Shown: one piece after another, positions 1 to 64,000 of the stretch
How positions within the stretch are numbered: position 1 is the first letter of the stretch
Layout of the letters: each line of letters begins with the position of its first letter
Source: Brevinematales bacterium
GTDB lineage: Bacteria; Spirochaetota; Brevinematia; Brevinematales; GWF1-51-8
NCBI GenBank assembly: GCA_020059465.1
Contig: JAGVBZ010000025.1
Location: 66,913-130,912, forward strand
Length of the DNA stretch: 64,000 nt
Direction: 5' to 3'
The notes under the pieces: generated by a model
Database searches by the model: none
Seen by the model: only the letters and a program-made list of their open reading frames with translations
Told to the model about the DNA's origin: nothing
Position numbers and translations under genes: made by a program

Positions 1-248
1 ACGGACTGAAGCAGATCGCGATCGAGTACGAGGGCAAGGAACCGTCGCCCCAGCAGGTCGGGATGATAATCGACTTCGCGAAGAAGTACCGGATCGACAC
101 CCTGTTCGTCCAGCCCCAATTCAACGAGGCTTCGGCGAAACTGATCGCGGAGGAAGCGGGATGCAGGATCGTTATCGCCGACCCGCTCGCGGAGAATTAT
201 ATTGAAAATCTAAAATCGGTCGCGGGGGCGCTCGCGCAGCCGAAGTAA
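1..248 (+). CDS. znuA: Zinc/manganese ABC transporter substrate-binding protein, C-terminal part
   Basis: This is the last 82 or so codons of a gene that begins before the window; the frame is open from base 3 to the TAA at 246-248. In the ZnuA/TroA family the protein binds Zn(II) or Mn(II) in the periplasm and hands it to the membrane permease. The visible part fits the C-terminal lobe: a helix ending in KKYRIDTLFVQPQF, then a stretch with AEEAGCRIVIADPLA and a final helix. The znuC ATPase starts 9 bases downstream and znuB overlaps znuC, giving an A-C-B operon. The metal cannot be told from this fragment because the ligand histidines lie upstream. Family assignment rests on both the sequence and the neighbours. 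Confidence 0.82.
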   Translation, partial: GLKQIAIEYEGKEPSPQQVGMIIDFAKKYRIDTLFVQPQFNEASAKLIAEEAGCRIVIADPLAENYIENLKSVAGALAQPK

Positions 249-257
249 CGGATAAAT

Positions 258-995
258 ATGGTAGAAATTAAAGAACTGAATTTTTCCTATGGAAATATCC
301 CCGCTCTCCGGGACGTCAATCTGACTATCGATGCCGGGGATTTTGTGGGGATTATCGGCCCGAACGGCGGAGGCAAGACGACGCTCCTGAAGCTGATGCT
401 CGGCCTCCTCGAACCGGACGGCGGTTCTCTGATGATCGGCGGGCTGACTCCCCGCCGGGCGCGCGGCCTGATCGGCTATGTGCCGCAGACCCCGCATATC
501 GAAGCGGGATTCCCCATGCGCGTCCGTGAAGCGACTGCGATGGGGCTGATGACCTCGCGTTCGTTCTTTCCCCGATTCTCCCGCGCCGAATGGGAACGGG
601 TGCACAGCGCGCTTGAAATGACCGGGATTTCCGCGCTCGCTGACAGGGGCTACGGCGAACTCTCCGGCGGCCAGCGTCAGCGCGTACTGATCGCGCGCGC
701 GATGGTGTCCCAGCCGAAACTCATCCTGATGGACGAACCGACCGCGCAGGTGGATACGTCGGCGGAAAAATCCATTATGGAACTGCTCGCCGAACTGAAC
801 CGTAACGGAATTACTATCGCGCTGGTCTCGCATGACGTCGGATTTATCAGCACATTCGTCACACGCATTATTTGCGTCAACCGTGAAGTCCACCAGCACC
901 TGTGCAGTGAAATCCTCCCTGAGGACGTGGCGCACGAACTCTATAATTCCCATATGGCGCCGGTCGGGCATCACTCCCATGGAGGCGCGCTATGA
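258..995 (+). CDS. znuC: Zinc/manganese ABC transporter ATP-binding protein
   Basis: 245-residue ABC ATPase that powers metal uptake through the ZnuB permease on the cytoplasmic face of the inner membrane. All motifs are present in order: Walker A GPNGGGKTT near residue 34, signature LSGGQRQR near 136, Walker B LILMDEP near 155, and the switch histidine in VSHD near 191. The second serine of a typical Walker A is Gly here, as in many ZnuC proteins. The last four bases overlap the start of znuB (ATGA), which points to translational coupling. The upstream spacer holds only a weak ribosome binding site. The length is usual for the family. Confidence 0.93.
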   Translation: MVEIKELNFSYGNIPALRDVNLTIDAGDFVGIIGPNGGGKTTLLKLMLGLLEPDGGSLMIGGLTPRRARGLIGYVPQTPHIEAGFPMRVREATAMGLMTSRSFFPRFSRAEWERVHSALEMTGISALADRGYGELSGGQRQRVLIARAMVSQPKLILMDEPTAQVDTSAEKSIMELLAELNRNGITIALVSHDVGFISTFVTRIICVNREVHQHLCSEILPEDVAHELYNSHMAPVGHHSHGGAL

Positions 996-1849
996 TGGAG
1001 TTTTTCAGCGCGCTTCTCACGAAGCCCTACGTGCAGAAAACGGTAATAGCGGGAATCCTTTCGAGCGTGGCGTGCGGTGTGACCGGGACATTCGTAGTGA
1101 TTAAACGGATCGCGTTCATCAGCGGGGGTATCGCGCATGCGGTGATGGGCGGGCTGGGTATCGCGATTTTCCTCGGGTGGAACCCGCTGATCGGTGCGCT
1201 GATCTTCGCCGTTCTTTCCGCCGCGCTCATTACGCTGTTTAAATTCCGTTTCAGCCAGAACCTCGACACATTGGTCGGCGCGCTCTGGGCGATCGGGATG
1301 GCGATCGGTGTGATTTTTATCGCGCTCACCCCCGGTATAAAAAAAGACCTCTCGTCCTACCTTTTCGGCAATATCCTGCTTGTCAATACCGAGAGTCTCA
1401 TTATTCTTGCGGTGCTCGACTTTATCCTTTTAATACTGGTACTCATCTTCTATCGCCAGTTCCTCTACCTCTCGTTCGACGAGGAATACGCGAAGGTGCG
1501 GGGAATCCCGGTAACGCGGATGACCCTGCTGTTATTGACTATGGTATCCGTAAGCGTGGTGATCCTGATCCAGACGGTGGGGATTATCCTCGTCATCGCG
1601 CTTCTGACCCTACCCTCCGCGACCGCAGGGCTGTTCTCGAAATCGGCGGGCAGGATGATCATTCTATCGACCATCATTTGCCTGATCGTGCTCTTTATCG
1701 GCTACTGGTCGTCTTTCACGATTCAGAATCTCCCTACAGGAGCAGTCACCATTCTCGTCGCGGCGGTGATCTATATCATCGCGCTTGTGGGGCGCCGGTT
1801 CTATACCCGTAAAAGAAACGCGAATAAGCCGGACAATAAACTTCATTAG
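992..1849 (+). CDS. znuB: Zinc/manganese ABC transporter permease
   Basis: 285-residue integral membrane protein of the ABC-3 family (ZnuB/TroC/MntB) with about eight hydrophobic segments. It forms the channel for the metal delivered by the upstream binding protein. The segment GGIAHAVMGGLGIAIFL near residue 48 and the FDEEYAKVRGIPV loop near 160 (the ATPase-coupling region) are typical of the family. A GGAGG at 981-985, inside the end of znuC, serves as ribosome binding site. A second ATG follows directly at 995. No fourth gene such as a Zur or TroR regulator is next to it. Zn versus Mn is not decided by sequence. Confidence 0.92.
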   Translation: MMEFFSALLTKPYVQKTVIAGILSSVACGVTGTFVVIKRIAFISGGIAHAVMGGLGIAIFLGWNPLIGALIFAVLSAALITLFKFRFSQNLDTLVGALWAIGMAIGVIFIALTPGIKKDLSSYLFGNILLVNTESLIILAVLDFILLILVLIFYRQFLYLSFDEEYAKVRGIPVTRMTLLLLTMVSVSVVILIQTVGIILVIALLTLPSATAGLFSKSAGRMIILSTIICLIVLFIGYWSSFTIQNLPTGAVTILVAAVIYIIALVGRRFYTRKRNANKPDNKLH

Positions 1850-1877
1850 TTGACACCCCGTCTGCATCCGTTAAGAT
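1850..1877 (+). promoter_or_regulatory. Predicted sigma-70 promoter of the class II aldolase gene
   Basis: TTGACA at 1850-1855 and TAAGAT at 1872-1877 are 16 bases apart. Transcription would start near 1884, just before the GGGAG (1884-1888) that precedes the ATG at 1894. The -35 box is a perfect match; the -10 box matches four of six. Confidence 0.55.
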
Positions 1878-1893
1878 AATCGTGGGAGAAACT

Positions 1894-2529
1894 ATGAACG
1901 ATATAGATCTTATTAAACTGGAACTCGCGGAGTACGCGCGGCTGATGTACAATCGCGGCTATGTGACCGCGACCGAGGGTAATATCAGCGTACGGCTCGA
2001 TAACGGCAATACCCTGATCACGGCATCGGGAGTGCTGAAGGGGATGATTACCCCGGACGATGTGACCGAAATCGGCGCGTCGGGCGAGCCTCTCCCCGGC
2101 GGGAGGAAACCGTCCACCGAACGCTTCACCCATCTCGAAATCTATCAGCAGAATCCATCCGCGCGGGCGATTGTCCACGCGCACCCGCCATACGTCCTTC
2201 TCTGTAATTCGCTGGGCATCGGGCTTACCGGCGCTCCGTTCACCGCCGAGTCGGCGATGTTCCTGCGGGATATCCGCGTCGCCAAGTTCGCGCTCCCGTC
2301 GACCTCCGAGGGCGCTGATGCGGTACGCGCTGTCGCCGCGGAAACGAATATCATCATACTCGACCGTCACGGCACGTTCACCTACAGCGAGACCCTTGTG
2401 AAAGCGTTTTCGCTCTTAGAGATATTGGAAAAGCACGCGAAGCTCTGTTATCTCGCGTCGGTTTCCGGGAAAACACCCGTACCGTTCGACGACGATACTC
2501 TCCGCCGTCTGCGGGACATCCCCTATTAA
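1894..2529 (+). CDS. Class II aldolase/adducin family protein
   Basis: 211-residue soluble enzyme of the L-fuculose-1-phosphate aldolase / L-ribulose-5-phosphate 4-epimerase superfamily, which uses a divalent metal (usually zinc) to make or break a carbon bond next to a phosphorylated sugar carbonyl. Visible motifs are the NISVR segment near residue 28, the STERFTHLEIY helix carrying the family's acidic residue, the HAHPP metal-binding histidine pair near 94, and a third histidine in DRHGTF near 151. A GTG at 1882 is also in frame, but the ATG at 1894 has GGGAG five bases upstream and lies just after the predicted promoter. The substrate is not clear from sequence; a fuculose-phosphate or methylthioribulose-phosphate type is possible. 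Confidence 0.85.
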   Translation: MNDIDLIKLELAEYARLMYNRGYVTATEGNISVRLDNGNTLITASGVLKGMITPDDVTEIGASGEPLPGGRKPSTERFTHLEIYQQNPSARAIVHAHPPYVLLCNSLGIGLTGAPFTAESAMFLRDIRVAKFALPSTSEGADAVRAVAAETNIIILDRHGTFTYSETLVKAFSLLEILEKHAKLCYLASVSGKTPVPFDDDTLRRLRDIPY

Positions 2530-2535
2530 ATCTTC

Positions 2536-2547
2536 CGCGATATCGCG
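2536..2547. repeat. Perfect 12-bp palindrome in intergenic DNA
   Basis: CGCGATATCGCG lies 7 bases after the aldolase stop codon and upstream of the phosphatase gene. It could be the stem of a small hairpin or a dimeric regulator site. It is followed by a short TTT but not by a convincing terminator tract. Confidence 0.35.
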
Positions 2548-2607
2548 TTTACTATTTACTTATTTCTTATTTTCATTATAATTATTCGAATGTATCCGGG
2601 GTTGAGC

Positions 2608-4677
2608 ATGAAAATGTTTTTTCTATTCTTTTTACTGGTATTGACATGTACATCCTTTGCGTCAAATCCCGCGCCTCAGGCAGTCAAAGGCACGCTCGAC
2701 CTGTCCGGCGTCAACCTCGATACGGCAGGCCCGGTGAAACTGGACGGCGAATGGGAATTTTTCCCATCCATACTTCTGACGCCGATGACCTATTCGAACC
2801 GTCCCCCCGAATACTATTTCGAGATGCCGGGCGCATGGAACGGCCATTCCGCAATCCCGGATTACGGGTTTGCTACCTTCGTTCTGCGCATCACGCTGCC
2901 GGATACCGACCGGATGCTGGGAATCGAGATGAAGCCTGTGCCCACCGCATACAATCTATGGATCGACAACGAACTTGTACTATCCGAGGGCGCTGTCTCG
3001 GACCGCCCGGAGACCTATACCCCCTACTGGAAACCTGGGGCCGCCTACCTCACGGCGAAAAGTACGAATATCCGACTTATCCTCCAGATCGCGAACTACG
3101 AGCATAACCGGAGCGGGATGGAGTACAGCGCGATGATCGGGACAGCCCCGCAGATCGCCGCTTCGCGCGAGAACGGGATAGCGTCGGATATGTTCCTGTT
3201 CGGCATCCTGCTGATTATGGGGCTTTATCATATCGGGCTGTACTCCCTTCGGCGTTCGGATAAATCCCCGCTCTACTTCGGCCTATTCTGCCTTGTGGTC
3301 GCGCTGCGTACCCTTTTAACCAACGAAAAAATATTCTATACCGCTTTCCCCTCGATTGAGTGGCTGTGGAACGTACGGATCGAATACCTGACCATGCCTG
3401 TCGCGGGCATACTGTTCCTGCTGTTCATCACCGCGCTTTATAAGAACGAAACCCTGAAAGTGCTGAATATCGGGTTCATTGCGCCGGGTCTGCTTTACTG
3501 CGCGGTCGTTCTGATCGCCCCGGAGAAGCTCTTCAGCGCGTGGCTCCCCGCGTACCATATCATCCTGCTGATAAACGGGGTGTACGACCTGACGATCCTC
3601 ATACTCGCGCTGATCCGTAAACGCGACGGCGCGCTCCTGATTATGCTGGGATTCCTTGTCCTGCTGCTCGCGACCGTAAACGATATGATGTATGTCAACC
3701 AGATGATTGCCACCGGGTTTTTACTGTCGTACGGCGTGTTTATATTCATATTCTCGCAGTCGTTTATCCTGTCGATGCGTTTTTCGCGCGCGTTCCATAA
3801 GGAGGAACTCCTTGCCAAGGAACTCGAACGTTCCAATCTCGTGCTGGAACAGCGCGTCCTCGAACGTACGGGCGAACTTGCCGAGGAACGGAACCAGCTC
3901 CAGATACGCAACGAACGGATGGAGAACGAACTGGAACTGGCAAGGAAGATCCAGCTCGCGTTGATACCGTTACAGAGTCCCGGCCCGGATATCGCCTGCT
4001 ATTATAAGCCGATGGAAAAGGTCGGCGGCGATTTCTACGATTTCGTCAATTTCCCCGATAAGGACATCGTCGGGATATTCATCAGCGACGTGTCCGGCCA
4101 CGGTGTCCCCGCCGCGTTCATTACGTCCATGATGAAAAGCCTCGTCCTCCAGATCGCTCCTGAAATCGACAATCCAGCCGAGTTCCTCCAGTACCTCAAT
4201 TCCTCCTTACTGGAACGCACCGACGGCAATTTTATTACGGCGTTCTACGGCATATTCAACCGCCGCACCCGTATGTTTGTCTACGCAAACGCCGGGCATA
4301 ATCCGCCATACCTCATCGGAGGGAAGAATACCGAGCTTCTCAGGACGGAGAAGAGCGGGATACCGCTCGCGATACTGAGTAACGACCGGCTGAATATAAT
4401 CGGAAAAAGCTATGCCAACCAAGAAATCGAGCTCGCCGCCGGCAGTAAGCTCCTGCTATACACCGACGGGCTGGTCGAGACGGTCAACGAATTGGATAAG
4501 GCTGTCAATCCTCTCACCCCGGACTTCGAGTCGGAAATTATCCGGGACGCGATTGACGCGCTTCGCGGGCTTGACTGCGGCGAATTCATAGCCCGAATGT
4601 CCGAACGGCTCCGTGATTTCCGGGGTGCGGAAGAATATGACGACGACGTCTGCATGATATGCGTGGATGTCGCATAA
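2608..4677 (+). CDS. 7TM receptor (7TMR-DISM) fused to a SpoIIE-type PP2C phosphatase
   Basis: 689-residue sensor phosphatase. A signal peptide (MKMFFLFFLLVLTCTSFA) is followed by an extracytoplasmic DISMED2-like beta domain (about 25-170), about seven membrane helices (190-390), a coiled coil (394-450) and a cytoplasmic SpoIIE/RsbU phosphatase domain. That domain carries KVGGDFYDF near 467, SDVSGHGVPA near 493, YTDGL near 617 and DDDVCMI near the end, so the metal-binding aspartates look complete. Such proteins usually dephosphorylate an anti-sigma-factor antagonist (STAS protein) when an outside ligand binds; no STAS or RsbW gene is nearby. An upstream in-frame ATG at 2590 lacks a ribosome binding site; 2608 gives a clean signal peptide and follows a TATAAT at 2577-2582. 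Confidence 0.86.
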   Translation: MKMFFLFFLLVLTCTSFASNPAPQAVKGTLDLSGVNLDTAGPVKLDGEWEFFPSILLTPMTYSNRPPEYYFEMPGAWNGHSAIPDYGFATFVLRITLPDTDRMLGIEMKPVPTAYNLWIDNELVLSEGAVSDRPETYTPYWKPGAAYLTAKSTNIRLILQIANYEHNRSGMEYSAMIGTAPQIAASRENGIASDMFLFGILLIMGLYHIGLYSLRRSDKSPLYFGLFCLVVALRTLLTNEKIFYTAFPSIEWLWNVRIEYLTMPVAGILFLLFITALYKNETLKVLNIGFIAPGLLYCAVVLIAPEKLFSAWLPAYHIILLINGVYDLTILILALIRKRDGALLIMLGFLVLLLATVNDMMYVNQMIATGFLLSYGVFIFIFSQSFILSMRFSRAFHKEELLAKELERSNLVLEQRVLERTGELAEERNQLQIRNERMENELELARKIQLALIPLQSPGPDIACYYKPMEKVGGDFYDFVNFPDKDIVGIFISDVSGHGVPAAFITSMMKSLVLQIAPEIDNPAEFLQYLNSSLLERTDGNFITAFYGIFNRRTRMFVYANAGHNPPYLIGGKNTELLRTEKSGIPLAILSNDRLNIIGKSYANQEIELAAGSKLLLYTDGLVETVNELDKAVNPLTPDFESEIIRDAIDALRGLDCGEFIARMSERLRDFRGAEEYDDDVCMICVDVA

Positions 4678-4713
4678 AGATTTTACTATTCTTTAACCGA
4701 CGGAGGATAAATT

Positions 4714-5424
4714 ATGTCTCACGATGTAATCAGGACTTTCGGAATCGATTATATCTATTTTGATTTAATCTTTATGACCGCTTTCGCGGTTTTCATGATT
4801 ATCAGAAAAAAATGGATTCCCTTTTGGGCGTTTTTAACCGGCGGAATGATCAACTTTGTCATTGACTGGGGATTTTGGATACATATTATACATATCCGTG
4901 ATATCACCCTTCCCGCCTCCCTACTTCCCGGTATTCCGGATACATGGCGGCTGTTCATTTTTATGCTCTGGTTTTCCATCGCTTACGGCTTCCTGTTCGC
5001 ATGGATTTTTCTCATGCTCGATGAAAAATCAAATAAAGTCGCTTGGACTCTTTTCCTGTTCGGGGGATGGCTTTCTGTCGCGTTCCTATCGCAGATGCTG
5101 CATATCGACGATGCGCTCATCACCACCTGCCGTCATATGGGAGACGGGCGTTTTCTCCAGATCGGGATAGCTGTCGCGGGATATATTGCCCTGATTATAC
5201 TTAAAGTGCCGTGGAAAAAAATCGGCATTTTATACCTGATGGGAGTGGCGGTGTACTTTATGATGGAATTCTCGCTTTTTATCTCCGGTATCCGGCCGAG
5301 TTCGTGGCTCCTCCTGACAGTTAATTCCCTGCTGGAGTTTCAGATGGGTATGCCTATACTATATATCTTATGGGATAAATGGCTGAAGAAGTTTTCTCCG
5401 CAGGATAAGTTAACTAAAGATTAA
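4714..5424 (+). CDS. Integral membrane protein of unknown function
   Basis: 236-residue protein with about seven hydrophobic helices spread over its whole length and no large soluble domain. Tryptophans and aromatic residues are frequent at the helix ends (for example [13 protein letters not shown] near residue 50). GGAGGA at 4701-4706 precedes the ATG. It lies 36 bases after the sensor phosphatase and before arsC on the same strand, so it may be co-transcribed with either. I do not recognise a family. It loosely resembles small multi-pass proteins of spore formers and spirochaetes annotated only as hypothetical. Confidence 0.72.
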
Positions 5425-5480
5425 CAGAAAGCATACTTTCAATTAACTCCTGTATATTAATGTATATTCGGAGGATAATG

Positions 5481-5933
5481 ATGGAAAAAATCAGGATACT
5501 TTTCGTCTGCGTACATAATTCCGCACGCAGCCAGATCGCCGAGGCGTATGTTAACAATCTCGGCGGAGATAAATATCTCGCGGAAAGCGCGGGGATAGAG
5601 CCCGGGCCGGGGCTGAATCCGTACGTTGTTCGCGCGATGGCCGAGGACGGAATCGATATATCGCATAACAGCGTCGATAAGGTGTTTGACTTCTTCCGCG
5701 AGGGGCGGAAATATCATTATGTGGTGACCGTATGCGACGAATCCCAGCAGGAACAGTGCCCGGTATTCCCCGGGATGAGGATGCAGATGCATTGGGGATT
5801 CCCCGACCCGTCGAAATTCAGCGGTACGGACGAAGTGATTATGGAATTGGTGCGAAAAGTGCGCGATCAGATCAGGGAGAAGGTGCAGCGATTCCTCAAG
5901 AACCCCGATTTCAAGGGCGAGGTAAAGTTCTGA
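5481..5933 (+). CDS. arsC: Arsenate reductase, thioredoxin-coupled low-molecular-weight phosphatase type
   Basis: 150-residue enzyme of the low-molecular-weight tyrosine phosphatase fold that reduces arsenate to arsenite in the cytoplasm. The phosphate-binding loop C10-V-H-N-S-A-R16 is at the N-terminus. Two more cysteines, C85 and C93, in [14 protein letters not shown] correspond to the redox pair that relays electrons to thioredoxin; plain tyrosine phosphatases lack them. The MHWGFPDPS segment with the general-acid aspartate is also typical. ATGs at 5460 and 5478 are in frame, but GGAGG at 5470-5474 best serves the one at 5481. No arsenite pump or ArsR is in the window. The stop codon directly abuts that of the opposing gene. 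Confidence 0.9.
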
Positions 5934-6923
5934 TTATCTGAACAATCCCTGAAGAACCGGCAGATAGTTTATCAGCATATAAATATATAATCCTGCCGAA
6001 CCTATCCCCATAATCAGGTTGATTACCCTGACCGGAGGCGCAAAAAGTGTCAGCACACGTATGGGAATAATCCCGAAGAAGAACAACGGTACAATCGAAA
6101 ACTCCGGCCCGGTCTTCCTGACCGATTCCTGTATCCCCCATGTTATCATGATCTCCTGAATTATAAAAAGTCCGCCGATCAATAACGCCGACTCCAGCAG
6201 GTGTTTCAGGATTTCGCGGATTGTTCTCCAACGGGGACGATCGTCTTTTATCATCGCCTCGAATATTTTCTGGTAAACCGGCCACATAAGCACATATGAC
6301 ACAATTAGCAGAGCAATGAGGACGATCAGGACGATATACCCCGCGGTGCCCTGAAACTGCTCGGATACAAACCTGTTGATGAGATTATGGATAACAGGAT
6401 GGACTTTCAGGACAATGAATAGGCCCAGAACCGCCGAAAAGGTAAGCGCGATGATACCGGTAAATACTTTTTTTATCTCGCTGTCCTCGATATGCCCGTA
6501 AACCCCTCCGATAATCCCTGTAATTGGAAGGAAAAATAAATTACAGAGTAGAAATGTGCTTTCGCCGATAAACCGGAACGCGACCTTACCGAATATCGAG
6601 AGAATACTCCCGACAGAATACACTGAAATAATAATAAAGAGGATCAGAATTATTTTCCGGGGGAACGATTTTTCCCTGGTCAGCGTCTGATAACGGCGGT
6701 TCAGTTGTCCGTACACCATCGTAACGGTAAAGCACACGAGGAATAACAGGGGCAGCAGCACCCCCGGTGTCAAAATATCGATGATTGTGTTCCCCGGCGG
6801 GATTACCGTCTGGCGGAAAAACAAGGCTCCGGCGATTAAAAGGATATCGAACACAAATTCGTCGATATTGATTATCCCCTTCGGTTTTAATTCTTCTTCC
6901 GGTGGCGCGTCTAAAAATTCCAT
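5934..6923 (-). CDS. Membrane protein of a four-member tandem paralogous family, copy 4
   Basis: 329-residue polytopic protein, the last gene of a run of four related minus-strand genes. It has about eight hydrophobic helices. The family signature is visible in diverged form: INIDEFVFDILLIAGALFF near the N-terminus, PPGNTIIDILTPG after it, and GIIPIRVLTLFAPPVRVIN near the C-terminus. It has an extra 20-residue hydrophilic start (MEFLDAPPEEELKPKG) that the other copies lack, and it is the most divergent of the four. Its stop codon touches that of arsC on the other strand. The family is not one I recognise; nothing points to an enzyme or a transported substrate. Confidence 0.72.
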   Translation of the reverse strand: MEFLDAPPEEELKPKGIINIDEFVFDILLIAGALFFRQTVIPPGNTIIDILTPGVLLPLLFLVCFTVTMVYGQLNRRYQTLTREKSFPRKIILILFIIISVYSVGSILSIFGKVAFRFIGESTFLLCNLFFLPITGIIGGVYGHIEDSEIKKVFTGIIALTFSAVLGLFIVLKVHPVIHNLINRFVSEQFQGTAGYIVLIVLIALLIVSYVLMWPVYQKIFEAMIKDDRPRWRTIREILKHLLESALLIGGLFIIQEIMITWGIQESVRKTGPEFSIVPLFFFGIIPIRVLTLFAPPVRVINLIMGIGSAGLYIYMLINYLPVLQGLFR

Positions 6924-6938
6924 ACATTACCGCCTTCG

Positions 6939-7838
6939 TTAATTTTTAAGAGCCGAGAAAAGGGTGATGAAATAAACCGACAGCGACGCAAGCCCCACCC
7001 CGGTATTGATAATCCGGTACGGCGGCGCGGCGGCCATCAGAACCCGCACGGGAATAACCCCATACAGGATGAGGGTAAAGACCGAAATAAAGAAATCTTT
7101 ACCCCCGCTCTTTCCCATCGCGACGACCATAATCTCCTGCCAGAACCCGAGCATCAGCGCGACTGTGAGAGGAAACAGTATCCCTAAGACGATAATCCTG
7201 ACGATACCCATACCCTTCGACCCTTCCTCGAACAGAGTTTTTTTCAGCCGCCCTATCAGCACGATGCCCACGCCATAGACAATCAGCCCCACGATGAGTG
7301 TGACCGCGCCGAGAAACCAGTTATTCATTTCTTCGCCGATATACAGCATCAGGTAAATCAATCCAAACAGGACGGGTATCGAAAGTATCGCCATCATAAC
7401 CCCGCACCCGGAACCCTTGTCCTTATCGAACCCAATGAACGCGGCCCCTATAATCAGGAATAGTCCCGCGAGGAACGGGATCATCATATTATCCGATGAA
7501 ATCAGTTCGAATTTGTACATGTTTGCCGGAACCCCGATATAGAGGAAAAGTATGGTCAATGATATCACCACGTACAGGAGTTTTTTTATTCCGGTATGTT
7601 TCTCGAATAAAGGTTCGTACCTCAGGAAAAGATTACCTAAAAAAAACGTCACAAAGAAATCGATTAACAGGGTAAGCATGACCGCGGTTGTCGGGGTCAG
7701 AATATCGACAACAGTCTTCCCGGCGGGAATAACAAGAGCGTGGAATAAAATCGCGAATAGGGCGAGCGTAATATCGAATACCAATTCGTCGATATTGACA
7801 TATTTGGCAAGAGTCCCCGTAAACGTTTTCCATGACAT
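6939..7838 (-). CDS. Membrane protein of a four-member tandem paralogous family, copy 3
   Basis: 299-residue polytopic protein with about eight hydrophobic segments. It begins MSWKTFTGTLAKYVNIDELV, followed by PAGKTVVDILTP, and ends with PVRVLMAAAPPYRIINTGVG and a last helix. The motif MLGFWQEI near residue 222 recurs in copies 1 and 2. It starts one base from the stop codon of copy 2 and ends 15 bases before copy 4, so all four are very likely translated from one transcript. The long hydrophobic run carries few charged residues apart from one loop near 205-215. Function unknown. Confidence 0.74.
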   Translation of the reverse strand: MSWKTFTGTLAKYVNIDELVFDITLALFAILFHALVIPAGKTVVDILTPTTAVMLTLLIDFFVTFFLGNLFLRYEPLFEKHTGIKKLLYVVISLTILFLYIGVPANMYKFELISSDNMMIPFLAGLFLIIGAAFIGFDKDKGSGCGVMMAILSIPVLFGLIYLMLYIGEEMNNWFLGAVTLIVGLIVYGVGIVLIGRLKKTLFEEGSKGMGIVRIIVLGILFPLTVALMLGFWQEIMVVAMGKSGGKDFFISVFTLILYGVIPVRVLMAAAPPYRIINTGVGLASLSVYFITLFSALKN

Positions 7839-7839
7839 T

Positions 7840-8760
7840 TTATTTTACCATTCCTATCAGTAATTCGATATACGATCCGAGGGTGATAATATACAGCGCG
7901 AGTGATCCGAGCCCGATCCCGGTATTGATAACACGGTACGGCGGCGCGGCGGCCATCACTATCCGCAGAGGAATTATCCCGCTGAGCAGAAGGCTGAGCA
8001 GTACGCGGGGTACTATATCCCCGGTATTCATGCCGGCGGTCTGTCCGATGATCGATATCTCCTGCCAGAAACCCAGTATCAGTACGATGATCACCGGGAG
8101 GATTATCCCGAATAGTATCGTTCGCAGAATACCCGCGGCCTTCGATTCTTTATTAAAAAGTTTCTTCGCTAATTTCAGCCCGCCGAGCAGGAGAAGCGTA
8201 TAAACCCCCGCGCCGCCCAATACTATACCTGTTCCGAGGAGCCAGCCGAATAACTCTGCAAAATAGAAAAACAGCAGGAATAACGAGATGCCGGTTATCA
8301 GGGAAAACATAACGGCAGTGTTCCTGCATCCTTCCTCGTTCATATCGGAATACCCGAACATGTTCCCCGCAGGCATCAGGAATACTCCCGCGATATACGG
8401 GATGAACATATTTTCGGGCGCGAGCAGTCCCAATCCGCGCAGATTCTCGTTCACCGCGATATACAGCACTCCCGCAGTCGCGAATAATATGAAAGTGACA
8501 ATGCCGACCGGGAGCGGATGCTTCTTTTTATACGGCTGGAAACGGAGATAAAGCGCGCCAAGCAGAACAGGTACGAAAAAATAGATGAGACAAACAGTAA
8601 CTATCGCGGATACCGGGTTTAAAATCCCGACGACCGTCTTTCCCGGAGGGACAATCACTCCGCGCAGGAACAGGGCGAGCGCCAGAAGGGTAATATCGTA
8701 GACCAATTCGTCCAGATTAACGTATTTCGCTATTGTCCCGAAAAATTCTTTTCGCGTCAT
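7840..8760 (-). CDS. Membrane protein of a four-member tandem paralogous family, copy 2
   Basis: 306-residue polytopic protein with the family layout: an N-terminal amphipathic start (MTRKEFFGTIAKYVNLDELV), a first helix ending LFLRGVIVPPGKT, a central loop with short polar stretches, GFWQEISIIG near residue 228, and a C-terminal APPYRVINTGIG motif before the last helix. The start codon overlaps the stop codon of copy 1 by one base. The first 35 residues are almost identical to copy 1 over YVNLDELVYDITLLALALFL, which indicates a fairly recent duplication or strong constraint. I do not recognise the family. Confidence 0.74.
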   Translation of the reverse strand: MTRKEFFGTIAKYVNLDELVYDITLLALALFLRGVIVPPGKTVVGILNPVSAIVTVCLIYFFVPVLLGALYLRFQPYKKKHPLPVGIVTFILFATAGVLYIAVNENLRGLGLLAPENMFIPYIAGVFLMPAGNMFGYSDMNEEGCRNTAVMFSLITGISLFLLFFYFAELFGWLLGTGIVLGGAGVYTLLLLGGLKLAKKLFNKESKAAGILRTILFGIILPVIIVLILGFWQEISIIGQTAGMNTGDIVPRVLLSLLLSGIIPLRIVMAAAPPYRVINTGIGLGSLALYIITLGSYIELLIGMVK

Positions 8761-9686
8761 TAAAGTATCCCCGGAATAGAGGTTATATTTTTTATCAATA
8801 TAATGATATAGACTGTAAATGACACTGCCCCCATTCCGGTATTCACAATCCGGTACGGCGGGGCAAGCGCCATCAGCACCCTTACGCTGATGACAGTTAA
8901 AAACAGTACCCCGGATAGGATGATGCTGATCACATCGGTGCTTTGCAATACCCCGATCATTCCGGACGCGGATATCTCCTGCCAGAATCCCAACATCAGC
9001 GCGGTCATCAGCGGAATAATGATATTAAACAGTATGAAGATAATGGCATTACCCGCCTTATTCTTTCCGTCGAATATCTTATCCGAAACATAGACATTCA
9101 GTCTAAAAAGGAGCACAAGAACAGCCCCGCCCGCCGCGAATATTCCCAAAGCGGTCAGTATGCTCTCAGGGTTATCCTCGCATTTATAGAAGCTGATGAA
9201 AAAATAAATAATAATCAGCGACAGCATGAACACACCTATCGACAACGAGCATCCGCCCTTTTCTTTTTTCGCGGAACTCCCGACTATCCCGCTGGCAACC
9301 ATACATAGCCCTCCGAAAACAAGCGCCATCGAAAAAACCGGGTCCGCATCGGGGAATGCCCTGACAAAAATAATGGTCACCGCGATAATCATCACAATCA
9401 GCGTAACCATCGATAATGCGACTACCTTGTTCTGTGCGGATTCGCGTTCCTTCAGCGCTTCTATATAACGGGATTGTATAAACCCCATATAATACGAAAC
9501 TGAAAAAAATACCGCCAGAAGGAGGATAGTGCCCGAAATGGGATTCAGCACATCGACGATAGTCATTCCCTGCGGAACGATCAGCCCGCGCAGGAACAGG
9601 GCAAGCGCCAGCAGGGTAATATCGTAGACCAATTCGTCGAGGTTCACATACTTCGCGAAAGCCGATGTGAATGTTTTCAGTGTCAT
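8760..9686 (-). CDS. Membrane protein of a four-member tandem paralogous family, copy 1
   Basis: 308-residue polytopic protein and first gene of the four-gene run. Eight or so hydrophobic segments are separated by short loops; one loop near residues 135-145 is lysine/glycine-rich (SSAKKEKGGCS). Conserved family motifs are YVNLDELVYDITLLALALFL near residue 12, PQGMTIVDVLNP near 37, GFWQEIS near 228 and APPYRIVNTGMG near 277. The invariant motifs lie mainly at helix ends near the two termini, so the termini may form the functional core. No paralogue carries a recognisable soluble domain. Confidence 0.74.
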   Translation of the reverse strand: MTLKTFTSAFAKYVNLDELVYDITLLALALFLRGLIVPQGMTIVDVLNPISGTILLLAVFFSVSYYMGFIQSRYIEALKERESAQNKVVALSMVTLIVMIIAVTIIFVRAFPDADPVFSMALVFGGLCMVASGIVGSSAKKEKGGCSLSIGVFMLSLIIIYFFISFYKCEDNPESILTALGIFAAGGAVLVLLFRLNVYVSDKIFDGKNKAGNAIIFILFNIIIPLMTALMLGFWQEISASGMIGVLQSTDVISIILSGVLFLTVISVRVLMALAPPYRIVNTGMGAVSFTVYIIILIKNITSIPGIL

Positions 9687-9731
9687 TTGACAATCCCTTT
9701 TTGAGCAACAATACTAAAAATAAATCGTCCC

Positions 9732-9759
9732 AATATAAGTATATTTTTATCGCCTGTAA
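9732..9759 (-). promoter_or_regulatory. Possible promoter of the four-paralogue operon
   Basis: On the minus strand TTACAG (9754-9759) and TATATT (9732-9737) are 16 bases apart. They lie about 45 bases before the ATG of copy 1. The match is moderate. Confidence 0.35.
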
Positions 9760-9823
9760 TTGTATCGTCTGTCACTATACCTAAGTAAACAACAATCTTC
9801 TGACCTATGATCTTGTTTATTTA

Positions 9824-10762
9824 CTATTTTGATTTCCTGCATTTTTCTATTTCAATACTAGTGTGCACAAGTTCATGAACGGGTTTTAACATGTTTTTAT
9901 ACTGTTCAATCTTTTTTGGTTTTTCTGCTACAAGTGAAATGATACAGGCATATAATTCCTCGGCAACTTTCCACAAATGTAAATCGGAAATCTTCGTATC
10001 GCCGTCGCCTTCGATTATCGTTTTTATCTCTTCCGTTAACTCCTTATCTGTATTTCTATCCAGCAATATGGACGATGTCTCCCTTATCAAATCGAAGGAC
10101 CATTTAAATATTAAAACCGAACTGACTATCCCCATTACCGGATCTAAAAAATTCAATTTCAGTAATTTCGCTCCCAGCAACGCGATGATCGCAAAGATGG
10201 ATGTCAATGCATCCGCTATTACATGCAGGTACGCAGATTTTATTCCCAATCCATGCTCATGATCATGCCCATGTTCGCGCGAATGATGGTGATCCGCATC
10301 AGGATTTTTTCCGGTTGTTAGGATAAAAGCGCAGACCACATTCACCCCTAAACCAATAAATGTTACAATAAGAGCCTGATCGTATTGTATTACCGCAGGG
10401 TGAAGTAACCGCTCGACCGACGAATAGATGACCCCAAGACCGACTATAGCTAATAATATCGCGCTCGTATATGCCCCGAGTATTTCTATTTTCCATGTCC
10501 CGAACGCAAAACTCGAATCATACTTTAATTTTTTCATTAATAAAAATGTGAAAAATGTAATTCCTAATGCGCTCGCGTGCGTTGCCATATGCCAGCCATC
10601 CGCCAGTAACGCCATGGAATTAAATATAGATCCGAATACTATCTCGGAGACCATCGTGAAAAGTGTGATAATTACCACAAGCAATACTTTGCGCATGTTC
10701 GATTCTTTTACCTCGTAAAAAACGTGAGAATGCCGATATAAACCGAGATTTTTATGGTGCAT
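9824..10762 (-). CDS. dmeF: Cation diffusion facilitator exporter, DmeF-like
   Basis: 312-residue CDF-family exporter that moves divalent metals (Co, Ni or Zn) out of the cytoplasm in exchange for protons. Six membrane helices are visible. The metal-site pair in the second helix (LLADGWHMATHA near residue 55) and in the fifth (HVIADALTSIF near 185) are present, with a histidine-rich loop HHHSREHGHDHEHG near 158-171. The N-terminal LGLYRHSHVF and the HMATHASALGI segment are typical of the DmeF subgroup. A cytoplasmic C-terminal domain (KISDLHLWKV) follows. It starts 19 bases after galT on the same strand. Base composition is more AT-rich than that of the neighbours. Confidence 0.83.
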   Translation of the reverse strand: MHHKNLGLYRHSHVFYEVKESNMRKVLLVVIITLFTMVSEIVFGSIFNSMALLADGWHMATHASALGITFFTFLLMKKLKYDSSFAFGTWKIEILGAYTSAILLAIVGLGVIYSSVERLLHPAVIQYDQALIVTFIGLGVNVVCAFILTTGKNPDADHHHSREHGHDHEHGLGIKSAYLHVIADALTSIFAIIALLGAKLLKLNFLDPVMGIVSSVLIFKWSFDLIRETSSILLDRNTDKELTEEIKTIIEGDGDTKISDLHLWKVAEELYACIISLVAEKPKKIEQYKNMLKPVHELVHTSIEIEKCRKSK

Positions 10763-10781
10763 TTTAGCTCATTCCTCCCTT

Positions 10782-11837
10782 TTAATTTCCCGTCAGGTCT
10801 TCCTCCAGCGCCGTATAATCGAACTCCTGCCCGTCGGGGACATTCCGCAATTCCTCTGCGGCGTCCTCCGGCATCTTCGGGTTCACGAACAGCCCGCCCG
10901 CGTACTCGATCCCGCCCCGGCGTTTGACCTGAGGGATTATGCTGATATACCAATGGAAGTATTCGGCCTCGCGTTTCGAACGCGCCAGGCTCTGGATTAC
11001 GTAGTTATAATCGGGGTTCCGGAGGCCGTAGAAGAACTTATAGAACACGATCTTCATCATGTCCGCGAGCCATACGATATTTTTATCCTCGATCAGGGAG
11101 AACGACGGGTTATGGTCCTTCGGCACGATCCAGACATGGTACGGCGAAAGCGCGGCGTACGGCGATACGGTGATAAAATGATCGTTCTCGGCGACAATCC
11201 TTATCCGGTCGCTCATTTCCTCCTTCAGCAGGTCGCACATCAGACAGGAATCGTTGAACTCGTGGTACTTCTTGACCTCGTTGACACGGGTCTGGGTCTC
11301 GAACGGCATGACCGGGAGGCCGTATATCTGCGAATGGGGGTGTTCGAGCGATCCGCCCGCAGAAAAGCCCTGATTTTTAAAAATGACGATATGATTGACA
11401 TCGTCGTTGGCGAGGATTTCCCCGTACCTCCGAAGATAGGCGCGCATCAGCTCTTCCATCTCGTCCCGTCCCATCAGCGCGTGGTTGGTATTATGGCGCG
11501 GGTTGTCGATAATCACGTCATGGATACCGAAGCCGTCCATTTCCTTCCGGAGATGGACATGCCGTTTCACGGGGCGTACGCTTCGGTCGAGGCTCGCGAA
11601 TTTATTCTCAAGGACACGCACCTGCCACATCTTTTTATTCGGCGTCCGGAATATCTCGCTGTCCTCGGGTTTCTCGTTACCCCTGCAGAACGGGCAATTA
11701 TCGCGGTAGGCGGGGCGTTCCCTGAGCGCGTCGAGATTGTCCTTTTCCTTCTTATGGAAGTCCGTCGGACGTTTGGAACGCCCGGGCGAAAAGATCACCC
11801 AGTCGTTGGTGATAAGATTTTTCCTAATTACAGGCAT
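10782..11837 (-). CDS. galT: Galactose-1-phosphate uridylyltransferase
   Basis: 351-residue enzyme of the Leloir pathway that transfers UMP between UDP-glucose and galactose-1-phosphate. The catalytic HPH motif is in GGSLEHPHSQIYGLP near residue 175. A CPFC zinc-ligand pair lies near residue 54 and a second pair, CLMC, near 217; C-terminal histidines in EAEYFHWYISIIP complete the family pattern. The frame stays open another 73 codons upstream to 12056, but that part runs through a dispersed repeat and has no protein-like character. The ATG at 11837 is preceded by AGGAG and begins MPVIRKNLITNDWVIFSPGR, the normal start of the family. No galK or galE is near. Confidence 0.9.
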   Translation of the reverse strand: MPVIRKNLITNDWVIFSPGRSKRPTDFHKKEKDNLDALRERPAYRDNCPFCRGNEKPEDSEIFRTPNKKMWQVRVLENKFASLDRSVRPVKRHVHLRKEMDGFGIHDVIIDNPRHNTNHALMGRDEMEELMRAYLRRYGEILANDDVNHIVIFKNQGFSAGGSLEHPHSQIYGLPVMPFETQTRVNEVKKYHEFNDSCLMCDLLKEEMSDRIRIVAENDHFITVSPYAALSPYHVWIVPKDHNPSFSLIEDKNIVWLADMMKIVFYKFFYGLRNPDYNYVIQSLARSKREAEYFHWYISIIPQVKRRGGIEYAGGLFVNPKMPEDAAEELRNVPDGQEFDYTALEEDLTGN

Positions 11838-11939
11838 TTCCCTTTCTCCTGTCGTTTGAAATATTGTAGTATGGAAAGGAAAAGAGCGCAAGTCTGGTGC
11901 TGGGACTATTTGATATGAATTGCCCCGATACGCGGAGGG

Positions 11940-12054
11940 CATCTCGATACGCTCCTCGCTTTGCTCGGTGCTACTCGATGGCCGGGGAGAATCCGGAAAC
12001 CGAGTACCCCGACTTTTGGGTGGGGTGTACCGAGGTTTCCGAGTACGCGATGCC
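11940..12054. repeat. Dispersed palindromic repeat A, copy 1
   Basis: A degenerate repeat that starts CATCTCGATACGC, passes CTACTCGATG, then GGAAACCGAGTA, and closes with the inverted partner CGAGGTTTCCGAGTACG and ATGCC. Outer and inner parts can pair into a cruciform or hairpin. Related copies are at 12929-13038, 13322-13415 and 50844-50887. It lies between galT and the AT-rich gene at 12129. Confidence 0.8.
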
Positions 12055-12128
12055 ATTTTGATTCTCTATAATTTGCGGGGATTATCGTATAGTGATAGAA
12101 TGTATAAAATAGGTTTTTGGATGGAAAA

Positions 12129-12920
12129 ATGCGAACTGGGTTTTTTATCATAATAATCTTATTATGCTCTGTTATTGTTTTAATGATACTAAAATATTTT
12201 CATATTCTTCCCGATTGTAGCATCGATTGGAATGCACTTACTGCAATCGGAACGATATTTATGGCAATAGGTACTTTTATTGTACTATTTTTTCAAAAAA
12301 AGATTGTCGATTGGATGTATCGCCCAGTTTTAGAGTTAAAATTTGAGATGAAAGAACCATATTGCTTACAATTCTCAAATTCTTTCTACTTTCGCCTTGC
12401 AATTTCAAATGAAAAAGGTAAAGGTTCTGCAAATGAGGTTCAGATTCAAATTCAATCTGAACAGAATCAAGATTATCAAATTATTCCACGAAATTTAGAT
12501 TGGGTTGATAACTCAAAACAATTTTCGTTGGATTTATTACATCAAGGTATTTCACGCTTTATTGGTTTAGGACATATTTTTTCTCCGCAAGTTATTACAC
12601 AGCTTAGTGATACTGATCCTGAGAAGCCATTTTTCTCTCAAGAAATAGATTCTGTGGTTGATAAAAACGGACCTAAAAAAGAAGAGTGCTATTTTTCATT
12701 AGACACAATTGTACGACCTACTAATAAAGATTATATTCTTTCAAAAAATAAATATGAATTTATTATTACTATCATTGCGCAAAATTTCAAACCTATAGAC
12801 TATTTAGTTATTTTACATTTTGGAGGCAAGTGGAGTATAAATAAAAAAATAATGCTTAATAAATCAAAAGCAGATTTTGAGAATAATCATGGAGTTTGGA
12901 TAGAAATAAAGAAGATTTAG
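12129..12920 (+). CDS. AT-rich hypothetical protein with two N-terminal membrane helices
   Basis: 263-residue protein. Two hydrophobic helices at residues 3-22 (FFIIIILLCSVIVLMILKYF) and about 35-57 (ALTAIGTIFMAIGTFIVLFF) are followed by a 200-residue soluble domain rich in beta-forming residues. The pattern is that of an inner-membrane-anchored cytoplasmic domain. The coding sequence is far more AT-rich than its neighbours and is bounded on both sides by repeat A, which suggests acquisition. TTGCGG (12073) and TAGAAT (12096) with a 17-base gap could be its promoter. An in-frame TTG at 12117 is the alternative start. I do not recognise the family; proteins of this shape are common in accessory and defence regions. 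Confidence 0.68.
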   Translation: MRTGFFIIIILLCSVIVLMILKYFHILPDCSIDWNALTAIGTIFMAIGTFIVLFFQKKIVDWMYRPVLELKFEMKEPYCLQFSNSFYFRLAISNEKGKGSANEVQIQIQSEQNQDYQIIPRNLDWVDNSKQFSLDLLHQGISRFIGLGHIFSPQVITQLSDTDPEKPFFSQEIDSVVDKNGPKKEECYFSLDTIVRPTNKDYILSKNKYEFIITIIAQNFKPIDYLVILHFGGKWSINKKIMLNKSKADFENNHGVWIEIKKI

Positions 12921-12928
12921 AATATTGG

Positions 12929-13038
12929 CATCTCGATACGCATCTCACTTCGTTCGGCGCTACTCGATGTCCGGGGTCTAAACGGAAACCGAGTATCCCG
13001 CAGGGGCGTATCGAGGTTTCCGAAGGAGCGCCCATGCC
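12929..13038. repeat. Dispersed palindromic repeat A, copy 2
   Basis: TCTCGATACGC at 12931-12941 pairs with GCGTATCGAGG at 13006-13016, and GGAAACC (12984-12990) with GGTTTCC (13015-13021). The repeat runs into the start of the GIY-YIG gene: its tail supplies the AAGGAG ribosome binding site at 13023-13028 and the ATGCC of the start codon at 13034. Confidence 0.85.
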
Positions 13039-13318
13039 GTATATGTATATCCTTCTTTGCAATGACGGCACTTTCTATACCGGAAGTACGTGGGACTTGG
13101 AGAAACGTCTATCCGAACATAACGCGGGCGAAGGCGCAAATTACACGTCGAAACGACTGCCGGTAAAACTGATATACTTCGAGGAATACTCACGAATTGA
13201 GGATGCGTTCCATAGGGAGAAGCAAATCCAAAATTGGAGTCATTCTAAAAAAGAAGCGTTGATTGCAGGCGATTTTGAAAAACTAATGCGGAAGTCGAAA
13301 AAGGATTTTAGGAAATGA
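13034..13318 (+). CDS. Small GIY-YIG nuclease domain protein, first of two paralogues
   Basis: 94-residue stand-alone GIY-YIG domain of the UvrC-N-like YhbQ/URI group. The signature is MYILLCNDGTFYTGSTWDL near residues 4-22, followed by a conserved KRLSEHN segment and a FEEYSRIEDAFHREKQIQNW helix. The catalytic tyrosines, the arginine of KRL and the glutamate of EDAFHRE appear present, so a metal-dependent nuclease is plausible. An open frame reads upstream through repeat A, but 13034 has AAGGAG five bases before it. It is flanked by repeat A on both sides (12929-13038 and 13322-13415). A close paralogue, also repeat-flanked, is at 52792-53097. Confidence 0.88.
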   Translation: MPYMYILLCNDGTFYTGSTWDLEKRLSEHNAGEGANYTSKRLPVKLIYFEEYSRIEDAFHREKQIQNWSHSKKEALIAGDFEKLMRKSKKDFRK

Positions 13319-13321
13319 CCT

Positions 13322-13415
13322 CATCTCGATACACAATTCGACATCTCGAAATGCACCACACTTCGTTCGATGCTACTCGATGTCCGAATCTCTACCGGAA
13401 ACCGAGTGTCCCGTG
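13322..13415. repeat. Dispersed palindromic repeat A, copy 3
   Basis: Starts CATCTCGATAC three bases after the GIY-YIG stop codon, includes CTTCGTTCGATGCTACTCGA and GGAAACCGAGTG, and lacks the final arm seen in copies 1 and 2. It separates the GIY-YIG gene from the end of the GGDEF gene on the other strand, where it may also act as a terminator hairpin. Confidence 0.75.
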
Positions 13416-13427
13416 TTCTTAGCGAAA

Positions 13428-14582
13428 TTATTTTGTCTTGGCGGGGGTTTTAGGGACTGCTTTAGAACCGTCGGGCTTCCTCGGCTTTTCGCCGTAGATA
13501 CAGATCGCGTCCTTTCCGGCGCCTTTCGACGCGTACAGTGATTCGTCCGCGTTATTGAAAAGATAGTACACTTCCTCGCCGTCCTTAGGGAACTCGGCGA
13601 TACCCATCGATAGGGAAATCTTCAGCTCGCGACCGTCGCTGGAAACCACAGAACTGTTCGAGATCAGTGTCGCAAGACGGGCGCATACTTTGAACGCCTC
13701 CTGCGCGGCGGTGTTCGGGAGAACGATCACGAATTCGTCGCCGCCGTAACGCGCGGCAATATCCACTTCCTTGCGGATAGTTTTATTGATGCACTCCGCG
13801 AGGAGCTGGAGAGCCTTATCGCCCGTGCTGTGCCCATATCCGTCGTTGATGTGCTTGAAGTCGTCCACATCGAATATAACCAGCGAGAATACCCGTCCGT
13901 AACGCTTGCTGCGTTCCGTTTCGTCCGAGAGTTCTTTATAGAAGTAATGGTTGTTATAAAGGTTCGTGAGGCTGTCATGGATAGCCCAACTGAATAAGCG
14001 GGCGTTGTCGAGGATGGTCGAGGCGAAATTCGCGATAATCGTGATGATTTCCACATCGTCCATCGAGAACGGTTCCTTATCCGCGGTGTTCGCGATTTCC
14101 AATACCGAGACGACCTCGTTGTCCACCTGAAGCGGCATGGCGATAACCGACTTGATCTCGACCTTGACAATATCGCTGATCAGCGGTTTCTCATAGTCCT
14201 TCTTGGACATATCGTCCACGAGGATGGAGATGGCCTTGATATAGGACTCCCCGACTATTCCTTCGCCGGGACGGATAAAGATATCCTGTAACAGTTCGCC
14301 ATAGTTTTCAAGGATAATTTTATTGTTTTCATAACGGTAGGTGTCCTGATAACGCAGGACGTTGCGTTCGTTATCGTAGATCAGGAGCGAACCCAGCGAG
14401 GCTTCGACCGATTCGATTGCGAAACGTACAATCATGGTGTGCAGAATGTTACTCTCACGCATGTCTAAAATCTTCAGGAATTCGCTCAACTCCTTGAGGA
14501 TTTTTACCGCGCGGTCGCGTTTAACAAATTGTCGCTTATAGTTCACGCGTTTGCTGTCTTTACCGGTGTTTGCTTGTCTCAC
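13428..14582 (-). CDS. GAF-GGDEF diguanylate cyclase
   Basis: 384-residue cytoplasmic protein that probably makes the second messenger c-di-GMP. A coiled start is followed by a GAF sensor domain (about 45-190; SLGSLLIYDNERNVLRY and VEIKSVIAMPLQV fit) and a C-terminal GGDEF domain (about 205-365) with intact RYGGDEFVIVL near 282. The position of the usual inhibitory RxxD reads KEVD, so product inhibition may be weak. The C-terminal tail is lysine/proline-rich. It starts with GTG after a GGGAGAGG. The gene is separated from dxs by 18 bases on the same strand, so the two may be co-transcribed. Confidence 0.88.
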   Translation of the reverse strand: MRQANTGKDSKRVNYKRQFVKRDRAVKILKELSEFLKILDMRESNILHTMIVRFAIESVEASLGSLLIYDNERNVLRYQDTYRYENNKIILENYGELLQDIFIRPGEGIVGESYIKAISILVDDMSKKDYEKPLISDIVKVEIKSVIAMPLQVDNEVVSVLEIANTADKEPFSMDDVEIITIIANFASTILDNARLFSWAIHDSLTNLYNNHYFYKELSDETERSKRYGRVFSLVIFDVDDFKHINDGYGHSTGDKALQLLAECINKTIRKEVDIAARYGGDEFVIVLPNTAAQEAFKVCARLATLISNSSVVSSDGRELKISLSMGIAEFPKDGEEVYYLFNNADESLYASKGAGKDAICIYGEKPRKPDGSKAVPKTPAKTK

Positions 14583-14600
14583 ACACCTCTCCCTCGGGCC

Positions 14601-16487
14601 TCAAAAAACTTTCTTTAGTAAACTTTTTATTGTATCAGCAATTTTTCCGTATGTCAATCCATAATGCTGTAATAATTTTTCTCTCGTACCTATCGCGGGA
14701 AACTCGTCGGGAATAGCTAAAACATGAACTTCCTTCTTCTGGCTCATCTCCCGAATTTCATATGCAAGGTGTTCGGAAACCCCGCCTTCCTTGATTCCTT
14801 CCTCGATAATGAGAATGGGGCGTTTTCCCTCCGCGAAATCTTTTATCCTATTTTTATTTATCGGCTTTGCAAAGCGTAAATTTACAATTTCAGCCGATAT
14901 ATTCTCTTCCTTTTCTAATATTTTAACCGCTTTTAGCGTATCGCGCAACATAGTCCCCATTGAAATGATAAGAATATCCTTTCCCTCGTGCACCTTTACC
15001 GAATCGCCCTCTATGAGCGGATGTTCCTCAGGGCGGTATCCCGCGATCTCGTTCGCCACATCCTTCGGGTAACGGATCGCATAGGGGCCGTCCCATTTTT
15101 CCAACGCATACTCGATCATCATCCGCAGTTCCTTCCCGGTCGCGGGCAGCAAAACGCGGAAATTCGGGATCATCCGCAGGTACGCGATATCGAATATCCC
15201 CTGATGGGTTTCGCCGTCTCCGGGCACCAGTCCCGCCCTGTCGATACAGAACAACACCCTGCCGCGCCCGATACCGATATCATGCACTAACTGGTCGTAC
15301 CCGCGCTGGAGGAATGTCGAGTATATTGCGACGACGGGCTTAAACCCCTTCAGCGACATCCCCATCGCGTAATCGACCGCGTGCTGTTCCGCAATTCCCA
15401 CATCGGTATGCCGTTCGGGGTACTTTTCCGCGAATTCGGACAACCCCGTCCCGGTCGTCATCGCGGCTGTGATTACATGTATCGCGGGGTCTTTATCCGC
15501 AAGCTCAAGAACAGTCTCGCCGAATAACGCCGAGTAGCTCTTACCGTGCTCCGGTAACGGGATACTGCCGTCGCCGTTGACCGATATCCCCGTAATCCCG
15601 TGGAATTTCCCGGGATCGTTCTCCGACGGTTCGAAGCCCCGCCCTTTCTGTGTTTTGATATGCAGGATTACCGGCCGGTCGACCGTATGTTTGATCGAGG
15701 TGAATACCCCTATTATTTCTTTCAGGTTATGCCCGTCGAACGGTCCATAATAGAGCATTCCCATATCGCGGAACAGGTTCTCCGGGACAAAAATATTTTT
15801 TATAAATTCTTTTAACCTGAAAAGGAAACGGCGGATTGCGCCGCCGATGCCCGGCATCTTCGCCACACCGAACTCCACCCTCCGTTTGAACCGGACATAG
15901 CTTTCCGATGTGCGAAGCTTATTGAAGTAGCGGGTGATGCCTCCGACGCTTTCAGAAATAGTCATACCGTTATCGTTAAGGAGTGTTATGACAGGAAGGT
16001 TCTGGTGCGAGATGGTATTCAGCGCCTCGAACACGAGGCCGCCTGTGAACGAACCGTCGCCGATCACAGCGATGGTATGCGACTTTTCACCGTTGAGCTG
16101 TTTCGCGCGGGCAATTCCCGATGCGATGGAAAGGGATGTCGAACTATGCCCCGCATGACAGGTGTCGTACGGGCTTTCCTTCGGGTTCGGATACCCCGAT
16201 AATCCGCCCCATCCACGCAGCGTACCGAACTTGCCGGCGCGTCCGGTCAGAATTTTATGTACATAGCATTGGTGCCCGACATCCCAAAGGATATCGTCGT
16301 GGGGAGCATCGAATACATAATGCAGTGCGACCGTTATTTCGACCACGCCGAGATTCGGGGAAAGGTGTCCCCCCGTCTGCTGTACGCTCTCGATCAGGAA
16401 TGCGCGGATTTCCCCGCATAAAGCGGTCAATTGCTCAAGGGATAAAATTTTTAAATCCTGAGGACTCTGGATTTCCTCCATCAGCAT
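14601..16487 (-). CDS. dxs: 1-deoxy-D-xylulose-5-phosphate synthase
   Basis: 628-residue thiamine-diphosphate enzyme that condenses pyruvate with glyceraldehyde-3-phosphate, the first step of the MEP isoprenoid pathway and a feed into thiamine and pyridoxal synthesis. Visible motifs are DVGHQCYVHKILTGR near residue 48, the TPP-binding GDGSFTGG near 145, and the transketolase-type central domain with DVGIAEQHAVDYAMG. The length matches the family. An in-frame TTG lies at 16493, but the ATG at 16487 has GGAGAG seven bases upstream. The later pathway genes ispD and ispE are elsewhere in this window. Confidence 0.94.
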   Translation of the reverse strand: MLMEEIQSPQDLKILSLEQLTALCGEIRAFLIESVQQTGGHLSPNLGVVEITVALHYVFDAPHDDILWDVGHQCYVHKILTGRAGKFGTLRGWGGLSGYPNPKESPYDTCHAGHSSTSLSIASGIARAKQLNGEKSHTIAVIGDGSFTGGLVFEALNTISHQNLPVITLLNDNGMTISESVGGITRYFNKLRTSESYVRFKRRVEFGVAKMPGIGGAIRRFLFRLKEFIKNIFVPENLFRDMGMLYYGPFDGHNLKEIIGVFTSIKHTVDRPVILHIKTQKGRGFEPSENDPGKFHGITGISVNGDGSIPLPEHGKSYSALFGETVLELADKDPAIHVITAAMTTGTGLSEFAEKYPERHTDVGIAEQHAVDYAMGMSLKGFKPVVAIYSTFLQRGYDQLVHDIGIGRGRVLFCIDRAGLVPGDGETHQGIFDIAYLRMIPNFRVLLPATGKELRMMIEYALEKWDGPYAIRYPKDVANEIAGYRPEEHPLIEGDSVKVHEGKDILIISMGTMLRDTLKAVKILEKEENISAEIVNLRFAKPINKNRIKDFAEGKRPILIIEEGIKEGGVSEHLAYEIREMSQKKEVHVLAIPDEFPAIGTREKLLQHYGLTYGKIADTIKSLLKKVF

Positions 16488-16548
16488 ACGCAAATCTCTC
16501 CATACTTATTAACTGTATTTGAGCCGGTTTTTATTATACAGGGAAGAT

Positions 16549-17343
16549 TTATTTAAATAAAGAATTCATAATAAAGCCTATATATTTTATAATAATTTCC
16601 TTCTGTTTCACGTCTGTCAGCCCCTCCAGTTTCAATCTGAGCGACGACTGATTGGTCGAGAACGTATAATTCGTCGTCAGGTTTGTCCTGATATTCGTAT
16701 ATGTCAACATATTCCCGTTGGCGAGCAGCGTGGTGCCGATAAACGGCGCGATATTCGTCGTATAACTTCGGTTGGTCAGCACTTCGGCGAAATTTGTCGT
16801 AAATATGAGATCCGACGGCGAGAAATCCTTCGATCCGGTCTCGGCATAATTTTTTACCTCGAAATCAAGGTTATGCAGGTTATACGACAGCACCGAATAA
16901 TCGGCGGATATAAATTTGACGGAACATTCCCCGCTCAGTTCAACCCCGAATATCTGCCCGTTGATGAGGCTCTTTGTGGACGCCTTCAGCGAAACAACCC
17001 CGCCGTCCACACTTTCAACCCTCGCGGATACGGTAAACTTATTCTGGTTATCGATATTGAGCTGATTCTTCGATTTGACCGTATCGTCGGACTTCAGTTC
17101 GATGTCCGGAAAGAACGAAAACATTTCACCTTTTCCGGTCACGCCCTTCTGGGCGAGGTTGACGTTCTGCACCTTTTCGATCTTATACTTCAGCATGGTT
17201 TTTTCGGTAAATTTAATCCGGATGATGTCGCCCGGTTTGAGATTGATATGGTAGATCGGCACGGTCGTCCATACCGACTTGGAAAAACCGTAGACACTCA
17301 AAAGCGCGATCAGGCAGAGTACGTAACGGTATACCCTGTTCAT
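16549..17343 (-). CDS. Secreted FlgH-like (flagellar L-ring related) protein
   Basis: 264-residue protein with an N-terminal signal peptide (YVLCLIALLSVYGFS) and no later membrane helix. The middle part matches the FlgH pattern in outline: a LKPGDIIRIKFTEKT opening, a VSARVESVDGGVVSLKA strand pair, then GQIFGVELSGECSVKFISADYSVLSYNLHNLDFEV, where FlgH usually has a similar ISADNTVLS segment. A threonine/asparagine-rich stretch (about 190-235) is unusual. No lipobox cysteine is seen, unlike classical FlgH. It overlaps the moxR gene by four bases. No other flagellar gene is in the window, so it may serve a different outer-membrane role. Confidence 0.5.
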   Translation of the reverse strand: MNRVYRYVLCLIALLSVYGFSKSVWTTVPIYHINLKPGDIIRIKFTEKTMLKYKIEKVQNVNLAQKGVTGKGEMFSFFPDIELKSDDTVKSKNQLNIDNQNKFTVSARVESVDGGVVSLKASTKSLINGQIFGVELSGECSVKFISADYSVLSYNLHNLDFEVKNYAETGSKDFSPSDLIFTTNFAEVLTNRSYTTNIAPFIGTTLLANGNMLTYTNIRTNLTTNYTFSTNQSSLRLKLEGLTDVKQKEIIIKYIGFIMNSLFK

Positions 17344-18302
17344 AGCACCGCCTCGATTTTTTTCCGTATTTCCCCGATCAGATCGGATACGTCGATCCGT
17401 TCGGACACAGCGTTATAGTTGGGGATGATCCTGTGCTTGAGCACTGGGATCAGCACGGAATCTATATCTTCTTTATCGACCATTTTCTTAGAATCCATAG
17501 CGGCGCGCGCCTGCGCGGCGCGTACGAGCATCTGGGTAGCGCGCGGCCCGGCGCCCCATTCGATATAATTCTTTACGAAACCGAGCTTACTTTCCGACGG
17601 GCGCGTCCCGCGAACCAGTTCCACCACGTACTCTTTCACCTTATCCGATACCGGGATTTTACGGGTTTCCTCGGTCAGCTTCTTCAACTCCTTCGCGTCG
17701 ATCACCGCCTTTAAATCCCCCAGCTTCCCGGCGTCCGCGCCGATAATCTGCATTTCCTCATTGCGGTCGGGATAGCCGATATAGACAAACAGGTGAAAAC
17801 GGTCGAGCTGGGCTTCCGGCAGGGGATAAGTCCCCTCGTATTCGATCGGGTTCTGGGTAGCCATCACATAGAACGGGTCGGGGAGTTCGTAGGTCTCGCC
17901 GAGCACAGTCACCTGCCGTTCCTGCATCGCCTGTAAAAGCGCGGACTGGGTCTTCGGGGGCGTACGGTTGATCTCATCGGCGAGCACGATATTCGAGAAA
18001 ACGGGGCCTTTTATAAAACGGAACGATTTGCCTTCCTTGACTCCCGCCGTCAGCACTTCGGTGCCGGTGATATCCGACGGAACCATATCGGGGGTGAATT
18101 GGATTCGGTTGAACGTCAGGTCGAGGGTGCGGGCGAGGCTATTGATAATCAGTGTCTTGGCAAGGCCGGGTACTCCCTCGATAATCGAATGCCCCCCGCA
18201 AAGTACGGAAATAAAAAGGAGTTCGATTACCCCATCCTGTCCGATAATGATTTTTTTTATCTCGTCGCGTACGCCTCGGAAGGTCGTTTCAATGGACTTC
18301 AA
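17340..18302 (-). CDS. moxR: MoxR-family AAA+ ATPase
   Basis: 320-residue AAA+ chaperone-like ATPase. Walker A is GVPGLAKT near residue 40, Walker B is IVLADEINR near 106, followed by PPKTQSALLQAMQERQVTV and the sensor segment MATQNPIEYEGTYPLPEAQLDRF, all diagnostic of MoxR/RavA proteins. They usually help assemble or activate metal- or von-Willebrand-domain partners; none is encoded beside it. It overlaps the upstream DUF1844 gene by 14 bases and the downstream FlgH-like gene by four, so the three are one translational unit. The substrate is unknown. Confidence 0.88.
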   Translation of the reverse strand: MKSIETTFRGVRDEIKKIIIGQDGVIELLFISVLCGGHSIIEGVPGLAKTLIINSLARTLDLTFNRIQFTPDMVPSDITGTEVLTAGVKEGKSFRFIKGPVFSNIVLADEINRTPPKTQSALLQAMQERQVTVLGETYELPDPFYVMATQNPIEYEGTYPLPEAQLDRFHLFVYIGYPDRNEEMQIIGADAGKLGDLKAVIDAKELKKLTEETRKIPVSDKVKEYVVELVRGTRPSESKLGFVKNYIEWGAGPRATQMLVRAAQARAAMDSKKMVDKEDIDSVLIPVLKHRIIPNYNAVSERIDVSDLIGEIRKKIEAVL

Positions 18303-18609
18303 ACTCGTCCCCCTCGGTTATTTCACTGCCGGGTTTGTCTTTATTCTCCGACGCCGCGCGGCTCAGTTCCTCGACATATCCGCTCCGCAGCGTCTCCATC
18401 ACCATATCCAGCGTATGCAGTTCCTCGTCGGATAAATTGCCCTTCGTTTTATCCTGAAGGAGTTCCAGTAAATCGATGATACTCCGGGCTTCTTCCAGTT
18501 CCATCGGGACATCCGTACCGAGCGGATTCTGCATCCGCCCGAGCGCGATCAATCCGGACTGATAAAGCATCATGATATACGAGATAAAACTCATTCCCAA
18601 ACGACTCAT
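18289..18609 (-). CDS. Small DUF1844 family protein
   Basis: 106-residue acidic, mostly helical protein. MSFISYIMMLYQSGLIALG at the start, NPLGTDVPMELEEARSIIDLLELL in the middle and NLSDEELHTLDMVMETLRSGYVEEL match the DUF1844 pattern, whose function is not known. The first helix is hydrophobic enough to bind a membrane. It overlaps moxR by 14 bases, which suggests coupled translation. Confidence 0.8.
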   Translation of the reverse strand: MSRLGMSFISYIMMLYQSGLIALGRMQNPLGTDVPMELEEARSIIDLLELLQDKTKGNLSDEELHTLDMVMETLRSGYVEELSRAASENKDKPGSEITEGDEFEVH

Positions 18610-18824
18610 CTTTCCCGCCTGAATACGTCACATATATTTTACTCTATTTTTCCCGAAAATCAAGGTCAACGGGAAAAAGCCGGCTGTCCGAGGCTTTATC
18701 GACAAAAACCCAATTGAGGCAAGCTACTGTCACTGCGGCCCGCAAGGCGGCATCGATGCTGGTAATCTTCAGATTCCCTCGCAATAACAGGATATACTTT
18801 GTCAACAAGCCCCCGCCGGGGTTA

Positions 18825-20825
18825 TTACTTCTTCGGCGATTTCGGCGGACGTTTTACCGCAGGCTCTTTCTTCGCGGGACGTTTCGCCGCGGGTTCCCGT
18901 TTCTGCGCCGGCTTCTGAACTATTATTCCCAACGCTTTTTCGATCTTGTCCTTGATAGGGAAACGATCTTTGTCGGACGGGCCGAGTATTTCGTTTATTT
19001 CCTTCGATCCGAGGACTTCCTTCTCCAGCAGAACCTTCGAAAGCTGGTCGAGTTTGGCTTCGTACTTCTTGATCATCGCCTTCGCTTTCTCGTAGGTATT
19101 CATAATAATATCGCGGATCTCGTTGTCAATGATCTCGTGGATTTTTTCACTGAAATTCTTTCGGGTGACCAGGTCTTTCCCGAGGAAAACAGGTCCTTCC
19201 TTCTCTCCATAAGTGACCGGGCCGAGTTTCTCGCTCATCCCCCATTCGCAGACCATGGAATGCGCGATGGCCGTAGCGCGGTCGATATCGTTCGACGCCC
19301 CGCCGGATATCCATGAATGCCCGAACTTGATCTCCTCCGCCGCGCGCCCGCCGAGAAGAACCATTAAGTCCTCCATCAGGCGTTCCTTGAATAAGTGCGT
19401 GCGCTCGTCGATAGGAAGGCTGAACGTCACCCCGGCGGCGAACCCGCGCGGAATAACCGTTATCTTATGGATCGGGTCGGTCAGCGCGAGGAAGTGTCCC
19501 AGCACAGCGTGCCCGCTCTCGTGGAATGCCGTAATCAGTTTATCTTCTTCGAGTATAATCTTGCTCTTGCGCTCCGGGCCGAGAAGGACTTTATCCTTCG
19601 CGTACTCCAGGTCGTGGTTGGAAACTTTCTTCCGGTTCTCGCGCGCCGCTTTGAGCGCCGCCTCGTTCACAAGGTTTTCTATATCCGCGCCGGTCAGACC
19701 GGGAGTCCCGCGCGCTATCGCGTCGAGATTGATATCGGCTTCGGTCGGCACCTTTCGGGTATGCACCTTCAGGATCAACTCACGCGCCCGCACATCGGGC
19801 TTATCGACAACTATTTTTCTATCGAAACGGCCCGGCCGCATTAAGGCCTGATCGAGGATATCTGGACGGTTTGTCGCTGCGAGGATAATCAGTCCCTCTG
19901 ACGAATCGAACCCGTCCATCTCGACCAGTATCTGGTTCAGGGTCTGCTCGCGTTCGTCATGCGAACCGCCAAGCCCAGCCCCGCGCGAACGCCCGACCGC
20001 GTCCAATTCGTCGATAAATATGATACACGGCGCATTCTTCCGCCCGTCGGCAAACAAATCCCGTACGCGCGACGCGCCCACACCTACAAACATTTCGACA
20101 AACTCGGAGCCGCTGACGCTGAAGAACGGCACGTTGGCCTCTCCCGCGACCGCTTTCGCGAGCAGGGTTTTACCCGTACCGGGCGAACCCACGAGAAGCG
20201 CGCCCTTGGGAATCTTCGCGCCGAGCGCCGTGAATTTCTGCGGGCTTTTCAGGAATTCCACCACTTCTTCCAGATCCTGCTTGGCTTCCTCGCATCCCGC
20301 GACATCGGCAAATGTTACCTTCCCGCTCATATCGCGGTGCAGACGCGCCCTGCTTTTCCCGAACGACATCGCCCGCCCGGAGTCGCCTCCCTGCGAGCCT
20401 CGCATCAGGAAAAACCACAGGACGAACATTCCGACCGATATAATCACAATCCACCAGATAAAGTCTCCGCTTCCGTCGCGCACAGGCTCGCCGATGATAG
20501 CGATATTGTGCTCCTTCAGCATAGGCAGAAGTGTCGGGTCTTCCAGGGGAATGACCGATTTGAATTCCTTCGCACCGGCGGCGTCGGCTTTCTTCCATTC
20601 GCCGTTAATCAACTGTCCCTGTATGACAACGCGCGCGACCGAATCGTTCGTTACATTCTGGATAAACTCGTTATAGGTCAGCACAGGCTTGGGCTTTAGG
20701 TAAAGATAGATCAGCGTGAAAACGCCCAGAACGATGATTAAAAATATCGCGAAGTACATTCCCTGATTCCGGTTGTTCGGAGGAAATCGCCCGCGGTTTT
20801 TATTGAAATTTCTGTTATCACTCAT
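18825..20825 (-). CDS. ftsH: ATP-dependent zinc metalloprotease FtsH
   Basis: 666-residue membrane-anchored AAA+ protease that degrades misfolded and regulatory membrane proteins. Two N-terminal membrane helices (about 24-44 and 122-144) enclose a small periplasmic domain. The ATPase has Walker A GSPGTGKT near 213, Walker [11 protein letters not shown] near 272 and the arginine fingers in RPGRFDR. The protease zinc site HESGH is near 433. The C-terminal tail is a lysine/proline/alanine-rich repeat ([19 protein letters not shown]), longer than in many homologues. hpt is 13 bases upstream, as in Bacillus where hprT precedes ftsH. Confidence 0.96.
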
Positions 20826-20838
20826 TCAAGTCTCCTAT

Positions 20839-21360
20839 TTATTGCTCTTCCACCCAGGCGATATAGGGCAGATTGCGAAGTTTTTCATAATAATCCAATC
20901 CGTATCCGACAACAAATTCGTTCTCAATGGTAAATCCTACATAATCGGCATCCAGTTCGACTTTCCGGTTGGCGGGCTTGTCCAGAAGCACGCAGATTTT
21001 CACGTCCGCGGGATTATGGATATCGCGGATATACCGCATGATATGTTCGAGGGTCAGGCCGGTATCGAGGATATCCTCGACCAGCACCACTTTCTTCCCG
21101 CTGATATCCATCGATAAGTCGCGGGTGATTTTCACAGTTCCGGTATGTTCGGTGCCCGCGTAGCTTTCGGTGGATAGGAAATCGGTCGTAATATTCATGC
21201 TTTTTATCTGCCGGATGAGATCCGAGAAAAAGATAACCGAACCCTTTAAGTTCGCAATTATCACAGCCTCGGAATCCCCGAGATATTCGTCGATACGCGC
21301 GGCAAGTTCCGCCACTTTTTCCTGAATCTGTTCCGCAGTAAGATAAGTCTTTAGTTTCAC
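20839..21360 (-). CDS. hpt: Hypoxanthine phosphoribosyltransferase
   Basis: 173-residue purine salvage enzyme that joins hypoxanthine or guanine to PRPP. The PRPP-binding loop VVLVEDILDTGLTL is near residue 93, the STESYAGTEHTGTV segment with the flexible loop precedes it, and the base-binding region VELDADYVGFTIENEFVVGYGLDY is typical. It lies one base from the end of tilS and 13 bases before ftsH in one minus-strand transcription unit. Confidence 0.94.
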   Translation of the reverse strand: MKLKTYLTAEQIQEKVAELAARIDEYLGDSEAVIIANLKGSVIFFSDLIRQIKSMNITTDFLSTESYAGTEHTGTVKITRDLSMDISGKKVVLVEDILDTGLTLEHIMRYIRDIHNPADVKICVLLDKPANRKVELDADYVGFTIENEFVVGYGLDYYEKLRNLPYIAWVEEQ

Positions 21361-21361
21361 T

Positions 21362-22759
21362 TCAGTCTCCGTTCCGCGCGGTTACCGTCATGCACGGTTT
21401 TCCCGCCGCCGTATAGAATTTTGAAGATACCCGAAAACCATAACCGGGAATATAAACCGCGATCACTTCGCCCGCTTCATTCCCGATAACACCCACTTCG
21501 TCCCGCATCCATCGAGGAACTTTCATATCGACCAGCAGGTCCTGTACTTTTTTATGCCGCCCGCCGGAAATCCCTATCCGGTCGCCGTCGTTCCGGCCCC
21601 GGATAATCACCGATTCCATACCGGAGGGATCAAATTCGCACCGGTCACCGGCGCTTTCGCCGGAATTCCCGCAATCGGAACGCGAAAAGTCGAACAAGAC
21701 GTCTCCGCTCCGGATAGAAAAATTATCTATAAGTGTAGCATGAATCGTCTCTTTCGCACAATTTTTATCGGCTTTTTCGAAGACATATTCGCGATATGAC
21801 GAGAATACCTTGAATTTTTTCGCCCGGAATATCAGGGTAGCGCCTTCTGTCTTACCGGAAAATTTAATCAGATTATCAATAAAAGACAAGTTCGCGTGAA
21901 AAGAAGTATCGAACCGGCGGGTAATCATTCCGCGGATAAACCGCCGCGCCAGAGGAAGTTTCCGTGTATCGGCGAAAATCTCCTTATCCAAATGCGCGCG
22001 CCCGTCCCGGAACTCCAGATACCGCCCCAATCCGCGAATTGCCCGTTCCCAATACTCTTCCTCGCTGTTGATGATCAGGGTTAAATCTTTCAGCCGCCCC
22101 CTGAATCCCGGAAACCTTTCCGCGATATGCGGTATGATTTTCTCACGGATATAATTCCTGGGGTATGACGTATCGGTATTCGTCGAGTCGGTGATAAACA
22201 GGATAGAAGCCTGAGCGAGGTATTCTGAGATTTCCGACTTGGGGATAAAAAGGACTGGCCGGATGATATCGCGGTTGACGGGACGGATAGCGCGGAGGCC
22301 AGACGGCCCCGTGCCGGTAAAGAGGCGGAAAAGCATGGTCTCGGCAAGGTCGTCGAGATGGTGCGCGGTCACGATTTTCGCGGCGCCCGTCTCAGACTTG
22401 ATATCCCTCAGTTCGCGGTAACGCAGGTCGCGGGCGGCGTGCTCGAGAGAAAGCCCGTGCTCATGTGCGTATCCCGGCGCATCGACCGTGCGGGTATAAA
22501 ACTCCATCCCCAGTTTTTCCGCGGTCTCCCGGCAGAACTCCCTGTCGCGGTCGGCCTCGTTCCCGCGTATTCCGTGATGGATATGCGCCGCCGCAAGGGT
22601 GATATTCAATTCGGCCCGGCAGTCCGATAAAAGATGCGCGAGGAATACGGAATCGGCCCCGCCCGATAACCCGAGCAGGACCTTATCGCCATTTTGAATC
22701 ATTTTGTATTTATGAATAGTGCCCAGGAAGATCGAACGAATCTGCCGGCCATGCCTCAT
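21362..22759 (-). CDS. tilS: tRNA(Ile)-lysidine synthase
   Basis: 465-residue enzyme that converts the wobble cytidine of tRNA-Ile (CAU) to lysidine with ATP, so that AUA is read as isoleucine. The PP-loop SGGADS is near residue 33, followed by AAHIHHGIRGNEADRD and the TAHHLDDLAETMLFRL segment, both characteristic. A C-terminal TilS domain (RNDGDRIGISGGRHKKVQDLLVDMKVPRWMRD) is intact. The start codon overlaps the stop codon of pth by four bases. Confidence 0.94.
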   Translation of the reverse strand: MRHGRQIRSIFLGTIHKYKMIQNGDKVLLGLSGGADSVFLAHLLSDCRAELNITLAAAHIHHGIRGNEADRDREFCRETAEKLGMEFYTRTVDAPGYAHEHGLSLEHAARDLRYRELRDIKSETGAAKIVTAHHLDDLAETMLFRLFTGTGPSGLRAIRPVNRDIIRPVLFIPKSEISEYLAQASILFITDSTNTDTSYPRNYIREKIIPHIAERFPGFRGRLKDLTLIINSEEEYWERAIRGLGRYLEFRDGRAHLDKEIFADTRKLPLARRFIRGMITRRFDTSFHANLSFIDNLIKFSGKTEGATLIFRAKKFKVFSSYREYVFEKADKNCAKETIHATLIDNFSIRSGDVLFDFSRSDCGNSGESAGDRCEFDPSGMESVIIRGRNDGDRIGISGGRHKKVQDLLVDMKVPRWMRDEVGVIGNEAGEVIAVYIPGYGFRVSSKFYTAAGKPCMTVTARNGD

Positions 22760-23319
22760 TGATTGAATTCATTCATCGCGCGATCGACGTCGCCGTCGAT
22801 GATGTATTGAACCGCATCGCAGACCTTATCGATCACCGGATCAAGGGATGCGAGTTCATCCGTGGAGAACTTACTGAGGACAAAATTTTCCAAACGGGTT
22901 TGTTCCGGCGGGCCGCCCACACCGATGCGAATACGCGGAAAATTATCAGACTTGAGGAATTGGATCAGCGACTTGATGCCGTTATGCCCGCCGCTCGATC
23001 CGTATTTCCGAATCCGCACGGAACCGAACGGAAGATTGACATCGTCGCATACCACGATAATATTTTCCGGCATGATACGCAGGAAACTTGCCATATACAG
23101 CACGGCTTCCCCGCTCAGGTTGACAAACGTCTGAGGTTTGAGAAGCATGACACGTTCTTTGCCCAGCCGAAAACGTCCGATGAGAGATTTCTTCTTCTTA
23201 GTGTCCACCACAATACCGTGACGAACCGCTAATCTATCAAGAACCTGAAATCCGAGATTATGCCGGGATCTCTCGTACTCTTCCCCGGGATTTCCCAGAC
23301 CTACTACCAGTTTCAACAA
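22756..23319 (-). CDS. pth: Peptidyl-tRNA hydrolase
   Basis: 187-residue enzyme that frees tRNA from peptidyl-tRNA dropped by ribosomes. VGLGNPGEEYERSRHNLGFQ at the N-terminus carries the asparagine and catalytic histidine; LLKPQTFVNLSGEAV, VCDDVNLPFGSVRIRKYGSSGGHNGIKS and RIRIGVGGP complete the family signature. It lies between rplY (34 bases upstream) and tilS (four-base overlap). Confidence 0.96.
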   Translation of the reverse strand: MLKLVVGLGNPGEEYERSRHNLGFQVLDRLAVRHGIVVDTKKKKSLIGRFRLGKERVMLLKPQTFVNLSGEAVLYMASFLRIMPENIIVVCDDVNLPFGSVRIRKYGSSGGHNGIKSLIQFLKSDNFPRIRIGVGGPPEQTRLENFVLSKFSTDELASLDPVIDKVCDAVQYIIDGDVDRAMNEFNQ

Positions 23320-23353
23320 TAACCTCCCGCCAATGGGGTTTTAATCATCCAGA

Positions 23354-23905
23354 TTACGCTTTGATTTCGATGAGGACGTTACCCTCATTCGTCAGGACTT
23401 TGAAGTTGAACTTGCCCAGTATTTCACGGACAATCATGTACTGCTTCTGCTTCATGTCGCTGATATCAATCTCAATCGAATTCGGAAGATCCTTCGGGGT
23501 TGTGCGAATCTTGAGCTTCTTGGTGAAGATCAGCATCGAACCGCCCTCTTTTACGCCGATGGGTGTGCCGGTATAATTCACCGGAACTTCAGTGATAAAC
23601 GATTTCCCTTCCGCAACCGCAAGCAGATCGATATGCTGAAACCTGCGGGTGATCGGATGGAACTTATAGTCCTTGACAATCACTTTCAGTTTTTTACCGC
23701 CCAACTCGAGGGAAATAATATGATGCTTTCCTACTTTACTGAACAGCTTCTCGAAATCCGAGTAGCTGACGGTAATCGGAACGGGGTTTTCTACTCCCGA
23801 ACCATAAACAATAGCGGGAAGCATTTTATCGTCACGAAGTCTCAAGGCTTCTTCTTTTCCGATTTTCTTTCTCTCTTCCGCTTTTAAAATAAATTCTTCG
23901 GCCAT
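23354..23905 (-). CDS. rplY: 50S ribosomal protein L25/general stress protein Ctc
   Basis: 183-residue two-domain L25 (Ctc form) that binds 5S rRNA. The N-terminal domain starts FILKAEERKKIGKEEALRLR and includes LPAIVYGSG; the C-terminal beta domain follows from about residue 95 with FITEVPVNYTGTPIGVKEGG. AGGAGG precedes the start. It sits 34 bases after prs, the same order (prs then ctc then pth) as in Bacillus. Confidence 0.94.
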   Translation of the reverse strand: MAEEFILKAEERKKIGKEEALRLRDDKMLPAIVYGSGVENPVPITVSYSDFEKLFSKVGKHHIISLELGGKKLKVIVKDYKFHPITRRFQHIDLLAVAEGKSFITEVPVNYTGTPIGVKEGGSMLIFTKKLKIRTTPKDLPNSIEIDISDMKQKQYMIVREILGKFNFKVLTNEGNVLIEIKA

Positions 23906-23939
23906 GTAAATAGTCCTCCTGGTCGCTCAATAAAGATTA

Positions 23940-24911
23940 TTATTGTACTTTTGTTTCGTTTACAAACAATGAATTCACCGATTCATTCAGATGAATCCGT
24001 TCGATCGCCTCGCCGAAAAGCCCGGCTACCGAAATAGTCTCCATCTTCGGGCCGATGGTTTTCAGCTTAGCTTCCTCCACCGGGATCGTATCGGTGAAGT
24101 ATATTCTGTCGATCAGTGATTCCCCCAGCCGCTGCGGGGCCGGCCCGGATAATACGGCGTGAGCGGAAAACACATGTATCGACTTTGCGCCCTTCTTCTT
24201 CAATAATTCAGCCGACTGGCAGATCGTTCCCGCCGTATCGACCATATCGTCTATCATCACTACGTTCAACCCGTCGACCTCGCCGATCAGGTTCAGCACT
24301 TCCGCCTCGTTCTTTTTCTCGCGGCGTTTATCGAGGATGGCGAGATTCGTCCCCAGCAGCTTCGAAAAAAAGCGGGAACGTTCGACGCCCCCGATATCGG
24401 GAGAAACCACCACAAAATCCTTCATATCGCCGAGGGACAGGGCTTTTTTCAAAAACGCCGGTGTGGCATACAAATGATCTACCGGAATATCGAAAAATCC
24501 CTGTATCTGGGCGGCATGCAGGTCCATCGAAAGAAGACGGTCCGCGCCCGCGACAGTCACCAGATTCGCCACCAGCTTGGAAGTGATCGGCACACGCGGT
24601 TCGGCTTTACGGTCCTGACGAGCATAACCGAAATACGGTATGACCGCAGTAATCCGTTCCGCCGATGCCCTTCGGAGAGCGTCGATAATAATGAGGAGTT
24701 CCATCAGGTTCTTGTACCCCGGATTGCAGGTAGGCTGAACGATAAAAACATCCTTACCGCGCACATTCTCACGGATTTTCACGAATATTTCATTATCCGC
24801 AAAATCGGTGATAAAAGTGTCGACTATCGGAACGCCGATATAATCGGCGATTCTCTGAGCGAATACCGGATTTGCCCTTCCGGTTAACAGTTTCAGATTT
24901 GAAACCGGCAT
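23940..24911 (-). CDS. prs: Ribose-phosphate pyrophosphokinase
   Basis: 323-residue PRPP synthase that transfers pyrophosphate from ATP to ribose-5-phosphate, feeding purine, pyrimidine, histidine and tryptophan synthesis. Motifs include the early DNEIFVKI, the IPYFGYARQDRK segment near 97, the histidine in SMDLHAAQIQGFFD near 135, and the PRPP loop VMIDDMVDTAGTI near 225. GGAAAG precedes the ATG. It follows the tRNA-Gln gene by about 50 bases on the same strand. Confidence 0.96.
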   Translation of the reverse strand: MPVSNLKLLTGRANPVFAQRIADYIGVPIVDTFITDFADNEIFVKIRENVRGKDVFIVQPTCNPGYKNLMELLIIIDALRRASAERITAVIPYFGYARQDRKAEPRVPITSKLVANLVTVAGADRLLSMDLHAAQIQGFFDIPVDHLYATPAFLKKALSLGDMKDFVVVSPDIGGVERSRFFSKLLGTNLAILDKRREKKNEAEVLNLIGEVDGLNVVMIDDMVDTAGTICQSAELLKKKGAKSIHVFSAHAVLSGPAPQRLGESLIDRIYFTDTIPVEEAKLKTIGPKMETISVAGLFGEAIERIHLNESVNSLFVNETKVQ

Positions 24912-24935
24912 CTTCTTTCCTTTTTAACACTTCTT

Positions 24936-24951
24936 AGCCGGAACACCGGCT
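24936..24951 (-). other. Short hairpin between tRNA-Gln and prs
   Basis: AGCCGG and CCGGCT form a six-pair stem with a four-base loop, just after the 3' end of the tRNA in the direction of transcription and before prs. There is no T-run, so it is more likely a processing or stabilising structure than a strong terminator. Confidence 0.35.
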
Positions 24952-24964
24952 TTATAGATTTACA

Positions 24965-25037
24965 CTGGGGAGGAAGGGCTCGAACCTTCAACGCCTGGCT
25001 CCAAAAGCCAGTGTGCTGCCAATTGCACCACTCCCCA
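24965..25037 (-). tRNA. tRNA-Gln (anticodon TTG)
   Basis: A complete 73-base cloverleaf on the minus strand. The acceptor stem TGGGGAG pairs with CTCCCCA, the anticodon stem CTGGC/GCCAG encloses loop TTTTGGA with anticodon TTG, and the T arm is GAAGG-TTCGAGC-CCTTC. The discriminator base is G. CCA is not encoded. It sits between spoVG and prs. Confidence 0.95.
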
Positions 25038-25107
25038 TCTTCACTGTATAATTGGTAGCTCAGAAATCCAGCCCATACTCCCCTTTCAAAAAGCCATTGT
25101 GCCTGTC

Positions 25108-25136
25108 ATCACTTCTTTAAATAACTACAGAAGTGA
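25108..25136 (-). terminator. Weak hairpin after spoVG
   Basis: TCACTTCT and AGAAGTGA form an eight-pair stem with a 13-base loop, starting three bases beyond the spoVG stop codon. No T-tract follows on the minus strand, so termination would be inefficient at best. Confidence 0.3.
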
Positions 25137-25139
25137 CTG

Positions 25140-25391
25140 CTACTCGGATTGATATGCTTCCAGAATAGCGCTCTGAAGTTTCTCCCTGAATGAAGTATTG
25201 ATCGGATGCGTCACATCCTTCATCTCACCGCTGCGGGTTTTTCTCGAGGGCATAGCTATGAACAGCCCGCCCTTTCCCTCGATTACCTTGATGTTGTGTA
25301 CCACAAAGCTGTCGTCAAACGTCACGGATGCGTAAGCCTTCAACTTGCTGTCGCCTTCCAACTTCTTGATCCTGATGTCCGTAATCTCCAT
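25140..25391 (-). CDS. spoVG: SpoVG family regulatory protein
   Basis: 83-residue site-specific nucleic-acid-binding regulator. [20 protein letters not shown], the [23 protein letters not shown] core and the final helix are near textbook SpoVG; spirochaetes and Firmicutes both carry it. The ATG at 25391 has GGAGGATG before it; the longer open frame to 25427 adds only 12 unlikely residues. It lies 42 bases after ispE in one transcription unit, as in Bacillus. Confidence 0.94.
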
Positions 25392-25433
25392 GAGTTCATC
25401 CTCCTGGTGATGAATTTGTAAGAACACACCTTT

Positions 25434-26282
25434 TTACCGCTGGATGCGATAAACCGGATCGCATCGGAAAAACCGATAGTTAAATTTGTTTTTTATTATC
25501 TCAAAAACTTCATCCCGGATTCTTTCGCTTTTATAAACAAAAAAAAGAGAAGAACCGCTTCCGCTCATCATTGAAATATCCGCCCGCAGTTCCAAGCCCA
25601 GTTTTTCTTTTAAAGCGGAAAGTTTCTCCTCTTTGTCGAAAATTTTTCCTTGAAATTTATTATACATAATTTTTCGTAAAAAATCAATATCAATCGCTTT
25701 TTTTTTCGTTATTTCATCATCCGTCAGCCCCTCGCCGTACTCGTCAATCAGAGAATATGCCCACGCTGTCGAGATATGTATATCGGGATACACTACTGTA
25801 AAATAAAGCCCGTCGAGACGGCCCGCGAGAGGTTCGATCAATTCACCCTTCCCGCGCACACGGCACAGCCCGCCGGAGAAAAAAAACGGCACATCGCTGC
25901 CGATCCGTTCGCCGATAGGTAAAGTTTCCTCTAACGGTACCCCATGCATCTCCGCAAGCGCTGTCAGCACCGCGGCGGCGTTGGAACTCCCCCCGCCTAA
26001 ACCAGCCCCCAACGGGATATGCTTATCCACAATAATCCGGTACTTTTCACTGATGCCGTATTCTTCGCGGAACATCCTGAGCGCCTTATGGATAGTGGTA
26101 TCCTCGCCGGAGACTTCTATGCCCCGGAATTCCACGCTATCCGTATCCGATTGCTCGATATTTATCTCGTCCGCGAGTGAAATCTCCTGAAATATGCTGT
26201 CGATCGTATGGTATCCGTCGGACGGATCCCGTCCGGTAATATCCAGAAACAGGTTCAGTTTGGCGCGGGAAAGAATCTTCAT
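25434..26282 (-). CDS. ispE: 4-diphosphocytidyl-2-C-methyl-D-erythritol kinase
   Basis: 282-residue GHMP kinase of the MEP isoprenoid pathway. The ATP-binding PLGAGLGGGSSNAAAVL motif is near residue 90, the opening ILSRAKLNLFLDITGRDPSDGYH is typical, and a C-terminal SMMSGSGSSLFFVY carries the third GHMP motif. It overlaps the ilvE stop codon by four bases. The C-terminal part is more AT-rich than the N-terminal part. Confidence 0.94.
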   Translation of the reverse strand: MKILSRAKLNLFLDITGRDPSDGYHTIDSIFQEISLADEINIEQSDTDSVEFRGIEVSGEDTTIHKALRMFREEYGISEKYRIIVDKHIPLGAGLGGGSSNAAAVLTALAEMHGVPLEETLPIGERIGSDVPFFFSGGLCRVRGKGELIEPLAGRLDGLYFTVVYPDIHISTAWAYSLIDEYGEGLTDDEITKKKAIDIDFLRKIMYNKFQGKIFDKEEKLSALKEKLGLELRADISMMSGSGSSLFFVYKSERIRDEVFEIIKNKFNYRFFRCDPVYRIQR

Positions 26283-27154
26283 TCAACCGGGGTGCCCGAC
26301 TTGCGGGTGTAATCCTTGAACGCATCTACCAGCTTCCTGGTCAATACGCCGGGCGCGCCGTCACCGATAATACGGCCGTCGACACTAATCACCGGGACGA
26401 CTTCAGCGGCGGTGCCGGTCAGGAAGCATTCGTCCGACGTGTATACTTCGGCGCGGGTGAACATTTTCTCGACAGTCTTTATACCCATCCCGGCCGCCAG
26501 TTCGATCACTGTGGACATGGTGATGCCCGGGAGAGAGCCCGCGTAGACCGGCGGAGTATAGATTACCCCGTTACGGATAATAAAAATGTTATCGCCGGTG
26601 CACTCCGCGACATACCCGTCATGATTGAGCATGATCGCTTCTTCGGCGCCGGCATTCTTAGCTTCGATCTTCGCCATAATATTATTCAGGTAGTTCAGCG
26701 ATTTTATCATCGGGTTGAGCGCTTCCGGGATATTCCGGCGGGTAGCCACCGTCACGATCGGCATACCGTTGTCGTACAACTCCTGCGGGTAAAGCTGCAA
26801 AGTATCGACAATGATAAATATATTGGGATTGCTGCATCTCCACGGCGCGAGGCCGAGCGCGCCCGATCCGCGTGTGACCACCGGGCGGATGTACCCGTTC
26901 GCCAAACCGCTTTCACGGCAGCTCAGGAGTACCGCCTTTTTCAGCTCGTCCTTCGAGATAGGAATTTCGAGCATGATTATTTTCGCTGAATTGAACAGGC
27001 GGTCGATGTGCTCGTCGAGCTTGAAGACCTTGCGGTCATAAAAACGAATCCCTTCGAATACGCCGTCGCCGTATAAAATTCCGTGGTCGAATACCGATAT
27101 CGCGGCCTTCTCACGTTCGACTAATTGGCCGTTGAGCCACACCCATTTTGACAT
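26279..27154 (-). CDS. ilvE: Branched-chain amino acid aminotransferase
   Basis: 291-residue fold-type IV PLP enzyme that interconverts valine, leucine and isoleucine with their keto acids. VFDHGILYGDGVFEGIRFYD near residue 22, the PLP lysine in MIKSLNYLNNIMAK near 157, AEEAIMLNHDGYVAECTGDNIFII and the SLPGITMSTVIELA segment are diagnostic of the family. A D-amino-acid aminotransferase is the nearest alternative, but the GYVAECTGDNIF and GTAAEVVPV motifs favour IlvE. AGGAG precedes the ATG. The four-base overlap with ispE indicates coupling. Confidence 0.9.
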   Translation of the reverse strand: MSKWVWLNGQLVEREKAAISVFDHGILYGDGVFEGIRFYDRKVFKLDEHIDRLFNSAKIIMLEIPISKDELKKAVLLSCRESGLANGYIRPVVTRGSGALGLAPWRCSNPNIFIIVDTLQLYPQELYDNGMPIVTVATRRNIPEALNPMIKSLNYLNNIMAKIEAKNAGAEEAIMLNHDGYVAECTGDNIFIIRNGVIYTPPVYAGSLPGITMSTVIELAAGMGIKTVEKMFTRAEVYTSDECFLTGTAAEVVPVISVDGRIIGDGAPGVLTRKLVDAFKDYTRKSGTPVE

Positions 27155-27224
27155 AAAAGACTCCTATTACAAAGAATAATAAATATATGATTGATTACCG
27201 ATTTCTTCGCTTCTTCAGTATATT

Positions 27225-27445
27225 CACACTCCGGCATCCAGTTCAGTAACAACCGGGACAAGCGCTCACACTTCGGCAGGCTCAGTGTGACAGACGCCCC
27301 GTCATCCCGAGCTTGTCGAGGGACAAGCGCTCTGTGTGACAGACACCCCGTCATCCCGAGCTTGTCGAGGGACAAATGCCGCTCACACTTCGGCATCCCG
27401 TTCAGCAATCGGGACAAGCGCTCAGTGTGACACACATCCCGCCAT
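27225..27445. repeat. Cluster of dispersed repeats of the CCGTCATCCCGAGCTTGTCG type
   Basis: Two near-identical units beginning CCCCGTCATCCCGAGCTTGT start at 27297 and 27346, 49 bases apart. They are flanked by further degenerate copies containing GGGACAAGCGCTC and CACTTCGGCA. The cluster fills most of the gap between ilvE and the ABC ATPase gene. No gene is seen here; the open frames are by-products of the repeats. Confidence 0.8.
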
Positions 27446-27469
27446 ATCGGGAATAGCGTGCGCAGCACA

Positions 27470-28135
27470 CTACTTCAGTTCAATTACCTTGTCGCATTTA
27501 TTCGCGATATCCGGATTGTGTGTGGCGATCACAAAGGTCTTATTAAAATCGAGCTTCAGCCGCCAAAGGAGATCCTCCACCGCGCCCGCGTTCCTGCGGT
27601 CGAGACTTCCGGTAGGCTCGTCGGCGAAAACCACGACGGGATCGTTGGCAAGCGCCCGCGCTATCGCGATACGCTGTCGTTCCCCGCCGGATAACTGGTC
27701 CGGGAAATGATACGCGCGGTTCTTCAGGCCGATGGTATCGAGCATATCCCATACCTTTTTTAACCGGGCGCTGTCCAGCCTGACTCCCGCTATACGGAGC
27801 GGAAGCAGAATATTATCGAGCGCGTGGAAATCCTGCAGCAGATAATGGTGCTGGAAGATAAAGCCAACGTTCTTATTGCGGAATATCGCAAGTTCGCGTT
27901 CGTCCATTGTATCGATGCGCTGGTTGTCGAACAGGATGGAACCTTCCGACGGATTATCGAGGCCGCTCAGGATATTCAGGAGCGTTGTCTTTCCGCGCCC
28001 GCTTTCGCCGATGATCGCTACAGCGGTACCGCGTTCGATATCGACGCTCGTCTTATCGAATACCATCACCTCATCGACCAGAGTTTTATATGTTTTACTG
28101 ATATCCGTCGCGCGGATCAATAATTCGTCAGTCAT
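27470..28135 (-). CDS. lolD: Lipoprotein-releasing system ATP-binding protein
   Basis: 221-residue ABC ATPase of the MacB/LolD group, which powers release of lipoproteins from the inner membrane. Walker A reads GESGRGKTTLLN near residue 38, signature LSGGERQRIAIARAL near 143, Walker B VVFADEPTGSLD near 163 and the switch histidine in IATHNPDIA. The start chosen has GGAGG nine bases upstream and overlaps the permease gene by eight bases; the longer frame to 28195 overlaps it further and has no support. The FtsX-type permease directly upstream is its obvious partner. Confidence 0.88.
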   Translation of the reverse strand: MTDELLIRATDISKTYKTLVDEVMVFDKTSVDIERGTAVAIIGESGRGKTTLLNILSGLDNPSEGSILFDNQRIDTMDERELAIFRNKNVGFIFQHHYLLQDFHALDNILLPLRIAGVRLDSARLKKVWDMLDTIGLKNRAYHFPDQLSGGERQRIAIARALANDPVVVFADEPTGSLDRRNAGAVEDLLWRLKLDFNKTFVIATHNPDIANKCDKVIELK

Positions 28136-29408
28136 TCCGAAGTACCTCCACCGGGCGCATCCTCCCCGCTTTCCACGCCGGGAATACGACCGCAAGTGTG
28201 CTGATTGTCACACCGAGAAGCATGGTGAATACCAGATCGCTGAACTCAGTCTTGATCGGGAAACCGGATATATAATATACCGTGCTGTTGAAAAATTCAT
28301 AATGCGCCGGATGCGGTACCGGAGTAAATATCATAGCGATATAATATCCTGACAGGTTGACAAAATCGATAATATATTCGATCGCGTGAAGGATATCGTT
28401 CAGGGCAATCGTAATGATCATGCCGAGCAGAATGCCGAGGAAACTGCCGATGACCCCGAGAAAAAAGCCGTCGAAAAGGAACACATGCATCGCGTCTCCC
28501 GGCTTCAACCCCATCGCCTTCAAGATGCCTATTTCCTCTTTCTTATCGAGCACCATAGCGATCATAGTCGATAGGATATTGAAGAAGACCACCGCGAAGA
28601 AGAAAAACAATATAATTTCCATCAACAGCTTTTCATTATCGAGCGCGACCAGATTATTCCGGTTCAGCTGTTTCCATGTCCATTTCGTGAACGGGCAGAC
28701 CTCGGAGATCGGGGCGGAGTACTTTTCGACCTCGTACGGGTCTTTTACCGTGACCGCAAGACCGTAAGCCGAATCCGCCATTCCCATGATCGCCTGAGCT
28801 TCCTCGAACGAGATAAACGACAGCGTGGAATCGTAATCCGCATAACCTGCCGTGAATATTCCCGATACCTTAAATTTATATTTTACGGGCATCAGATCGG
28901 AGAAAAGGATGAGGTAAACATAACCTCCTACCGCGGCGCCGATATTCATCGCAAGATTATTCCCGATGACAATGGAATGGGGGCTATTGAGGTCGAAGCT
29001 CCCCTCTGTTATATAAAAACTTTTCGCAAAATTGTCGTCCTTTGCGTAATAATCAGCAGGAATCGCCTTGACGAACGAGCCCCAGTCGCGCAGGGCGCCT
29101 TTTAACAAGCCCTGAATATCGAAATACGGTATGACACGCTCGACCCCGTCTATCATCGATATCTGGTCGATGTATTTCCGGTACGATGGAATACCTTCAT
29201 CCGAGCCGATTATTGTGATATGCGCGTCGCGGGACATCAGCTTGTCTTTGAAATTCGAGTGGAATCCGTTTGCCCCGGACAGGATAACAACGGACGCAGT
29301 GCTGCTGAACATCACAGTGAGGAACGCGATAGTCGCGATACGCGATATACCCCTGTCGCTGGCTTTGAATTTTAAGTACTTTGCGGCGAGATAAAGAATG
29401 ATATTCAT
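28128..29408 (-). CDS. lolC: LolC/LolE family lipoprotein-releasing permease
   Basis: 426-residue inner-membrane protein of the FtsX/MacB-permease type. One N-terminal helix (about 20-45) is followed by a large periplasmic domain (about 46-265) and three C-terminal helices (270-295, 318-342 and about 390-412), with the RPVEVLRND end shared by the LolCE family. The start MNIILYLAAKYLKFKASDRGISR is typical. With a single permease gene next to lolD, the transporter may be a homodimer here, or a second permease is elsewhere. Confidence 0.86.
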   Translation of the reverse strand: MNIILYLAAKYLKFKASDRGISRIATIAFLTVMFSSTASVVILSGANGFHSNFKDKLMSRDAHITIIGSDEGIPSYRKYIDQISMIDGVERVIPYFDIQGLLKGALRDWGSFVKAIPADYYAKDDNFAKSFYITEGSFDLNSPHSIVIGNNLAMNIGAAVGGYVYLILFSDLMPVKYKFKVSGIFTAGYADYDSTLSFISFEEAQAIMGMADSAYGLAVTVKDPYEVEKYSAPISEVCPFTKWTWKQLNRNNLVALDNEKLLMEIILFFFFAVVFFNILSTMIAMVLDKKEEIGILKAMGLKPGDAMHVFLFDGFFLGVIGSFLGILLGMIITIALNDILHAIEYIIDFVNLSGYYIAMIFTPVPHPAHYEFFNSTVYYISGFPIKTEFSDLVFTMLLGVTISTLAVVFPAWKAGRMRPVEVLRND

Positions 29409-29458
29409 TTAAGAAGTCCTTTTTGCATTCCGATAAACACACTATCTAAAAGTTTATT

Positions 29459-29487
29459 ATTATAGAATAAGACGGCAATTATGTAAA
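29459..29487 (-). promoter_or_regulatory. Predicted sigma-70 promoter of the lolC-lolD operon
   Basis: On the minus strand TTTACA (29482-29487) and TATAAT (29459-29464) are 17 bases apart, about 50 bases before the lolC ATG. Confidence 0.6.
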
Positions 29488-29524
29488 AAAAACAGGTTAT
29501 TCCATCGAAAAAGACGGAAAAAAG

Positions 29525-29553
29525 TTGTAAAGGAACGATTTTAAAGTTAAAAT
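29525..29553 (+). promoter_or_regulatory. Predicted promoter of the tail-anchored protein gene
   Basis: TTGTAA (29525-29530) and TAAAAT (29548-29553) are 17 bases apart and lie about 55 bases before the ATG at 29607. Confidence 0.45.
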
Positions 29554-29606
29554 ATAGAGGAATTTGCCGTTGAAGGATTCAATTGTCCCGAGGAAGAGAG
29601 GATGCC

Positions 29607-30641
29607 ATGGAAGTGGATTTTAAAACCGACGCAACATTTACGATTATCAAAGGCCGATTTAAAGCGCCGGCATCCAGTTCATTCGGACTGTTCATTATAC
29701 TCATGGATAACGTCACCAAAAACGTAGACCGCTACGACATCATCGCCTCGCATTTCAGCACCGTCTATGAAAACAGTATTAATATGCCGTGGAACGAGAT
29801 GGAAGACCTGATCGCAAAAATGAAATGGAAGGGCGAGTTTGCGACCAACCTGACGCACGATATACAGGCGACATTCGAGGACCTTTTCGAGCCGGGCACC
29901 GGCCGCGGCATCGATATATGGCATGCGATAAAAAAATCCCAGATTAACAAAGCCTGCGCAATCATCGAAGAATACCTGATGCGTCCTACCGGCGATAAAA
30001 ATATAAAAATCGAAATAGGCGTAGAGACTATTAATTCCGGCGATCTGGAGGAGGTCAAAAAAGCCCGTCAGAGCACATCCGGACAACAGGGAGTCGGCGA
30101 AGCCATCGCGGCAGTAACCACTCAAGACGACAACCTCAACCTCGGAGATTCCGCAGTAGTTCTCGATGTATCCCTTGTGCTCGCGCCTATCAACGGGATT
30201 TCTCTGCTCGAACTCACCGAAGGCGATAAGATACTCGTTAAGATCAGCGAAGAGACCAGCAGGGGTCAGTATTTTATTGATCTTTTAGACGCCAGCCGCG
30301 ACCATGAAGTCATACCGATTCCCGCGTCTGTAGTAAAAGTGACGGCAGAGGGAAAATATTACACCCTTTTGGTCAATATCGGTCCCGGCGTTTACGGTAA
30401 GTCTATACAGGAAGATAATCTGAAGGTTAAGAAGTACGATCCCGCGCGCGATACCCGTAAGCCGAAAACCGCAAAGATGGAACTGATGAAAATGCAGAGC
30501 CAGATGGACGCCGCCGCGGATCCCACTATGCTCAATCCGCAGGACGCAAAGACCAAAAAAGAGCCCAATCTCGTCCTGTTCCTCGCAATAGGCGGTTTCG
30601 CGCTCCTCGTTCTTCTTATTCTAATCATTCTATTCTCATAG
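29607..30641 (+). CDS. Unknown tail-anchored protein
   Basis: 344-residue protein with no signal peptide and a single C-terminal membrane helix (LVLFLAIGGFALLVLLILIILFS), so the bulk faces the cytoplasm. The N-terminal 100 or so residues are mixed alpha/beta; the middle has an acidic/glutamine linker near 150-170, then a beta-rich domain (about 175-275) with LTEGDKILVKISEETSRGQYFIDLL. A basic, methionine-rich stretch precedes the membrane helix. The ATG at 29607 follows AGGAAGAGAGGA; an upstream TTG at 29583 is less likely. I do not recognise the family. It is alone between two transcription units, ended by a hairpin at 30669-30712. Confidence 0.7.
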   Translation: MEVDFKTDATFTIIKGRFKAPASSSFGLFIILMDNVTKNVDRYDIIASHFSTVYENSINMPWNEMEDLIAKMKWKGEFATNLTHDIQATFEDLFEPGTGRGIDIWHAIKKSQINKACAIIEEYLMRPTGDKNIKIEIGVETINSGDLEEVKKARQSTSGQQGVGEAIAAVTTQDDNLNLGDSAVVLDVSLVLAPINGISLLELTEGDKILVKISEETSRGQYFIDLLDASRDHEVIPIPASVVKVTAEGKYYTLLVNIGPGVYGKSIQEDNLKVKKYDPARDTRKPKTAKMELMKMQSQMDAAADPTMLNPQDAKTKKEPNLVLFLAIGGFALLVLLILIILFS

Positions 30642-30668
30642 CAACGTTCTGTTACTTATATAAAAAGA

Positions 30669-30712
30669 AAGAACCCGCATTTCAAAGGATTGCCTTTACT
30701 ATGCGGGTTCTT
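30669..30712. terminator. Bidirectional terminator hairpin
   Basis: AAGAACCCGCAT (30669-30680) and ATGCGGGTTCTT (30701-30712) form a perfect 12-pair stem with a 20-base loop between two converging genes. There is no long T-run on either side. Confidence 0.7.
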
Positions 30713-30725
30713 GGTCTATGGTCGT

Positions 30726-32207
30726 CTACTTCTGCATCAGTTTATCGTAGAGGTCATTATAGTTTTGAATAGCTTTCTTCCACGACCAATCCTCTTTCAT
30801 GGCGTTTTCCATCATCTTTCGCCATTTATCCGCGGAACTGCGGAATAAATCGATCGCTTTCTTCAGCACACCTATCAGTTCTTCGGGATTATAATTCTTG
30901 AATACAAATCCCGTCTTACCGTCCTTAACAGTATCTGCCAAACCTCCGGTATTCCGAACGACAGGGATTGTGCCGTATGCAAGACTGTACAGCTGATTGA
31001 GGCCGCAGGGTTCGAAACGCGACGGCATCAGGTAAATATCCGCCGCCGCCTCGATATAATGCGATTTCGGAATATCGAAGCCGATATCGACAATCATCTT
31101 ATCGGGATAGGTGCTTTTCACCGTCTTCAGACGGTTCTCGTATTCGTACTTACCGGTTCCTAAAACAGTAAAATAGATATCTTCCTTGAAGAGTTGTTCG
31201 ATGATCTCGAAAATAATGTCCCATCCCTTCTGGTCGACCAGCCGAGAAATAATGCCGATCAGGGGTTTCGATACATCGGGTTTCTTGATCCCGTTCTCAG
31301 TGAGATATTTCAATTTTATCTGCTGTTTCTTATCGAGACTATTGACGTCATAATTGAGGGCGAAATGCTCCTTCAGATAAACATCGACAGAAGGATGCCA
31401 TTCCGTATAATCCACCCCGTTGAAGATGCCGTAAAGGTTTCCGTACATCGCCTTGTCGGACATCACGCCCTCGAGCCCGTTGCCGAACTCCGGAGATTGA
31501 ATCTCCCGCGCGTAAGTCTCGCTGACAGTGGTCGTGGTGTCGGAATAAACGATTCCTCCCTTCATCAGGTTGAGATGCCCGTAATATTCCAGCCCGTGGA
31601 TGGTAAAGTACTTCCAGTCAAGCCCGGTCAGCGTAAACATTTCTACAGGGAAAATTCCCTGATAGGCGAGATTATGTATAGTGAAAATGCATTTCGTCAT
31701 ACGATAGAACGAATCGGCTTTGTAATCGGTACGGAGATAGACTGGGATCAGTCCGGTCTGCCAGTCGTGGGCATGGATAATATCGGGCTGGAAACTGACT
31801 CCCTTGGCGCATTCGAGTACCGCCCGGCTGAAAAAGATAAACCGGCGGAGATTGTCGGGATAATCCTGCTTGCTCTGGGTATCGTTGTATATCCCGTCGC
31901 GCCAGAAGTATTCCGGACGGTCGATCAGGTAGTAGGTGACCCCGGCGTACTCGATCTCTTCCACACGCCCTTTTTCCTCGCGCGTATCGATAGTGATTGT
32001 GAAATCGAAATTATGCTTGACCTTGAGGCCGAGTTTCTCGATATTCTCTCCGACAATCCTGTATTTTGGGATCGCGATCCGGACATCGATGCCTTCTTCC
32101 TTCATGATCTTACCCTGGGCGCCGACCACATCGGCCAAGCCCCCGACTTTCGCGAAAGGAACCGCCTCGCTTGCAACCAGTAGCACTTTAATTTTGTTTT
32201 TCGCCAT
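30726..32207 (-). CDS. glgA: Glycogen synthase (ADP-glucose type)
   Basis: 493-residue GT5 glycosyltransferase that extends alpha-1,4-glucan from ADP-glucose. The N-terminal VASEAVPFAKVGGLADVVG carries the KxGGL sugar-nucleotide motif. HAHDWQTGLIPVYL, FTIHNLAYQGIFP and GIFNGVDYTEWHP are all characteristic, and the C-terminal MPSRFEPCGLNQLYSLAYGTIPVVRNTGGLADTV region holds the catalytic glutamate loop. The ATG at 32207 follows GGAGGGAAC. No glgB, glgC or glgP is adjacent. It ends 14 bases beyond the convergent terminator. Confidence 0.94.
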   Translation of the reverse strand: MAKNKIKVLLVASEAVPFAKVGGLADVVGAQGKIMKEEGIDVRIAIPKYRIVGENIEKLGLKVKHNFDFTITIDTREEKGRVEEIEYAGVTYYLIDRPEYFWRDGIYNDTQSKQDYPDNLRRFIFFSRAVLECAKGVSFQPDIIHAHDWQTGLIPVYLRTDYKADSFYRMTKCIFTIHNLAYQGIFPVEMFTLTGLDWKYFTIHGLEYYGHLNLMKGGIVYSDTTTTVSETYAREIQSPEFGNGLEGVMSDKAMYGNLYGIFNGVDYTEWHPSVDVYLKEHFALNYDVNSLDKKQQIKLKYLTENGIKKPDVSKPLIGIISRLVDQKGWDIIFEIIEQLFKEDIYFTVLGTGKYEYENRLKTVKSTYPDKMIVDIGFDIPKSHYIEAAADIYLMPSRFEPCGLNQLYSLAYGTIPVVRNTGGLADTVKDGKTGFVFKNYNPEELIGVLKKAIDLFRSSADKWRKMMENAMKEDWSWKKAIQNYNDLYDKLMQK

Positions 32208-32323
32208 TGTTCCCTCCATGAATCACACACACTTATAGATTAAAGAATATCCTATAAAATTTCAAGCATTCCATAGAAAATAAATAATTTCTTTCTTCCA
32301 ATCCCCCCGGAAGCGCCCGGAAT

Positions 32324-35134
32324 CTATTGCACCAATGATAATATAACGTTTATCCGCTCGTCAAACTGTTTTTTCCATTCCTCAATTCCCCCGAATCCCA
32401 GCCGCGCGGCGATCTTCCCGCACATCCGGGTATCCGAAAAATCGATTACGCTCCCCTCGCCCGTCCCGTTCATCCTCAGAATATTCTCCATGTCGCGGTA
32501 AAAACAATAGATATTATATACTTCGTCCAACCCGAGAAGTTTCAGGTTATCCGCGGTGGAATTTACGAATTGGCGAAAATCGCGCTTCCGCAGTTCCATG
32601 AACACCGCGAAATCGATGTCCAGAAGTCCGCCGGGGTCTTTTTTCAGATTAAACATGCCCGGCTTATGATAGGCGTTGTGGATTTTTCCGCGCAGCGACT
32701 TGATCTCGGATTTATCGCCCTTTTTATTGCCGGAGAGCACAAATTCCCGCATTCCAGCGGCCAAACGTTCCCGGGCGCCCCCATCGGGACATACCACCGG
32801 GCGGGCCTTGACATACGCGGCTTTCTCCCAGAATTCCCCCTTTGTACGCATATATTCGAAGAAACCCGCTTCGTCGATCGTAATCGCGGAATTCCGCCCG
32901 TACGGCCGCAGCCGCGCGTCCATCGGTATGATCTTTTCGAGGAATGTCATCAGCTCCGGGACAAAATCCGTGTAGATTTCGCTATTTCCCGGCGCGTCGT
33001 GATATACGAAAAATACGTCGGCGTCGGAACCTACCGCGATCTCGCGGCTTCCGAGGCGCCCCACCCCGATGACCGACTGGTTTCGCGCCTTCTCCCCGCC
33101 CAGATGCGAATAAGCCTTCCCGATAATAAACTCCGCCGCGCCGGTCAGTATCTCGCCGGTCTCCGCGGAATTTAGCGCCCGCCCGAACTCGCGGATTACG
33201 GTGCGGAAAAAGACCGCCGCCTTCAGGTGATACAGCGCCCGTTTTACATCCCCGGAATAAGTCTCCATCATCCATCCGTACGCAACAGGCAGTTCTTCGG
33301 TGGTTTCGAGCGCCTCCGGGTCGATAAAGAGGTCGAGTATGCCGGGAAACTCGCCGAGTATCCCTGTGAGGTAGTCGCTCTCCGCGACCGCGTCCAGCAG
33401 TATCAGACGGAACTGTGGGTCGAAACGGATCAGGTTGAGAAAGGTCGATACCGCGCCGTAGCTCTGGATGACCGAAAACAGGTTGAATACCTTCTTATCC
33501 GGGAACGGGTGATCCTTCACGCCCTGCAGAATATTATTCAGCGCGAGAGAGAGGGCGGTACGGATACGCGGCGAGAGATTCGCGAGATATTTGAAATAAT
33601 TCAGCACGCTCCGGGGGTCCTCGAAACGGTAGTCCGCGATCAGTCCGAGCGCGTAATTCTCCTCGATCTCGGGATTGAGAATTATCTCGCTTACCGGCGC
33701 GATTTCTCCGTGCCCGAACACCCGTGAGAATGTATCGGTAAAAATATTCCGCACCTCGTCGCGCATCTCTGTATAGAAGAAACGGAACTCGCCCGCAGTA
33801 CGGTAACCCAGAAGCTGCGCGAGAAGCACGAGTTTCTGCGGATCGTCGGGAAGCTCGAATACCTGAAGGTTTTCGTATAGCTGTAGGTAATGCTCGATCC
33901 GCCGCAACAGCACATACGATTTCCGCAGGGTCTCGTATACGTCCATATTCAGTATATTCGCATGATAAAGGGTCTCGAGCGTGAGAAATATATTGGAACG
34001 TTTCAGGCGCGGCATCGACTTCCCATAGAGGAGCTGATACGCCTGTACGATGAACTCGATATCGCGTATTCCCCCGCGACCTTTTTTCACATGCCCGAGG
34101 GGGTTATCCCTGACCGAGCCGTCTATTTCGTTCTTGATGAAGATAATCGACTGGATATCGCCGATAGTCATGGTCGAACGGTATACGAACTTATCGACTG
34201 TGGCCATCACCGCGTCGCCGATAGCCTTATCTCCCGCGGAAAATCTCGCACGGATATACGCCTGCCGTTCCCATGTCCTCGCGCGGTTCGCGATATACTC
34301 CTTCATATAATCGTGGGAGACCACAAGCGGGGAACTTTCCCCCTCCGGGCGCAGCCGCATATCGATACGGAACAGATACCCGTTACGGGAATTCCGGCTC
34401 AGATCGTCGATAATCTTCCGCCCGAACTCCTGTATCCGTTCGGTGCGTTCGGCGCAGATAAAAATCAGGTCGAGGTCTGAACTGAAGTTGACCTCCTCGC
34501 TGCCGAGCTTACCGAGGCTCAGTATAGTCATATCGCATTCAGGGTACTCCCGCTTATTCCAGTGATATACAGTGTCCAGTATCATATCGTAGAGCCTGGA
34601 GAGTTTCTGCACGGTTATCTGGATCTCGTCCCTCCCGAAAAGCTCGCGGAGCGCGATCAGCAGGGTATGGCGCGATTTAAAGCTGTTCAGCGCGTCGATA
34701 AAAAGCTCGTCATGCTTATATAGATCCGACATCCGGTTCAGTTCTTCCATCAATTCCTTCTGAGTATAGTCGTAGAGAAACCCGCCCTCGAAAAGCCAGT
34801 AAACGATCGACGGTTCGCGGATAAGGATAGAGGAAAGATAGCGGGACACGCTGAAAACGCGAGTCATGACCTTCAGCAATGGGTCATTCGATACCAGTTC
34901 GCGCATAAACGAGTACGGCGAGAGAGTCTTATCGAGATACGAGGACATATTGAGCAGACAGTCGTCCGGGGAATAGCTGTTCGCGCACGCTTCGATCAGG
35001 GCTTGGACGGTATCGGGAATATCCGGCGCCTTGTCCAAAATCTCGCGGATAATATAATACGCTTTATCGGTATCGCGGTACCCGAGACCGTTCAGGTATT
35101 CTATGATATTTTCCTTGACCTCGTAAAGATTCAT
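32324..35134 (-). CDS. glnE: Glutamine synthetase adenylyltransferase/deadenylase-like protein
   Basis: 936-residue protein with the two-domain layout of GlnE, which adds and removes AMP on glutamine synthetase in response to PII. The first nucleotidyltransferase motif is LGKLGSEEVNFSSDLDLIFI near residue 205, followed by RIDMRLRPEGESSPLVVS and KGRGGIRDIEFIVQAYQLLYG. The second is GVGRLGSREIAVGSDADVFFVY near 691, with PMDARLRPYGRNSAITI and a DPGGLLDIDFAVF segment. Both aspartate pairs are kept, so both activities look possible. The ATG at 35134 has AAGGAAGG upstream; a further ATG at 35155 does not. No glnA or glnB is in the window. Confidence 0.88.
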   Translation of the reverse strand: MNLYEVKENIIEYLNGLGYRDTDKAYYIIREILDKAPDIPDTVQALIEACANSYSPDDCLLNMSSYLDKTLSPYSFMRELVSNDPLLKVMTRVFSVSRYLSSILIREPSIVYWLFEGGFLYDYTQKELMEELNRMSDLYKHDELFIDALNSFKSRHTLLIALRELFGRDEIQITVQKLSRLYDMILDTVYHWNKREYPECDMTILSLGKLGSEEVNFSSDLDLIFICAERTERIQEFGRKIIDDLSRNSRNGYLFRIDMRLRPEGESSPLVVSHDYMKEYIANRARTWERQAYIRARFSAGDKAIGDAVMATVDKFVYRSTMTIGDIQSIIFIKNEIDGSVRDNPLGHVKKGRGGIRDIEFIVQAYQLLYGKSMPRLKRSNIFLTLETLYHANILNMDVYETLRKSYVLLRRIEHYLQLYENLQVFELPDDPQKLVLLAQLLGYRTAGEFRFFYTEMRDEVRNIFTDTFSRVFGHGEIAPVSEIILNPEIEENYALGLIADYRFEDPRSVLNYFKYLANLSPRIRTALSLALNNILQGVKDHPFPDKKVFNLFSVIQSYGAVSTFLNLIRFDPQFRLILLDAVAESDYLTGILGEFPGILDLFIDPEALETTEELPVAYGWMMETYSGDVKRALYHLKAAVFFRTVIREFGRALNSAETGEILTGAAEFIIGKAYSHLGGEKARNQSVIGVGRLGSREIAVGSDADVFFVYHDAPGNSEIYTDFVPELMTFLEKIIPMDARLRPYGRNSAITIDEAGFFEYMRTKGEFWEKAAYVKARPVVCPDGGARERLAAGMREFVLSGNKKGDKSEIKSLRGKIHNAYHKPGMFNLKKDPGGLLDIDFAVFMELRKRDFRQFVNSTADNLKLLGLDEVYNIYCFYRDMENILRMNGTGEGSVIDFSDTRMCGKIAARLGFGGIEEWKKQFDERINVILSLVQ

Positions 35135-35235
35135 TCGCGCCTTCCTTATACCCATATAGTTTATTATCTCGCGTTAGTTTAATCAAAAAATTCCGCTTTT
35201 TAATGGAGTAAGATAAAATAAGAACGGGAAAAACC

Positions 35236-35862
35236 ATGAAATTTAAAATCGATATGCATAATCATACCACCCTTTCTTCGCAATGCAGCGTACTGGATGT
35301 CCGCGACCTGATACGTCTCTCGATAGAAGCGGGGCTGGATGCGATCTGTGTGACCGAGCATAACACGATGTACGGCGCGCGGCGCGCGGTCATGATAGGC
35401 CGGGATATGGGATTCACGGTTATCGCGGGGCAGGAGATCGCCAGCGCATCGGGGGATATTCTTGTCTTCGGTGTGGAGGACGAAGGATTACAGGGAATCC
35501 CCGTGCCGGAGCTTTGCGCGCTCGCGAAGGAACGGGGCGGGGTGCTGATACCCGCGCATCCCTTCCGTGAGAACGCCTTTTCGATGGGGGATAGCGTCGC
35601 GGAATACGCGGAATGCTTCACAGCGATCGAGGGGCTGAACGGCAACTGTTCGGATAGGCAGAACCGCCGCGCGGTCGAACTTGCGATGAAACTGGGCGTC
35701 CCGTACACAGGTGGGAGCGACGCGCATTCGATCAAGATGGTCGCAAAATATTATACAGTATTCGATACGGACTCTCCGATAATAGATACATACGGCCTGA
35801 TACTCGCGTTGAAGGCCGGGCAATTTACGGCGGTGAAGGCCGGTGAAAGGAGCACTGTTTGA
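35236..35862 (+). CDS. PHP-domain metal-dependent phosphoesterase
   Basis: 208-residue cytoplasmic protein that is almost entirely a PHP domain. Metal-binding motifs are DMHNHTTLS near residue 6, TEHNT near 41, a glutamate in GQEIAS, AHPF near 108 and GGSDAH near 157. Such proteins hydrolyse phosphate esters (for example nucleoside 3',5'-bisphosphate or histidinol phosphate); the substrate cannot be told. It overlaps the next gene by four bases, and both encode metal-dependent phosphoesterases. Confidence 0.85.
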   Translation: MKFKIDMHNHTTLSSQCSVLDVRDLIRLSIEAGLDAICVTEHNTMYGARRAVMIGRDMGFTVIAGQEIASASGDILVFGVEDEGLQGIPVPELCALAKERGGVLIPAHPFRENAFSMGDSVAEYAECFTAIEGLNGNCSDRQNRRAVELAMKLGVPYTGGSDAHSIKMVAKYYTVFDTDSPIIDTYGLILALKAGQFTAVKAGERSTV

Positions 35863-36593
35863 TCTATACCATCATCAGCGATATCCACGGAAACCTCGCC
35901 GCGCTGAACGCCTTTTTCGATTTCTACCGGAAACAAGGCCTGAAATCGAGTAAAATTATCTGCGCAGGCGACATAGTGGGATACGGCCCCGCACCGTCGC
36001 AATGCCTGAAACTTATCCGTTCCACTACCGATATCATTATAAACGGCAATCATGAAAGAATGCTGCTGAACCCGAATTACCGCAGGGATGCCTCCCATCT
36101 CGCGGTAGAGGCTATCGAATGGGTTGAGCGGATACTGCGCCCCGAGGAACTGAGTTTTATCGCGCGTCTCCCGGAGAATATAAAACTCGACCCGTCTATC
36201 TACCTGATCCACGGTTCTCCGGAAGACCCGGACGAATACATCTTTACCTCCGAATCCGCCCTGCGCGGTATCCGTGTCCTGAAAAAGCTTGAAATCAGGC
36301 GCGCGATAGTCGGGCATACCCATGTACCCGGTGTGTTCGATCAGAGAGGCGCAAAGCTTTACAAACCGGGAATTGAGGTGAAACTCGACCCGGAGCAATA
36401 CTATATTATCAACCCCGGGAGTATCGGACAGCCCCGTGACGGAGACCCCCGCGGATCGTTCTGCGTAATGGACAGCGATAATCTTGCCGTGAATTTCTAC
36501 CGTTTCGAATACGATATCGACCTCACCGCTAAACAAATCTCAAAAGCGGGGCTTCCCATCCAGCTCGCTCATCGCCTCTTCAACGGGATATGA
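35859..36593 (+). CDS. Calcineurin-like metallophosphoesterase
   Basis: 244-residue phosphoesterase of the YfcE/MJ0936 type. The metal motifs are in order: SDIHGN near residue 7, GDIVGYGP near 40, NGNHE near 62, a histidine in IHGSPEDPDEY near 113, and GHTHVPG near 148. The only start that keeps the first motif whole is a TTG at 35859, which overlaps the stop codon of the PHP gene (TTGA). Substrates of this group include cyclic nucleotides and phosphodiesters. Translational coupling to the PHP gene suggests a shared substrate pathway. Confidence 0.85.
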   Translation: MIYTIISDIHGNLAALNAFFDFYRKQGLKSSKIICAGDIVGYGPAPSQCLKLIRSTTDIIINGNHERMLLNPNYRRDASHLAVEAIEWVERILRPEELSFIARLPENIKLDPSIYLIHGSPEDPDEYIFTSESALRGIRVLKKLEIRRAIVGHTHVPGVFDQRGAKLYKPGIEVKLDPEQYYIINPGSIGQPRDGDPRGSFCVMDSDNLAVNFYRFEYDIDLTAKQISKAGLPIQLAHRLFNGI

Positions 36594-36650
36594 CTGCTGT
36601 ATTATCATCCGCTTGATTAATACTTCGGTGCAGCGCGTATTCTATTTAGG

Positions 36651-36678
36651 TTGACAAAAGCGATTTACCTTATATAAT
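36651..36678 (+). promoter_or_regulatory. Near-perfect sigma-70 promoter of the signalling operon
   Basis: TTGACA (36651-36656) and TATAAT (36673-36678) are 16 bases apart. The start codon of the kinase follows only four to seven bases after the -10 box, so the message should have almost no leader. Confidence 0.75.
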
Positions 36679-36681
36679 TTC

Positions 36682-39600
36682 ATGATGAAAAATAAAGCTC
36701 CTAATATACCGCCTGAAAACAATTCCCATACGCCGGGACATTCCGAATACTCGGTACTCGAATCCCTTCCCGCGGCATCCATCATTTGCGGCGAACGTTA
36801 TCAAATCCTGTTTGTCAGCGTTTATGCCGCGCAAATTCTCGAATCTACACCCGCTAAACTGAAAGGAAAACTATTTACGTCGCTTCTGGCGGAATCATCG
36901 GGAAAACAGTTTTCCGGACACCTGGGCAATCTGGATAGAGGCGATTCCATCGCATCATTCGAACTCGAACTCGCCGCATCCCATCGAGAAACACTTTTTC
37001 TGCATGTCCGGGCAAACCGGTGGGGCGTCGACCAATACTGTATTATCCTGAACGATATCACCGGATCGCGTATCGCAACCGAAACCCTTGCCCGTTCCGC
37101 GCATAAATACCGCCGTCTGGTGGAGACAATCCCTGCGATTACTTATATCACATCGACCGATAAGGCGGGGCATGTGATCTACGCAAGCCCGCAGGTGTCG
37201 GAAATTCTGGGTTATTCGCAGGACGAGTTTGCGGAACTTTTCGAGGGATTTCGTAAAAGCATCGTTCATCCCGACGAACGGGCCGAGGTTCTTGCTAAGC
37301 TGAAACAATGCATCGAAACAGGAGAACCGTATATCGGCGAGTACCGTATGATGACACGGTCTGGAGAATACCGTTGGTTCCACGATGAGGGAGTGCTGGT
37401 TTCCGATGAGCACGGGAGCCCGCTGATGCAGCAGGGCGTTCTTTTCGACATCACCCTGCGCGTCGAATCCGAAAAACGTTTCGAGATCCAGCACGCGCAG
37501 TTGGAGGCGCTGATCGAAAGTTTACGCGAAGCGGTCGCGATAACCGACAATACGGGAGTCATCCGCAGGATCAACGCTGAATTCGAACGGCTTTTCGGCT
37601 ATTCCGCCGAAGAGGTTGCGGGAAAGAATATTATCGGGATGCTGACCCCTCCGGAAAAACAGCACGAGGCATACCGGTATTTCGAGCAGGTTCGTCAGGG
37701 AAACACGATCAACACCGAGACGATCAGGATGAAAAAGGACGGATCCCGTTTCGACGTGTCGCTTCTGGGCGCCCCGATCATCATGAGAGATAACGATATC
37801 GGCGTATATATCATTTACCGCGACATCACCGAGCGGAAACGCGCTGAGGAAGAAATCCGCAAGCAGTACAGTTTCCTCTGGAATATCCTGAATTCCCTGC
37901 CGTACCCGTTTTATATCATCCGGGTCGCCGACCGCGAGGTGCTGATGATGAACTCTCACGCGGAATATCTCTGCGGGAAGAATAACACCCGCGGATCGTG
38001 CCGTCAGGTAATCCAAAGCGGTAAACGGATATGCAGCGAGGACTACCCGTGCCCGCTCGATATTGTCGTACAAACCAAGCGCCCTGTGGTGATCGAGCAC
38101 GTCATTTCGGACAATCCGAAAAACCCCATATTCCATGAAATACACGCCTACCCCATTTTCGACGAGAAGGGCAACATAGTCGAAATGATCGAATATACCC
38201 TCGATATAACCGGCCGGAAGGAATCGGAATCGGAGAGAAAAAAGCTGACTACCGCTATCGAACAGACATCGAATGTCGTGATGATGACGGATCTGAAGGG
38301 AAATATCGAATTCGTGAACCGCGCTTTCGAAGAGGTTACAGGGTACTCGAAAAAGGAAGCGCTCGGGAAAAATCCTCATCTACTGCGAACGAACCTGCTC
38401 CCGAAAGAATACTACCAGCGGCTTTGGCAAACTATTTCGTCGGGACAGGTTTGGTACGGCGAGTTTCTGAATAAAAAGAAGGACGGGAGCACCTATTGGG
38501 CGGAGGCGTCCATCTCGCCGATCAAGGACGAGCATGATAAAATAGTCAATTATATCGGGATACAGGAAGACATCACGGAAAAAAAGAAGGCCGATACCGA
38601 GCTTTACCGTGCGAAAGAGGCCGCCGAGGTCGCAAACCGGATGAAAAGCGAATTTCTCGCAAACGTATCCCATGAGATACGCACCCCGCTCAATTCGATC
38701 CTGGGCTTTGCGCAAATCCTGCTCGACGAGACCCACGAGGCAAAGACCAGAGAACTGCTCGAGATCATAGAACGCTCCGGCCGCAATCTTCTTTATATAA
38801 TCAGCGATATCCTCGACTTTTCTAAGATTGAGGCGGGTAAGATTATAGTCGAGTCTGTCCCGTTCTCTCTCAACGAAGTGCTGCAGGATATCAGGAATAT
38901 GTTTTCGCTGAAAGCCAAGGAGATAGGATTGAATTTCGAGATCAGGGTCGATAAAAATGTCCCCGATTTCGTGATCGGCGACCATACGAAAATCCGCCAG
39001 GTGATCGTGAATCTGGTCAGCAACGCTCTGAAATTTACGAAAAAGGGAAGTGTCATCATCGATATCAATTATTACTACGGGACCGCGCTGATTAAAGTGT
39101 CCGACACGGGGATCGGGATTCCCAAGGAAAAATTGAAAAATATCTTTTCACCGTTCGAGCAGGCCGACGCATCGCATTCGCGCGAATACGGGGGCACCGG
39201 ATTGGGTCTGACTATCACGAAAAAACTTACCGAGATCATGGGCGGAAAAGTTTCAGTCGAAAGCCAGCCGGGAAAAGGCTCCACGTTCTCGGTGACTATC
39301 CCTATTCTCCCCACAGCAGCAGGCGCGCCGGAATCGGAGATGAGAGACCTGCCGGTTTTTCCGTCGGATAAGGACGAATATATGGTGCTGGGCTGGCTGG
39401 ACAAGATGAACGGCGACCCCGATTTGGAACATATTTTTTTCGAGGGGCTGCGGAAGCTTCCTGAAAAGGTGAAACGGCTGGAAGACGCGATTATCCATGA
39501 GGATGCGCACGAGATGAAGTTTCACGCCCATGACCTGAAGGGTGTCAGCGGAAATTTCGGGATGATGGAAATATATGAAATCGCTAAAGAAATCGATAGG

Positions 39601-40386
39601 ATCATATCCGAAGAATCGTTCAATATTGATACTATTCGCGAGCAGTCTGCAAATCTCACCGAAATTATCGATAGAATCCCCGATCATTACCTGCATATCA
39701 AGCAAGTCTTCCAGAAGCCTCTCCCCAGCGGGAAGACTCCCGGCACAGTTCTGATTGTGGACGATAACGAATTGAACCGTAAACTGATCCATACCCTGCT
39801 CGCAAAAATGGGGATAATGTCGGTCGCGGTTGAGAACGGGAAATCGGCGATAGACAAGATTAAGAGCGAACGTTTCAGCCTCGTTATAATGGATATTTTT
39901 ATGCCCGATATGAACGGGTTCGATACTCTGAAAAAAATCCGTGACATGAAGAACGGCAAGGAATTAATCGCCGTCGCCCTGACCGCGAACACCGGGAAAG
40001 ATGTCATTGAACGAGCGTTATCATCGGGATTCAACGAATTCCTTTCGAAGCCCATCGACCGCATTCTATTCGAGAAAAAAATAGGCCGGATCTCGAAACA
40101 ATTCCTGAAGGAAGCCGAACCAGCGGAAAATGTATTAATACCGGAAGTGAGGCCCGAACTGAACTCACACCAGCAGAGCGAGTTATCCCGCATTACCCTC
40201 GCGCTGAAAGAAAACTGCATGATTTTTAACTCGCGTGAGGTTTCCGGTCTCGCGGATGCCCTGCAGAAGGAAATTCCCTTCCCGTATTATTATAAAATCG
40301 CCGAACGTATCCGGAGCGCCTCCCGCGATTTCGACGACGAACTGCTTCTGGGAATTGTAAAAGAATTGGAGAATGAGAATGGATGA
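36682..40386 (+). CDS. Multi-PAS hybrid sensor histidine kinase with Hpt and receiver domains
   Basis: 1234-residue kinase with no membrane helix, so it senses inside the cytoplasm. Five PAS or PAS-like domains (about 20-130, 140-265, 275-395, 400-515 and 525-640) are followed by a HisKA domain with the phospho-histidine H664 in SHEIRTPLNS, a HATPase domain with the DTGIGIP and GGTGLGL boxes, an Hpt domain with H950 in HDLKGVSGNFG, and a receiver domain with D1071 in IMDIFMPDMNGF. The order Hpt before REC is less common than the reverse. A second ATG at 36685 is equally likely as the start. The fourth PAS contains several cysteines (CGKNNTRGSC, CSEDYPC), possibly a metal or redox site. The next gene overlaps its end. 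Confidence 0.92.
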   Translation: MMKNKAPNIPPENNSHTPGHSEYSVLESLPAASIICGERYQILFVSVYAAQILESTPAKLKGKLFTSLLAESSGKQFSGHLGNLDRGDSIASFELELAASHRETLFLHVRANRWGVDQYCIILNDITGSRIATETLARSAHKYRRLVETIPAITYITSTDKAGHVIYASPQVSEILGYSQDEFAELFEGFRKSIVHPDERAEVLAKLKQCIETGEPYIGEYRMMTRSGEYRWFHDEGVLVSDEHGSPLMQQGVLFDITLRVESEKRFEIQHAQLEALIESLREAVAITDNTGVIRRINAEFERLFGYSAEEVAGKNIIGMLTPPEKQHEAYRYFEQVRQGNTINTETIRMKKDGSRFDVSLLGAPIIMRDNDIGVYIIYRDITERKRAEEEIRKQYSFLWNILNSLPYPFYIIRVADREVLMMNSHAEYLCGKNNTRGSCRQVIQSGKRICSEDYPCPLDIVVQTKRPVVIEHVISDNPKNPIFHEIHAYPIFDEKGNIVEMIEYTLDITGRKESESERKKLTTAIEQTSNVVMMTDLKGNIEFVNRAFEEVTGYSKKEALGKNPHLLRTNLLPKEYYQRLWQTISSGQVWYGEFLNKKKDGSTYWAEASISPIKDEHDKIVNYIGIQEDITEKKKADTELYRAKEAAEVANRMKSEFLANVSHEIRTPLNSILGFAQILLDETHEAKTRELLEIIERSGRNLLYIISDILDFSKIEAGKIIVESVPFSLNEVLQDIRNMFSLKAKEIGLNFEIRVDKNVPDFVIGDHTKIRQVIVNLVSNALKFTKKGSVIIDINYYYGTALIKVSDTGIGIPKEKLKNIFSPFEQADASHSREYGGTGLGLTITKKLTEIMGGKVSVESQPGKGSTFSVTIPILPTAAGAPESEMRDLPVFPSDKDEYMVLGWLDKMNGDPDLEHIFFEGLRKLPEKVKRLEDAIIHEDAHEMKFHAHDLKGVSGNFGMMEIYEIAKEIDRIISEESFNIDTIREQSANLTEIIDRIPDHYLHIKQVFQKPLPSGKTPGTVLIVDDNELNRKLIHTLLAKMGIMSVAVENGKSAIDKIKSERFSLVIMDIFMPDMNGFDTLKKIRDMKNGKELIAVALTANTGKDVIERALSSGFNEFLSKPIDRILFEKKIGRISKQFLKEAEPAENVLIPEVRPELNSHQQSELSRITLALKENCMIFNSREVSGLADALQKEIPFPYYYKIAERIRSASRDFDDELLLGIVKELENENG

Positions 40387-41422
40387 GAAAAAAGCCCCGA
40401 AGGTGCTGATCTGCGACGATGTACTGGAAAACCGCAAACTTCTGGCATCCACCCTGCAGCGCTACGCGGATTTCGATCTGACAATTATTTCCGACGGGAC
40501 TACATTACTGTCGAAGGTCGAGGAGATCAAACCCGATATCATCCTTCTTGATATCATGATGCCCGATATCGACGGGTATGAGGTCGCGCGGCAATTAAAA
40601 TCGAATCCGGCGACAGCTTCTATCCCGATTATTTTTATCACTGCGCTCGATCAGATAGAAAGTAAAATGAAGGCGTTCGATACCGGAGGGGTGGATTATA
40701 TATCCAAACCGTTTTCCCCGAAGGAGATCGTTATCCGTATCAAAAACCATCTCAGGCTATCGGAGATGATGTCCGGTCTTGAGGCGGAGGTGCGCGAACG
40801 TACGCGGGAACTCGAAAGCCTGAATTATGCGCTTGTACTCGCGCTCGAGAACGCGAATTATTACAGCGATATAGAGACCGGCGCGCATATTCATCGGGTG
40901 AATTACTATAGTCAGCTTCTCGCGCAGAGTCTGGGGTTATCCGATAAGGAAGTGCAGCTGATCGCGCGTTACGCCCCCATCCACGATATCGGAAAAGTGG
41001 GGATTCCGCCGAATATCCTGAAAAAGAAGGAAAAACTCACCCCGGAAGAATTCGATAAAATTAAAGAGCATTCCTATATCGGATATAAGATCATCGATCT
41101 CCCGGGTATCCCCTCGATCGCGAAGAACATTGTCTACTATCACCACGAGCGTTGGGACGGGAGCGGATATCCTATCGGCCTGAAAGGTGAAAGCATTCCC
41201 ATCGAGGCGAGGATCATGGCGCTCGCTGACGTATACGACGCGCTTCGGACTGTCCGTCCCTATAAGTCGGCGTTACCGGAGGAGGAAACCGTGGGCATCA
41301 TTCAGGAATCCTCCGGCACTCATTTCGACCCGAATGTCGTAGACGCTTTCCTGAAAAACCGTTCCAAATTCGACGATGTCTTCAAGCGGCTCTCCCAGCT
41401 CGATAAATTCAATAAGGAGTGA
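40379..41422 (+). CDS. Response regulator with HD-GYP c-di-GMP phosphodiesterase domain
   Basis: 347-residue protein with an N-terminal receiver domain (phospho-acceptor D58 in LLDIMMPDIDGY), a short coiled linker and an HD-GYP domain. The HD-GYP motifs HDIGKVGIPP, HSYIGYKII and HHERWDGSGYP are complete, followed by MALADVYDAL. It should degrade c-di-GMP when phosphorylated by the upstream hybrid kinase, with which it overlaps by eight bases. The ATG at 40379 has GGAG seven bases upstream; an ATG at 40373 sits on the ribosome binding site. Confidence 0.93.
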   Translation: MDEKKAPKVLICDDVLENRKLLASTLQRYADFDLTIISDGTTLLSKVEEIKPDIILLDIMMPDIDGYEVARQLKSNPATASIPIIFITALDQIESKMKAFDTGGVDYISKPFSPKEIVIRIKNHLRLSEMMSGLEAEVRERTRELESLNYALVLALENANYYSDIETGAHIHRVNYYSQLLAQSLGLSDKEVQLIARYAPIHDIGKVGIPPNILKKKEKLTPEEFDKIKEHSYIGYKIIDLPGIPSIAKNIVYYHHERWDGSGYPIGLKGESIPIEARIMALADVYDALRTVRPYKSALPEEETVGIIQESSGTHFDPNVVDAFLKNRSKFDDVFKRLSQLDKFNKE

Positions 41423-41425
41423 AAA

Positions 41426-42592
41426 ATGGAGGATAGACCTTCAATCATTCTGATAGTCGACGACCATTCTGAAAACCGAAAACTCCTGGCCTCCATCATT
41501 ACAAAGCATACCGATCATCAGATCATGACCGCCGCCAACGGAAAGGCCGTACTTGCGCATATCGGCGAACAGATTCCCGATCTCATCCTGCTCGATATCA
41601 TGATGCCGGAGATGGACGGATACCAGCTTGCGAAGATATTGAAGGAGAACGAAAAAACATCGAGTATTCCCATCATTTTTATTACCGCGCTTGACAGCGA
41701 AGAGGACAAAGTCAAGGCGTTCGACCACGGCGGGATCGATTACATTGTGAAACCGTTCAATCACAACGAGGTGCTCAGCCGCGTCAACGCACATCTTCAG
41801 GCGAAACGCCACCTCGAACATATCACCGAATATAACGAGACTATCCGTTACGAATTATCGATCGCCCGGCAGATCCAGAAGAACTTTATCTCGATGAGAA
41901 GTCTGCGCGCGGGTATTCTTTCGGTCAGCACACGTTATCAGCCGAAAGATGAGATCAGCGGGGATATCTACGATGTGATCGGGTTAGGCGGCGGGCGCTA
42001 CCTGTTTTTTATCGCGGATATTACCGGGCACGGAATTCCCGCGGCGCTGTATACTATGATGCTCAAGTCAAGCCTTGAAAAACAGATCCGCGATCCATCG
42101 CTTCCGTTGTCCCCGTCGGGACTTCTCAACGAATTGAACAAAGAACTATGCGAAATCCTCATCCCCGGCTTCTTTATCACAGCGTTCCTGATGCTGGTCG
42201 ATCTGAACGAGATGACCTGCGCGTATGCCAACGCCGCCCATCCGTCGCCCCTATTCTACCGCGCCGCCGCATCCGAGATTGTGCAATTCCCCATTCGCGC
42301 CAGTATCCTGGGCGTAAAAAAGAGTCTCGTTTTCGAGGAGGAAAAACTCCCGCTTGCCCTGTCGGACAAGATTCTTTTATACACCGACGGACTGACCGAG
42401 ATGCCGGGGGATTCCGGACGGATACTGGGCGAAGGACGATTGAAGGAAGTGTTCCTCAGGAATATGAGTTTATCAGGCGGGGAACTTCTTGATAAGGTGA
42501 TCGCTGAGATGAAAGAAGCGTCGAGTGAAAAAACATGGAATGACGATGTCACGCTGATGGTGATGGAACTTATCCCTCCAATCCCAGAATAG
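41426..42592 (+). CDS. Response regulator with SpoIIE-type PP2C phosphatase domain
   Basis: 388-residue protein: receiver domain (about 5-125; D57 in LLDIMMPEMDGY), a helical linker, and a SpoIIE/RsbU phosphatase domain (about 160-385) with EISGDIYDV, ADITGHGIPAALYT, LYTDGLTEM and NDDVTLMVM. It starts three bases after the HD-GYP gene behind GGAG. As in RsbU/RssB-type systems it may control an anti-sigma-factor antagonist, linking the kinase to transcription. Its last 23 bases overlap the end of ispD on the other strand. Confidence 0.92.
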   Translation: MEDRPSIILIVDDHSENRKLLASIITKHTDHQIMTAANGKAVLAHIGEQIPDLILLDIMMPEMDGYQLAKILKENEKTSSIPIIFITALDSEEDKVKAFDHGGIDYIVKPFNHNEVLSRVNAHLQAKRHLEHITEYNETIRYELSIARQIQKNFISMRSLRAGILSVSTRYQPKDEISGDIYDVIGLGGGRYLFFIADITGHGIPAALYTMMLKSSLEKQIRDPSLPLSPSGLLNELNKELCEILIPGFFITAFLMLVDLNEMTCAYANAAHPSPLFYRAAASEIVQFPIRASILGVKKSLVFEEEKLPLALSDKILLYTDGLTEMPGDSGRILGEGRLKEVFLRNMSLSGGELLDKVIAEMKEASSEKTWNDDVTLMVMELIPPIPE

Positions 42593-43259
42593 CTTCGGCG
42601 ATTCTCAGGTCGGACTGCGTCGTTATTTTTATATTCGTATCCTCCCCTTCCACTATCCTTACGGGGATACCCGTAGCGAATACCGCCTGTGTATCGTCGG
42701 AGTAATCGGTTTTACCGTGGAGTTTTGCCCCCGCGTGCGCCGTATAAATATCGCTATACCGGAACGCCTGCGGAGTCTGGATTTTCACCGTACTCTCGCG
42801 GTCGGTATAATTCAGGATTGACCCATCCGAGACGCGCGCGAGGGTGTCGTGGGAACGCACCGCCGCCGTAGCCGCGCCTGTTTCCGTGGCCGCGCCGATA
42901 CACCGGCTGAGCAGCGCCGGACTGAACAACGGACGCGCCGCATCGTGAATCACCACAATATCGGGAAGTTCCCGTTCGAGCGCGCATAGACCGTTGTAAA
43001 CCGATAATTGGCGGGTCTCTCCCCCGGCCACGGCGCGGATATCCCGTTCATTGATGATCTCGAAGCCGACATAATCGAGCCAGTCGATATGCGAGACAAT
43101 AACAAGGGTATCGACGATTTTTAGAAATTTTTCGATAGAGTATTCGATGACACGTTTTCCGCAAAGCTCGGTGAATTGTTTTGGATTTCCGGCTCCGAAA
43201 CGGGACCCGGTGCCTCCCGCGAGGATAATGCCGGCTACTTTAGTTTTCGATTCCGGCAT
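42570..43259 (-). CDS. ispD: 2-C-methyl-D-erythritol 4-phosphate cytidylyltransferase
   Basis: 229-residue enzyme of the MEP pathway that makes CDP-methylerythritol. The nucleotide-binding start GIILAGGTGSRFGAGNPKQF, VIHDAARPLFSPALLSRC near 105 and the C-terminal EGEDTNIKITTQSDLRIAE are diagnostic. The gene lies six bases after secG. It is monofunctional, with no IspF fusion. Confidence 0.94.
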   Translation of the reverse strand: MPESKTKVAGIILAGGTGSRFGAGNPKQFTELCGKRVIEYSIEKFLKIVDTLVIVSHIDWLDYVGFEIINERDIRAVAGGETRQLSVYNGLCALERELPDIVVIHDAARPLFSPALLSRCIGAATETGAATAAVRSHDTLARVSDGSILNYTDRESTVKIQTPQAFRYSDIYTAHAGAKLHGKTDYSDDTQAVFATGIPVRIVEGEDTNIKITTQSDLRIAEAILGLEG

Positions 43260-43265
43260 ATATGA

Positions 43266-43640
43266 TTACTGTCCCGGAGGCGCGGGTGTCGTATCGGGCA
43301 TAGTCAGAGGCTGGCCGGCGGGTGAGGACTGTTCCGGCTGAGGCGCGGTTTCGCCGGCGCCCTGCTCCTGTCCCTGTTCCATCGTCGGCTGAGGCTGCGC
43401 GGCAAGGGCCTTCTTCTCGATCACTTTCATATAGCCGAGCGTAAACGCCAATATCATGAAAACCGCAACCAGTCCGCGGGTAAACTTCAGGAGAACCTCG
43501 CTGGACTTCGCGCCGAACGCCCCAAGGGTCAGGTCGCTTCCGAACATTCCCGCTTCTGCGCCGCTTCCCGACTGCATGAGTATGAGCGGTATAATTAATA
43601 TGACTACGATTACAAACAGGATTAGAAAAAAGGTGTACAT
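43266..43640 (-). CDS. secG: Preprotein translocase subunit SecG
   Basis: 124-residue inner-membrane protein of the Sec channel. Two helices (about 3-22 and 54-74) enclose the typical MQSGSGAEAGMFGSDLTLGAFGAKSSEVLLKFT loop. The C-terminal 45 residues are a low-complexity proline/glutamine tail not found in the shortest homologues. GGAGGAATAA precedes the ATG. ispD follows within six bases. Confidence 0.9.
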   Translation of the reverse strand: MYTFFLILFVIVVILIIPLILMQSGSGAEAGMFGSDLTLGAFGAKSSEVLLKFTRGLVAVFMILAFTLGYMKVIEKKALAAQPQPTMEQGQEQGAGETAPQPEQSSPAGQPLTMPDTTPAPPGQ

Positions 43641-43671
43641 TTATTCCTCCTTCGGGCGAAACACAATGTAA

Positions 43672-43700
43672 ATTATATCAATAATGCGGAAAATAATCAA
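43672..43700 (-). promoter_or_regulatory. Predicted sigma-70 promoter of secG-ispD
   Basis: On the minus strand TTGATT (43695-43700) and TATAAT (43672-43677) are 17 bases apart and lie about 32 bases before the secG ATG. Confidence 0.6.
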
Positions 43701-43731
43701 ATATCGGGGGATATCCTTTTCCAAATTCCTA

Positions 43732-45081
43732 TCAGATAATATCCATCGCGACCATGCAGATATCGTCGTTGAATTGTCCGCCGGCGAAACGGTTCAGTTC
43801 CTCGAATACGCTGGAGAGGAACGCGCGGATATCCTCGTCCCGGTGGGCGAGTATCGCCTTATCGATTTGCTTCTGGAATACCTCGCCGTCCTTATTCAGT
43901 GTTTCGATCAGCCCGTCGGTGTAGAAAAGTATACGGTCGCCGCGCTCACATTGGAACTCATATACGTCAAAATTAAGATTGGGGAACATCCCGAGCATAC
44001 TGCCCCGCCCTCTCATCTGCAGTACGAAATTTTCACGGATAATATAGGGGAATGTCTGGGTGGCGGTCGAGTACACGAATTTCCGGGATTTGTGAAAGAA
44101 AATCCCGTAGAACGCCGCGACGAAATTGCCCGCACTCAGGCCGAGAATTTTATAATTGATCTCCTGCAGGAACTCCGCCGGGGAGATGATATCCTTCGAG
44201 GATGTCATCACCAAAGTCTTTACCATCGACGCGATCAGCGAGGCCGGAACGCCGTGCCCGGAAACATCGCTCATAAACACGCCGAGACCTTTCTTTTCGT
44301 CGACCTCGATAAAATCGAAAAAATCCCCGCCCACCTCTTCCATCGGCTTATAGAACATCGCGAAACTCAATCCGGCGACCTGCGGGGATATCTGAGGAAT
44401 CAGGCTGGACTGGATTTTCGCCGCGAGTTTCATTTCGCTGTCGATTTTATCAAGGAGTTCCTTGGATACCGAAAGCTCGGTATCGGCAATCCAGTGCCAC
44501 CGGAATTCCCGGTAACGTGTCCGCTCCTGAAACCACCCGACCGCCCATGCTACAATCGAGAGCGCGATGGGATTTGTCAGAAGAGTCCATTTTTCAGGGC
44601 CGGGCTGGACGAACAGGACAAGAATCAGGATCAATCCCGCGATGGGGAGAGAATAGATCAGGGCAAGATCCCATACCGCGCCTCGGTAAATAATTGCAAT
44701 CGCAAAAACCGACATAATCAGCGCGCCGATCGAGCCGCTTGAAAAGTCCGATACGATGATAACTATACAGAGATGAATGATGGAGGATAGAAGAAACATG
44801 TCGTATATAACCCTGTGCAGGACAATATTCGACGTCCATTTTGTGAAGCTGAATATGAAATAAACCAATGTAAAAGATAATCCCGCGATCCGGATGATCA
44901 GCAGATCGGAAAAAGCGAGGATAAAATTATCCTGGTATATAGCGAGCAGGTAAGCCATAATCGATAATACCGCGGCGATTTTTCCGAAGTATATCCTTTC
45001 TTTATTTCTTCTCTCGCGGAATTTCTGGAGCAGATACGGCTCGCGCAGAGTTTCCAAGAAAGGTTCGGCGCGTCTTTTCAT
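43732..45081 (-). CDS. Membrane-bound SpoIIE-type PP2C phosphatase
   Basis: 449-residue protein. Six or so membrane helices fill residues 30-190, followed by a short linker and a C-terminal SpoIIE phosphatase domain with EEVGGDFFDF near 248, SDVSGHGVPAS near 270, FYTDGLIETL near 385 and FNDDICMVAM near the end. The start overlaps the stop codon of the sugar ATPase (ATGA), so it is the third gene of the xylose-type ABC operon. This is an odd place: the ABC permease would be expected here. The membrane part lacks the repeats of an ABC permease and instead looks like a sensor membrane domain. A longer frame to 45171 overlaps xylG and is unlikely. Confidence 0.86.
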   Translation of the reverse strand: MKRRAEPFLETLREPYLLQKFRERRNKERIYFGKIAAVLSIMAYLLAIYQDNFILAFSDLLIIRIAGLSFTLVYFIFSFTKWTSNIVLHRVIYDMFLLSSIIHLCIVIIVSDFSSGSIGALIMSVFAIAIIYRGAVWDLALIYSLPIAGLILILVLFVQPGPEKWTLLTNPIALSIVAWAVGWFQERTRYREFRWHWIADTELSVSKELLDKIDSEMKLAAKIQSSLIPQISPQVAGLSFAMFYKPMEEVGGDFFDFIEVDEKKGLGVFMSDVSGHGVPASLIASMVKTLVMTSSKDIISPAEFLQEINYKILGLSAGNFVAAFYGIFFHKSRKFVYSTATQTFPYIIRENFVLQMRGRGSMLGMFPNLNFDVYEFQCERGDRILFYTDGLIETLNKDGEVFQKQIDKAILAHRDEDIRAFLSSVFEELNRFAGGQFNDDICMVAMDII

Positions 45082-46613
45082 TTTAACCCTGAACTTCCAG
45101 TCGCATATTCCATGACTTGCTCTTTCGATGTCTGGGCGCAGGTCAAATCCGCCGAAAGCCTTCCCTCGCACATTACGAGTATCCGGTCGCTCATCCCCAT
45201 GATCTCCGGAAGTTCAGACGAGATCATGACAATCGCGACACCCTGCTCGACAAGGCGATTCATCAGCTTATAGATTTCCACCTTCGCCCCGATATCGATA
45301 CCGCGGGTAGGCTCGTCCAGTATCAGCACCTTCGGGTGCGTGTTCAGCCATTTCCCGATCACGACCTTCTGCTGATTTCCCCCGCTGAGATTGGCGATTT
45401 TCACATCCATCGACGGGGTTTTTACACCGAGTTCTCCGACATACTTTTCCGTTGTTTTCCGCTCCTGATACTGATCGAGTACTCCCAATTTCACAAACCG
45501 GTCGAGAGAGGCGAGAGTCGTATTAAAAATCAGGTCCTGTTCGAGTAGTAATCCTAATAATTTTCTATCTTCGGTCACCAGCCCGATACCCGCTTCGATG
45601 GTATCCTTCGGCGAACTGAATTTCACTTCCCTTCCGTCGACCATTACTTTCCCGCGCGCCGATTTTCCCCATGCCCCGAAAATGCCCATCACCAGTTCCG
45701 AACGTCCCGCTCCCATCAGGCCGGCGATACCGAGTATCTCGCCCTGATAGAGGTCGAACGACACATCATGGACAATTTTCTCGCCGGGAAGGAGGGGATG
45801 ATCGACCTCGAAATCCTTCACCTCCAGCACTTTTTTCCCGCGTTTAAATTCCTGCTTGGGATAAAGGGTCTTCAGGTCGCGCCCAACCATCCGCGAGATG
45901 ATCTCGTCGATAGTAAGTTCGCCGATCGGCACCGATTCCCCGATCGTACGGCCGTCGCGCAGCACCTGAATCCTGTCGGCGATCTGTTTGAGTTCTTCCA
46001 TCTTGTGAGAAATATAGATCATACAGACGCCCTGCGCCTTGAGCTTTCCGATCACCTTAAAAAGTTCGTCGGTCTCGCGGTCGGTCAGCGCGGAGGTAGG
46101 CTCGTCCAGTATCAGTATATCCGCCTTCTGGCTGAGCGCCTTCGCGATCTCGACCATCTGCTGTTTGCCGACTGTGAGTTCCTTGACAGGACTCATGGGG
46201 TCGATGTCCCCGATATGGAGTTCTTCGAGGAGCTTCAGGCTGTCGGAGCGGAGACGGTCCCAGTCGATGAGTCCGAGTCTATTGACTGGCTGGCGGTCGA
46301 GGAAAATATTTTCCGCGACGGACAGGTCCTGTATCAGGTTGAGTTCCTGATAGATAATCCCTATCCCCGCGCGCTCGGCGTCCCCGGTACTATGAAATTT
46401 CCGGGTCTCGCCCTTGATAATAATTTCGCCCTCGTAGGACGGATGCGCCCATACGCCGCTCAGTACCTTCATCAGCGTGGATTTGCCCGCGCCGTTCTCA
46501 CCGACCAGCGCGAGGACTTCGCCCTTCCGAGCGGTCAGCGTAACATTATCGAGCGCGCGCACCCCCGGGAATTCCTTCCCGATTGCCTTCATCTCCAGAA
46601 TAACTTCGTTCAT
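45078..46613 (-). CDS. xylG: Sugar ABC transporter ATP-binding protein, xylose type
   Basis: 511-residue double ABC ATPase of the RbsA/MglA/XylG family. The first half has Walker A GENGAGKSTLMK near residue 38 and signature-region VGKQQMVEIAKALSQ with Walker B LILDEPTSAL; the second half has LSGGNQQKVVIGKWL and LILDEPTRGIDIGAK. The second Walker A region is degenerate (GLMGAGRSELV), as is usual for this family. It follows the xylose-binding-protein gene by 12 bases, which favours XylG over RbsA. No permease gene is adjacent. Confidence 0.9.
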   Translation of the reverse strand: MNEVILEMKAIGKEFPGVRALDNVTLTARKGEVLALVGENGAGKSTLMKVLSGVWAHPSYEGEIIIKGETRKFHSTGDAERAGIGIIYQELNLIQDLSVAENIFLDRQPVNRLGLIDWDRLRSDSLKLLEELHIGDIDPMSPVKELTVGKQQMVEIAKALSQKADILILDEPTSALTDRETDELFKVIGKLKAQGVCMIYISHKMEELKQIADRIQVLRDGRTIGESVPIGELTIDEIISRMVGRDLKTLYPKQEFKRGKKVLEVKDFEVDHPLLPGEKIVHDVSFDLYQGEILGIAGLMGAGRSELVMGIFGAWGKSARGKVMVDGREVKFSSPKDTIEAGIGLVTEDRKLLGLLLEQDLIFNTTLASLDRFVKLGVLDQYQERKTTEKYVGELGVKTPSMDVKIANLSGGNQQKVVIGKWLNTHPKVLILDEPTRGIDIGAKVEIYKLMNRLVEQGVAIVMISSELPEIMGMSDRILVMCEGRLSADLTCAQTSKEQVMEYATGSSGLK

Positions 46614-46625
46614 CTCTCCGCCTCT

Positions 46626-47693
46626 TTATTTAGCGTATACCTGTTCCTTTGTGTAGTATCCTTCCTTTACAATCGTCGAATCGATATTGTCCTTGGTAAT
46701 CAGGACGACTTCCGTCACGATGGTGGGCACGTCCTGGAAACCGTTGTTGATCATCTTATCGATCTTCACGACGTCGGCGACCGGTTTGTCCGGGTTCATC
46801 GCGAGCGCTACAGCGACCTCGGCGGCTTTTTCGGCTAACGGGTCGATCTTCTTCCATATCTCGACAGCCTGCTTGCCCTCGGCGACATAACGGATATTCG
46901 CGAGATCGGCGTCCGACCCGGCGACGAAAACTTTCGTGCTGTCGGCGATCCCCTGTACATTAAGGGCGGAGATCACACCGCGCGCAAGCCCGCTGTTATT
47001 GCAGATAAACGCATCGATCTCATTATTAAATTTAACAAGCGCGTTTTCGGCAGTCTGGCGCGACTTTTCGGGCGACCATGCCTCGTGCGACTGCTCGACC
47101 ACCAGTTCCAATCCGGGATTTGCCTTGAGAACGTCATATACGCCCTGACTCATCGTCCGCGCGTTGGAATCTCCCGGCTGTCCCATAATCAGGGCGACCT
47201 TTCCTTTGACCGCGCCCTTTTTCTTCTTCAGCCACTCGACCATCGCCTCGGCCTGAAGCTTTCCGACCGCCCAGCTATCCTGCATCACCATCAGGTCGAG
47301 CGGGCCGTTCTGGAGCATCGAGTCGTACCCGATCACCTTCACGCCCATATCGTGCGCCTTCTTTACCATATTCCCCGCGGTACCGGTGTTCACGGGCTGG
47401 AGGACGATGACCTTCACGCCCTGCACGAGCATATTCTCGAAATTCGCGAGCTGGGTCTGTTCGTTATTATTCGCGGAATCGAACACGACCTGCGCGCCGA
47501 GGGATTCTGCCTTCTTGATAAACGCGGCCTTATCCTTCTGGTAACGTTCTTCCTGCATAGTCTTCAGGAGGAAGCCTATCTTTACCTTACCGGTATCGGT
47601 CTGGTTAGTGCCGCCGCTTCCCTTGCCGTCGCACCCGTTGGATAAAAACATCGCCGCAATCGAAAGGGCGATGAGTATTTTTCTGGATTTCAT
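46626..47693 (-). CDS. xylF: D-xylose-type sugar-binding lipoprotein
   Basis: 355-residue periplasmic binding protein of the XylF type. A signal peptide ends in MFLSNGC, a plausible lipobox, so the mature protein is probably lipid-anchored at C21. The pattern MQEERYQKDKAAFIKKAESL, FDSANNNEQTQ, QDSWAVGKLQAEAMVEWL and NNGFQDVPTIVTEVVLITKDNIDSTIVKEGYY follows XylF closely. It is first in an operon with xylG and a SpoIIE phosphatase. Xylose is the best guess; a related pentose or aldose cannot be excluded. Confidence 0.88.
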   Translation of the reverse strand: MKSRKILIALSIAAMFLSNGCDGKGSGGTNQTDTGKVKIGFLLKTMQEERYQKDKAAFIKKAESLGAQVVFDSANNNEQTQLANFENMLVQGVKVIVLQPVNTGTAGNMVKKAHDMGVKVIGYDSMLQNGPLDLMVMQDSWAVGKLQAEAMVEWLKKKKGAVKGKVALIMGQPGDSNARTMSQGVYDVLKANPGLELVVEQSHEAWSPEKSRQTAENALVKFNNEIDAFICNNSGLARGVISALNVQGIADSTKVFVAGSDADLANIRYVAEGKQAVEIWKKIDPLAEKAAEVAVALAMNPDKPVADVVKIDKMINNGFQDVPTIVTEVVLITKDNIDSTIVKEGYYTKEQVYAK

Positions 47694-47716
47694 GGAATGC
47701 CTCCGAAATTTTTTAT

Positions 47717-47744
47717 ATTGTAAAACAAATCAAATTTTAGTCAA
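47717..47744 (-). promoter_or_regulatory. Predicted sigma-70 promoter of the xylFG operon
   Basis: On the minus strand TTGACT (47739-47744) and TACAAT (47717-47722) are 16 bases apart, about 24 bases before the xylF ATG. Confidence 0.6.
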
Positions 47745-47820
47745 GAGTTTTTAGCTTCACGGTATATTATCCTGATACATTGAAATACCCCCCCGCTCCA
47801 GTAAAGTATTAGAGTGATTA

Positions 47821-48291
47821 TACTTTCTTTCTGCGAACCCAGAAAGAAAGTACCAAAGAAAGAGGTTCCCCGCGCGATTTCGCTTCCGAGAAGAGCCCGC
47901 TATAACGAGTCGTGCGTAACTCGCTGTCAAACCCCGTTGAAACGGGAGAGAAACTAGCTCGGACAAACGCCCTTTGTCGTTATCGCGGGAAGTAAAGGCG
48001 CTCAAAAACGCGGGGTATAAACCCAAAACAATCCGATTAATAATTGTGAATAAAGAAGAATTTTTTATTTTGTCTTTTATTTCGGTTTTAATCCCCGACT
48101 TTATGCCGCGCTTCTTCTCAGCAAAACGGATTTTCCGCTTCCGCGGAAAAGAAATGCCGTTGTTCGACGACCCCTATTAAGGGGGAGAAGTTACGGCATT
48201 TCACGTTTTGCGCTACTCTTCTTTAAAGCGGCATTCAGGAGGGGAGGGCTTTCTTTGCATACTTTCTTTCCCCCGCCGGAAAGAAAGTATG
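47821..48291. mobile_element. Palindrome-bounded element without a clear gene (family C)
   Basis: A 471-bp element in the 770-bp gap between xylF and rfbA. Its ends are related hairpins in inverted orientation: TACTTTCTTTC with GAAAGAAAGTA and then AAAGAAAG at the left (47821-47862), and the reverse complement of this arrangement at the right (48250-48291). A second internal palindrome pairs ATGCCGCGCTTCTTCTCAGC near 48102 with a partner near 48210-48235. The layout is that of a non-autonomous MITE-like or structured repeat element. One 68-codon frame (47974-48180) overlaps the palindrome arm and looks fortuitous. A shorter relative is at 51401-51568. Confidence 0.6.
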
Positions 48292-48410
48292 ATATACGAA
48301 AAAGGTATATTTATAGGAAAAAAGAGGATTCACCTTACAATTAAAACCTGTAGGGTATTTGGGAATCTTTGATTTCTAAATCTTATTATTAAGACATATT
48401 TTCCTATTCT

Positions 48411-48439
48411 TTGAAATTATTCCCCCCGTCTCTTATAAT
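48411..48439 (+). promoter_or_regulatory. Predicted sigma-70 promoter of the rfb operon
   Basis: TTGAAA (48411-48416) and TATAAT (48434-48439) are 17 bases apart, about 24 bases before the rfbA ATG. Confidence 0.7.
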
Positions 48440-48463
48440 AAGGTAAAATATTCGGAAGGCTCT

Positions 48464-49342
48464 ATGAAAGGAATCATCCTCGCGGGCGGAGCGGGAACCC
48501 GTCTTTATCCGCTGACCATGGTGGCGAGCAAACAGCTCCTGCCGGTATACGACAAACCCATGATCTATTACCCGTTATCCACCCTCCTGCTGTCCTGCAT
48601 CCGCGAGATTCTGATTATCTCCGACCCGGTCAATCTCCCGCGTATCGAGGGGCTTCTCGGGAACGGACGCCGGATCGGGATCGATATATCCTATAAAGTC
48701 CAGCCCAGCCCGGACGGCCTCGCGCAGGCGTTCACGCTCGGTAAGGAGTTTATCGGGAACGACTCCGTGTGCCTGATTCTCGGAGACAACATTTTCTACG
48801 GCGATAAGTTCGAGGACGCGGCGCGTTCCTGCGCTGCCGAGATGAACGGGGGACGTATTTTCGGGTACTGGGTTTCCGACCCGGAGCGCTACGGCGTACT
48901 GGAGTTCGATAAAGATAAGAAAGTTTTGTCTATCACCGAAAAACCGAAGCAGCCGAAGTCCAACTATGTAGTGCCCGGTCTCTACTACTACGATAACGAT
49001 GTGGTATCGATCGCGGAGAACCTCAAACCCTCCCCGCGCGGCGAGTACGAGATCACCGATTTGAATAACGTTTATCTCGAACGCGGCAAGCTCAGTGTGG
49101 AACTCCTTGCGCGCGGGACGGCATGGCTCGATACCGGGACACATGACAGTATGATCGAGGCCGCGAACTTTATCGAAACTATCGAGAAACGGCAGGGGCT
49201 GAAGATCGGATGTATCGAAGAGGCGGCGTTCCGGATGGGATATCTGTCGGCGGAACAGTTCGAGAAACTGATCGGCGATTTGCCTGAAAACTCCTACCGC
49301 CAGTACCTCAGGTTCGTGTTGAAAACATCGACTCAATTTTAA
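48464..49342 (+). CDS. rfbA: Glucose-1-phosphate thymidylyltransferase
   Basis: 292-residue enzyme that makes dTDP-glucose, the first step towards dTDP-L-rhamnose for cell-surface glycans. [38 protein letters not shown] at the start, ILGDNIFYG near 108, [17 protein letters not shown] near 130 and [16 protein letters not shown] near 224 are diagnostic of RmlA. GGAAGG precedes the ATG. rfbC follows 13 bases later. Confidence 0.96.
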
Positions 49343-49355
49343 TAGAGGAGTATTC

Positions 49356-49901
49356 ATGAAAGTACAAGCCGGAACTCTCGAAGGAACATTGATTATCACA
49401 CCGGACGTATACGAAGACGAACGCGGGTTTTTTCTCGAAAGCTACAACCGCGATAAATTCGCCCAATTCGGAATCGATATTCAGTTCCAGCAGGACAACC
49501 ACTCCAAGTCCGTACGGAATACCCTGCGCGGCCTGCATTACCAAACCCATCCCGGACAGGCGAAGCTCGTCCGCGCGGTTCACGGCGCGATATGGGACGT
49601 CGCAGTCGATATCCGCCCCAATTCCCCCACACTCGGTAAATGGTTCGGGATAGAACTGTCCGCAAAAAATAAGCAGATGTTCTTCGTCCCCGTCGGTTTC
49701 GCTCACGGGTTCTGCGTGCTCAGCGAAACCGCCGAAGTACTTTATAAGGTCAGCAGTGTCTATAACGCCCAGACCGAGGCGGGCATCATGTGGAACGACC
49801 CCGATATCGGGATAGAATGGCCTGTCCCCGAACCGGTGCTTTCGAACCGCGATCAGGGCAATCCGTCATTAAAACAATACCTCAAGGGATTGAAAAAATG
49901 A
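49356..49901 (+). CDS. rfbC: dTDP-4-dehydrorhamnose 3,5-epimerase
   Basis: 181-residue cupin-fold epimerase, the third step of dTDP-rhamnose synthesis. YEDERGFFLESYNRDKFA, FQQDNHSKSVRNTLRGLHYQ with the catalytic histidine, AVHGAIWDVAVDIR and FFVPVGFAHGFCVLSETAEVLYK are all present. GAGGAG precedes the ATG. It overlaps rfbD by four bases. Confidence 0.95.
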   Translation: MKVQAGTLEGTLIITPDVYEDERGFFLESYNRDKFAQFGIDIQFQQDNHSKSVRNTLRGLHYQTHPGQAKLVRAVHGAIWDVAVDIRPNSPTLGKWFGIELSAKNKQMFFVPVGFAHGFCVLSETAEVLYKVSSVYNAQTEAGIMWNDPDIGIEWPVPEPVLSNRDQGNPSLKQYLKGLKK

Positions 49902-50779
49902 GCGATCGAATAAAAGTCTGGCTTATCGGAAATCAGGGTATGCTCGGGCGGGAAATCGGGGAACAGCTCGCCGCCGCAGGGATACCTGTGATCGCCAGCG
50001 ACCGCGAGGTCGATATCGCCGACCCGTCCGCGATAGAAATGTTCGCGTCGGAGCATCGTCCCGAATGGATCGTCAACTGCGCGGCGTACACGGCGGTCGA
50101 TCTGGCGGAGACCGAAACGGATATCGCGTCGGTCATCAACTCCGACGGCCCCGCCAATCTCGCGGAGTTCGCGGCTAAAACGGGCGCGAAACTGATCCAT
50201 CCGTCCACAGACTATGTGTTCGACGGCGTAAAACGTTCGCCCTATATCGAGACCGATACGCCTAACCCGCAGTCTGCGTACGGGCGCACCAAACTCGACG
50301 GGGAACGCCGCATCATCGATACCCTGCCGCGACATTTCATCATCCGTATCGCGTGGCTCTACGGCCCCCACGGGAAAAACTTCGCGGCGACCATGCTGCG
50401 TCTTTTCTCCGAACGCGATCAGGTGCGTGTGGTGAGCGACCAGTCCGGCACCCCGACCTACACCCTGACCCTCGCGCGGAATATCACGAACCTTGTCCGC
50501 TCCGGGTCGGAAAAGTACGGGGTCTATCATTATACCGACGGCGGCGAGACCACATGGTACGAGTTCGCCCGCAAAATTTATACTATCGCCCGCGAACTGG
50601 GGATTGTCTCGAAGGATGTGGAAATCCTGCCAATCACAACCGCGGAGTACCCCACTCCCGCGAAACGCCCGGCGTACTCGGTGATGTCGAGGGATAAAAT
50701 CTCACGCGAACTCGGATTCACGATCACCGACTGGCAGGAAAACCTCCGCGCATACCTCGAACGAATTCACGCGGTCTAA
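49898..50779 (+). CDS. rfbD: dTDP-4-dehydrorhamnose reductase
   Basis: 293-residue short-chain dehydrogenase that performs the last reduction to dTDP-L-rhamnose. The cofactor loop reads VWLIGNQGMLGREIGEQL. PEWIVNCAAYTAVDLAETE, DYVFDG and the catalytic SAYGRTKLDGE follow, then RIAWLYGPHGKNF and a C-terminal EYPTPAKRPAYSVMS. The start at 49898 overlaps the stop codon of rfbC (ATGA); the frame open to 49790 is inside rfbC. The 4,6-dehydratase gene rfbB is not in the operon. Confidence 0.95.
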   Translation: MSDRIKVWLIGNQGMLGREIGEQLAAAGIPVIASDREVDIADPSAIEMFASEHRPEWIVNCAAYTAVDLAETETDIASVINSDGPANLAEFAAKTGAKLIHPSTDYVFDGVKRSPYIETDTPNPQSAYGRTKLDGERRIIDTLPRHFIIRIAWLYGPHGKNFAATMLRLFSERDQVRVVSDQSGTPTYTLTLARNITNLVRSGSEKYGVYHYTDGGETTWYEFARKIYTIARELGIVSKDVEILPITTAEYPTPAKRPAYSVMSRDKISRELGFTITDWQENLRAYLERIHAV

Positions 50780-50843
50780 AACGTTAAGAGATTATCCTGT
50801 TCAACGGGTTATCAATGAAAACACTAACTTCTTAATGATCGAT

Positions 50844-50887
50844 CATCTCGATACGCTTCGCACTCGATGACCGGATACTGTAGTCGG
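50844..50887. repeat. Dispersed repeat A, short copy 4
   Basis: CATCTCGATACGCTTCGCAC followed by TCGATGACCGG matches the first half of repeat A (copies at 11940, 12929 and 13322). It lies in the 138-base gap after rfbD, at the left edge of the second accessory region. Confidence 0.7.
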
Positions 50888-50917
50888 TCTTTCACCGCAC
50901 TTCGGGAAATCCGTCCC

Positions 50918-51337
50918 CTATAGCGGTAAAAGTTTCAGCCCGATGACGATGATAAATGTCCCGATTACACCGTTAACGAACTCCACCGCCAATAATTTCC
51001 GGGGATAGGTCGACTGGATCAGCATATTCCAGAAACGCGGGTAGACCCGGACAGCGGAGAATATCCCGGCCAATATCAGAGCGGCCGTCCATCCCGCGGG
51101 TTCGGCGAACAGGCTCCGAAGGTAAATATACGCGGCGGTCAGGATAAACACCTCCGCCTGAGTCCCCAGTGCCATCTTGAGGATATACTCGCCCTGCTTA
51201 TCCCATTTTTTCAGCGCGGGATTGCCGCTTTCATTTTTATACAGTTTCGCCGTGAACGGGTTCATATACAGCACACCCACCGCAACGAAATGAATCAGTC
51301 CGATTACCAGTCCCCAAAGTAGAATCTGCAGTATCAT
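50918..51337 (-). CDS. Small four-helix membrane protein of unknown function
   Basis: 139-residue protein with four hydrophobic helices (about 3-25, 58-74, 81-99 and 117-137). Loop residues include NPFTAKLYKNESGNPALKKW near 26-45, which is the only long polar stretch. GGAGGAAATAA precedes the ATG. Codon use is like the core genes rather than the AT-rich neighbours. I do not recognise the family. It lies between repeat A copy 4 and the palindromic element at 51401. Confidence 0.65.
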   Translation of the reverse strand: MILQILLWGLVIGLIHFVAVGVLYMNPFTAKLYKNESGNPALKKWDKQGEYILKMALGTQAEVFILTAAYIYLRSLFAEPAGWTAALILAGIFSAVRVYPRFWNMLIQSTYPRKLLAVEFVNGVIGTFIIVIGLKLLPL

Positions 51338-51400
51338 TTATTTCCTCCTATAGATTATTCACTAGTACTTCCTTCTCGTTGTGATACATTAAAGACATAA

Positions 51401-51568
51401 CACTTTCTTTCTGACAGCAGAAAGAAAGTGTTCAAAGAAAGACTGCCCGCCGGAATGCCGCTTAGAAGAAGAAGGGCGCAAAACGGGAAACGCCGAAACT
51501 CCCTGCGGTCAAACATCGGCGTTTCTAACCCGTTTTGCTGGGAAGAAGCGCGGCATATCGGCGGGGCA
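51401..51568. mobile_element. Palindromic element of family C, short form
   Basis: CACTTTCTTTC and GAAAGAAAGTG form a hairpin at 51401-51430, followed by CAAAGAAAG as in the element at 47821. A large nested palindrome follows: CCCGCCGGAATGCCGCTT (51446-51463) pairs with AAGCGCGGCATATCGGCGGG near its right end, and GCAAAACGGGAAACGCCG pairs with CGGCGTTTCTAACCCGTTTT. It ends 11 bases before the stop codon of the small membrane-protein gene and may also act as a terminator for it. Confidence 0.65.
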
Positions 51569-51578
51569 TACGGAATAT

Positions 51579-51920
51579 TTATTTTAAAAGTGCGAGAATA
51601 CTAAGAATAAGCCCAGCAATACTAGAGCCATCTGCAATAAAAGAAAATCCCTTTTTTACATACTCGATAGCTTTGGATAAGATTGGAGAATTCCTTTTAT
51701 CTTCCGGTTTTAATACTTCTTCTTTGAAAATCTGATACTGTTTAATAATTTCTTCTTTATCGTTTTTAGTATAATTCTTTTCTAACTCAAAGCCAAGTAA
51801 ATCTAACAATTTTTCCGGTGTATTAAATTCTTGAGAAAATTCTCTAGCTTTTAAAACTGCCCCATCGCCAATATTTACTATTCCTGAAAAAGTATTTTTA
51901 TTCCCGATATTAATACTCAT
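51579..51920 (-). CDS. Small protein with N-terminal Gly/Asn motif and C-terminal membrane helix; partner of AbiTii-like protein
   Basis: 113-residue AT-rich gene. The N-terminus MSINIGNKNTFSGIVNIGDG is a short beta-repeat-like stretch, followed by a charged helical middle (about 25-85) and a C-terminal hydrophobic segment (SFIADGSSIAGLILSILALL). The start codon directly follows the stop codon of the AbiTii-like gene, with GGAGGAA in that gene's end, so translation is coupled. The same IG-N-FSG-NI pattern is found at the C-terminus of the AbiTii-like protein. I know no named family for it. A membrane-acting effector of an abortive-infection pair is an inference. Confidence 0.66.
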   Translation of the reverse strand: MSINIGNKNTFSGIVNIGDGAVLKAREFSQEFNTPEKLLDLLGFELEKNYTKNDKEEIIKQYQIFKEEVLKPEDKRNSPILSKAIEYVKKGFSFIADGSSIAGLILSILALLK

Positions 51921-52604
51921 TTATTCCTCCGTGTTTTCAATATTTGTTTCTCCCGAAAACTCGTTACGATCCCCTATTATTACTCCATTATTTGTTGTGT
52001 TTACAATTATGATACAATTATTAAATATTGTTTCAACTTTTTTAGGGCTTACTTTATCATAATCGTTTTCTGGTAAATTAGAATACTCATCTTCTAATTC
52101 AAGAATAAATTTTAGTAAGCAATTTCTTATTCTTTCAAGTAAACTAACAAAATGACCTCTGGAAAATAAATACCAAGCTTGAGTACAAAGATTTATATTT
52201 TTTACCGCATTATTATATATTGCGGTTTGATCTGGTGTCCATAGGGTTTTATAAGTATAGCTATCTGTTTTTAGTAATTCTTCTAATTCACTAATACTTT
52301 GTTTCATATAAAGAGTATCAAAATGACTTCTCAAAGATTCTGGAATACTTAACATTGGAATACCAACATTATTTAATTGATTTTTAAATATATCGATATA
52401 GTTTCCATAACTATCTGTATGTACGATTCTATATTTCGGGATTTCTGTTTCATTATTTGGATACCCATTTAATTCCGATTCCACCCACCTTATTATTTTC
52501 TCATTTTTACTTTTATAAGCAAATATTAATGTTTTTCTAAGAATATCTGCCAATGAATTTGAATTATCAAGAATGCTTAATCTAATATCTTCCAGAATTT
52601 TCAT
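51921..52604 (-). CDS. AbiTii-like abortive infection protein
   Basis: 227-residue AT-rich gene. The first 80 residues match the AbiTii domain: KILEDIRLSILDNSNSLADI, then LRKTLIFAYKSKNEKIIRWVESELNGYP and IPKYRIVHTDSYGNYI. The domain is named after the lactococcal AbiT phage-exclusion locus. A long helical part follows (about 110-190, including LFSRGHFVSLLERIRNCLLKF). The C-terminus has a short asparagine/glycine-rich tail, NNGVIIGDRNEFSGETNI, that resembles the N-terminus of the next gene's product. AGGAG precedes the ATG. Low GC and the flanking repeats suggest horizontal acquisition. Confidence 0.76.
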   Translation of the reverse strand: MKILEDIRLSILDNSNSLADILRKTLIFAYKSKNEKIIRWVESELNGYPNNETEIPKYRIVHTDSYGNYIDIFKNQLNNVGIPMLSIPESLRSHFDTLYMKQSISELEELLKTDSYTYKTLWTPDQTAIYNNAVKNINLCTQAWYLFSRGHFVSLLERIRNCLLKFILELEDEYSNLPENDYDKVSPKKVETIFNNCIIIVNTTNNGVIIGDRNEFSGETNIENTEE

Positions 52605-52717
52605 AAAAACTCCTAAATCTAATAAGAAAAATAATACACATTATAGATATCGTCAAATATTTTATACATAAATAATATTCTACTTGCTTCCCTATTTCCC
52701 CGTGCTTTAAAGCGATA

Positions 52718-52790
52718 CGGTCGCCGAGCGAAGCCGAGGCGCGGTTGTTGAGCGCGCCCTGAGCGGAGCCGAAGGGTTGCCGAAATGACC
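52718..52790. repeat. Dispersed repeat B, left copy, with related half units
   Basis: CGGTCGCCGAGCGAAGCCGA followed by GGCGC at 52718-52742 recurs with one mismatch in 25 bases at 53255-53279. Related half units follow up to 52790 (GAGCGGAGCCGAAGGGTTGC). The repeat lies directly downstream of the second GIY-YIG gene. Confidence 0.78.
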
Positions 52791-52791
52791 G

Positions 52792-53097
52792 CTATTCCCT
52801 CGTATTTGATGCTTTAGTACTATTCCTACACACCGCTAGCTGATGGATAAGTTTTTCATCTCCTTCCATCAATGCGTCTTTTTTCGCATGACTCCATCCC
52901 TGTACCTGCTTTTCACGGTTAAAGGCATCTTCGATGCGTAAAAATTCTTCATAATACACCAAATTTACAGGGATGCGTTTCGATGTGTGATTCGCACCTT
53001 CCCCGGCGTTATGTTCCTTCAACCGTTTTTCTAAATCCCAAGTACTTCCGGTATAATATGTCCCATCACTGCACTGTAGAATATACATATACGGCAT
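52792..53097 (-). CDS. Small GIY-YIG nuclease domain protein, second paralogue
   Basis: 101-residue stand-alone GIY-YIG domain, closely similar to the protein at 13034-13318: both begin MPYMYIL and share DGT-YTGSTWDLEKRL, EHNAGEGAN-TSKR and IEDAF-REKQ. The last 15 residues (VCRNSTKASNTRE and before) differ and seem to run into repeat-derived sequence. Many codons differ from the first paralogue only at third positions, so the protein has been conserved since the two separated. AAGGA precedes the ATG. Repeat B lies on both sides (52718 and 53255), with a further hairpin repeat at 53139. Confidence 0.87.
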   Translation of the reverse strand: MPYMYILQCSDGTYYTGSTWDLEKRLKEHNAGEGANHTSKRIPVNLVYYEEFLRIEDAFNREKQVQGWSHAKKDALMEGDEKLIHQLAVCRNSTKASNTRE

Positions 53098-53138
53098 AGG
53101 TATTCCTTTTCCGGCATCCCATCTGCTTATTTCAGAGA

Positions 53139-53189
53139 GGACACTTCGACTACGCTCAGTGTCCGTTCGGCTACGCTCAGTGTCCGTCC
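53139..53189. repeat. Tandem hairpin repeat upstream of the second GIY-YIG gene
   Basis: GGACACT (53139-53145) pairs with AGTGTCC (53158-53164) around CGACTACGCTC; a second degenerate unit, TTCGGCTACGCTCAGTGTCC, follows directly. The unit resembles the TTCG-GCTCAGTGTG element in the cluster at 27225-27445. Confidence 0.7.
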
Positions 53190-53254
53190 AGTTTCACTTA
53201 ACACCGATTGCTTTCTATTGTAAAACTATATAATATGACTATATGTATTCGTTC

Positions 53255-53281
53255 CGGTCGCCGAGCGGAGCCGAGGCGCCG
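53255..53281. repeat. Dispersed repeat B, right copy
   Basis: CGGTCGCCGAGCGGAGCCGA followed by GGCGC, same orientation as the copy at 52718. The 364-base gap 53098-53461 holds this repeat and the hairpin repeat at 53139; the rest is AT-rich and shows no gene. Confidence 0.78.
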
Positions 53282-53461
53282 TCCGCGTGATATCCTTCAT
53301 TCCACATCAGGATAACTCATTCGGGAACAATTAGGCGAGCCAAGCAATATTCAACCTTCGACAGGAGATAAATTTTACTGCTTTTTTGAATTTCCCCTTT
53401 TTTTTCAGTGTTGTCTACCCCATTCATCCTTGAGTTATTTATAAACTTTTGTTGTTATTTT

Positions 53462-54052
53462 TCACTTAATATAGGAACCAAAACTCAATCCAATGCCTGC
53501 TGAAATAAAAGAGTCTTGATAATTTACAGATGTGTTGTTACTTGAAATATACCATGGGAACCAAATAGATATTTCAAAATACGGTTGTATATATAAAGAT
53601 TCCATTGATATCTGATACCCAAAATATAATGAAACACTTGGAGTAAGCATCGGTTTGTCTAGCCAGATTTGAAAACCAATCGTACCTGCGATCCATAAAC
53701 TAGGTAAAGGAAAAGGAGGGAGTTTTAATCCGAGTTCGAAATCTAAAAATGATAATTCCGGGCTGATATGAACTGACACAGGAATAAATAAGGAAAATAT
53801 TGGAGGGAAGTGTATTTCCTCTTTCTCTTTTTCACGAAAATTATATTTTAAGTATTGCTGACCCCCTGATGTATCCCAATTATAGAATTCATATACACAT
53901 CCGAAATCAAATCCGAATCCTTGATTTTTAGGAGGATAGTTTTTACTAGTATAATTCCCGCCGAAATAACCTGCAATCCCATGCAATGCTAATAAGATTC
54001 CTGGTATAAAAAGTAGAAGGGTTATAGAAAAAAGCATAAATCCTTTTTTCAT
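53462..54052 (-). CDS. AT-rich secreted protein, probably a small outer-membrane beta-barrel
   Basis: 196-residue protein with a signal peptide (GFMLFSITLLLFIPGILLALHG). The mature part is rich in aromatic residues and alternating strands (SVSLYFGYQISMESLYIQPYFEISIWFPWYI) and ends SAGIGLSFGSYIK, a pattern seen in small outer-membrane barrels that finish on a hydrophobic last strand. No named family is recognised. The gene is AT-rich like the abi pair and lies just right of repeat B, so it may belong to the same acquired region. Confidence 0.62.
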   Translation of the reverse strand: MKKGFMLFSITLLLFIPGILLALHGIAGYFGGNYTSKNYPPKNQGFGFDFGCVYEFYNWDTSGGQQYLKYNFREKEKEEIHFPPIFSLFIPVSVHISPELSFLDFELGLKLPPFPLPSLWIAGTIGFQIWLDKPMLTPSVSLYFGYQISMESLYIQPYFEISIWFPWYISSNNTSVNYQDSFISAGIGLSFGSYIK

Positions 54053-54169
54053 TTTTACCTCTTTTTACACTTCTTGTTTTATTTAATATGAATAATGTAA
54101 CATAAATCTTCTAAAAAATAAGGTAAAATAATTCTTTTTTTTTCATTTATCATTTTTAGAAAACAACGA

Positions 54170-57100
54170 TCAATACACCCAATACCCCTTCAAATTCGGG
54201 AGGGTCTTGATATGTTCGATGAGTTCCCGCGAGTAACGGGTGGAATAGCGGTCGGACGCGTTGACGGTGACGGGCGAGTTTTCCTCGAACGTATGGAAGA
54301 CGAGGCGGAGTTGTCCGCGGTTGGAATTATCACGCGCGATCTCGCGCAGGCGGTCGAGCTTGTCCGCGAACCCGTTCCCGGTATGCGCGTTCTCGACAAA
54401 CATGTGAAGCTCGCTGAAACTTTCCCGCGCGCAGGTCAGGTCGTCGATCGGGCGGACGCTGACCACATCGTACTGCAGCCCGTTATTGCCCTGCGTGATC
54501 ACCACACGGACGCATACGAACGCGGTGGGCTGGATGAACGGCTGGAACTGCTCGTACTTCTCGGAGAACAGGAAGAACCGGAAACTGTCGCCGAGGGTCT
54601 CAAGGTTGAATATCGCGTACTGGGAGTTGCGCGCGCCGGTCTTGATCTGGATATCGGAGATATATCCCCACAGGTAGACGGGGGTACCCTGCTTGAGGCG
54701 GGATTGGAGGGAGTGCGTATAACGTGTGATGTCGCCGATCCTGCCGATCACCGAGCTGAACAGCTTCCCGCTCAGGTAGAACCCGAGGGTCTGAAGCTCG
54801 TTCTCGAAATCCTCTTTCAGCGTCAGGGGCTTGCAGTTCCGGTTCAGGTGGATTTCGCAACCGCCGTCGCCGTTATCGAACAGGCCGAGTTGGCCGATTT
54901 CTTTTTCTTTCTGTTCCTGCAGAACCTGCGAGATATAGCAGTCGATATTGTTCAGCAGGACGGCTTTTTCCATAAACGGGTCTTCCTCGCCGACAACGGA
55001 ATCCATCCCACCGCAACGGACGAGGATTTCGAGGGTGTTCTTTTTAAACTCGGCGTAGCCGCTCATCCTGCGGATAAAATCGTCGGCCGAGGCGAATTTC
55101 CCGCCGAGCCGCCGTTCCTCGATAATCGCGTCGGCCACCGCCTCGCCGATACCCTTCACACCGCCGAGTCCGTAACGGATCGAATCGCCCCGGTCGGCGA
55201 ACACCCATTCGCTGTCGTTGATATCCGGCGGGAGCACCGCGATCTCGCGCGCGGCGCATTCCTTGCAGTAGTTGCGGATATCGTCGGACTTCCACATATT
55301 CTGCGATAGGAGAGACGCCATGAACTCGACCGGGTAATGCGTCTTGAGGTAGGCGGTCTGGTACGCCAGCACCGAATAGGCGGCGGAGTGGGACTTATTG
55401 AACGCGTATTCCGAGAACGGCACCATGATATCGAGGATTTTCCCGGCGAGTTCCGCCGGATATCCGCGCTCTGCGCTCCGTTCGATCCAGCCTGGCCGGA
55501 GTTTCTCGATCTCTTCCTTTTTCTTTTTCGCCATGATACGCCGAACCATATCGGCCTCGCCGAGGCTGTATCCCGCCATGATCTGCCCGATCTGCATCAC
55601 CTGCTCCTGGTATACGATGATACCGTAGGTCGATTTCAATACCGGCTCGAGGGTTTTGTGGTGGCAGTCCACTTCCTCGCGGCCGTGCTTCCGGGCAATA
55701 TAGTCAGGGATGAACTGGATCGGGCCGGGACGGTATAACGCGTTCATCGCGATCAGGTCCTCGATGGAGTTCGGGCGGAGCTGTTTCAGGTATTCGGTCA
55801 TCCCGTCCGATTCGAACTGGAATATCCCCATCGTGTACCCGTTGGTGAAAAGTTCGAACACATTGGGATCGTCGAGCGGAATCCGGTCGATATCGATATC
55901 TTTCTGGTATTTTTTACGGATACGGCTCAGACAGTCCTTGATGAGCGAAAGGTTGCCGAGGCCGAGGATATCCATTTTGAGAAGCCCGTTCGCCTCGAGG
56001 TACTCGCCCTCGAACTGCGTGACATTATCGACATTCCGCTGGTCCTTATAGAGCGGTACGATCTCCTTGAGGGGCACGTCGGAAATAATCATTCCCGACG
56101 CGTGCGTACCGATGTTTCGGATAGTGCCGTCGAGCGCGATCGCATACTCGATCCACTGCCGCTCAATCGGCTCGCCCTTAGTGCGGAGGTTCCTGATCTC
56201 GTGGTACTTGTCGGGATTCTTCTCGAGTATCTTATCGAACGTGTCCTTGTCGATCGCGTCCTTATCGTCGATGAGCTTCGTGATGCCGTTGACCTTGTCG
56301 AGCGGGATGTTCAGTACGCGCCCCACATCCTTGAGAGCGTTGCGCATCTTCATGACGCCGAACGTGATGATATCGGCGGTGCGCCCGTATCCGTAGGTCG
56401 AACGGATATATTCTTTCACCTCGTCGCGCCGGTCGTCCTGAAAGTCGGAGTCGATATCGGGCATCGATACGCGCTCCGGGTTCAGGAAGCGCTCGAAGAA
56501 GAGACCGTAACGGATAGGGTCGATATTCGTGATATTGGTGCAGTAGGCGACAAGCGCGCCCGCCGCAGAACCGCGCCCGGGGCCGACTCCGATACCCTGC
56601 CGGAGCGCGAAATCTATATAATCCGCGACGATGAGGAAATAATTCGAGAAGCCCATTTTCTTGATGACCGCAAGCTCCATCTCCAGACGCTCGGTATACT
56701 CCGTCGGCGGCTCCTTCCCGAAGCGGCGCACGAGTCCCTCGTAGGAATGCTGATAGAGCAGGCTGTCGGCGGTCTCGCTTTCGGGCAACGGGTACTGCGG
56801 AATATGCATCTGCTTCAGGTGAGGGGTGAGGTCGAAGCCACACATCTCGGATATAACGAGCGTATTCGATATCGACTCGGGGACTTCGGCGAAAAGTTTG
56901 GACATCTCCTCGCCGGTCTTCATATAAAATTCGCTATTAGCGTAACGGAACCGTTTGGGATCGGACAGAAGGTTTTTATCGCGGATGGCGAACACGATCT
57001 GCTGGAGCATCTCGTCATCCTTCTCGATATAATGAGCGTCGTTGGTCGCAACCAGCCGAAGCCCGGCCTGCTTGGACACCTCGATCAGACGTTTCGCCGC

Positions 57101-57652
57101 GATCAGTTCCTCGGGCATCCCATGGTTCTGTATCTCGAGGAAAAAATTCTCCTTACCGAACAGATCGACGTACCATTCGAGTGCCTCGTCGAACGCGGGC
57201 TGGTTATCGTTCAGGATATAATACGGGAGTTCCCCGGTGAGGCATGCCGACATCGCGACCAGCCCCTTGCTGTGCTCCGCGAGCACCTCCCGGTCGATAC
57301 GCGGCTTATAGTAGAATCCCTCCTGATACCCGATGCTCGACAGCTGCATGAGATTCTTATATCCGTCGTAATCCTTCGCGAGGAGCACGAGGTGGAAATA
57401 ATTCTTCTCGCCCTTCTCACGGATATAACGCCCGCGCGGGGAAACATAGAACTCGCACCCGTAAATCGGTTTGATCCCCGCGTTCTTGGCGACCTTATGG
57501 AACTCCATCACGCCGAACATATTGCCGTGATCGGTCAACGCGACCGCGGGCTGGCCGTCGGCTGCCGCCTTCGCGATAATCGCGGGAATCTTGGACACAC
57601 CGTCAAGCACGCTGTAATGAGAATGCAGATGTAGATGGACAAACCCGGACAT
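54170..57652 (-). CDS. dnaE: DNA polymerase III alpha subunit
   Basis: 1160-residue replicative polymerase. The N-terminal PHP domain starts SGFVHLHLHSHYSVLDGVSK with metal-binding histidines; the polymerase core has VGPGRGSAAGALVAYC near 355 and the catalytic aspartates in MPDIDSDFQDDRRDEV near 400. YQEQVMQIGQIMAGYSLGEAD and FNKSHSAAYSVLAYQTAYLKTHYPVEFMA are also typical. A helix-hairpin-helix and an OB-fold region (TPVYLWGYISDIQIKTG) lie in the C-terminal third. GGGGAG precedes the ATG. The long open frame on the opposite strand is a GC-skew shadow. Confidence 0.97.
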   Translation of the reverse strand: MSGFVHLHLHSHYSVLDGVSKIPAIIAKAAADGQPAVALTDHGNMFGVMEFHKVAKNAGIKPIYGCEFYVSPRGRYIREKGEKNYFHLVLLAKDYDGYKNLMQLSSIGYQEGFYYKPRIDREVLAEHSKGLVAMSACLTGELPYYILNDNQPAFDEALEWYVDLFGKENFFLEIQNHGMPEELIAAKRLIEVSKQAGLRLVATNDAHYIEKDDEMLQQIVFAIRDKNLLSDPKRFRYANSEFYMKTGEEMSKLFAEVPESISNTLVISEMCGFDLTPHLKQMHIPQYPLPESETADSLLYQHSYEGLVRRFGKEPPTEYTERLEMELAVIKKMGFSNYFLIVADYIDFALRQGIGVGPGRGSAAGALVAYCTNITNIDPIRYGLFFERFLNPERVSMPDIDSDFQDDRRDEVKEYIRSTYGYGRTADIITFGVMKMRNALKDVGRVLNIPLDKVNGITKLIDDKDAIDKDTFDKILEKNPDKYHEIRNLRTKGEPIERQWIEYAIALDGTIRNIGTHASGMIISDVPLKEIVPLYKDQRNVDNVTQFEGEYLEANGLLKMDILGLGNLSLIKDCLSRIRKKYQKDIDIDRIPLDDPNVFELFTNGYTMGIFQFESDGMTEYLKQLRPNSIEDLIAMNALYRPGPIQFIPDYIARKHGREEVDCHHKTLEPVLKSTYGIIVYQEQVMQIGQIMAGYSLGEADMVRRIMAKKKKEEIEKLRPGWIERSAERGYPAELAGKILDIMVPFSEYAFNKSHSAAYSVLAYQTAYLKTHYPVEFMASLLSQNMWKSDDIRNYCKECAAREIAVLPPDINDSEWVFADRGDSIRYGLGGVKGIGEAVADAIIEERRLGGKFASADDFIRRMSGYAEFKKNTLEILVRCGGMDSVVGEEDPFMEKAVLLNNIDCYISQVLQEQKEKEIGQLGLFDNGDGGCEIHLNRNCKPLTLKEDFENELQTLGFYLSGKLFSSVIGRIGDITRYTHSLQSRLKQGTPVYLWGYISDIQIKTGARNSQYAIFNLETLGDSFRFFLFSEKYEQFQPFIQPTAFVCVRVVITQGNNGLQYDVVSVRPIDDLTCARESFSELHMFVENAHTGNGFADKLDRLREIARDNSNRGQLRLVFHTFEENSPVTVNASDRYSTRYSRELIEHIKTLPNLKGYWVY

Positions 57653-57676
57653 GAGACTCCCCTCGTAAATCGGCTT

Positions 57677-57705
57677 ATTATAACGGAAGTCGGCTGTAAA
57701 TTCAA
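57677..57705 (-). promoter_or_regulatory. Predicted sigma-70 promoter of dnaE
   Basis: On the minus strand TTGAAT (57700-57705) and TATAAT (57677-57682) are 17 bases apart, about 25 bases before the dnaE ATG. Confidence 0.65.
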
Positions 57706-57822
57706 GATGAAGGGGAGTTTGGGAACTTGTTGCGATGCAAGTATTAAAGTAAAAATATTATAGTACGGGCGTTTGTATGAACTAATTCCGCCGCCCAACA
57801 TACAATAATTGCCGCGGGACGA

Positions 57823-57850
57823 TTGACAAAACACTCCCCGCGTTTAATAT
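57823..57850 (+). promoter_or_regulatory. Predicted promoter of the GNAT gene
   Basis: TTGACA (57823-57828) and TAATAT (57845-57850) are 16 bases apart, about 53 bases before the ATG at 57904. Confidence 0.5.
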
Positions 57851-57903
57851 TTTTTATCTCTGATTTCCCGCAGCACTACAGCGGGCACAAGGAGGAAACA
57901 TAT

Positions 57904-58359
57904 ATGTATCTAATAGTAAATATGAAAGATTATTCAGGCGGTTTCGAAAAAGCGATAAAGTATTATCATAGCAAATGGGGCAGTGATAAAAACTACAGCT
58001 TTTTTTATGACGCAATATCTCATTCATCCAATTCTCCTACCGGATTGCCCAGATTTTACTTACTGCTAAAACAAGAAAAAATTATCGGGTGCTGCGGTCT
58101 TGTGACCAACGATTTCATCAGCCGTCATGATTTATATCCATGGCTCGCCGGAATCTTTATTGAAGAAGAGGAAAGAGGACACGCTTTGGGAAATATGTTA
58201 ATGGAATATGCTGAGAAAGAAGCAAAAAAAGCGGGATTCACTCATATATATCTGACCACGGATCACGACGGTTATTATGAAAAATACGGATGGAATAGAA
58301 TTGAGGACGGTTTCGAGCTTTCCGGCGAATTGACAAAGATTTATATGAAAAGTTTATAA
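57904..58359 (+). CDS. GNAT family N-acetyltransferase
   Basis: 151-residue acetyl-CoA-dependent acetyltransferase. The strand GCCGLVTNDFISRH is followed by WLAGIFIEEEERGHALGNMLMEYAEKEAKKAG, which contains the acetyl-CoA pyrophosphate loop in the form ERGHALG, and by the final YLTTDHDGYYEKYGWNRIED segment shared by the family. AGGAGG precedes the ATG; a longer open frame from 57823 is upstream of it and overlaps the promoter. The gene is AT-rich compared with dnaE. The substrate is unknown. Confidence 0.85.
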   Translation: MYLIVNMKDYSGGFEKAIKYYHSKWGSDKNYSFFYDAISHSSNSPTGLPRFYLLLKQEKIIGCCGLVTNDFISRHDLYPWLAGIFIEEEERGHALGNMLMEYAEKEAKKAGFTHIYLTTDHDGYYEKYGWNRIEDGFELSGELTKIYMKSL

Positions 58360-58465
58360 AAACGGATTTTACGGTAATGAATAATAGCAGCAATTATTAT
58401 TATCACTTTAGATAAGGCATAGAGTTTTTAATTATTAGATAATATATGATTAAAGGAATTCATGA

Positions 58466-58927
58466 ATGAAAACAGTAAAAAAAGTCTTTGCATATATCAT
58501 CCGCGAAAACAAACTATTAGTGTTTAAACATCCTGATCATGCAGACGCAGGCATTCAAGTTCCAGCCGGTACTGTTGAAGAAAACGAATCTCTTGAAAAC
58601 GCGGTAATCAGGGAAGCATCCGAGGAAACCGGTTTAAGTAATTTTAAAATAGAAAAGTATCTAGGAAATTCAGTTTATCATGTAAAAGAAAAAGACGAAA
58701 CCCATGACCGATATTATTTTCTGCTAAGCTGTATGGATAAAAAAATCAATAGAAGCGAATGGATACATGGAGAGAAAAACGAATTACATTTTACAGAAAT
58801 AGATAAAAGATACGGAATGATAAGGTTTTCGTTTTATTGGTTGGATATATTTCATGCCCGAATGCAATTAAATCGCGGACATAGTGAAAAATTGAATAAA
58901 ATCCCTCAAGGAAATATGATTTTATAG
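58466..58927 (+). CDS. Nudix hydrolase
   Basis: 153-residue hydrolase of nucleoside diphosphates linked to another moiety. The Nudix box is complete: G-x5-E-x7-REASEETGL near residues 35-55 (GTVEENESLENAVIREASEE). AAAGGA precedes the ATG. It is AT-rich and 106 bases after the GNAT gene on the same strand. The substrate cannot be inferred; the small size and C-terminal FYWLDIFHARM do not match a well known subfamily. Confidence 0.87.
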   Translation: MKTVKKVFAYIIRENKLLVFKHPDHADAGIQVPAGTVEENESLENAVIREASEETGLSNFKIEKYLGNSVYHVKEKDETHDRYYFLLSCMDKKINRSEWIHGEKNELHFTEIDKRYGMIRFSFYWLDIFHARMQLNRGHSEKLNKIPQGNMIL

Positions 58928-59005
58928 ATGAAGAAATGATAAATAATAACTGATACGGCTATTATGAATACCGTGAATCAGCTTCAATAATTTGTACTAG
59001 TCAAT

Positions 59006-59722
59006 CTATCTCATCGCCTCGATCATGTCCCGGACGGCGCGTTCGAGCCCGGTATACACCGCGCGCGAGACGATCGAATGCCCGATATTCAGCGTCTCGA
59101 TCTGCGGGATTCCGCATACAGGCGCGACGTTGCGGTAGTTCAGCCCGTGCCCGGCGTTGACACGAAGCCCGATCGACTGCGCGAACCCGGCGGCGTTCCG
59201 CACCTTTTCGAACTCGGCGTGCATTGCGGTCTCCCCCTTCGCGTCGGCATAACTTCCGGTATGGATCTCGATAAACTCCGCGCCGCAGTCCACCGCCGCC
59301 TCGATCTGACGCGGGTCGGGGTCGATGAAGATGCTCACGATTATATTTTTAGCCTGAAGCGCGGGCACGAATTCCCGGAGTTTCTCACGGCTTGCGATCA
59401 CGTCCAGCCCGCCCTCGGTGGTCACTTCCTCGCGGTTCTCCGGCACAATGCACACCTCGTCTGGAAGCACCTTGAGCGCGATCTCGAGAATGGACGGGTT
59501 GAGCGCCATCTCAAGGTTGATCAGCGTTTTTACCGTACTGCGCAGAAGGTATACGTCACGGTCCTGGATATGCCGCCGGTCTTCGCGCAGGTGCACCGTG
59601 ATACCGTCCGCGCCCGCGAGTTCCGCGAATACGGCGGCCTCGACCGGATCGGGAAAGCCCGCCTTACGGGCCTCCCTTAACGTCGCTATATGGTCGATAT
59701 TGACTCCGAGTTTCTTCCGCAT
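59006..59722 (-). CDS. pdxJ: Pyridoxine 5'-phosphate synthase
   Basis: 238-residue TIM-barrel enzyme that makes pyridoxine 5'-phosphate from 1-deoxyxylulose-5-phosphate and 3-amino-2-oxopropyl phosphate in the DXP-dependent vitamin B6 pathway. [59 protein letters not shown] and [15 protein letters not shown] are diagnostic. The window also encodes Dxs, which supplies its substrate. It ends the transcription unit behind the UPF0164-like gene, 14 bases downstream. Confidence 0.95.
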
Positions 59723-59736
59723 ATGTCCTCCGAGGG

Positions 59737-61563
59737 CTACATTCCGCCCAGCTTTTTCAGCGCTTCGAGCTTCGATTCGGCACGGTTCTTATAATCCAGC
59801 GCCACACTGTTATTCTTGTCCACCAGCAGAACTTTGTTAAATTCGGCAATCGCCTTGTCGTACTTCTTATCGTTGTAGTAAACAATTCCTCTGTCAAGGT
59901 TGGCTTTTATTTCCGAACGGAGACTGTCCATGATCTTCTCCTGGAGTTCCAGCGCGTCGGAATTGTTTTTATTGTAATTCAGCACCTTATTGACCGCGTA
60001 AAGCGCTCCGGAAAGGTTTCCCTGTTTGTACAATGCATTGGCCTTCTTTAGGTTTTCCCCGGTCTGGTACAAAGAATTAGCCGCATTTTTAAGCTCCTTC
60101 GCTTCCTGATAGTCTGGGTACGAGGCAAGCGCTTTATTCAGATAGTCGATACATCCTTTGTAGTTTTTACCCTTGTAAAAATCGTAGGCTTTGTCATAAT
60201 ATACCTTGGCTTTATCACGAAGCAGATTATCAATGTCCTTGATTTTCCCGTCGATCGACTTATCGTACGGTTTGGCGACATAAATATCCTGATAATCTTT
60301 TTTCGCAGCAATCAGGTTGCCCTTATTGAAATTCTTCTCCGCCGACTCGGTTTTGGAAACTATATACTGGCTAACCGTTTTATTGGTGGAAAGATCCTTC
60401 ACCCGTGCGTCTATGTCGGCGGTATTCTCAATAAGCGACGCCTGATAATAGTAATTCAATGCCTTTATATAGTCCTTATTTTTTTCTGCATACTCGGCTT
60501 TTTTAATAAATTTGGTCAGATACCCGTCTAAAATATCTTCGACTACATTCCGCTGATAATCGGCCTGCTCGTTTTCGGGATCGTAGAACAGTGCGAGTTT
60601 GAATTTCGCCAGCGACGCTTTATAACTGAAATATGCCGAGTCGTCGTTGTTTTTATCGTACGCCAACGCCTCTTTATATAATCCCATACCGTCGTCATAG
60701 ACTTCCTCAGCAATATCCTTTTTTGAACTCTCGAAAAAGCCGGTGACCGAGACATTATAGTCGTTCCGGTTGGCGGAGTATCCCGCGTCGAGACTGAAAT
60801 CGATCCCGTTGAAACTCAGCCCGATCTTGAAATCGTCCCGTTCCCAATTGACATCGTACGCGAAACGCAGGGTGATCCATTCGACCGGCTTCGGGTTAAA
60901 CTCGAAACCGAGGGTGAAGAAATCCGACGTACTGATAAGATTCTTCTCGAAGAATATTTTTGTCCAGATTTCCTTTATATTATATGCAAGCCCCAGACGG
61001 AGATTCATTTCTTCGTCTAAATCATCCCCGGTATGTTTGCCGATATTCTGCAGAACCGTACTGATATGAAGCCTGTTTGCTATCCATGATCCCCCGAAAA
61101 AAGCACCCCATGTCGAATTCGGATATACAATCAGTCCGATATCGAAGAGGATGTTATAGTCCATCCCAAAAACGGAGGGCGCTGTTGTGCGGAAATTTAA
61201 CCCGACCGCAAGCGATTCGAGAATTTCTTTCCCCCATCCCAGCATAAATCCCTGTTTAGCAGTACCCATCGCAGTGGTCAGTTGAAATATACCGAAACCT
61301 ATCCCCCCGATATACGGTAATGTTCCTGAGATGCCGGCAAAATTCAGGTCAAGCGTGTGGCTTGAAGAAACAAGGAAACTGATACGGTCGAGACGCGATA
61401 ACCCTGCCGGGTTGATAAAAAGCGATCTGCAGTCGCCCGCCAATCCGGACGAGTTGACAACAAACCCGTTTGGAATGATCAGGGCCTGCTGTAACTCATT
61501 CTTCGCGTACACCGCGGCTGCAGCTGTCAATAGAAGTAAAAGACCTATTATCTTTCCTTTCAT
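59737..61563 (-). CDS. UPF0164/FadL-like outer-membrane protein with C-terminal TPR repeats
   Basis: 608-residue protein. A signal peptide ([18 protein letters not shown]) leads to a barrel-like part of about 280 residues with [21 protein letters not shown], the motif shared by UPF0164 and FadL-type proteins of spirochaetes. The second half (about 290-600) is helical with repeated TPR-type units (for example [33 protein letters not shown] and [28 protein letters not shown]). The TPR half should lie in the periplasm and could scaffold partner proteins. An upstream frame to 61620 adds only a hydrophobic run; 61563 has GGGGAGG. Confidence 0.8.
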
Positions 61564-61587
61564 AGCATTCCTCCCCGCGTTTTTTAT

Positions 61588-61616
61588 ATTATATCCGAAC
61601 CATGAAAAAAAAACAA
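61588..61616 (-). promoter_or_regulatory. Predicted sigma-70 promoter of the UPF0164-pdxJ unit
   Basis: On the minus strand TTGTTT (61611-61616) and TATAAT (61588-61593) are 17 bases apart, 24 bases before the ATG at 61563. Confidence 0.55.
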
Positions 61617-61654
61617 GCATGATGAACGGAACTGTCCTGCGGCGCGGACATAAG

Positions 61655-61683
61655 TTGAGAGAATTTAAGAATACCCTTATAAT
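61655..61683 (+). promoter_or_regulatory. Predicted sigma-70 promoter of the glycosyltransferase gene
   Basis: TTGAGA (61655-61660) and TATAAT (61678-61683) are 17 bases apart, about 38 bases before the ATG at 61722. Confidence 0.65.
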
Positions 61684-61721
61684 ATGCTCACCTGTGAAAT
61701 AAATACTGTTTTGGATATCAG

Positions 61722-62936
61722 ATGAATATTTTAAGCATATCTCCTTTTCCTGTTTATCCTCCGAAGGACGGCGGGTCGATCGGAATCTATTACCGTCTTA
61801 AAATGCTCCGCGGCCTTGGTCATAAAGTGTACAGCTTTTTTCCATGCATGATCGGGTCGTTCGGGGATAACGATGCGGTCATCGAGATAAAAGCTGAGGG
61901 TCTCGACGGGGCGTTCGGTTTCCGGGATAAAAAATTCCTGAAAAAAACACTTCATCCCAGCCTTCCCTTCTATTGCGGGCGCAACTGTTTTAATAAGGAA
62001 GAACTTGATAATTTGACCGGGTTTATTTCCGATAAGAAAATCGATTTTATTTTTATCGAGAGCACGTTTACCGGGGAAGTGTATTATTCGATTAAAAAAC
62101 TGCTCCATGAGAAAAATATCGCGCATGTCTTTTTCTCGCACAATATCGATTACCGTGATTTTTTCAACCTCTTCAAAGACACCCCGAAATTTTTTTGGAA
62201 AATGTACTATCTTTGGGAGGCATTCAAACTTTACCGTTACGAGAGGCGTCTTTATAAGGAATTCCGTCTGATCTACAGTGTGTCCTACGACGAAACCCCG
62301 GCGATAAAAAAAATTGTCCCGGATACCGAGGTTATATGGGTGCCCCCGATAATTCCATACAAAGACACCACCCTCTCCGCTCCGCAGAAGGAAATCCTCG
62401 AAACACTGAACAAATCCTCCGCAGGGAAAAAAGTGATCCTATTTACGGGGATTATGGATAAGTCGTCGAATATCCGCGCCGCGAGATGGTTCGCGTTACA
62501 AGTAATGCCGCATCTCCTGAAAAGCCTGCCCGAGGCCGAATTCTGGATAGTCGGGAAAAATCCCGGCGATCAGGTACTTTCGCTTCAGAGGGGTCATGTG
62601 AAGGTTTATGCCAATGTGCCCGAGATCAATCCATATTTTCATCGCGCCGATCTGGTAGTGGTGCCTATTTTCAACAATGCCGGGGTAAAGATAAAACTGA
62701 TCGAGGCATTGCATTTCGGAAAACCCGTGGTTTCCACGTCGCCGGGACTGTACGGATCAGGTCTGCACGATATCGTGCCAAAGGCCGATACCCCGCATGA
62801 TTTCGCAGATTCCTGCATGAAGGTGCTGACAGGGGTAACCGATATAAAATCCATGTTCGCGGGTTTTGAGGAAATCTATGACAACCGGAAGATTATCGAT
62901 GCTATGAATAAAAAAATATCGGGGTTGAAAAAATAA
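61722..62936 (+). CDS. Family 4-like glycosyltransferase
   Basis: 404-residue GT-B glycosyltransferase. The N-terminal MNILSISPFPVYPPKDGGSIGIYYRLKMLRGLGHKVYSF is typical of family 4 acceptor domains. The C-terminal half carries ILFTGIMDKSSNIRAARWF, FWIVGKNPGD, HRADLVVVPIFNNAGVKIKLIEALHFGKPVVSTSPGL, where the glutamate of the EX7E-type motif lies. It probably adds a sugar to a surface glycan or lipid on the cytoplasmic face. The window ends among other glycosyltransferases, so this is likely part of a polysaccharide cluster. Donor and acceptor are unknown. Confidence 0.88.
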   Translation: MNILSISPFPVYPPKDGGSIGIYYRLKMLRGLGHKVYSFFPCMIGSFGDNDAVIEIKAEGLDGAFGFRDKKFLKKTLHPSLPFYCGRNCFNKEELDNLTGFISDKKIDFIFIESTFTGEVYYSIKKLLHEKNIAHVFFSHNIDYRDFFNLFKDTPKFFWKMYYLWEAFKLYRYERRLYKEFRLIYSVSYDETPAIKKIVPDTEVIWVPPIIPYKDTTLSAPQKEILETLNKSSAGKKVILFTGIMDKSSNIRAARWFALQVMPHLLKSLPEAEFWIVGKNPGDQVLSLQRGHVKVYANVPEINPYFHRADLVVVPIFNNAGVKIKLIEALHFGKPVVSTSPGLYGSGLHDIVPKADTPHDFADSCMKVLTGVTDIKSMFAGFEEIYDNRKIIDAMNKKISGLKK

Positions 62937-62952
62937 ACCGTCCGATGAGAAG

Positions 62953-63900
62953 TTATCCGAAAAGAATTCCCAATAAATTCATCCAGTTGCGGATATTCAG
63001 GAATTTCCTGTACTTCCACGCGATACCCGCAGTCCCGAGATGGGAAAAATGCTCTATGTAGTTTTTATAATACCTGATCGCGTCGTTATAAACTTTTTTC
63101 TCATCGCCGGTCAGTGCGAGATTGTCCCGAACCACCGGAAGGCGGGTGCATTGAACCGCAGCATACCGGTAGTTAAACGTGGTCTTTCTATCCTGAAATA
63201 AGCGCGAGAATTTTCTGCCGATTTTCCGGAAAATATTATCATCCGGCCTATTCCCCGCTCCCAAGGTATTCGCGCCGTGCTGACGGTATCTAACAAGAGG
63301 CTCCGGTACGAATACGATCCCGTGCTCGTATGCGGCGCGAACGGCAAACCACCAATCGTGGGCCTTCTCCCCTACCGGGACAGGAAGAGCGCTCGCTAAT
63401 AAATCTTTTCTGAATAGCGATGTGCATCCCGTGACAAAATTCCCCCATACCAGATAGGTACGGAGTTCTCCGTCTGAGGGAACCGCGCGTTTCATGAACG
63501 CGAACATCGATTCCGCTATCGTTTGACCTTCGGCGTCGATCAATTCGGCATCGGAGCAAATCAAGGATTTTTCTCCGATCGACTGAATCAGACGGGAAAT
63601 TTTGCCGGGGAGCCAGATATCGTCCTGATCGGCAAGCGCGATATAATCTCCCGAACATTTTTTTATCGCCTCGGAAAAATTCCCTATAAAACCCAGGTTC
63701 CGCGAGTTCACAGAATACTTTATTTGATGCCGCCGGGCATATTCTTTTAATATATCTTCGGTGCCGTCGGTGGATGCGTCATCGTTTACGACAATTTCAA
63801 TAGGCGAGTAATTCTGCGCCAGAATTGAATCTATCTGTTCTCTCAGGTATTTCTCTCCGTTATAGGTCGCCATTGCGACCGATACCAAGGGATTAGCCAT
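62953..63900 (-). CDS. Family 2 glycosyltransferase
   Basis: 315-residue GT-A glycosyltransferase. NPLVSVAMATYNGEKYLREQIDSILAQNYSPIEIVVNDDASTDGT is the classical family 2 start, followed by the metal-binding ADQDD near 90 and DWWFAVRAAYEHGIVFVPEPLVRYRQHG, typical of rhamnosyltransferase-type members. GAGAGGAG precedes the ATG, and a partial gene on the same strand ends 11 bases upstream. With the rfb genes in the window, rhamnose is a possible donor, but this is inference. Confidence 0.9.
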   Translation of the reverse strand: MANPLVSVAMATYNGEKYLREQIDSILAQNYSPIEIVVNDDASTDGTEDILKEYARRHQIKYSVNSRNLGFIGNFSEAIKKCSGDYIALADQDDIWLPGKISRLIQSIGEKSLICSDAELIDAEGQTIAESMFAFMKRAVPSDGELRTYLVWGNFVTGCTSLFRKDLLASALPVPVGEKAHDWWFAVRAAYEHGIVFVPEPLVRYRQHGANTLGAGNRPDDNIFRKIGRKFSRLFQDRKTTFNYRYAAVQCTRLPVVRDNLALTGDEKKVYNDAIRYYKNYIEHFSHLGTAGIAWKYRKFLNIRNWMNLLGILFG

Positions 63901-63911
63901 AATCTCCTCTC

Positions 63912-64000
63912 TTAAATTTTTCCAAAACGCCCCTTTTTATAATCCCTGTACCCCCGCCATACCATTTTCAGCTTTTTCATTTTATCTTTTTCGAATAAAA
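63912..64000 (-). CDS. C-terminal end of a gene running in from the right edge
   Basis: A frame open from the window edge (63998) to a TAA at 63912-63914 encodes about 28 residues ending KKLKMVWRGYRDYKKGRFGKI. The ending is basic and tryptophan/tyrosine-containing, as in the tails of many glycosyltransferases. The GAGAGGAG just after the stop serves the next gene at 63900, so the two are probably in one operon. Too little is visible to name the product. Confidence 0.5.
   Translation of the reverse strand, partial: LFEKDKMKKLKMVWRGYRDYKKGRFGKI

Follow-up and report, generated by a model that had tools for sequence, protein, structure and literature searches.

Small standalone GIY-YIG nucleases and the hairpin repeats that bracket them: a candidate enzyme-repeat pair in Brevinematales and other bacteria

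The window analyzed here is a 64,000-nucleotide stretch of a contig of a Brevinematales bacterium. Between positions 11938 and 13413 it holds three copies of a palindromic repeat, repeat A, that alternate with two genes in the order repeat, AT-rich ORF, repeat, GIY-YIG ORF, repeat (Table 1). The original prediction described this alternation of repeats with an AT-rich membrane protein gene and a GIY-YIG gene, and we find it as described: the 74-nt core of repeat A starts at 11938, 12927 and 13340, with 73-82% identity to the reference copy. It also expected repeat A to be tied to the nuclease gene, and a blastn search of the organism's own 3.19-Mb spirochaete genome returned these three copies only, all at the GIY-YIG gene.

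Table 1. Coordinates of genes and repeats in the window
Feature	Position	Strand	Remarks
Repeat A copy 1	11938..12042	.	105 nt, two hairpins: first CATCTCGATACGC..GCTACTCGATG, inverted second CCGAGTAC..GTACCGAGG
AT-rich gene	12129..12920	+	263 aa, 29% GC, no Pfam family, likely passenger
Repeat A copy 2	12927..13022	.	96 nt, both hairpins complete
AAGGAG ribosome-binding site of the 94-aa nuclease gene	13023..13028	+	from sequence
GIY-YIG nuclease gene	13034..13318	+	94 aa, tail class T4 (KSKKDFRK)
Repeat A copy 3	13320..13413	.	short partial copy, then first hairpin at 13340-13384
T1-type hairpins (CGAGCGAAGCCGAG, TGAGCGGAGCCGAA)	52713..52782	.	one side of second nuclease gene
Second GIY-YIG gene	52792..53097	-	101 aa, tail class T1 (LAVCRNSTK)
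T1-type hairpins (TGAGCGTAGTCGAA, TGAGCGTAGCCGAA, CGAGCGGAGCCGAG)	53140..53282	.	other side of second nuclease gene

A full copy of repeat A is a doublet of two oppositely oriented hairpins, CATCTCGATACGC..GCTACTCGATG followed by CCGAGTA..GTATCGAGG. Copies 1 and 2 have both hairpins; in copy 3 the second is reduced to its left half and the right half is missing. The middle copy had been thought to supply the ribosome-binding site and start codon of the nuclease gene. This part does not hold: the AAGGAG and the ATG come right after the foot of the copy 2 hairpin at 13022, abutting the repeat, and the sequence 3' of copy 1 is unlike that 3' of copy 2. Nor does the membrane protein gene appear to be a component of the system, as had been supposed. 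The order galT-[repeat-GIY-repeat]-GGDEF is common to G000, G006 and G007, and the AT-rich gene is present only in this genome; because it is absent from the syntenic loci of the congeners G006 and G007, it is a passenger caught between two copies of repeat A. Its GC content is 29% versus 49% for the window, its product has a hydrophobic N-terminus with a membrane segment (judged by eye), and no Pfam family was found for it. Elsewhere in the window, at 6844-9686, similar blocks recur every ~920 bases, where paralogous genes for a membrane protein stand in tandem.

The 94-aa protein matches the GIY-YIG family PF01541 at 2e-18. It has the catalytic Tyr, Arg and Glu of GIY-YIG enzymes, and Y5, Y15, R25, H29 and E62 are invariant. 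With dN/dS of ~0.11 relative to the G007 ortholog, the nuclease gene is under purifying selection. In the AlphaFold2 model of the enzyme (pLDDT 94) a helix at residues 81-88 runs into a low-confidence tail, and the closest solved folds are those of UPF0213 (1zg2, 1ywl) and Slx1. PMC6902002 describes Slx1 as a cutter of branched DNA, and by analogy only, a hairpin or cruciform substrate would fit such an activity. The protein has a single domain for which no association with NUMOD, an intron or an intein was found; a grpIintron_endo match was weak and below threshold. Among the 22 non-UvrC genes of the class whose flanks were read, palindromes of locus-specific sequence bracket every locus with the clade marker REKQ(I/V)(Q/K)xWSHxKK, and they are absent from the other clades there (those with polyphosphate kinase neighbours and those of the KREIQIKSYP type); nor do hairpins bracket the standalone Treponema-like proteins. 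A Spirochaetia record (L099) and a genome of the same phylum (L164) are alike in protein tail and flanks.

The window contains a second GIY-YIG gene, missed by the original prediction, that is bracketed by a palindrome family other than repeat A. The two paralogs are 78% identical over the domain, and one combines a T4 tail with repeat A while the other combines a T1 tail with T1 hairpins. The genome has six GIY-YIG genes, UvrC among them, and 38 T1 cores (reversed-pattern control, 0). Thus, the T1 repeats beside the second nuclease gene recur elsewhere in the genome, unlike repeat A, whose three copies flank only. Another T1 hairpin pair is found immediately upstream of uvrC, which also encodes a GIY-YIG protein (G000:C33:10040-10090, L295). 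This pair (C33:10062) escapes the strict stem rule and is probably there by chance, other uvrC loci having none. At 27272-27466 of the window, T2-type palindromes (CCGAGCTTGTCGAGG) are clustered as an array of direct repeats with no adjacent GIY-YIG gene.

With a profile of the clade (A1) we picked 80 loci by protein alone from named genomes of Bacteroidota, Chloroflexota, Cyanobacteriota, Actinomycetota, Pseudomonadota, Fibrobacterota, Ignavibacteriota and other phyla. Flank-to-flank alignment at a score of at least 25 likewise pointed to enrichment, with 45% versus 8%, values affected by low complexity, and therefore a hairpin model was used instead. The common one-strand form, among the 34 of the 80 loci that were read, is stem-YGAG-loop-CGAR-stem', which in the hairpin amounts to two adjacent G.A mismatches in a Py-GA-Pu context; this context favours sheared G.A pairs. 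When the stem is required to have 4 bp or more and near is defined as within ~500 bp of the gene, such a hairpin is near the gene in 73/80 relatives, at a density of 2.15 per kb versus 0.08 per kb elsewhere in the same loci (26x). Seven control forms, perfect stems and other mismatches included, occur near the gene at 0-2 loci each and one of them at 6. No such hairpin was found at 22 UvrC loci under the strict stem rule or at the six loci with the RAYT domain Y1_Tnp that were fetched from relatives. The presence of a core drops with distance from the clade, from 27/28 proteins at 118 bits or more to 9/22 at 80-118 and 1/34 below 80. A GIY-YIG gene of Methylobacterium bullatum (L331) has a long-loop YGAG/CGAR hairpin (TGAGGTGCC..GGCCTCGAAGG) in its flanks, possibly a further class.

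In 60 distinct T1 elements the stems vary while pairing is kept, with 85% of cells paired and 140 double changes versus 55 after shuffling. Covariation of the stems is 0.595 versus 0.201 in shuffled sets (reached in 0/500), and slid controls give at most 0.174. What is preserved is thus the hairpin rather than its sequence. No constant foot tag was found in these 60 elements. Neighbouring cores are inverted in 233 cases versus direct in 135, as in REPINs, and hairpins with the same core lie in both orientations and on both sides of the gene. DNA folding energies favour neither strand; taken alone, repeat A's first hairpin folds poorly.

Which hairpin accompanies a given enzyme can be predicted from the C-terminal tail of the protein. 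Four rules, drafted from the 80 loci and written before new loci were fetched, link tail 'C.N.[ST][HN]' to core GAGCGNAGYCGA (T1), tail '(L/Y/F)(S/A)(K/R)(N/S/C)' to core GAGCYTGYCGA (T2), tail 'AYRD' to core GAGGNNCTCGA (T3) and tail 'KKx(W/F)' to core GAGT(A/G)..GTATCGA, that of repeat A (T4). In independent loci drawn from 374 genomes of the same phylum, the tail class predicts the core at 28/28 loci that combine a T1-T4 tail with a core; the regular expressions of the rules were given their final form only once the test flanks had been seen. The rule also agrees at 13/13 loci of the organism's own class, which had already been read when the rules were written, to give 41/41 outside the training set together with the test loci. 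Agreement overall is 111/113, four Treponema-like proteins that matched the T4 expression accidentally and have no repeats having been taken out by hand; permutation gives a mean of 36 and a maximum of 53 in 10,000.

Proteins with 85-90% identity in the catalytic domain but different tails go with different cores, and proteins that are 37% identical but share a tail go with one core. Mean domain identity is 0.66 for the same tail versus 0.64 for different tails. On these patterns, the C-terminal tail behaves as an exchangeable part. On the best catalytic-domain tree, which is poorly resolved, tail class has to change 42 times and core class 43 times; in the few independent pairs with good support (1-2 per class) there is agreement in almost all pairings. 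Two trivial origins of the code were considered. That the tail is a translation of the flanking repeat is ruled out by the tail codons, which overlap the repeat core in 0/113 cases. That the code reflects protein phylogeny was rejected on the grounds that pairs with different tails reach 90% domain identity, with the reservation that the domain tree is weak (72 columns).

One hairpin doublet lies in frame within a methyltransferase gene of this genome; the homologs in G007 and G008 are without it, and at this site G005 has another insert and G006 a Y1_Tnp domain. The latter (L303/L065, G006:C43:6633-7757) is an in-frame RAYT-like domain inside an Eco57I-like DNA methyltransferase gene. Intergenic T1 copies are polymorphic between congeners, but comparison of the dispersed copies gave neither a target duplication nor a clean empty site, the intergenic regions being too diverged. 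Five genomes (G039, G178, G182, G190 and G036) have 39-110 T1 cores and no detected gene of the associated clade, and in G039, G178 and G190 the GIY-YIG genes are of the UvrC type only. In such genomes the repeats can have outlived the gene, another enzyme can act on them, or the gene can have been lost in draft assembly, which is possible because some orphan repeats lie at contig ends. No alternative gene was convincingly shared near the repeats at 20 sites of G039, G178 and G008.

Beyond the clade, the partner repeat has a different form. YGAG..CGAR-type hairpins are absent at 15/17 spirochaete loci that encode GIY-YIG proteins with an 'NPxWxDL' tail, a sister clade also present in Proteobacteria. 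When this clade was sampled from 14 plasmid-collection records (some of them chromosomes or chromids), in a set that is small and not blind, 10/14 loci had palindromes around or beside the gene that carry a CGTC-like tag, start the stem with AT and in most cases end in a CCA tail. These palindromes number 37 near the genes (2.09 per kb) versus 30 far from them (0.16 per kb; 21 in Photobacterium), and no control tags were found near the genes in the same 14 records. They belong to the CGTC REPs defined by Di Nocera et al. 2013 (PMC3733652). CGTC REPs include the dRS3 element of Neisseria, have Azospirillum lipoferum and Sinorhizobium meliloti among their listed carriers and, according to the authors, seem to be without a dedicated transposase; GIY-YIG goes unmentioned in that paper (PMC3733652). 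The CGTC tag, the AT-first stem and the CCA tail, present beside the sister GIY-YIG clade, are lacking in repeat A. In Azospirillum lipoferum 4B a CGTC REP-GIY-REP unit splits the suf operon between sufB and sufC (L350, plasmid AZO_p3, 253890-256744). On plasmid p1 of Planktothrix agardhii (L346) an NPxWxDL-type GIY-YIG gene lies in a DISARM locus, between an MmeI-like gene and drmA, and no CGTC-type palindromes were found near it.

Combining the bracketing, the hairpin model, the tail-to-core code, the stem covariation, the purifying selection and the generality across phyla, all of which the sequences themselves show, we suggest with a probability of about three in four that repeat A and the GIY-YIG gene form an enzyme-repeat pair in which the hairpin is read by the tail of the protein, nicked and copied by repair. 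In this model, a small standalone Slx1-like GIY-YIG nuclease would recognise its own hairpin as folded single-stranded DNA or as an extruded cruciform. The hairpin's shape would come from its outer stem together with the tandem G.A mismatches, the short C-terminal tail would read the loop, and the enzyme would nick at or near the hairpin. Host repair or replication would then copy the repeats, and occasionally the repeat-gene-repeat unit, to other sites. Binding, the nicked strand and its site, repair-mediated copying and mobility are what we infer for the pair. We count the in-frame insertion in the methyltransferase gene, the Azospirillum REP-GIY-REP unit and the kept position between galT and GGDEF for it. 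Against it we count the orphan T1 cores, the missing clean empty site, the uninformative folding energies, the poorly resolved tree and the fact that a GIY-YIG nuclease alone cannot rejoin DNA.

It is unlikely, in our view, that the hairpins serve to regulate the nuclease gene or to insulate it, as terminators or in translational control, while the enzyme has an unrelated role in host repair. Some hairpins do abut a ribosome-binding site or come after a stop codon, and RNA versions of them could fold too; but hairpins that share a core are also scattered elsewhere in the genome, as the 38 T1 cores are, and they lie on both sides of the gene in both orientations. The core, moreover, tracks the protein tail, which cis regulation predicts only if the protein binds the hairpins.

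The tail-to-core code is likewise not expected if some other enzyme, for example a RAYT, spreads the repeats and the GIY-YIG gene is a passenger or a protected site among them. We consider this quite improbable, even though some T1-rich genomes have GIY-YIG genes of the UvrC type only and a congener has a Y1_Tnp domain in the methyltransferase gene where this genome has hairpins. Spread by a RAYT in particular was rejected: the organism's own genome has no match to Y1_Tnp (PF01797), and the Y1_Tnp loci of relatives are without these hairpins. A further reading is a solitary homing endonuclease, which would cut alleles that have no repeat, spread its gene in this way and leave the repeats as repair scars. 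Such an enzyme would share the GIY-YIG fold and could account for the Azospirillum gene between sufB and sufC and for a module syntenic across congeners. Homing enzymes, however, target an uninterrupted site instead of their own element, whereas the bracketing repeat here covaries with the tail, and intron, intein and NUMOD domain are all absent, so that we hold homing to be highly improbable.

Short palindromes rank with the most common repeats of bacterial genomes, and so far an enzyme is known for the GTAG class only. The pairing of nuclease and hairpin looks like an undescribed partnership and may drive repeats that have no known driver. We think it likely that standalone GIY-YIG nucleases constitute a second, RAYT-independent class of repeat-propagating enzymes, in which exchangeable tails read the loops, and that they explain several repeats including CGTC REPs/dRS3. 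If so, CGTC REPs/dRS3 and the YGAG/CGAR repeats would have a candidate driver, the recurrence of these repeats in unrelated phyla would be accounted for, and a small nuclease would be at hand whose hairpin specificity could perhaps be swapped via ~15 residues.

No paper linking GIY-YIG proteins to REPs, RAYTs, palindromic or dispersed repeats or the cores was found in a search that covered few subscription journals and no preprints, and palindromes go unmentioned in a 2006 survey of GIY-YIG proteins. The standalone Slx1-like and UPF0213 nucleases (YhbQ, COG2827) have the same fold and domain; the clade described here differs from them by the REKQxxxWS(H/R)xKK segment, a class-specific tail and bracketing hairpins. 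GIY-YIG homing endonucleases of the I-TevI type share the catalytic domain and possibly the spread of the gene, but the partner DNA here is a repeat instead of an uninterrupted target site, and there is no intron, intein or NUMOD. The likeness is closest in arrangement to REP/REPIN-RAYT systems (TnpAREP, 'REPtrons'), as the original prediction had anticipated with a GIY-YIG enzyme in place of the transposase and as the structurally related hairpins that bracket relatives in many phyla support: both have a single-copy enzyme gene, short flanking palindromes that are also dispersed, inverted doublets and conserved stem mismatches. The C-terminal tail of TnpAEc takes part in recognition (PMC8266576), a role that the tail-to-core code suggests for the tail here. 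The REPtron enzyme is a Y1 HUH transposase and the enzyme here a GIY-YIG nuclease. Unlike GTAG-tagged REPs, the T1-T3 cores are without a GTAG foot and the GTAG of repeat A is internal; the cores are of the form YGAG..CGAR, with CGTC only beside the sister clade. Without the transposase that defines the REP/RAYT family, the pair of GIY-YIG nuclease and hairpin is not a member of it, yet it would work like one.
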